Below are positions 1-20,896 of a stretch of DNA of 20,896 nt, one piece after another; the stretch's first letter is position 1, and every line of letters begins with the position of its first letter. Below the pieces are notes generated by a model. The model worked only from the letters and a program-made list of their open reading frames with translations. It ran no database searches and was not told the DNA's origin. The translations under genes were made by a program, and so were the position numbers. The stretch spans positions 1-20,896 of the IMG/VR virus record IMGVR_UViG_3300010354_003426. The stretch is one strand, 5' to 3'. The DNA is from a virus.

Positions 1-308
1 CATGGCTCGAAAAGGTCAAAGAACTAGAAGCAAAGGTTGCAGAGTCTGAAGCAAAGGCTGCAAAAGCCAATGTTGATATCCAAGAGAAAATAGTGTACAA
101 GGATAAGGTTGTTGTACAAAAGGGTGATGAAATAATAAAATATGTTGACAAATTTGTAACCAAGGAAGTTCTCAAAGAAGTGCAAGGTCCGGAGCGTGTT
201 AAGATAGAAGAAGTTATTAAGTATGTTGAGAACTGCCCTGTACCGCAAGAAGTAATCGACATCCACAACCAGGCTGCGAGAATCAACAAATCGCAGAATT
301 CAAAATGA
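1..308 (+). CDS. Inner-membrane spanin-like (Rz-like) protein, C-terminal part
   Basis: The reading frame is open from the first complete codon (position 3) to TGA at 306-308, so the gene begins upstream of the window. The visible 101 residues start with a charged Ala/Glu/Lys heptad-like stretch (LEKVKELEAKVAESEAKAAKAN) typical of a coiled coil, followed by mixed charged sequence and the ending ENCPVPQEVIDIHNQAA. A periplasmic coiled coil ending in a CPVP-type tail is what I recall of phage i-spanins. The stop overlaps the start of a small lipoprotein (ATGA, 305-308), the usual arrangement of an i-spanin/o-spanin pair, and an endolysin follows. In the family, the inner-membrane spanin binds the outer-membrane lipoprotein and fuses the two membranes in the last step of lysis. 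The N-terminal membrane anchor lies outside the window, so this is a contextual call; a tail-associated coiled-coil protein is the alternative. Confidence 0.55.
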   Translation, partial: WLEKVKELEAKVAESEAKAAKANVDIQEKIVYKDKVVVQKGDEIIKYVDKFVTKEVLKEVQGPERVKIEEVIKYVENCPVPQEVIDIHNQAARINKSQNSK

Positions 309-571
309 AAAAGTTAGTTGTGATATTTGCCATTGCTGCTGCTGGTTGTTCGACTGTTGTTCCAGTTAAGCGTACATTCCCTGACGCACCCGCTGAACTA
401 CAAAAACAGTGTCAGGACCTTAAAACCCTCGAAGGAAACAAAGTTTCTATCATGGATTTAATGAAGACAGTTGTTGAGAATTATAAATTATACTATGAGT
501 GCTCAAACAAAGTTGAAGGCTGGCAAGACTGGTATAAGACACAAAAAGATATCTTTGATAGTGTAAAGTAA
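305..571 (+). CDS. Small lipoprotein, probable outer-membrane spanin (Rz1-like)
   Basis: An 88-residue protein. The N-terminus is a lipoprotein signal: MKK, a hydrophobic stretch and a lipobox ending AAAGC with the lipidated Cys at residue 15. The mature part is short and soluble, with a Pro-containing segment right after the Cys (VVPVKRTFPDAPAEL), one internal Cys pair (QCQDL, YECSN) and a Trp-rich C-terminal helix (KVEGWQDWYKTQ). The start is fixed by the ATGA overlap with the preceding coiled-coil gene, implying coupled translation. Paired with that gene, the natural role is the o-spanin that reaches across the periplasm during lysis. The call rests on lipobox plus position; the protein is somewhat longer than classical Rz1. 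A superinfection-exclusion lipoprotein cannot be excluded. Confidence 0.6.
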   Translation: MKKLVVIFAIAAAGCSTVVPVKRTFPDAPAELQKQCQDLKTLEGNKVSIMDLMKTVVENYKLYYECSNKVEGWQDWYKTQKDIFDSVK

Positions 572-581
572 AGGAAACAAA

Positions 582-848
582 ATGAAAGCATTTGCAATTG
601 TTCTCGCTGCAGTTGTTCTTTCGGGATGCGCTTATCTCGGACCGAAGGATTACTCAACGTATGTTGAGACTGCAAAATCTATAAGCAAAGACAACACAGT
701 TGCTCAAACGGCTTGCTGGTCTGCAATCACAGAGATTGCCAAGGGTGGTGATGCTGGTGCGCGAGTTGGTGCAATAGCGCTAGCTGAGAAGTGCAAGAAC
801 GATCCTGTCAAGCTCGAGGCACCTAAGAAAAACTGGCTAGGACTGTAA
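582..848 (+). CDS. Small phage lipoprotein of unknown role
   Basis: An 88-residue protein with a clear lipoprotein signal (MKAFAIVLAAVVLSGC; lipidated Cys16). The mature part (AYLGPKDYSTYVETAKSI...) is Ala-rich and predicted helical, with further cysteines at CWSA and EKCKND. AAAGGAA at 571-577 gives a Shine-Dalgarno about 4 bases before the ATG. It lies between the o-spanin-like gene and the endolysin, so it belongs to the lysis/envelope block. Small Ala-rich lipoproteins of this kind recur in tailed phages of Proteobacteria, but I know of no assigned function. It could be a second spanin component, or an outer-membrane protein that excludes competing phage. Confidence 0.65.
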   Translation: MKAFAIVLAAVVLSGCAYLGPKDYSTYVETAKSISKDNTVAQTACWSAITEIAKGGDAGARVGAIALAEKCKNDPVKLEAPKKNWLGL

Positions 849-849
849 A

Positions 850-1473
850 ATGGAACTAACACTACAACAACTTAAACAACTTCTACCCAAAAACCCATAC
901 GTTGAGCACTGGCATAGAGCTCTTGCTCAGCTGTTTCCTGATTACGAGATCAACACTCCTCAGCGCATTGCAGCGTTTGTTGCCCAGTGCGCGCATGAGT
1001 CTGGTGGGTTCATGGTGTTGAAGGAAAATCTTAATTACAGGCCAGCAACGTTGCGCAAGCTGTTCCCGAAATACTTTCCTGACGATGCTATTGCTAATGA
1101 CTATTGCTCGCGTCCTAATAAGCAAGAAGCAATAGCAAATCGCATCTATGCAAACAGAATGGGTAACGGACCAGAAGAGTCTGGTGATGGTTATCGATAC
1201 TGTGGTCGCGGTCTGATTCAGTTGACAGGACGCGATAACTATGCGTGGTTTGCTGCTTCTCTCAGCATCACGCCAGAGGAAGCAACGGAGTATTTGGCGA
1301 CGTTCGAAGGTGCTGCACAATCCGCATGCTGGTTCTGGGAAACAAACAAACTTAATCAATGGGCAGATAAAGGTGACATCGTTACACTAACGAAGCGAAT
1401 CAATGGTGGGACGATTGGTCTAGATGACCGAATTAAACATTATGAACATGCTCTCCATGTACTTGGTCACTAG
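850..1473 (+). CDS. GH19 chitinase-like endolysin
   Basis: A 207-residue single-domain protein of the glycoside hydrolase 19 / lysozyme-like fold that cuts the glycan strands of peptidoglycan at lysis. Supporting motifs: the early helix with the catalytic acid, CAHESGGF (Glu50); the block YRYCGRGLIQLTGRDNY (near residues 115-131), diagnostic of phage GH19 endolysins; and the C-terminal KRINGGTIGLDDRI, which is the family's 'NGG..G...R' segment. No signal peptide is seen, so periplasmic access would need a holin, and holin-like candidates follow downstream. The length matches stand-alone phage GH19 lysins, with no separate cell-wall-binding domain. The ATG at 850 follows the previous stop by one base and has AGGA about 7 bases upstream. 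Confidence 0.92.
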   Translation: MELTLQQLKQLLPKNPYVEHWHRALAQLFPDYEINTPQRIAAFVAQCAHESGGFMVLKENLNYRPATLRKLFPKYFPDDAIANDYCSRPNKQEAIANRIYANRMGNGPEESGDGYRYCGRGLIQLTGRDNYAWFAASLSITPEEATEYLATFEGAAQSACWFWETNKLNQWADKGDIVTLTKRINGGTIGLDDRIKHYEHALHVLGH

Positions 1474-1482
1474 GAGTATGCG

Positions 1483-1755
1483 ATGAATGATAAGAAACTG
1501 TTTAAGTGGCTGGCATTTCTTGTTTTAATGCCTGTTGCTTTAGCTGTGTTTGGTGGTGATAGGTTTCGCTATCCTTGCCAAGATCCCACAAATTGGGACA
1601 AACCTATTTGTCAAAAACCCGCATGCGACGTGACGAGAACGTGCCCGGAGCATGTTTTTAAGGGGCAACGTGACCCCAGATTAGGACCTCCAGATGATAC
1701 AAAAAATGCTGCGCTCCCTTTGGCCCCAGCGCAAGGAGTCAACTGTGGAAAATAA
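1483..1755 (+). CDS. Small membrane or exported Cys-rich protein
   Basis: A 90-residue protein with one N-terminal hydrophobic segment (FKWLAFLVLMPVALAVFG, about residues 5-22) after a basic start, followed by a polar tail rich in Pro and with five cysteines (YPCQD, PICQKPACD, RTCPEH, VNCGK). The segment could be a signal anchor or a cleavable signal peptide; the even run of cysteines in the tail suggests disulfides and so a periplasmic location. TAGGAG at 1472-1477 gives a good ribosome-binding site. It lies directly after the endolysin and slightly overlaps the next membrane gene. I do not recognise the family. A role in lysis or its timing is plausible only from position. Confidence 0.6.
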   Translation: MNDKKLFKWLAFLVLMPVALAVFGGDRFRYPCQDPTNWDKPICQKPACDVTRTCPEHVFKGQRDPRLGPPDDTKNAALPLAPAQGVNCGK

Positions 1756-2257
1756 TACTACACCAGCACAACCATTCGTATACACAGACGAGCAATTGAT
1801 GGCTCGTTTGAAGTTCTTTATCGGTGTTTGTCTTGCATTGACACTGACAGGAATTGTGTTTGTTGTTCTGTACTCTTTAATCTTTGTTACTCAACCACTG
1901 AACGCAATCAGCCCGATCGATCAGAAGTTCTTTGAGCTGATAGTTCCGATCGCAACGTTCTTGACTGGTACACTGTCTGGCATTATGCTTGCTGGTGGAA
2001 CAAAGGAGGAGACAGAAGCTAAACTTGCAATGATGAAGCAAGCGTCTGAGAATCAAGTTCAGGCCGCCAAGTCTAATCCTCCTGCACCCCCTCCTGCTCC
2101 GTCATTCTCTGCACCTTCTATGGGTGGTGGAATGATGTCGGGTGGAATGATGCCGGCTGGATCAATGGGTTCTATGTCTAGTACGGCAGCACCTCCTGTT
2201 GTTGCAGGGTTTGGTGGTAAGCTTGCACCTCCTCAACTGCCACAGCCTGAGCTATGA
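1745..2257 (+). CDS. Two-helix membrane protein with Pro/Met/Gly-rich tail
   Basis: I place the start at GTG 1745 because AAGGAG (1733-1738) sits 6 bases upstream; an ATG at 1694 is in frame but would overlap the preceding gene by 62 bases and lacks a ribosome-binding site. The 170-residue product has two hydrophobic segments: FFIGVCLALTLTGIVFVVLY and FELIVPIATFLTGTLSGIML. A charged helix follows (KEETEAKLAMMKQASENQ), then a low-complexity tail of Pro/Ala and then Gly/Met/Ser (PSMGGGMMSGGMM...). Two helices with a short loop and a hydrophilic C-terminus recall holins, but the long disordered tail is unusual for them. The ATGA overlap at 2254-2257 couples it to the next membrane gene. Confidence 0.7.
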   Translation: MENNTTPAQPFVYTDEQLMARLKFFIGVCLALTLTGIVFVVLYSLIFVTQPLNAISPIDQKFFELIVPIATFLTGTLSGIMLAGGTKEETEAKLAMMKQASENQVQAAKSNPPAPPPAPSFSAPSMGGGMMSGGMMPAGSMGSMSSTAAPPVVAGFGGKLAPPQLPQPEL

Positions 2258-2505
2258 TAGGATTCCTGCACAGCTTGCTTAGCGATAGTCACAACAACTC
2301 GTGGAGTTCGAAGCGAGTTGTTACGTTCCTTGCATTCCTGCTGTGCGGTACTGCTTTTCTTGCTGATGTGTTTTTGGGTAAGAAGATCACACAAGGATTA
2401 TACGATGGTATGATGTACATCGTGATTGCTGGTCTTGGCCTTACGGCATCGGAAAAATTTACACCTGATAAATATAACAATCGTCCAACGGAGTCACCCA
2501 AATGA
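2254..2505 (+). CDS. Putative holin-like two-helix membrane protein
   Basis: An 83-residue protein with two hydrophobic stretches (VVTFLAFLLCGTAFLADVFLG and MMYIVIAGLGLTASEKF) flanked by a polar N-terminus (SDSHNNSWSSKR) and a charged C-terminus. Size, topology and position in a lysis block fit a class II-type holin that would permeabilise the inner membrane and release the endolysin. I recall similar 'SSKR..TFLAFLLC' phage proteins annotated as holins or unknowns, but have no search to confirm it. Both ends are coupled by ATGA overlaps (2254-2257 and 2502-2505). Confidence 0.55.
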   Translation: MIGFLHSLLSDSHNNSWSSKRVVTFLAFLLCGTAFLADVFLGKKITQGLYDGMMYIVIAGLGLTASEKFTPDKYNNRPTESPK

Positions 2506-2711
2506 AATACGTACTCTCTCTCATCGCCGCTTCTGCGCTCACTTTTGGTGCTGCTGATGCGTTTGCTGCTGAAACAAAGAAGGTTTGCATCGACAAGGTT
2601 ACCAAGGATGGTAAGCCTGTGATGGACAAAGCTGGTAAGCAAGTCCAGGATTGCAAAGAAATGAAGGTTCACAAGAAGCTTGAAGGTACGAAAGTACCTG
2701 AGAAGAAGTGA
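2502..2711 (+). CDS. Small exported Lys-rich protein
   Basis: A 69-residue protein with a textbook Sec signal peptide (MKYVLSLIAASALTFGAADAFA, likely cut after AFA at about residue 22). The mature peptide of about 47 residues is highly basic, has two cysteines (KVCIDKV, QDCKEM) and contains a repeated KDGKPVMDKAGK-like pattern. A disulfide between the two Cys in the periplasm is likely. Function is unknown. It is coupled by ATGA to the holin-like gene and by GTGA to the next gene, so it is part of the same transcription unit. Confidence 0.65.
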   Translation: MKYVLSLIAASALTFGAADAFAAETKKVCIDKVTKDGKPVMDKAGKQVQDCKEMKVHKKLEGTKVPEKK

Positions 2712-2956
2712 GCCCGGCTGGCAACAGCATGGAAATGTTTGATACAGGCGCACGGATTGCGGTTTTGGAAAATCAACTCGAAAATCTTGGTAGCGAGTTA
2801 AAAAACTTCAGACAAGATTCAAAAGATCAACACCGTCAAATGATGGAGAAGATCGACGATATTGACAAACGCCTTGTCGTAATTGAGAGATGGCGTTGGA
2901 TGATCGTCGGGGGTGCGTGCGCTCTTGGATACTTGGTATCTCATTTTGTAAAATAA
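2708..2956 (+). CDS. XhlA-like coiled-coil protein with C-terminal membrane anchor
   Basis: The product has an amphipathic coiled coil (ARIAVLENQLENLGSELKNF ... MMEKIDDIDKRLVVIE) followed by a single C-terminal hydrophobic helix (WRWMIVGGACALGYLVSHF). This order matches the haemolysin XhlA / phage membrane-protein family that works with holins and endolysins. GTG 2708 overlaps the previous stop (GTGA); in-frame ATGs at 2729 and 2735 are alternatives and would still keep the whole coiled coil. It is the last gene before the strong hairpin at 2976-3011. Confidence is high that the gene is real and moderate for the family. Confidence 0.6.
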   Translation: MSPAGNSMEMFDTGARIAVLENQLENLGSELKNFRQDSKDQHRQMMEKIDDIDKRLVVIERWRWMIVGGACALGYLVSHFVK

Positions 2957-2959
2957 CAG

Positions 2960-2988
2960 TTGACTTCTGTACATCAACCCTCTAGAGT
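2960..2988 (+). promoter_or_regulatory. Sigma-70-like promoter overlapping a terminator, upstream of primase
   Basis: TTGACT (2960-2965), 17-base spacer, TAGAGT (2983-2988). The -35 matches 5 of 6 consensus bases and the -10 matches 4 of 6. It shares the GTTGACTT core with promoters at 12624 and 15241. The -10 element lies inside the left arm of the terminator hairpin, so a start point about 7 bases downstream would fall at the beginning of the right arm (near 2995). Promoter activity is inferred. Confidence 0.5.
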
Positions 2989-3011
2989 TGATTGCTCTAG
3001 AGGGTTTTTTT
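2976..3011 (+). terminator. Strong intrinsic terminator / SD-sequestering hairpin
   Basis: A perfect 12-bp inverted repeat (AACCCTCTAGAG at 2976-2987, CTCTAGAGGGTT at 2995-3006) with a 7-base loop and a run of seven T (3005-3011). It ends the lysis block. The right arm also holds GAGGG (3000-3004), placed 7 bases before the primase ATG at 3012, so the same hairpin hides the primase ribosome-binding site in any read-through transcript. Confidence 0.9.
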
Positions 3012-4040
3012 ATGAATTGGATCGATCAAAAATACATTAACAGTCTTGCACCTCGTCTTTCTATGTTCTCGCGGAAGGATGATGGTGTATGGAACATGCG
3101 CTGTCCGATTTGTGGTGACTCTCGAAAGAGTAAGACAAAGGCACGAGGGTACATTCTTGGTCGGAATGGTTCATATGTGTATACATGTCACAACTGTAAC
3201 GTATCGATGCCTTTTGGTAAGTTTCTCGAGACAATTGATCCAGCAGCTTATAAGGACTACCTTCGCGAACGGTTTGTCGAGCGCAGCAGCAATACGAGTA
3301 ACATCGTCGAGCCGGCTGCGGACATATCAAAGTTCCATGTTCCGAAGTTTATCAAGTATACAGCACTAAACACACTCAAAAAGATCTCTCAGCTCGAGGT
3401 AGATCATCCTGCTCGTAAGTACATTGTTAGGAGACAGATTCCTAACCCTTATCATGCGAAGCTGTTCTATGCACCGAAGTTTAAGACATTCGTCAATACA
3501 TTGATTCCGGATAAGTTTGATCTGTCGAAGAAAGATGAACCACGACTGATTATTCCATTCGTTGACAAAGAAAAGAATCTGTTTGGCTTTCAGGGTCGTG
3601 CGTTTGGCCCTGTAGAACCGCGCTACATCACGATCATACTTGACCATGATAAGCCAAAGGTATACAATCTAGAGTCAATCGATGTCAAACAACGAGTATA
3701 TGTTGTTGAAGGACCGATCGATGCAATGTTCCTTCATAACTGTGTTGCAATGTGTGGTGCACATCTAGATGAGACGATTAACACAGTAGGTGTCAAACCA
3801 CATAATGTAACCGTTGTGTATGACAATGAGCCAAGGAACAAAGAGATTGTCAAGGCAATTGAGAAGGCAATAGACAAGGGATATAGCGTTTGTATATGGC
3901 CGCAGCATGTACAACAGAAAGACATTAACGACATGGTGATTAGTGGTTTGTCTCCAAATAAGATACAACAGATCATAGATCAGCATACATACAGTGACCT
4001 GGTTGCTAAGATGCAACTAATACAGTGGAAGAGGATATAA
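3012..4040 (+). CDS. DnaG-type DNA primase (T4 gp61-like)
   Basis: 342 residues from ATG 3012, which is the size I recall for T4 gp61; a longer reading from TTG 2988 would run through the hairpin and is rejected. It makes RNA primers for lagging-strand synthesis together with the replicative helicase (not in this window). The N-terminal zinc ribbon is CPIC (Cys31, Cys34) plus CHNC (Cys59, Cys62). The catalytic Toprim domain follows: VEGPIDAM (Glu233, Asp237) and YDNEPRN (Asp271 and Glu273, a DxE in place of DxD, as I recall for T4-type primases). The Shine-Dalgarno GAGGG lies inside the upstream hairpin. It opens a unit continuing to thyX and nrdA, linking priming and dNTP supply. Confidence 0.93.
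   Translation: MNWIDQKYINSLAPRLSMFSRKDDGVWNMRCPICGDSRKSKTKARGYILGRNGSYVYTCHNCNVSMPFGKFLETIDPAAYKDYLRERFVERSSNTSNIVEPAADISKFHVPKFIKYTALNTLKKISQLEVDHPARKYIVRRQIPNPYHAKLFYAPKFKTFVNTLIPDKFDLSKKDEPRLIIPFVDKEKNLFGFQGRAFGPVEPRYITIILDHDKPKVYNLESIDVKQRVYVVEGPIDAMFLHNCVAMCGAHLDETINTVGVKPHNVTVVYDNEPRNKEIVKAIEKAIDKGYSVCIWPQHVQQKDINDMVISGLSPNKIQQIIDQHTYSDLVAKMQLIQWKRI
3640..3668 (+). promoter_or_regulatory. Possible internal promoter inside primase
   Basis: TTGACC (3640-3645), 17-base spacer, TACAAT (3663-3668): 5 of 6 matches in both boxes with optimal spacing. It lies within the primase coding sequence about 370 bases before thyX, so it could boost thyX/nrdA. A chance match in coding sequence is quite possible. 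Confidence 0.3.
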
Positions 4041-4041
4041 C

Positions 4042-4728
4042 ATGAAGGTCAGAATTGTTAGTTACTCGACGCCGTCGAGAGAACTGATCAGTGAAGGTTT
4101 ATACAACGTTCAAGAGCTTGTAGCATTCTGTGCTCGAGTATCGAACCCATCAAACCAAATGAATATGGGTACATCAGAAAAACTGATTAAGTACCTTGTC
4201 AACAACGCACACTGGTCTCCACTAGAGATGGTTAGTGCCACGCTTGAGATTGAAACAACACGAGATATAGCACGACAGATGCTCCGTCATCGTTCGTTCT
4301 CGTTTCAAGAATTCTCTCAGCGGTATGCTGACCCTACAACTGAGCTGACATTCGAATATCGTGAAGCAAGACTGCAAGATCCAAAAAACAGACAAAACTC
4401 AATCGAACTTAACCTTGCTACTGATGCAGAGGCACGAGAGTTGTCTAAGGAGTGGCACAACAAGCAGATTGATGTAATTAACGCTGCCAAAGCTGCATAT
4501 ACATGGGCAGTAACCAATGGAATTGCTAAGGAGCAAGCGCGCGCTGTACTACCAGAGGGGCTGACTGTTTCGAGGTTGTACATGAGTGGAACACTGCGCT
4601 CTTGGATACACTATATACAGCTTCGATCTGCTAACGGAACGCAGAAAGAACACATCGAGATTGCTAAAGCATGTGCAGGTGTAATTGCTGAGATTTTCCC
4701 TCTTTCCACGGACTTTGTTTCACAATAA
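4042..4728 (+). CDS. thyX: Flavin-dependent thymidylate synthase
   Basis: A 228-residue ThyX, which methylates dUMP to dTMP using methylene-tetrahydrofolate, FAD and NADPH. The signature RHR-x7-S is intact in LRHRSFSFQEFSQRY (RHR at residues 82-84), and the family's ARVSNP (early) and RSWIHYIQLRSANGTQKEH (late) blocks are present, the latter holding the substrate-binding Arg. Length is normal for the family. The start is one base after the primase stop, with AGAGGA about 8 bases upstream. Position between primase and nrdA fits a nucleotide-supply operon. Carrying ThyX rather than ThyA frees the phage from host dihydrofolate reductase to a greater extent, since ThyX yields tetrahydrofolate. 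Confidence 0.96.
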   Translation: MKVRIVSYSTPSRELISEGLYNVQELVAFCARVSNPSNQMNMGTSEKLIKYLVNNAHWSPLEMVSATLEIETTRDIARQMLRHRSFSFQEFSQRYADPTTELTFEYREARLQDPKNRQNSIELNLATDAEARELSKEWHNKQIDVINAAKAAYTWAVTNGIAKEQARAVLPEGLTVSRLYMSGTLRSWIHYIQLRSANGTQKEHIEIAKACAGVIAEIFPLSTDFVSQ

Positions 4729-4741
4729 TTGGAGTTTATTA

Positions 4742-6562
4742 ATGTCACTTGACACATATCTTGGCATCGCTGTAGACTATTCACGAGACAACCTATTCGA
4801 CGAACTTGGATTAAAACGACTGCAAGAGTCGTACATGAAGGAAGACGAGACGAGCCCACAACAACGGTTCGCATTTGTATCAAAACAATTTGGCACTAAT
4901 CAAGATCATGCGCAACGTCTTTATGATTATAGCAGCAAGCATTGGCTCAGCTACAGCACTCCTATCTTATCTTTTGGCCGTAGTGCTCGCGGTCTGCCTA
5001 TATCATGTTTCCTCCCTTATCTCCATGATAGCTCGGCAGGGTTGGTGGATACGCTTTCTGAAGTTAATTGGTTATCGATGCTAGGAGGCGGAGTTGGAAT
5101 CGGTGTTGGCATTCGCTCTGCTGATGATAAGTCCACTGGGGTTATGCCTCATCTACGGACTTATGATGCGTCAAGCCTCGCCTATCGTCAAGGCCGTACT
5201 CGCCGCGGCTCTTATGCCGCTTACCTTGATATCTCTCATCCAGATATTGCTATTTTTCTCGAAATGAGAAAGCCGACCGGCGACCCGAACATGCGGGCAC
5301 TAAACCTTCATCATGGACTCAATATTCCAGATGCATTCATGCAGATCATTGAGAACTGTATGAAGGATCCGAACGCTGATGACAGCTGGGAGTTGAAAGA
5401 TCCTCACAACGGAGAAGTCCGCGAGGTAGTATCAGCCAAGGAGTTGTGGACAAAGATCATTGAGATGAGGATGCAGACTGGCGAGCCATACCTGCATTTT
5501 ATTGATACTAGTAACCGATTGATGCCTGAGTTCCAGAAAAAGTTAGGACTGTCGATCAGGCAATCAAATCTGTGTAGTGAGATTATCCTTCCTACCGACA
5601 AGGAACGGACGGCTGTATGTTGCTTGTCATCTGTGAATTTGGAATACTATGACCAATGGAAAGATGATCCGTTGTTTTTACATGATGTTGCTGAGATGCT
5701 CGACAATGTTCTTCAGCACTTTATTGACAATGCTCCTAGTAGCATTTCACGCGCGACGTATAGTGCGCAGCGTGAGCGCTCCATTGGTGTTGGTGCGCTT
5801 GGTTTTCATGCTTATCTTCAGCAACACAACGTTCCGTTTGAAGGCGTGATGGCTAAGTCGGCCAACATCCGTATGTTTAAGCACATAAGGAACAAACTTG
5901 AACAAGCTAACATTGATCTGGGACGAGTTCGTGGTGAGGCTCCCGACGCTGCAGGGACCGGGCGGAGGTTCTCTCATGTTATGGCTGTTGCTCCCAATGC
6001 TAGCAGCTCAATTCTTATGGGGAATACTTCTCCTAGTATCGAGCCCTATCGTGCTAACGCATATCGTCAAGACACTCTATCGGGTTCTCACTTAAACAAG
6101 AACAAGTACCTCGATGCTATCATCATTAAGCATTTGTCACCAGACGGCTCACCTCTGACACCTAAGGGTGAAGATGAGTATCAGCAAATCTGGTCAAGCA
6201 TTATTGCTAATGATGGTAGTGTTCAACACCTCGAGTGGATGGATGACATCACTAAGGATGTGTTTAAGACATCGATGGAGATTGATCAGCGGTGGATCAT
6301 TGAACACGCTGCTGATCGTCAAGCATTTATCGATCAAGCTCAATCATTGAATGTGTTCTTCCGTCCTGACAGCGACATTAAATACATTCATGCTGTTCAC
6401 TTCCTTGCATGGAAGCTCGGTCTCAAGACTCTGTACTACTGCCGTAGCGAAAAGCTGGCAAAGGCGGACAAGGTGTCAAAGAGAATTGAACGGCAGGTAA
6501 TTCAAACAATTGACCTCAAGGCCGTTGCCGAGGGTGATGTTTGTCTCGCATGCGAAGGATGA
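4742..6562 (+). CDS. nrdA: Class I ribonucleotide reductase, large subunit
   Basis: 606 residues from ATG 4742 (GGAG at 4731-4734, 7 bases before); an ATG at 4685 lies inside thyX and is rejected. It reduces ribonucleotides to deoxyribonucleotides with NrdB (10128-11120). Catalytic residues are visible: ISCFLP (Cys89), NLCSEI (Cys278, Glu280), VCCLSS (Cys293/294), the radical-relay pair in LYYCRS (Tyr565, Tyr566), and a C-terminal redox pair DVCLACEG (Cys601, Cys604). The protein begins almost directly at the catalytic domain: the N-terminal ATP-cone of cellular NrdA (about 761 residues in E. coli) is missing, which should remove dATP feedback inhibition. nrdB lies about 3.6 kb away, separated by accessory genes. 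Confidence 0.96.
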   Translation: MSLDTYLGIAVDYSRDNLFDELGLKRLQESYMKEDETSPQQRFAFVSKQFGTNQDHAQRLYDYSSKHWLSYSTPILSFGRSARGLPISCFLPYLHDSSAGLVDTLSEVNWLSMLGGGVGIGVGIRSADDKSTGVMPHLRTYDASSLAYRQGRTRRGSYAAYLDISHPDIAIFLEMRKPTGDPNMRALNLHHGLNIPDAFMQIIENCMKDPNADDSWELKDPHNGEVREVVSAKELWTKIIEMRMQTGEPYLHFIDTSNRLMPEFQKKLGLSIRQSNLCSEIILPTDKERTAVCCLSSVNLEYYDQWKDDPLFLHDVAEMLDNVLQHFIDNAPSSISRATYSAQRERSIGVGALGFHAYLQQHNVPFEGVMAKSANIRMFKHIRNKLEQANIDLGRVRGEAPDAAGTGRRFSHVMAVAPNASSSILMGNTSPSIEPYRANAYRQDTLSGSHLNKNKYLDAIIIKHLSPDGSPLTPKGEDEYQQIWSSIIANDGSVQHLEWMDDITKDVFKTSMEIDQRWIIEHAADRQAFIDQAQSLNVFFRPDSDIKYIHAVHFLAWKLGLKTLYYCRSEKLAKADKVSKRIERQVIQTIDLKAVAEGDVCLACEG

Positions 6563-6563
6563 T

Positions 6564-6701
6564 ATGGGTAGGACAACGCAGAGGTCGACATATGGCTGTG
6601 GGAACAAGACCACAGTAATTAAGACCAAGCTTCGGGGTGGTGGCGTACGAACTAAGTACAAAATTACATCCGGTGTGAAACCACGCAAACCGCGAAAGTA
6701 A
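6564..6701 (+). CDS. Basic 45-residue micro-protein
   Basis: Starts at ATG 6564, one base after the nrdA stop, with AAGGAT about 7 bases upstream (6555-6560); an in-frame start further up lies inside nrdA and lacks a ribosome-binding site. The product begins MGRTTQRSTYGCGNKTTVIK, carries many Arg/Lys/Thr residues and ends GVKPRKPRK, with a calculated strongly positive charge and one Cys. No known family is recognised. A nucleic-acid-binding or virion-associated basic peptide is a guess. Tight spacing with nrdA and the next gene supports it being translated. Confidence 0.5.
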   Translation: MGRTTQRSTYGCGNKTTVIKTKLRGGGVRTKYKITSGVKPRKPRK

Positions 6702-6704
6702 CGA

Positions 6705-7364
6705 ATGGCACATATTGTAGCTAACTTACCACCTGTCAAATGTTATGTGCGAAAAGAATTTCTCTATGATTTTGAAAAGGGGCATGGTGAGCTCGAGCCT
6801 TGTTGGTGGATATCTGTAAAGTCACTACGAGGTCAAGCATTTAGAATTGAGTGCTACCTCAACAACTATGGTGCATTATACGACAAACTCCCTCTTCATG
6901 CATACTGCTGGAAACCAATAGAAGGAAAACCACTACCTCTTGACTATCTTCAGTTGTGGGATAGCTTGTCGTATGATATTACTGTAATCAAAAAGGCACA
7001 ACTACAGTCGATGCGGTGTAAGTTTAAGCTGAAGGATGGTGGTTGGATGTATGGTGTGTATATGTTTACTGTCGACTCAGCACACCCAGATTTCAATGTC
7101 CTAGATACTGGATTCAGTGAAGATGTTGAAGATCACAAGTCGTATAATTTTGTTATGTGTGATAATGGACAGTTTGCTGCACAGCCTAATAACAGGCTGT
7201 TGATCATGGAGCCAAGTAGCAATCCAAAGGAACTAAAGATACCTGATTTCAGGGTGGCTACAAAGCGGTGGTCTGTTGAGACGGACCCGAAGTGGGCTCT
7301 AGGAGCAACAAATACTGTCATGTATGAAAGTGATGATACTGTCAATGAACCTAAACAACTTTGA
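6705..7364 (+). CDS. Conserved T4-like phage protein of unknown function
   Basis: A 219-residue soluble protein with no signal peptide and no transmembrane segment. The opening (LPPVKCYVRKEFLYDFEKGHGEL) and the middle block (GALYDKLPLHAYCWKP ... LDYLQLWDSLSYDITVIKK) are sequences I recall from many T4-like marine and freshwater myoviruses, where the protein is annotated only as hypothetical. It is rich in aromatic residues (Trp/Tyr) and beta-type segments. It sits between nrdA and the FkbM-like methyltransferase gene, which starts within its last 41 bases. The function is unknown; its conserved nature suggests a core role. Confidence 0.8.
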   Translation: MAHIVANLPPVKCYVRKEFLYDFEKGHGELEPCWWISVKSLRGQAFRIECYLNNYGALYDKLPLHAYCWKPIEGKPLPLDYLQLWDSLSYDITVIKKAQLQSMRCKFKLKDGGWMYGVYMFTVDSAHPDFNVLDTGFSEDVEDHKSYNFVMCDNGQFAAQPNNRLLIMEPSSNPKELKIPDFRVATKRWSVETDPKWALGATNTVMYESDDTVNEPKQL

Positions 7365-8001
7365 AAAGCATATTGGCAAACTCGAGGCTTCATATGGTAA
7401 TGTTACACAGTGGTACTGGCCAGCACAGGACAAGTACACTTATGGGCTTATCATGGAAGATTGGGTCAAAGGATTACGACCAATACTAAAGGAGCACTTT
7501 CCAGAAGTTAAAGGAACTGTTATTCAGGCTGGTGGTAACTGTGGTGTGTATCCACTAGCATATACAGAATTATTTCAGCATGTGTATACATTTGAACCAG
7601 ATCCGTTAAACTTCTTTTGTCTTGCACTCAATTGTCAACTACCAAACATTACGAAATTCAATTGCGCACTTGGTGAAGGTCCGGGTTCTGTACAAATTAA
7701 GCAGATGGCATTAGATAACAGAGGAATGAATCGTGTCGAAGCAGTTGATCAACCAGGGATCCCAACAGTAGCAATTGACAGTTTTGGATTTAGTGATGTA
7801 AAGGTTATTCAGCTTGATCTTGAGGGATACGAACCACCAGCATTAAGAGGTGCGATCAAAACGATCAACAAACATCATCCGATGCTGATTCTTGAATGTG
7901 CTGATAACTATGATGACATTTATAATATTATTCAACCACTTGGTTACAAGCCGTTGGCTAAAATAACCAGACTTGACACTGTGTTTACCTATCAACCTTA
8001 A
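7324..8001 (+). CDS. FkbM-family SAM-dependent methyltransferase
   Basis: Up to 225 residues with a class I methyltransferase fold. Motif I is VIQAGGNCGVYPLAYTELF, followed by the acidic residue of motif II in YTFEPDPLNF; the block IQLDLEGYEPPALRGAIKTI and HHPMLILEC match the FkbM family (known motifs DVEGYE.AL.GA and P.L.LE). FkbM enzymes usually methylate sugar or polyketide hydroxyls. The first ATG (7324) overlaps the previous gene by 41 bases with no clear Shine-Dalgarno; ATG 7345 (starting MNLNNFEKHI) is an equally good start. Likely substrates are glycans of phage or host surface, or a modified nucleotide sugar, consistent with epimerase and glycosyltransferase genes at 13288-15244. Confidence 0.82.
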   Translation: MKVMILSMNLNNFEKHIGKLEASYGNVTQWYWPAQDKYTYGLIMEDWVKGLRPILKEHFPEVKGTVIQAGGNCGVYPLAYTELFQHVYTFEPDPLNFFCLALNCQLPNITKFNCALGEGPGSVQIKQMALDNRGMNRVEAVDQPGIPTVAIDSFGFSDVKVIQLDLEGYEPPALRGAIKTINKHHPMLILECADNYDDIYNIIQPLGYKPLAKITRLDTVFTYQP

Positions 8002-8010
8002 GGAGTATAC

Positions 8011-8976
8011 ATGAAAAAGTTTGCGATCCTGTTGTCTGCGTTTGTTGCGCTCTCAGCATCCTCACAAACAGTAAAGATTGACGGCTCTTCTACAGTGTTT
8101 CCAATCACTGAAGGAATTGCTGAAGACTTTCAAAAGAAAACCAAAGTTAAAGTTACAGTCGGTATTTCCGGTACTGGCGGTGGATTCAAAAAGTTTTGCA
8201 GAGGTGAGATAGATGTGCAGAATGCGTCACGTCCAATCCTCCAAAAAGAAATCGATGATTGCAAGGCAGCTGGCGTACAATACTATGAGCTGCCCGTTGC
8301 GTTTGATGCGCTGACTGTTGTGGTCAATCCTAAGAACGATTTTATCAAGCAGCTGACGATTGATGAGCTGAAGAAAATGTGGGAGCCAGCAGCGCAGGGT
8401 AAGATCACAATGTGGAATCAGATTAACCCTCAGTGGCCTGCTCGTCCTCTGAAGTTGTTTGGTGCTGGGTCTGACTCAGGCACGTTTGACTACTTTACCG
8501 AAGCAATTGTTGGTAAGTCTAAATCAAGCCGTGGTGACTTCACAGCTTCAGAAGACGACAACGTTCTTGTGCAGGGTGTGTCGTCGGATGTAGGATCTTT
8601 AGGATATTTTGGATATGCCTACTACGCAGAAAACACAAATAAGCTCAAGGCGGTGCTGATTGTTAACAAGGAAGGTAAGGCTGCCCCTCCTAGCGAACTG
8701 ACTGTAATGAACGGATCGTATAATCCCCTCAGCCGCCCAATTTTCATCTATGTTAACGCTAAGAGCTTAGACAAGGCGGAGGTTAAGGCGTTTGTGGAAT
8801 TCTACATGGCTCACGCTGCCAAAATTAGCAAAGAGGTTAAATACGTTCCCCTGCCTGATAAAGTGTACAAGGCAAACCTCGATCACATTAACAAGAAGAG
8901 GTTAGGAACAATTTTTGGTGGTAAGAACGAAGTGGGTCTTACCGTGGAAGAACTAACAAGGAGAGAAGCTAAATGA
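8011..8976 (+). CDS. pstS: PstS-like periplasmic phosphate-binding protein
   Basis: A 321-residue protein with a Sec signal peptide (MKKFAILLSAFVALSASS). The mature part starts with KIDGSSTVFPITEGIAEDF, the phosphate-binding GSSTVFP loop of PstS, followed by ISGTGGGFKKFCRGEID, NASRP and GAGSDSGTFDYFTEAI, all phosphate-site segments of the family. In cells PstS hands phosphate to the PstABC transporter; no pstABC gene is present, so the product would have to work with the host transporter. pstS is a known auxiliary metabolic gene of marine phages (e.g. cyanophages). AAGGAG (about 8000-8005) gives a good ribosome-binding site. Its stop overlaps the exported nuclease gene (ATGA 8973-8976), tying the two functions together. 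Confidence 0.94.
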   Translation: MKKFAILLSAFVALSASSQTVKIDGSSTVFPITEGIAEDFQKKTKVKVTVGISGTGGGFKKFCRGEIDVQNASRPILQKEIDDCKAAGVQYYELPVAFDALTVVVNPKNDFIKQLTIDELKKMWEPAAQGKITMWNQINPQWPARPLKLFGAGSDSGTFDYFTEAIVGKSKSSRGDFTASEDDNVLVQGVSSDVGSLGYFGYAYYAENTNKLKAVLIVNKEGKAAPPSELTVMNGSYNPLSRPIFIYVNAKSLDKAEVKAFVEFYMAHAAKISKEVKYVPLPDKVYKANLDHINKKRLGTIFGGKNEVGLTVEELTRREAK

Positions 8977-9410
8977 GGGTTATACTAACGCTAGTGCTTG
9001 CTTTTCTTGCTTCAACTGTGTACGCACAGCAACAGAAGCAGGGAGTGACATATGATGTCGTGTTAACACGTGTGATTGATGGGGATACGGTTGCATTCCA
9101 AGCACCGTGGCTTCCAGATCCCCTGAAGAAGGAACTGTCGATACGCGTTTTTGGTGTTGACACTCCAGAGAAAAGCTTTCGTGCTAAATGTCCTCAAGAA
9201 GACCAGCGAGGTCAGGCAGCAACTGCGTTCACCAAGCAGGTGATTGGTCAAAGTCAAAAACGTCAAATCATTTTAATGGACTGGGACAAGTATGGCGGTC
9301 GCGTACTTGGTGATGTGCTACTTGACGGAAAAAGTTTGAGAGCTCTGTTGATCCAGAATGGGTTTGCAAGGGAATATTATGGAGAGGCCAAAACAAGTTG
9401 GTGCAATTAA
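8973..9410 (+). CDS. Exported thermonuclease (staphylococcal nuclease-like)
   Basis: A 145-residue SNase-domain protein preceded by a Sec signal peptide (MRVILTLVLAFLASTVYA, cut near Ala18), so it acts in the periplasm or outside. The calcium- and phosphate-binding residues of the family are all visible: VIDGDTV (Asp36, Asp38), IRVFGVDTPE (Arg58, Asp63, Thr64, Glu66) and DKYGGRVLGD (Arg110), corresponding to the Arg35/Asp40/Thr41/Glu43/Arg87 set of staphylococcal nuclease. Two cysteines (CPQED, SWCN) could form a disulfide. It is coupled by ATGA to pstS. Plausible roles: freeing phosphate or nucleotides from external DNA, or destroying DNA of competing phages at the envelope. Confidence 0.93.
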   Translation: MRVILTLVLAFLASTVYAQQQKQGVTYDVVLTRVIDGDTVAFQAPWLPDPLKKELSIRVFGVDTPEKSFRAKCPQEDQRGQAATAFTKQVIGQSQKRQIILMDWDKYGGRVLGDVLLDGKSLRALLIQNGFAREYYGEAKTSWCN

Positions 9411-9427
9411 CCTAGAAAGGAAAACAA

Positions 9428-10051
9428 ATGATTAGTAAACTTCTTGCTGGTGTGGATAAGGGCTTAGCATACAAGCTCGTAGCATTCCACACATTCATTA
9501 TCGCTCTTAGCAACTGGCTCGTTACGTTCAAGTTCGAGTTGTTTGGTCACGTTCTAGCAGCAGCGGCATTTACATTCCCGCTCGTTGTTGTGGCAACCGA
9601 CCTTACTGTTCGAATGATTGGTAAAGAACTCGGACGCGCTGTTGTTGGTCTGAGTTTTATTCCAGCAATCATTGCTAGTATCCTAGTGATCTTGTGGTCT
9701 GGTGCACCTCAGCACGTTGCTCTGCGTATCGGCTTTGCTAGCGGGCTAGCATACCTGGTTAGCACGTTGCTTGATGTCTATGTGTTCCAATACTTCCGTG
9801 AGAAGTTCAATCAGTGGTGGATTGCTCCTACGCTGAGTAGTGTTGCAGCTACCGTGATTGACACATATACATTCTTTGGTGCAGCTTTCTGGAAGAACGT
9901 TGGAAGCAAGTTTGAGCACAACTGGACAGAAGTGGCAACAAACCACATTGTCGTTAAGATGGTTGTGAGCCTGCTGGTGATCCTCCCAGCGTATGGCGTG
10001 TTGTTGAACTTCCTGCAGAAGAAGATTGCTTTTGCTAATCCTACGAAATAG
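9428..10051 (+). CDS. yhhQ: YhhQ-type queuosine precursor (preQ0/preQ1) transporter
   Basis: A 207-residue polytopic membrane protein (about six hydrophobic segments) that I recognise as the YhhQ / COG1738 (VUT, DUF165) family, inner-membrane importers of 7-deazaguanine precursors. Similar blocks to E. coli YhhQ: FHTFIIALSNWLV, FTFPLVVVATDLTVRMIGKELGR, LDVYVFQYFREKFNQWWIAPT and YGVLLNFLQKK, at comparable positions and length (E. coli about 221). AAAGG at 9415-9419 lies upstream. Only 17 bases separate it from the nuclease gene, so no preQ1 riboswitch fits there. With the QueC-like gene at 11102-11869 it suggests phage interest in 7-deazaguanine nucleobases, for tRNA queuosine or for DNA modification. 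A terminator follows. Confidence 0.93.
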   Translation: MISKLLAGVDKGLAYKLVAFHTFIIALSNWLVTFKFELFGHVLAAAAFTFPLVVVATDLTVRMIGKELGRAVVGLSFIPAIIASILVILWSGAPQHVALRIGFASGLAYLVSTLLDVYVFQYFREKFNQWWIAPTLSSVAATVIDTYTFFGAAFWKNVGSKFEHNWTEVATNHIVVKMVVSLLVILPAYGVLLNFLQKKIAFANPTK

Positions 10052-10070
10052 CATGCGTTTGTGACTGGAT

Positions 10071-10097
10071 AAGGGGCAGCACTGCTGCCCCTTTCTT
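10071..10097 (+). terminator. Intrinsic terminator after yhhQ
   Basis: A GC-rich hairpin with stem AAGGGGCAG (10071-10079) and CTGCCCCTT (10085-10093), loop CACTG, followed by TCTT. It separates the pstS/nuclease/yhhQ block from nrdB. No clear promoter is visible in the 30 bases before nrdB, so nrdB may depend on read-through or on an unrecognised phage promoter. Confidence 0.85.
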
Positions 10098-10127
10098 ATT
10101 AACTTTAACAACAATGGCAAGGACGAC

Positions 10128-11120
10128 ATGAACGCGAAAAGAAAATTAAAACTATCTGACGAGAGAACATTTTTTAAGCCATTTACATATCCTTGGGCTT
10201 ATGATGCATGGCTGAAGCATGAGCAAAGCCATTGGCTTCATACAGAAGTGCCAATGCTTGAGGATGTTAAGGATTGGAAGAAGAGGCTGACAAAAGAAGA
10301 AAAGCAGTTTCTTACACACATCTTCCGTTTCTTTACACAAGGAGACATTGACGTTGCTGGTGGGTATGTTCGTAACTACTTACCGTACTTTCCTCAACCA
10401 GAGGTACGGATGATGTTGTGTGGATTTGCTGCGAGAGAGGCGCTGCACATTGCTGCCTACTCGCATTTGATCGAAACGCTTGGCCTGCCTGAGACAACAT
10501 ACAACGAGTTCTTAGAGTATGCAGAGATGCGAGAGAAGCACGATTATGTGCTCGATATCGCAACACAGAACTCATCACGTGAAAACACTGCTAAACATAT
10601 TGCTGTCTTCTCCGCGTTCACAGAAGGAATGCAACTGTTTAGTTCGTTTATCATGCTGCTGAACTTCCCACGTCAAGGTAAGATGAAGGGAATGGGTCAG
10701 ATTGTTACGTGGTCTGTTGTTGATGAGACAATGCATGCCGAATCAATGATCAAGCTGTTCCGTACATACGTACAGGAAAATCCGGAGATATGGACTGATG
10801 AGCTCAAGTCACAAATTTACACGATTGCTGAACGAATGGTTGTACTCGAAGACAGGTTTATTGACCTGGCATTTGGGATGGGCGCTATGGACGGTCTGGA
10901 CAGTAATGATGTTAAACAGTACATCCGCTATATTACAGATCGTCGCCTTATCTCTCTTGGTCTCAAGGGTATCATGAAGGTAAAGAAGAATCCGCTGCCG
11001 TGGGTCGAAGAGATGATCAACGCACCGATTCATACTAACTTCTTTGAGAATCGTGCCACAGACTATGCTCGTGGTGCAACGACTGGAACATGGGATGAGG
11101 TGTGGGGCAAGGCTGCATAA
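10128..11120 (+). CDS. nrdB: Class I ribonucleotide reductase, small subunit
   Basis: A 330-residue R2 protein, partner of NrdA. It holds the di-metal site and tyrosyl radical that start catalysis. Ligands visible in order: TQGDID (Asp73), REALHIAAY (Glu104, His107), EGMQLF (Glu166) and DETMHAES (Glu200, His203). The radical Tyr is kept: Tyr111 lies seven residues after Glu104, the same spacing as Tyr122 after Glu115 in E. coli NrdB. So this is a normal tyrosyl-radical R2 and not a tyrosine-less variant. Length is close to typical phage NrdB. AAGGA about 8 bases before the ATG serves as ribosome-binding site. The QueC-like frame starts within its last codons. Confidence 0.96.
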   Translation: MNAKRKLKLSDERTFFKPFTYPWAYDAWLKHEQSHWLHTEVPMLEDVKDWKKRLTKEEKQFLTHIFRFFTQGDIDVAGGYVRNYLPYFPQPEVRMMLCGFAAREALHIAAYSHLIETLGLPETTYNEFLEYAEMREKHDYVLDIATQNSSRENTAKHIAVFSAFTEGMQLFSSFIMLLNFPRQGKMKGMGQIVTWSVVDETMHAESMIKLFRTYVQENPEIWTDELKSQIYTIAERMVVLEDRFIDLAFGMGAMDGLDSNDVKQYIRYITDRRLISLGLKGIMKVKKNPLPWVEEMINAPIHTNFFENRATDYARGATTGTWDEVWGKAA

Positions 11121-11869
11121 GGATAGGAGCCGATAGTCGGGAGTTCGATCTAGACAAATCGTTTCCCGACTTCCCACCTGGCAACTTGTACATTGGGTTC
11201 ACAGGAGGAGTGGAGTCAACTATCCTGCTCCATATCCTCCTGGAGCGATATCCAAACCATAATATTATACCATGCACGTGGCGATTTGGCGACAGGCGCC
11301 TTCATGAGTGGGATCATGCTCGATCGATGTGTGAGCACTTGGGCATTGTTCATAACCACATAGAAGCTGGCTACCTTGAGAACAGTGCTGTTATTGCCAC
11401 CAAGCCACAGGAACCAGACAAATACTTTAACAAAGAAAACAAACTGTTTGTCAACTTTGTTGATAGTGATCCTACCTTTGTTGCTGGATTCTCTGGAAAG
11501 AACACAACACTGCTAGACCCAGAGAAAATTACACCAGAGGAGCAGCGTAAGTATGTCGTATGGTTCAAGGTGCATAGACCGTTTCTAACGTATGATAAGC
11601 ATCACATTGTAGATCTATACTACAAGATGGGTGTAGAGGATCTTCTTCCTTTTACACACACGTGTATACGTGCAATAGAGAAGCAAGAGATGTATGTAAG
11701 AGGTGTATCAACAAAGCATACACACTGTGGTAAGTGCTATGCGTGTATAGAACGACTAGAGGCGTTTGATCGCCTTGGAATCAATGATCCTGCTATATAC
11801 GATGGAGACTACGAAAGTCTCGTCCATAATGCAAGGAGGTATTATTATGGTCGATCTGTTGGAAGATGA
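11102..11869 (+). CDS. QueC-like PP-loop enzyme (7-cyano-7-deazaguanine synthase type)
   Basis: Up to 255 residues. The N-terminal PP-loop is FTGGVEST (residues 33-40), a variant of SGGxDS that binds ATP. The C-terminal part has Cys188 and a cluster HCGKCYACIERLEAF (Cys209, Cys212, Cys215), matching the zinc site and following 'C..R..GF' segment of QueC, with a longer gap after the first Cys (20 residues against 8 in E. coli). QueC turns 7-carboxy-7-deazaguanine into preQ0. The start is uncertain: GTG 11102 overlaps nrdB by 19 bases, while a strong Shine-Dalgarno-like AGGATAGGAG (11120-11129) has no in-frame start after it. The altered PP-loop and spacing leave room for a related amidating or thiolating PP-loop enzyme. 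Confidence 0.75.
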   Translation: MGQGCIRIGADSREFDLDKSFPDFPPGNLYIGFTGGVESTILLHILLERYPNHNIIPCTWRFGDRRLHEWDHARSMCEHLGIVHNHIEAGYLENSAVIATKPQEPDKYFNKENKLFVNFVDSDPTFVAGFSGKNTTLLDPEKITPEEQRKYVVWFKVHRPFLTYDKHHIVDLYYKMGVEDLLPFTHTCIRAIEKQEMYVRGVSTKHTHCGKCYACIERLEAFDRLGINDPAIYDGDYESLVHNARRYYYGRSVGR

Positions 11870-12032
11870 ACCACACATCTGCTTTGAATGTGACTCTGAA
11901 TTTGTAATTCACACACCTTTCGATGCTAATCAGCCCGTTTCGTTTTGTCCGTTCTGTGGTAGCGAGCTCGAGGATGTGGATGAAGAGTTTGATGATGAGG
12001 ACCAAGGTCGGTTGTTTGAGGATGAAGAGTGA
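11847..12032 (+). CDS. Acidic zinc-ribbon micro-protein
   Basis: I choose ATG 11847 because AAGGAGG (11832-11838) sits 8 bases upstream; a longer in-frame reading from 11766 lies inside the previous gene. The 61-residue product has CFEC (Cys12, Cys15) and CPFC (Cys34, Cys37), a two-knuckle zinc ribbon, followed by a very acidic tail (DVDEEFDDEDQGRLFEDEE). Such small zinc ribbons are common in T4-like phages and may contact RNA polymerase or other proteins through the acidic tail; no specific function can be assigned. It overlaps the QueC-like gene by 23 bases and the nuclease gene by 4 (GTGA). Confidence 0.75.
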   Translation: MVDLLEDEPHICFECDSEFVIHTPFDANQPVSFCPFCGSELEDVDEEFDDEDQGRLFEDEE

Positions 12033-12436
12033 CGTGGTTCTACAAGGGAGAACCATTCGAACAGCCAGCTGAACAACATTATGGGTTTGTGTACATTATC
12101 ACAAACCTAACAACAGAAAGGCGTTACATTGGTAAAAAGCTTTTCTGGTTCAAAAAGACCAAGACCGTTAAAGGAAAGAAGAAACGGTATTTGGCACCGT
12201 CCGATTGGAAGACATATTATGGCAGCTCACCAGCACTTGCAAAAGACATAGCTGAGTTGGGTGTTGACTTTTTCAAACGAGAGATTATAATCCTGTGTAG
12301 GAATAAGGGAGAATGTTCATATTACGAAGCGAAAGCTCAGTTTGACCGAGATGTTCTTCTTAATCCATCAATGTACTATAATGATTGGATAATTTGTCGA
12401 GTCCACAGGAAGCATGTTTATGAGAACCCGTCCTAA
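12029..12436 (+). CDS. GIY-YIG family endonuclease (Seg-like)
   Basis: 135 residues from a GTG start coupled to the preceding stop (GTGA 12029-12032) with GAGGATG upstream. The GIY-YIG core is GFVYIITNLTTERRYIGKK (residues 19-37: 'GFVY' for GIY and 'YIG'), followed by a Lys-rich insert and YYGSS plus a distal Glu (GECSYYEAKAQ), consistent with the catalytic Arg/Glu layout of the family. The protein is short and has no visible DNA-binding repeats at its end, as in small free-standing phage GIY-YIG nucleases. It could be a mobile (homing) endonuclease or a recruited phage nuclease; its coupled start argues for an integrated member of the operon. Confidence 0.82.
   Translation: MTWFYKGEPFEQPAEQHYGFVYIITNLTTERRYIGKKLFWFKKTKTVKGKKKRYLAPSDWKTYYGSSPALAKDIAELGVDFFKREIIILCRNKGECSYYEAKAQFDRDVLLNPSMYYNDWIICRVHRKHVYENPS
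12264..12291 (+). promoter_or_regulatory. Possible internal promoter inside the GIY-YIG gene
   Basis: TTGACT (12264-12269), 16-base spacer, TATAAT (12286-12291): 5 of 6 and 6 of 6 consensus matches. It would serve the small gene at 12420-12620. It is in coding sequence, so chance is possible, but it shares GTTGACTT with the intergenic promoters. Confidence 0.4.
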
Positions 12437-12620
12437 CCAGTTCGTCGTCAAGCCGAACTACACCCTATACAACCGCTTGAACAACGAATCTATTACTGGC
12501 GATTTGATCAATGAGGATGAAATCGAAGGTAAGAAGTTCTATGTTCTTCGTGTTGGCGCTCGTAAACTGAAGCTTGCTAAAGATGCGTACTCGCCAAAAA
12601 AGTCGGCTGTTATAATTTAA
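12420..12620 (+). CDS. Small phage protein of unknown function
   Basis: I place the start at ATG 12420, 7 bases after AGGAAG (12407-12412); ATG 12414 in the same frame is too close to that site. The 66-residue product (MRTRPNQFVVKPNYTLYNRL...) is basic with alternating hydrophobic residues suggesting a beta-rich fold (KKFYVLRVGARKLKLAKDAYSPKK). It overlaps the GIY-YIG gene by 17 bases. No family recognised. Confidence 0.6.
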   Translation: MRTRPNQFVVKPNYTLYNRLNNESITGDLINEDEIEGKKFYVLRVGARKLKLAKDAYSPKKSAVII

Positions 12621-12623
12621 CTG

Positions 12624-12652
12624 TTGACTTCACATTTGATACATGGTACATT
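12624..12652 (+). promoter_or_regulatory. Sigma-70-like promoter for the helix-turn-helix gene
   Basis: TTGACT (12624-12629), 17-base spacer, TACATT (12647-12652), in the 79-base gap between genes. The same pair of hexamers with the same spacing occurs at 15241-15269. It is placed about 40 bases before the ribosome-binding site AAGGAG (12687-12692) of the gene at 12700. Confidence 0.75.
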
Positions 12653-12699
12653 AATGAACCTCAATTGAGGCAACTTGAGTTTGAAAAGGAGATTTTATT

Positions 12700-12957
12700 A
12701 TGATGACTCAAAAGCAAAAGCTGCGTACTGCTCTGATCAATGGCGCTGAGCTGACCAGCAAGCAAATCCGTTCCCAGTTCAAGATCGCTTCGCCTACCAA
12801 GGTTGTAAGCCAACTGCGTCTGGAAGATGGATTCCCTGTGTATAGCAACGTTCGTGTTGATACCAAGGGCCGTGTGACCCATAAGTTCCGTCACGGCAAC
12901 CCCACCCGCCGTGTTATTGCTGCTGGCTATCGCGCCATCGCAATGGGTCTTGTCTAA
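12700..12957 (+). CDS. Small helix-turn-helix DNA-binding protein
   Basis: An 85-residue basic protein (ATG 12700; 12703 is an equally good start) with AAGGAG 7 bases upstream. The N-terminal half reads KLRTALINGAELTSKQIRSQFKIASPTKVVSQLRLEDGFPVYSN: a winged-helix pattern in which TSKQIRSQF is the first helix and SPTKVVSQLR the recognition helix. I recall similar small proteins in many T4-like phages. The C-terminal half is Arg-rich (GRVTHKFRHGNPTRRV). Codons are strikingly host-optimal (CGT, CTG, AAG, ACC, TCC) compared with neighbours, suggesting high expression. It has its own promoter and a UUCG terminator and is therefore probably transcribed alone. Role: likely abundant transcription regulator or nucleoid-type protein; target unknown. 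Confidence 0.78.
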   Translation: MMTQKQKLRTALINGAELTSKQIRSQFKIASPTKVVSQLRLEDGFPVYSNVRVDTKGRVTHKFRHGNPTRRVIAAGYRAIAMGLV

Positions 12958-12979
12958 TATTGGGAAATAGTTAGACAAT

Positions 12980-13003
12980 AAAGGGGACTTCGGTCCCCTT
13001 TTC
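12980..13003 (+). terminator. UUCG-loop intrinsic terminator
   Basis: Stem AAAGGGGAC (12980-12988) and GTCCCCTTT (12993-13001) closed by the very stable TTCG tetraloop and followed by T-rich TTC. It ends the stand-alone helix-turn-helix unit. Confidence 0.92.
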
Positions 13004-13019
13004 TTTGGAGTATACAATA

Positions 13020-13271
13020 ATGTTCGAAAAGCAACACTTGAAAGATCTTCTTCATAAGAATGTGATGAGTGTTACGTTTCTTAAACGTGATGGCACCGTG
13101 CGTCAAATGAAATGTACACTGCGCGAGGACCTCGTTGTTCCGCACGAGAAGAGTACGGAAAGAGTTAAACAACAGAACGATGATGTCCTTGCTGTGTGGG
13201 ATATAGATAAAAAGGCATGGAGATCGTTTAGATACGACTCTGTTCAGGGGTTCTTCCCTATCACGGATTAA
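13020..13271 (+). CDS. SH3-barrel (WYL_2-like) small phage protein
   Basis: The start is ATG 13020, with TTGGAG (13005-13010) 9 bases upstream; a TTG at 13005 in the same frame overlaps that site. The 83-residue product (VTFLKRDGTVRQMKCTLRED ... DVLAVWDIDKKAWRSFRYDSVQGF) matches what I recall of the WYL_2 / Sm-like SH3 beta-barrel family (formerly DUF2693), with the typical 'F.K.DGT.R.M.CTL' opening and 'V.D.....WRSFR.D.V' ending. These small proteins recur in T4-like phages; their function is unknown, though the fold is used in nucleic-acid and ligand sensing. It lies just after a terminator, so it may be read through or use a promoter I do not see. Confidence 0.78.
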   Translation: MFEKQHLKDLLHKNVMSVTFLKRDGTVRQMKCTLREDLVVPHEKSTERVKQQNDDVLAVWDIDKKAWRSFRYDSVQGFFPITD

Positions 13272-13287
13272 ACATAATGGGGTGGTT

Positions 13288-14259
13288 ATGGGTGGTGAAA
13301 CGGTTATTGTAACTGGTTGTAGTGGATATATCGGAACTGTTCTGTGTAACTTTCTGAAAGCACAGGGACATAAAGTAATTGGCTTTGATCTCGAAGAGAA
13401 TCCACTACTGGACATTGATCAGCTTCACCTGACCTGTATATCATCACGTACATTAGCTGAAACGGCTATTGACAATAATGTTACAAAGATCTTTCATCTA
13501 GCTGCATTTGTTGATGTTCGTGAGAGCGTTGAGCAGCCGTGGTTGTACTACTCAAACAATACCGGCAACACAGCTAAGATGATTGGTAACCTAGCAGACG
13601 TTGATTGGAAGGGACATTTGATCTTTTCGTCGACTGCTGGTGTATATGGCGACCCGGTTAGTGAGGGTGTACATGAATACAGTCCCGTTGTTCCAACAAA
13701 CCCATATGGTCATTCAAAGTTAATATGTGAACAGCTTTTGAAAGACATGTCAGAGCTTCGTGATATAAAGGTCACGGTGTTTAGATACTTTAATGTTGCT
13801 GGTGCTGATGATTTGTATGGTGACCATCTAACATCTAATCACATTATTCAAAAACTATGCAAGGCAGCATATGCAAGAAGTGTGTTCTATATAAATGGAG
13901 ACCAATATCCAACAAAGGATGGCACATGCGTTAGAGATTATGTTCATGTGAATGACATCTGCCGCGCCCATATGTTCGCTGCTTTTGTACGACCGCACAC
14001 AACGAAGTTTGAGGTATACAACCTCGGGACTGGTGTAGGATTTACAAACAAAGAAGTCGCAGCGGCATTCAGTGTGTTTACTGGTGTTGAAATCGCAGTG
14101 AAGATTAAGGATGCTAGGCCAGGTGATTCTGCTGTGCTGATAGCACGTCCTACAAAGTTCACATTTACAACTGGCTTTCGCTATCTTCACAGCAGCCTCG
14201 AGTCGATAATTACAAGTTCATGGAATAGCTACACAATGAGGATTCAAAATGGCATTTGA
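13288..14259 (+). CDS. NAD-dependent sugar epimerase/dehydratase (GalE-like)
   Basis: 323 residues from ATG 13288 (GGGGTGG just upstream; GTG 13282 is an alternative). An extended short-chain dehydrogenase: the NAD-binding loop is TGCSGYIG (residues 9-16), the catalytic set is SSTAGVYGDP (Ser/Thr) plus NPYGHSK (Tyr140, Lys144), and later blocks FRYFNVAGAD, DGTCVRDYVHVNDICRAH and YNLGTGVGFTNKEV are typical of UDP-glucose 4-epimerases (the DGT..RDY.HV.D signature). It likely makes UDP-galactose or a related nucleotide sugar. It overlaps the glycosyltransferase gene by 11 bases, so the pair probably supplies and transfers a sugar to phage or host surface, or to phage DNA. Confidence 0.93.
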   Translation: MGGETVIVTGCSGYIGTVLCNFLKAQGHKVIGFDLEENPLLDIDQLHLTCISSRTLAETAIDNNVTKIFHLAAFVDVRESVEQPWLYYSNNTGNTAKMIGNLADVDWKGHLIFSSTAGVYGDPVSEGVHEYSPVVPTNPYGHSKLICEQLLKDMSELRDIKVTVFRYFNVAGADDLYGDHLTSNHIIQKLCKAAYARSVFYINGDQYPTKDGTCVRDYVHVNDICRAHMFAAFVRPHTTKFEVYNLGTGVGFTNKEVAAAFSVFTGVEIAVKIKDARPGDSAVLIARPTKFTFTTGFRYLHSSLESIITSSWNSYTMRIQNGI

Positions 14260-15244
14260 TGAGAATGAGATTTCACTAAAGTCCAATGGTGGAACTGAAT
14301 TAGTTAAGAGAGCTCTGGCGAGCAGACTACCTACAGAGCTCGTAGATAACTTTCAGATTATTCCGTCTCGTGTTCGCGAGTTGGAAGAAGATAAAATCCG
14401 GGTACTGTGGTTGCATGATCTGCCTGGTGATCCAGAGTCGGAACATTTGAAGAACGGTGGACATGAGAAGTTTCATGCGATTGTTGGTGTTAGTAACTGG
14501 CAAATTCATCAGTACATCAGTTATTACAAACTGCCATGGAGTAAGTGTGTTGTAATTGAAAACGGTATTGAGCCGATCCAACAAGAGTTAATCAACAAGC
14601 CGACCGATAAGATCAAGCTGATATATCATACAACCCCTCATCGTGGTCTGGAAATCCTTGTTCCTGTATTTGAGGAGTTGTGTAAGACACACGATAACAT
14701 TGAGCTTGATGTGTACTCGAGTTTCAAGATCTATGGTTGGGATCAGCGTGATCAGCAGTATGAAGCCCTATTCGAGAGATGCAGAAACCATCCGAAGATC
14801 AACTATCACGGTACCGTGTCTAATGACGAAGTTCGTAAGGCTGTTGCAGAAGCACACATATTTGCATATCCCTCGATATGGACAGAGACGTCGTGTTTGA
14901 GCTTGATGGAAGCGATGAGTGCTAGGTGTGTATGTGTACATCCAAATCTTGGAGCGTTGTACGAGACGGCTAGCGGTGCTACGTTGATGTATCAGTGGAG
15001 TCCTGTAGGACATGAACACGCTCTAGGATTTCATAATGCTCTCGAGATGGCGATTAAGTCAATTGACAATCCAGGAACACATTACATGACAACGTTTGGG
15101 CGGTTGTGTGTAGATGTTCGGTTTAGTTGGGATGCTATTGTACCTGAGTGGGAGGGACTATTGAACAGTCTATTAGAGATGCATCCTACACCAGAATCAC
15201 GGAAACTTCCATCAGGACCCATGTTTCAGTATTCCGTCCGTTGA
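14249..15244 (+). CDS. Group 1 (GT4-like) glycosyltransferase
   Basis: A 331-residue GT-B type enzyme. The N-terminal domain has the acceptor-side glycine motif SNGGTELVKRAL; the linker contains VVIENGIEPI; the C-terminal donor domain has HTTPHRGLEILVPVFEEL, then FAYPSIWTETSCLSLMEAMSARC with the E-x7-E signature (Glu213, Glu221) of family GT4 and the donor-sugar loop. It transfers a sugar from a nucleotide donor; the acceptor is unknown. It overlaps the epimerase gene by 11 bases. Its stop codon (15242-15244) lies within the -35 box of the next promoter. It is a little shorter than cellular GT4 enzymes. DNA-base glycosylation, as in T-even phages, or surface glycan change are both possible. 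Confidence 0.9.
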   Translation: MAFDENEISLKSNGGTELVKRALASRLPTELVDNFQIIPSRVRELEEDKIRVLWLHDLPGDPESEHLKNGGHEKFHAIVGVSNWQIHQYISYYKLPWSKCVVIENGIEPIQQELINKPTDKIKLIYHTTPHRGLEILVPVFEELCKTHDNIELDVYSSFKIYGWDQRDQQYEALFERCRNHPKINYHGTVSNDEVRKAVAEAHIFAYPSIWTETSCLSLMEAMSARCVCVHPNLGALYETASGATLMYQWSPVGHEHALGFHNALEMAIKSIDNPGTHYMTTFGRLCVDVRFSWDAIVPEWEGLLNSLLEMHPTPESRKLPSGPMFQYSVR

Positions 15245-15269
15245 CTTTCTACAAATGTTCTAGTACATT
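15241..15269 (+). promoter_or_regulatory. Sigma-70-like promoter for the 5' nuclease unit
   Basis: TTGACT (15241-15246), 17-base spacer, TACATT (15264-15269), the same hexamers and spacing as at 12624. The -35 overlaps the stop codon of the glycosyltransferase. Predicted start near 15276 leaves a leader of about 20 bases before ATG 15296, in which I see no strong Shine-Dalgarno. Confidence 0.75.
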
Positions 15270-15295
15270 ACAAGGTCGACTACTATAACACTATT

Positions 15296-16150
15296 ATGAT
15301 ACTCCTTGACCTTTCACAAGTAATGATCTCTAACATCGTTACGCAGGTTGGGCAGCACACTGATGCTATCCAACCTGATCTCGTTAGACATATGGTAATT
15401 AATACTATTCGCTCGTTTCGAGTGAAGTATGGCCAGCAGTATGGTGAGCTTGTTATTGCGTGTGATAACAAGAAGTACTGGCGTAGAGAGTTCTTTCCTC
15501 CATACAAAGGAAACAGAAAAGCTGACCGAGAAAAGTCATTGATCGACTGGCCAGCACTATTTGATATTCTTAACATGATCAAGCAGGAGTTGAAAGACAA
15601 CTTCCCATATCGTGTCATTGATGTTGAGGGTGCTGAGGCTGACGACGTGATTGGTACATTGTGTATGGAATACGGTACAATCCTAAATAGCGATGACAAG
15701 ATTCTAATTCTCAGTGGAGATAAGGATTTTGTACAGCTCCAGATGTATGGGAATGTTACACAGGTTGATCCTGTTCGTAAGAAAGACATTACGACGAATG
15801 ACCCGGTGAAGTTCCTCGAGCATTTGGTTTTGTCTGGTGACCGTGGCGATGGTGTTCCAAACGTATTGTCACCTGATAACTGTATTATTGAAGGACAACG
15901 TCAGAAACCATTACGAGAGTCTAAGATTGATGAGCTGCTGAAGGCAGACTTTAATGCATTGCCAGAAGACATACGTCGCAACTGGAACCGCAATCGCATG
16001 CTGATTGATCTTAAACAAATTCCAGACTCAGTCCGTGCTAGCATTCTCGTTGAGTATGGTATTCAGGCAAACAAACCTAGAGACAAGATCTTTAACTATT
16101 TTATTACTCACAAGATGAAGCTCTTAATGGAGCACATTGGTGACTTCTAA
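15296..16150 (+). CDS. rnh: 5'-3' exonuclease / RNase H (T4 Rnh-like)
   Basis: A 284-residue member of the FEN/T4 RNase H family that removes RNA primers and 5' flaps from lagging-strand fragments. Metal-binding acidic motifs are visible: MILLDLSQ at the N-terminus, VEGAEADDVIGTL (Glu114, Asp116, Asp117), LSGDKDFVQL (Asp142, Asp144) and LSGDRGDGVPNV (Asp182, Asp185), the latter being the helix-hairpin start of the family. The spacer YKGNRK matches the 'PPYKGNR' DNA-contact segment. Length resembles T4 Rnh (about 305). It begins right after a promoter and overlaps the next gene at TAATG. Together with the primase it covers lagging-strand maturation. Confidence 0.93.
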   Translation: MILLDLSQVMISNIVTQVGQHTDAIQPDLVRHMVINTIRSFRVKYGQQYGELVIACDNKKYWRREFFPPYKGNRKADREKSLIDWPALFDILNMIKQELKDNFPYRVIDVEGAEADDVIGTLCMEYGTILNSDDKILILSGDKDFVQLQMYGNVTQVDPVRKKDITTNDPVKFLEHLVLSGDRGDGVPNVLSPDNCIIEGQRQKPLRESKIDELLKADFNALPEDIRRNWNRNRMLIDLKQIPDSVRASILVEYGIQANKPRDKIFNYFITHKMKLLMEHIGDF

Positions 16151-16584
16151 TGTTAAAAAGTATATCAGAAATACTAGAGCAATGCTCTAAGCTCTCCTCA
16201 GTAAACGATCGTGCAAACTTCTTGCGCGAGAATGAGAGCGAACCACTAAAAGCAATTCTATTCTATGCATTAGATCCACGTGCAGTGTGGGAGCTACCTA
16301 AGGGTGAGCCTCCATACAAACCATGTGACTTTCTAGATCAAGAAGCACGCTTATATCAAGAAGCTCGGCGGCTGTACTTGTTTATCAAGGGTGGCAATGC
16401 TGATCTTCATGTGTACAAGCGTGAGAAGATGTTTATTCAGATTCTAGAGAGTGTTGATGCTAAGGATGCAAAGCTGCTTTGTAGCGTCAAAGATAAGAAA
16501 ATTCCATATAAAGGTATCACTGCTAATGTAGTGAATACTGCGTTCCCAGGTTTAATTCAAGAAAAGGAGAAAGAGGAAAAGTGA
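16150..16584 (+). CDS. DUF6433-like phage protein
   Basis: A 144-residue soluble protein. The blocks LRENESEPLKAILFYALDPRAVWELPKGEPPYKPCDF, YQEARRLYLFIKGGNADL and DAKLLCSVKDKKIPYKGITANVVNTAFPGL (given here as short landmarks) correspond to a family I recall from cyanophages and related myoviruses, annotated DUF6433. The function is unknown. Its position directly after the 5' nuclease, where T4 has dsbA/33/59, suggests a role in replication or late transcription. TAATG overlap upstream and GTGA overlap downstream imply coupled translation. Confidence 0.8.
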   Translation: MLKSISEILEQCSKLSSVNDRANFLRENESEPLKAILFYALDPRAVWELPKGEPPYKPCDFLDQEARLYQEARRLYLFIKGGNADLHVYKREKMFIQILESVDAKDAKLLCSVKDKKIPYKGITANVVNTAFPGLIQEKEKEEK

Positions 16585-16751
16585 GCAAGAATCATCGCAA
16601 GACGGCAAAGTTTACTAAGGACCGTGATGAAGAGTCTTCAAGAGAGTATAGGGTTAAAAGAAATCGCGAAGACCACAAGTTGATGAAGAACCTTGACAGA
16701 GCGCTACGGAATAAAGATTATGCTAAGTTAGTTCGTTCAGATGAATTTTAA
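16581..16751 (+). CDS. Basic 56-residue micro-protein
   Basis: GTG start coupled to the preceding stop (GTGA 16581-16584), with AAAGAGGAAAAG as ribosome-binding region. The product (VSKNHRKTAKFTKDRDEESS ... LMKNLDRALRNKDYAKLVRSDEF) is very rich in Lys/Arg and Asp/Glu and predicted to be helical; no membrane segment or cysteine. No family recognised. Tight coupling and a following ribosome-binding site for the next gene (AAGGAG 16750-16755 overlapping its stop) support it as a real gene. Confidence 0.6.
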   Translation: MSKNHRKTAKFTKDRDEESSREYRVKRNREDHKLMKNLDRALRNKDYAKLVRSDEF

Positions 16752-16762
16752 GGAGAAATGAA

Positions 16763-17122
16763 ATGAGTTTGTTCTTTTTTGATAATATAAAGGCTTTCTT
16801 TGGCTTTAAGAAGCCAGAGCACAAGCCTGAGCCAGTGTCTGAAGTTGTTATGGCTTCACCACCTCCAGCACCCGCTCGTGCACTCGCACCAGTACCTGTT
16901 GCTGAGCCTGCTCCTGCACCAGTTGTGGAAGCTGCTCCTCCTGCTCCTGCACCCGCCCCAGCTCCTGCACCGGCAGCTGCTGAAGGTGCGCCTATTGTGG
17001 AGAAGAAGAAGCGTCAGCCTGCTAAGATCAAGGCTGCTGCTGAGCAAGCACCGTGGCCTTTCCCTAATACTCGTCCAGAGGAAAAGAAGGCTCGCAAACC
17101 TCGTAGCAAGAAGGCAAAGTAA
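16763..17122 (+). CDS. Pro/Ala-rich linker protein with basic tail
   Basis: A 119-residue protein in three parts: a short hydrophobic/aromatic head (MSLFFFDNIKAFFGFKK), a central disordered segment of alternating Pro and Ala (about residues 31-75), and a Lys/Arg-rich tail (EKKKRQPAKIKAA ... EEKKARKPRSKKAK). AAGGAG (16750-16755) gives a good ribosome-binding site 7 bases before the ATG. The DNA of the central part is a degenerate repeat of GCTCCTGCACC-like units, a source of length variation. The head may anchor to a membrane or protein and the tail may bind nucleic acid; this is inference. No family recognised. The stop overlaps the next ATG (TAATG). Confidence 0.7.
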   Translation: MSLFFFDNIKAFFGFKKPEHKPEPVSEVVMASPPPAPARALAPVPVAEPAPAPVVEAAPPAPAPAPAPAPAAAEGAPIVEKKKRQPAKIKAAAEQAPWPFPNTRPEEKKARKPRSKKAK

Positions 17123-17361
17123 TGCCAACATACTCGTTTCGCGACAAGAACACTGAAGAGGTGTTCGACAAGATTATGAGTTACTCAGCAAGACAGGAAT
17201 ACCTTGCTGAGAACCCTCATCTTGAGGTTGTGATTGGCAACCCATCAATTGGTGATCTTACATTCAACAAGAAGCCAGATGCAGGGTTCCGTGAAGTGTT
17301 GCAGAAAATAAAGAGTCACCATGACAAGCGATTTACGCGCTCAACTGTCAACACATTCTAA
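17122..17361 (+). CDS. FmdB-like fold protein lacking zinc cysteines
   Basis: A 79-residue protein starting MPTYSFRDKNTEEVFDKIMS. The MPTY.FR opening is that of FmdB-type zinc-ribbon regulators, but there is no cysteine anywhere in the protein, so it cannot bind zinc in that way. The later part (YLAENPHLEVVIGNPSIGD ... KKPDAGFREVLQKIKSHH) matches a small protein that I recall from T4-like phages. Function unknown. Its stop lies 40 bases inside the next gene. TAATG overlap with the Pro/Ala-rich gene. Confidence 0.65.
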   Translation: MPTYSFRDKNTEEVFDKIMSYSARQEYLAENPHLEVVIGNPSIGDLTFNKKPDAGFREVLQKIKSHHDKRFTRSTVNTF

Positions 17362-18040
17362 CAACAAGCGAACAAAGTATTTTGATCTCAGCGAACAGCA
17401 CCGTGATTGGAAGCTCGCAAGAGAAACAATAAACGGCAAACGCTTCTATGTTACACCTGAGGGAAACAAGTATCCCTCGGTTACTACTGTTCTGTCCACT
17501 ATGAATGCTCGTGCAATCAATGAGTGGCGTGCAACTGTTGGTGAACAAGAAGCAAACAGGATATCGACTCAGGCGTCAACTCGTGGCACGCAAGTCCATG
17601 CTATTGCTGAGAAGTACTTGCAGAATGATGATCAGTATGCGGCTGGTGCAATGCCAGCTAACATCGTTACATTCAATCAAATAAAGCAGTTCCTTGACAC
17701 TCACTGTGGTAAGGTGTATGCTAATGAGATCTCGTTGTATTCCGACCGTTTGAGGGCTGCTGGCCAATGTGACTTGGTTGCAGACATTGACGGTGTACGA
17801 TCGATTGGTGACTTCAAGACAGCCAAGCGCCACAAGAGAGAAGACTGGATTACAAATTACTTTTACCAGTGTACAGCATATGCTATAATGCTCCATGAAC
17901 GAGAGCAAGTGTGGTGTCCTCAAATCTGTATAATGATAGCGACTGATGAAGACGGTCTGCAGACTTTTATTCGACAAACCGATGATTTTCTTGATTCAGT
18001 CTATGATTATTTTAACAACTATCACAAAAACATCTTATAA
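17321..18040 (+). CDS. PD-(D/E)XK exonuclease (Cas4/RecB/MGME1-like)
   Basis: A 239-residue nuclease. The core motif is AGQCDLVADIDG (Asp151) followed by SIGDFKTAKR (Asp164, Lys166), the D-x(n)-D-x-K pattern of the PD-(D/E)XK superfamily, and then the YQCTAYAIM segment, matching the Q-xxx-Y motif of the RecB/Cas4 branch. The N-terminal part (GKRFYVTPEGNKYPSVTTVLS) and the helix NRISTQASTRGTQVHAIAEKYL (with an acidic 'TRG..VH...E' motif) are like the MGME1-type exonucleases of T4-like phages. No iron-sulfur cysteine cluster is seen, so it is not a full Cas4. Start ATG 17321 overlaps the previous gene by 41 bases. It likely trims DNA ends during replication or recombination. Confidence 0.88.
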   Translation: MTSDLRAQLSTHSNNKRTKYFDLSEQHRDWKLARETINGKRFYVTPEGNKYPSVTTVLSTMNARAINEWRATVGEQEANRISTQASTRGTQVHAIAEKYLQNDDQYAAGAMPANIVTFNQIKQFLDTHCGKVYANEISLYSDRLRAAGQCDLVADIDGVRSIGDFKTAKRHKREDWITNYFYQCTAYAIMLHEREQVWCPQICIMIATDEDGLQTFIRQTDDFLDSVYDYFNNYHKNIL

Positions 18041-18059
18041 ATCAAGCAGTTAGTTGCTG

Positions 18060-18088
18060 TTGACCAATGTGCAGATATTTGGTATACT
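18060..18088 (+). promoter_or_regulatory. Strong sigma-70-like promoter
   Basis: TTGACC (18060-18065), 17-base spacer, TATACT (18083-18088): 5 of 6 matches in each box. It is the best intergenic promoter of the window and lies in the 94-base gap before the gene at 18135. Ribosome-binding site GAAAGGTG (18122-18129) is downstream. Confidence 0.82.
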
Positions 18089-18134
18089 GGGCTTACTGAG
18101 TTGTTCAGTGTTCTTTTAACTGAAAGGTGTTGTT

Positions 18135-18452
18135 ATGTCTAATGTGATTCCTGGTACTGATCTTGTTGCTTCTGAAGGTGTGAAGTCCTCTTTTGCCGAG
18201 TACTTTGACAATCGTGAGGCTCAGGAGGCTTTGCGTAAGGCTCAAGAGACCGCTCGTGATGTCGTTGCTAGCGGTGTGAAGGCTCAATCTACGAAGGGTC
18301 CTCGTACCAATGACAAGAAGGCTGCTGCTCTTCGTGTGTTCGAGGCGAACAAGGACAAGGGTAACGGTGCGATCGCTAAGATGATTAGCGAGCAGCTCGA
18401 GATCACTTACGCGAATGCGTATTACTATGTAACTCGAGTCTTCAAGCGTTGA
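18135..18452 (+). CDS. Small Ala-rich protein with helical DNA-binding-like C-terminus
   Basis: A 105-residue protein. The N-terminal half is an acidic/Ala-rich helix (FAEYFDNREAQEALRKAQETARDVV); the C-terminal half is basic (AAALRVFEANKDKGNGAIAKMISEQLEITYANAYYYVTRVFKR), resembling short phage domains where a helix-turn-helix ends with a Tyr-rich 'A..YY' helix. It has its own strong promoter and terminator and uses highly optimal codons (CGT, GCT, GGT, AAG), so it is likely abundant and produced alone. I do not recognise a specific family. Candidate roles: nucleoid-like or regulatory DNA-binding protein. Confidence 0.7.
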   Translation: MSNVIPGTDLVASEGVKSSFAEYFDNREAQEALRKAQETARDVVASGVKAQSTKGPRTNDKKAAALRVFEANKDKGNGAIAKMISEQLEITYANAYYYVTRVFKR

Positions 18453-18457
18453 TATAG

Positions 18458-18481
18458 ATAGGGGCTAAGGCCCCTATTTTT
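18458..18481 (+). terminator. Intrinsic terminator
   Basis: Stem ATAGGGGC (18458-18465) and GCCCCTAT (18470-18477), loop TAAG, with five T (18477-18481). It ends the stand-alone unit that starts at 18060. Confidence 0.9.
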
Positions 18482-18494
18482 ATTGGAGACGCGT

Positions 18495-18635
18495 ATGAAA
18501 TATCTTCTCATAACCCCTGATGGTCGTCGAATTATGTACTATGTCAAGGGTTGTGCGGAGATATTTCGATCTATCTACGGTGGTGAAATCATTGAACTAG
18601 AGGTCAGAGAGAATGAGCGAATTGTCAGCGGTTGA
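18495..18635 (+). CDS. 46-residue micro-protein
   Basis: ATG 18495 with GGAG 6 bases upstream (18485-18488). The product is MKYLLITPDGRRIMYYVKGC... followed by AEIFRSIYGGEIIELEVREN and a short end; it looks like a small beta-alpha-beta unit. No family recognised. It overlaps the next small gene by 23 bases in another frame, and comes directly after a terminator, so expression by read-through or an unseen promoter is required. Confidence 0.5.
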   Translation: MKYLLITPDGRRIMYYVKGCAEIFRSIYGGEIIELEVRENERIVSG

Positions 18636-18792
18636 GTACGACCACGATCGTAAGTGCTACTGTGCTATTTTAGCGGATGGTGAAGTTATCGAGCTTGATG
18701 CAACGAACCTTAGTGAAGCCGAACGTGAGGCTCAGAGGATTGTTGACTTTGCTAATGACGAGCTTGATAATTCTCTCCATGAGCAAAGGTAA
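18613..18792 (+). CDS. 59-residue acidic micro-protein
   Basis: ATG 18613 with AGAGAG upstream inside the preceding gene. The product (MSELSAVEYDHDRKCYCAIL ... then a charged helix SEAEREAQRIVDFANDELDNSL) is acidic, with one CxC pair, and has a beta N-terminus and helical C-terminus. It overlaps both neighbours (23 and 14 bases), a compact coupling pattern that favours translation. No family recognised. Confidence 0.5.
   Translation: MSELSAVEYDHDRKCYCAILADGEVIELDATNLSEAEREAQRIVDFANDELDNSLHEQR
18743..18771 (+). promoter_or_regulatory. Possible internal promoter before the AAA+ ATPase pair
   Basis: TTGACT (18743-18748), 17-base spacer, GATAAT (18766-18771): 5 of 6 matches in both boxes. It lies within the 59-residue gene and just before ATG 18779, so it could drive the small gene and the AAA+ ATPase. 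A chance match remains possible. Confidence 0.4.
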
Positions 18793-18979
18793 GTTTTTAT
18801 TTTCCGGCACCGAGGTCATCACTGATGACCTTCGCGTTGCTTTCGTTGAGACATACCACTCGCCACAGCGAGTTGATGTCCGTTATCATAACAAACTGTG
18901 GCCGTTCCCTGAGTGGGACATGAAACTACGAAGCCAGTTAACGCCTGTCGTCTTTGACGAACCAGAGGCGTTGCTATGA
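18779..18979 (+). CDS. Small protein coupled to AAA+ ATPase
   Basis: The start is ATG 18779, which overlaps the end of the previous gene; a longer in-frame reading from 18677 is only the shadow of that gene. The 66-residue product (MSKGKFLFSGTEVITDDLRV ... YHNKLWPFPEWDMKLRSQL ...) has an aromatic, Pro-rich middle and no membrane segment. Its stop overlaps the ATPase start (ATGA 18976-18979), so the two are translationally coupled and may act together. No family recognised. Confidence 0.55.
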   Translation: MSKGKFLFSGTEVITDDLRVAFVETYHSPQRVDVRYHNKLWPFPEWDMKLRSQLTPVVFDEPEALL

Positions 18980-20121
18980 GTGTTGCGATAGATGTTCAGG
19001 AGTTGTTGCGGACTATCCGCACAACGACAATAACTGCTAATGCTGTTCGCAGGATAAGGCGTAAGCGACATCATCGTCGTGGTATCAAGGGATGGACATG
19101 GGATATAAGTGAGATGCCAATGCATCAGAATACTTCAGACAGTTCGGCGTTCATCGGTACATCAAGTCCTCAGGATCTTGTGTATACCGAACTTCTTGTT
19201 GCTCGTAACAAGAGGAAGATCAAGACTTTTCATAGGCAATTGACATTGCTTATTGATGAGGATGCGTGGACAGAATATGCTGCTGCGACCGGTCTTAGGT
19301 TGATGCAGTTTACAGAAGAGGGTGGTCTTGTCATTGAAGACAGCACGCTATCGTTCTTTGTGTATGAGGTCTCTGCCCGGACGATCATAGTCAAGGTGTA
19401 TGGTGATTATGATTTTGTTGAGAGCTGGGCTGAGGCGTTGCACAACAAGTTCGAGGTTGTTGACAATGTAATCGAATGGATCTATGCAACCGACGGTACT
19501 TCGCTAGAAGTTCCTTTGAGGGGTGATCGTAGGCCAATTGATGAGATGTATCCATGGTTGAATGGTCGGACGCTAAGTAGTTACTATGATGCGTTCATGG
19601 AGTCCAGTGCGTCGATCTTATTGTTGATTGGGCCGCCTGGTACTGGCAAGACGACATTCATACGTGGACTGTTGCAGCATGCAAAGCAGTCTGCTGTTGT
19701 AACGTATGATGCAAACATTCTTTCGAAGGATTATGTGTTTGCATCGTTCATTGAGGGGAAGATGGGTGTTATGGTTGTTGAGGATGCGGACAACTTCTTA
19801 TCGAGTAGGTCGCAGGGCAATGACATGATGCATCGGTTCCTCAATGTTGGTGATGGTCTTGTGACGACGAAGAACAAGAAGTTGATCTTCTCAACTAATC
19901 TTCCGTCGATTCGTGATGTTGACAGTGCGCTGACCCGTCCCGGACGGTGCTTTGATGTAATTCCGTTTGCTAATCTTACTGGTGCTCAGGCAAGTGTACT
20001 TGCTAGCAAGTTGGCAATTACGCTTGATGATCCTCTGAAGGATCAGTATTCTATTGCAGACATATTTCATCGACAGGCTCATCCGGTTGAATCAATTCAA
20101 CGAAAGGTAGGTTTTGTATAA
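18976..20121 (+). CDS. AAA+ ATPase (BCS1/FtsH-type fold)
   Basis: A 381-residue protein. The N-terminal 210 residues are unlike known AAA adaptors: a basic patch (RRIRRKRHHRRGIK, about residues 25-38) and a mixed domain that could recognise a substrate. The ATPase module follows: Walker A GPPGTGKTT (219-227), Walker B MVVEDAD (about 266-272), sensor-1-like IFSTNLPS and the arginine finger in ALTRPGRCFDVIPF (about Arg321-Arg324), the order seen in the AAA (BCS1/FtsH/spastin) clade. The ATG overlaps the previous stop. T4-like phages often carry such ATPases with no assigned role. It may remodel a protein or DNA complex; a fused helicase or protease domain is absent. Confidence 0.9.
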   Translation: MSVAIDVQELLRTIRTTTITANAVRRIRRKRHHRRGIKGWTWDISEMPMHQNTSDSSAFIGTSSPQDLVYTELLVARNKRKIKTFHRQLTLLIDEDAWTEYAAATGLRLMQFTEEGGLVIEDSTLSFFVYEVSARTIIVKVYGDYDFVESWAEALHNKFEVVDNVIEWIYATDGTSLEVPLRGDRRPIDEMYPWLNGRTLSSYYDAFMESSASILLLIGPPGTGKTTFIRGLLQHAKQSAVVTYDANILSKDYVFASFIEGKMGVMVVEDADNFLSSRSQGNDMMHRFLNVGDGLVTTKNKKLIFSTNLPSIRDVDSALTRPGRCFDVIPFANLTGAQASVLASKLAITLDDPLKDQYSIADIFHRQAHPVESIQRKVGFV

Positions 20122-20123
20122 AG

Positions 20124-20306
20124 ATGAGTAAATCATTACCACTCCATATACTACAAGATGATACGCTGCTTTTGATGGAATCTATTAGATGGGCAGCACA
20201 AAGTGGAATGACATTTGAATTTTTATTAGCATTTTTAGAGGAATTAAATCCTACATCGAGTGTGAGTAAGGCGATATATGATGCAAGGTACAAGGCAGAG
20301 TTGTAA
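20124..20306 (+). CDS. Small helical protein of unknown function
   Basis: A 60-residue protein (MSKSLPLHILQDDTLLLMES...) predicted to be mainly helical (RWAAQSGMTFEFLLAFLEEL). It starts two bases after the ATPase stop; AGGTAGG lies some 12 bases upstream, farther than usual. Base composition turns more AT-rich here (many TTA, ATA codons) than in the ATPase gene. It overlaps the next gene by 29 bases. No family recognised. Confidence 0.5.
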   Translation: MSKSLPLHILQDDTLLLMESIRWAAQSGMTFEFLLAFLEELNPTSSVSKAIYDARYKAEL

Positions 20307-20502
20307 GCAGTATTCAATATATTTGGAAGAAGATGGTGATAATTTAATATTGCCTCTGCCGGATGATTTATTGGCTGATGCAGGGTGGGCTGCCGGTGAT
20401 GTAATTGTTTGGGATATTCGGCCTGACGGAACTATATTGTTGACAAAGCGGGAAAGATGGTATAAAAAGGCGTGGAATAAATTAAATTCATGGAGAATGT
20501 GA
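20278..20502 (+). CDS. AbrB/SpoVT-like small DNA-binding protein
   Basis: Up to 74 residues (ATG 20278 or 20281; both within the preceding gene). After a short head the sequence KQYSIYLEEDGDNLILPLPDDLLADAGWAAGDVIVWDIRPDGTILLTKR follows the swapped-hairpin AbrB / MazE pattern: 'LP.DLL...GW..GD...W......G...L.KR' (quoted here only as a pattern). Such proteins are common in T4-like phages as stand-alone relatives of transition-state regulators and antitoxins. No toxin gene is adjacent. Start and 29-base overlap are uncertain, since a true start further down would lack an ATG. Confidence 0.7.
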   Translation: MMQGTRQSCKQYSIYLEEDGDNLILPLPDDLLADAGWAAGDVIVWDIRPDGTILLTKRERWYKKAWNKLNSWRM

Positions 20503-20896
20503 ATGGATAATCGTAGAAAATTTCTCAAAGGTCTTGGATTAATTGGTGCATTTGCATCTGGCGCGGCTGCTAGCAGTGTTGTTGCGAATAATATTCCAAT
20601 GGATATTAAACAAGACACGAGTGGTCTTGAGCTAACGGGGAGCCATACTATAGTTTTAACGGCGGATAATGCACCGCCTGCGCCACCTGATGAGCCGATC
20701 CAGTGGCAAGAGAGGATGAGGTTGGGTCCAAACGGGTTTTCTTTTACGCCGTCCGTGGTTGATTATTCATCTGCAATTGTTCCTGTAGCGACGACTGCTA
20801 TTCCGACGTGGTATAGTGTTAAAAACAGTCAGCCGAGTAATAGTGTTAAGTTATCTGTTGGTCGTGATGACAGGTTATGGATTAATGTTGGTGGGA
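20503..20896 (+). CDS. Protein with twin-arginine (Tat) signal, truncated by window end
   Basis: ATG 20503 is directly after the previous stop (TGAATGG) with GGAGAATG upstream. The N-terminus NRRKFLKGLGLIGAFASGAA is a full twin-arginine signal: RRKFLK, hydrophobic core and small residues before VVANN. It is followed by a Pro-rich linker (NAPPAPPDEPIQWQ) and beta-rich sequence (ERMRLGPNGFSFTPSVVDYS ... SVGRDDRLWINVGG) that looks like repeats of a fibre or structural protein. 131 codons are visible and the frame remains open at the window edge. Tat signals in phage genes are unusual; possible reasons are export of a folded protein or a tail-fibre-like component. Function unknown. Confidence 0.7.
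   Translation, partial: MDNRRKFLKGLGLIGAFASGAAASSVVANNIPMDIKQDTSGLELTGSHTIVLTADNAPPAPPDEPIQWQERMRLGPNGFSFTPSVVDYSSAIVPVATTAIPTWYSVKNSQPSNSVKLSVGRDDRLWINVGG

Follow-up and report, generated by a model that had tools for sequence, protein, structure and literature searches.

A promoter-nested hairpin before the primase gene of a T4-like phage and its distant relatives: a probable insulator of primase from read-through transcription

Genes and signals at the primase locus

The window analyzed here is the whole stretch of 20,896 nt from the IMG/VR virus record IMGVR_UViG_3300010354_003426. It encodes a DNA primase of the T4 gp61 type that shares 42-74% identity with its relatives in IMG/VR, and the features of the locus are collected in Table 1. 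Among the upstream ORFs are an endolysin of GH19-like type and a weak candidate for an Rz-like spanin, so the original prediction, which placed lysis genes upstream of the primase, had chosen a fair label. In annotated isolates, the primase is preceded by structural, tail, head, or holin-like genes and followed by a ribonucleotide reductase gene. PHROG 451 matched both the ORF at 2708-2956 (profile positions 49-107) and the primase (profile positions 130-461), suggesting that the two genes are fused or jointly annotated in some phages. Elsewhere in the window, auxiliary-type genes encode a PstS-like phosphate-binding protein (8011-8976), a QueC-like protein (11102-11869), a nucleotide-sugar epimerase (13282-14259), and a glycosyltransferase (14249-15244), and a second strong terminator-like hairpin, AAGGGGCAGCACTGCTGCCCCTT (10071-10093), lies between the ORFs at 9428-10051 and 10128-11120.

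Table 1. Features at the primase locus, in window coordinates
Feature	Position	Strand	Evidence or remark
Rz-like spanin candidate, weak	305-571	+	phrog_456/16495, E about 1e-3; best match phrog_2425, function unknown
Endolysin, GH19-like (lysis gene)	850-1473	+	phrog_181 endolysin, E 3.2e-74
Candidate T4-type late promoter GATAAATA	2467-2474	+	Motif match, 35 nt before ORF 2502; weak evidence
Small ORF upstream of primase	2502-2711	+	No assigned function
Small ORF adjoining primase leader	2708-2956	+	DUF7201 coiled-coil, weak match; stops 55 nt short of primase ATG
-35 box TTGACT	2960-2965	+	Aligns with TTGACT/TTGACA of relatives
Hairpin left arm	2976-2988	+	12 Watson-Crick pairs and 1 G-U
-10 box TAGAGT	2983-2988	+	Within hairpin left arm; TATAAT at corresponding site in L082-L085
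Hairpin loop	2989-2993	+	Leader folding
Predicted transcription start	2994-2995	+	6-7 nt past -10, first right-arm bases; from promoter geometry and phasing in relatives
Hairpin right arm	2994-3006	+	Sequence match and folding
Shine-Dalgarno (SD) GAGGG	3000-3004	+	Wholly within right arm, 7 nt 5' of primase ATG
T7 run	3005-3011	+	Proposed terminator tail (read-through RNA) and SD-to-ATG spacer (local RNA)
DNA primase, T4 gp61 type, 342 aa	3012-4040	+	phrog_47 DNA primase, E 2.6e-83

The original prediction had described a promoter-like TTGACT-17-TAGAGT (2960-2988) that overlaps the left arm of a perfect 12-bp hairpin with a T7 tail (2976-3011), with the primase SD in the right arm, 7 bases before the ATG at 3012. 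Checked against the window sequence, all of these coordinates were exact to the base. The two boxes are separated by 17 nt, and AACCCTCTAGAG (2976-2987) is perfectly complementary to CTCTAGAGGGTT (2995-3006); an additional G-U pair between T2988 and G2994 extends the hairpin to 13 pairs. The GC-containing stem is immediately followed by the U-run, as in an intrinsic terminator.

Taken alone, the promoter match in the window is unremarkable: 45 matches of such quality were found in the window versus 36.7 ± 7.3 expected from shuffles, and the -10 box TAGAGT is a weak match. Unlike the promoter match, the hairpin is far beyond chance. Random sequence of 20.9 kb should contain about 0.008 perfect 12-bp inverted repeats with loops of 3-8 nt. 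For the 80-nt leader, the computed folding energy is -25.2 kcal/mol (z = -4.1), a stability that none of 200 shuffles equaled. No second copy of the palindrome was found in the window, even when 3 mismatches were allowed, nor did any Rfam RNA family match the window.

A candidate source of read-through RNA is GATAAATA, which contains the only ATAAATA in the window. ATAAATA was the top or near-top enriched strand-specific 7-mer upstream of ORFs in contigs G001 and G011-G014, which suggests that T4-type late promoters are present in these phages, and it is plausible that late RNA from such a site runs into the primase. The search for T4-type late promoters found no TATAAATA in the window. In a few clusters of relatives, ATAAATA recurs about 0.5 kb upstream of the primase; a tie between the hairpin and this late box was considered and rejected, as the presence of the motif does not track the hairpin.

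Promoter and hairpin in related phages

Primase loci were gathered by four IMG/VR scans, giving 149 distinct leaders after de-duplication, of which 146 had sufficient upstream sequence and formed 97 clusters. A strong sigma70-type promoter (score at least 10.5 within 75 nt before the start codon) was found in 68 of the 97 clusters, versus 0.8 expected from dinucleotide shuffles. L082-L084 carry TTGACT-17-TATAAT at the position of the window promoter, and other relatives have TTGACA-17-TATAAT-like boxes at the same place. Since relatives have strong boxes at the matching place, the window promoter becomes credible, and as a conserved feature of these sequences the primase promoter is real. The promoter occurs without a significant hairpin in many relatives, including most cyanophage-like leaders.

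For each leader, the best hairpin was sought with the promoter ignored, under the condition that its right arm end no more than 20 nt from the start codon. It was significant in 31 of the 97 primase leader clusters, compared with 14 of 209 other genes from the same genomes, and in 17 of the 34 clusters of the closer clades. The co-occurrence of promoter and hairpin that the switch model predicts was seen in nearly all close relatives. When the start was placed at the -10 end + 7, it fell within 4 nt of the first right-arm base in 16 of the 17 closest significant clusters (differences of 1, -4, -1, -2, -1, 0, 0, 2, 0, -1, -1, -2, 1, 1, -7, -1, and 3). The mean distance was 1.65 nt, with a permutation p of 0.0003; for non-significant hairpins there was no such phasing (p = 0.31), and these p-values are optimistic because the clusters share some ancestry and are not fully independent. 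The proposed local start at about 2995, at the edge of the right arm, thus has its counterpart across differing hairpins. Tight phasing is demanded by a promoter nested in the hairpin, and an unrelated terminator would not predict such tightness.

The arms themselves are wholly different in sequence and spacing between lineages. MAFFT alignments (A1/A2) put them out of register, and the pairs were therefore compared in stem register. The window and L083 have hairpins of equal size (31 nt) in which 6 of 13 pairs are changed on both sides, the kind of arm covariation by which the original prediction had proposed to be judged. Between cyanophages S-H34 and S-N03, three pairs differ and all remain paired, two of them via G-U. 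When the stems of the 17 clusters were called by Watson-Crick pairing only, G-U occupied 7 of 15 non-Watson-Crick positions versus 2.5 expected. The compensatory changes, the G-U excess, and the single-copy palindrome speak for an RNA stem rather than a protein operator, with arms that appear to have been renewed.

Folding predictions agreed with exposure of the SD on the local RNA. Across the 17 clusters, the mean predicted unpaired probability of the SD was 0.14 on the read-through RNA and 0.55 on the local RNA (0.00 and 0.68, respectively, in the window), a rise to be read with the caveat that any 5' truncation is expected to increase accessibility somewhat. The U-run is not generally kept with the hairpin: among the 17 closest clusters with a significant hairpin, about 5 show 6 or more T within 7 nt. 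T-runs 3' of the stem are present in L083, L086, and L159 and in cyanophages S-H34, S-N03, and S-B68, and are missing, for example, in L087, L089, L017, L168, L193, and L211.

Homologous phages having the hairpin and not the promoter had been named as evidence against the original prediction. Such cases exist and are rare, 4 of the 31 significant clusters having promoter scores below 9.5. In the Sinorhizobium phages phiM12, phiM19, and phiN3 (L242, L294, and L290), a GATGTCCT/AGGGCATC hairpin with an SD-like AGGG in its right arm abuts the primase ATG, and no recognizable sigma70-like promoter was found at this hairpin. DLP6 has a weak hairpin (p = 0.11) ending 22 nt before the primase ATG.

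The layout is nearly specific to one gene. In 16 contigs (about 0.83 Mb), almost all strong hairpins that straddle a predicted start before a gene belonged to the primase, with a single 138-aa gene of G013 and weak cases as exceptions; a genome-wide rule by which all internal promoters are nested in hairpins was therefore rejected. The G013 gene (contig of L193, minus strand near 46271) has no PHROG match, and its TTGACA-16-TATAAT is nested in ATCTATAGATAT/ATATCTATAGAT just 5' of the SD, making it a possible second user. Isolated cyanophages S-H34, S-N03, MA01, S-CREM2, and S-B68 also have the layout at the primase. In S-CREM2 the hairpin is present but the promoter match is poor (6.5), and in both S-B68 and S-CREM2 the stem lies immediately before the ATG with no clear SD in the arm. 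T4 gene 61 has no such leader; it belongs to an operon in which 61.1 ends 2 nt before it. The compact form postulated for the window, which would join promoter, terminator, and ribosome-binding site (RBS), is not confined to this phage. We found no description of a promoter-nested hairpin at primase in the literature searched, which lay largely outside subscription papers.

Interpretation of the primase leader

We consider it likely that a hairpin with the promoter nested in it insulates the primase gene and blocks primase synthesis from read-through RNA by occlusion, termination, or both. The early-type (sigma70-like) primase promoter has its -10 box inside the left arm, or in the loop in some relatives, and the primase leader would open with the right arm. 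Read-through RNA from the lysis or structural genes would contain both arms and fold, hiding the primase RBS, and where a U-run lies 3' of the stem, as in the window, it would also terminate. RNA started locally would begin at the right arm, could not form the fold, and would be translated. Primase output would then be limited to its own promoter, probably early, with none from late read-through RNA. Sequence and comparison together establish the promoter, the hairpin, their phasing, the compensatory change, the near specificity for primase, and the types of upstream genes; we infer where transcription actually starts, that occlusion or termination takes place in vivo, and when in infection this happens. 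Given that T-runs occur in a minority and that some stems lack an SD, the shared outcome would be that read-through RNA yields no primase. The silencing route may be occlusion, termination, or both, and the window has features of both. The transcript-selective switch of the original prediction is supported in this form, most of its comparative predictions having turned out positive, and primase synthesis in this T4-like phage, as in many distant relatives, probably depends solely on the gene's own early-type promoter.

A conventional intrinsic terminator that closes the late/lysis operon and overlaps the leader through genome compaction, with no selection on translation, would account for the window hairpin and its T7 run, which are a textbook example, as well as for the T-runs of the relatives named above and for the arms of S-B68 and S-CREM2. 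We nevertheless regard it as unlikely, because most significant hairpins have no T-run and yet retain the ATG-proximal right arm and the phasing of the start. Moreover, such a terminator would still need a start downstream of the left arm, which gives equal insulation. Dyads centered between -10 and +1 are typical repressor sites, and the phasing of the predicted start fits this geometry, so that the inverted repeat could be read as a DNA operator for a phage or host repressor. This is very improbable: the arms vary between lineages, the palindrome is single-copy in the window, and G-U positions are over-represented, on which grounds the operator was ruled out. The SD in the right arm of many relatives and the T-run in some also speak against it, and no conserved or repeated recognition sequence was found.

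The shuffle-level score of the window promoter would suit a terminator or hairpin lying by chance near a weak promoter-like string without functional linkage. Recurrence in many leaders, phasing between start and arm, promoter conservation, and near one-gene specificity largely refute pure chance, and we give it very little credence. Promoters serve at T4 origins, and the locus is that of primase, so the hairpin might be a replication or priming element (a cruciform or R-loop origin) at the primase promoter. None of the results supports such an element, and the sequence turnover and the RBS and T-run features are better explained by RNA control; its probability is close to negligible.

A broader reading is based on leaders without an SD. 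In 11 clusters (L034, L039, L100, L111, L112, L114, L139, L140, L141, L160, and L205), the promoter lies almost at the primase ATG, as for a leaderless-type start, and an SD-like motif is missing from all of them. Speculatively, a leaderless primase mRNA would be a different way of confining primase synthesis to the gene's own promoter. It is possible, and we offer it only tentatively, that T4-like phages of aquatic bacteria use interchangeable devices (an RBS-occluding hairpin, a nested terminator, or a leaderless mRNA that lacks an SD on read-through RNA) to tie primase to its own early-type promoter because primase from late read-through would be harmful, with hairpin arms repeatedly renewed around a fixed promoter.

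The promoter-nested insulating hairpin, if it acts as proposed, points to selection against making primase late. It makes the late-to-early operon boundary of T4-like phages testable and would be a compact natural part in which promoter, terminator, and RBS lock are combined.

Relation to known systems

IS10/Tn10 and IS50/Tn5 protect their transposase from outside transcription: read-through RNA folds so as to sequester the transposase start, and translation is left to the transcript of the element itself. Unlike the primase leader, these are mobile-element ends, with the inverted repeat at the transposon end and no phage operon boundary.

The T4 precedent cited in the original prediction, hairpins that block the translation of long transcripts, is well founded. 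T4 e, soc, 49, I-TevI/II/III, and segB and Aeh1 mobE use a hairpin that sequesters the RBS and whose 5' half contains a late promoter (PMC3014915, PMC2988022), and according to a review, the genes regulated in this way are all late genes carried on early or middle RNAs (PMC2988022). Like these leaders, the primase leader is predicted to hide its RBS on a long read-through RNA, with pairing of the SD and start region, and to have a local promoter encoded by the 5' half of this structure, here with the -10 box in the left arm and a conserved promoter motif, whose transcript would lack the 5' arm and be translated. However, the promoter is sigma70-like rather than T4-late, the gene is a replication gene behind lysis or structural genes rather than a late gene, the timing would be opposite, and a T-run can add termination. 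Having neither a late promoter nor a late gene, the window leader is not a member of the T4 set, though it would work alike.

In Bacillus subtilis, earlier work cited in PMC5942855 proposed that a large hairpin blocks translation of sigG on read-through RNA from the upstream spoIIG operon; RNA initiated at the sigG promoter is unable to fold it. The likeness lies in a hairpin that blocks read-through RNA and is absent from own-promoter RNA; the differences are that sigG is a cellular sporulation gene, that its hairpin has 20 or more pairs, and that no terminator is described. Each step of the scheme proposed for primase has a direct precedent in T4 e and I-TevI and in sigG. The principle is thus already known from T4 and B. 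subtilis, and what is new is the early-type promoter and the replication gene behind lysis or structural genes. The T4 device silences late genes on early RNA; at the primase the logic would be reversed, on a core replication enzyme and across many phages, culturable cyanophages included.
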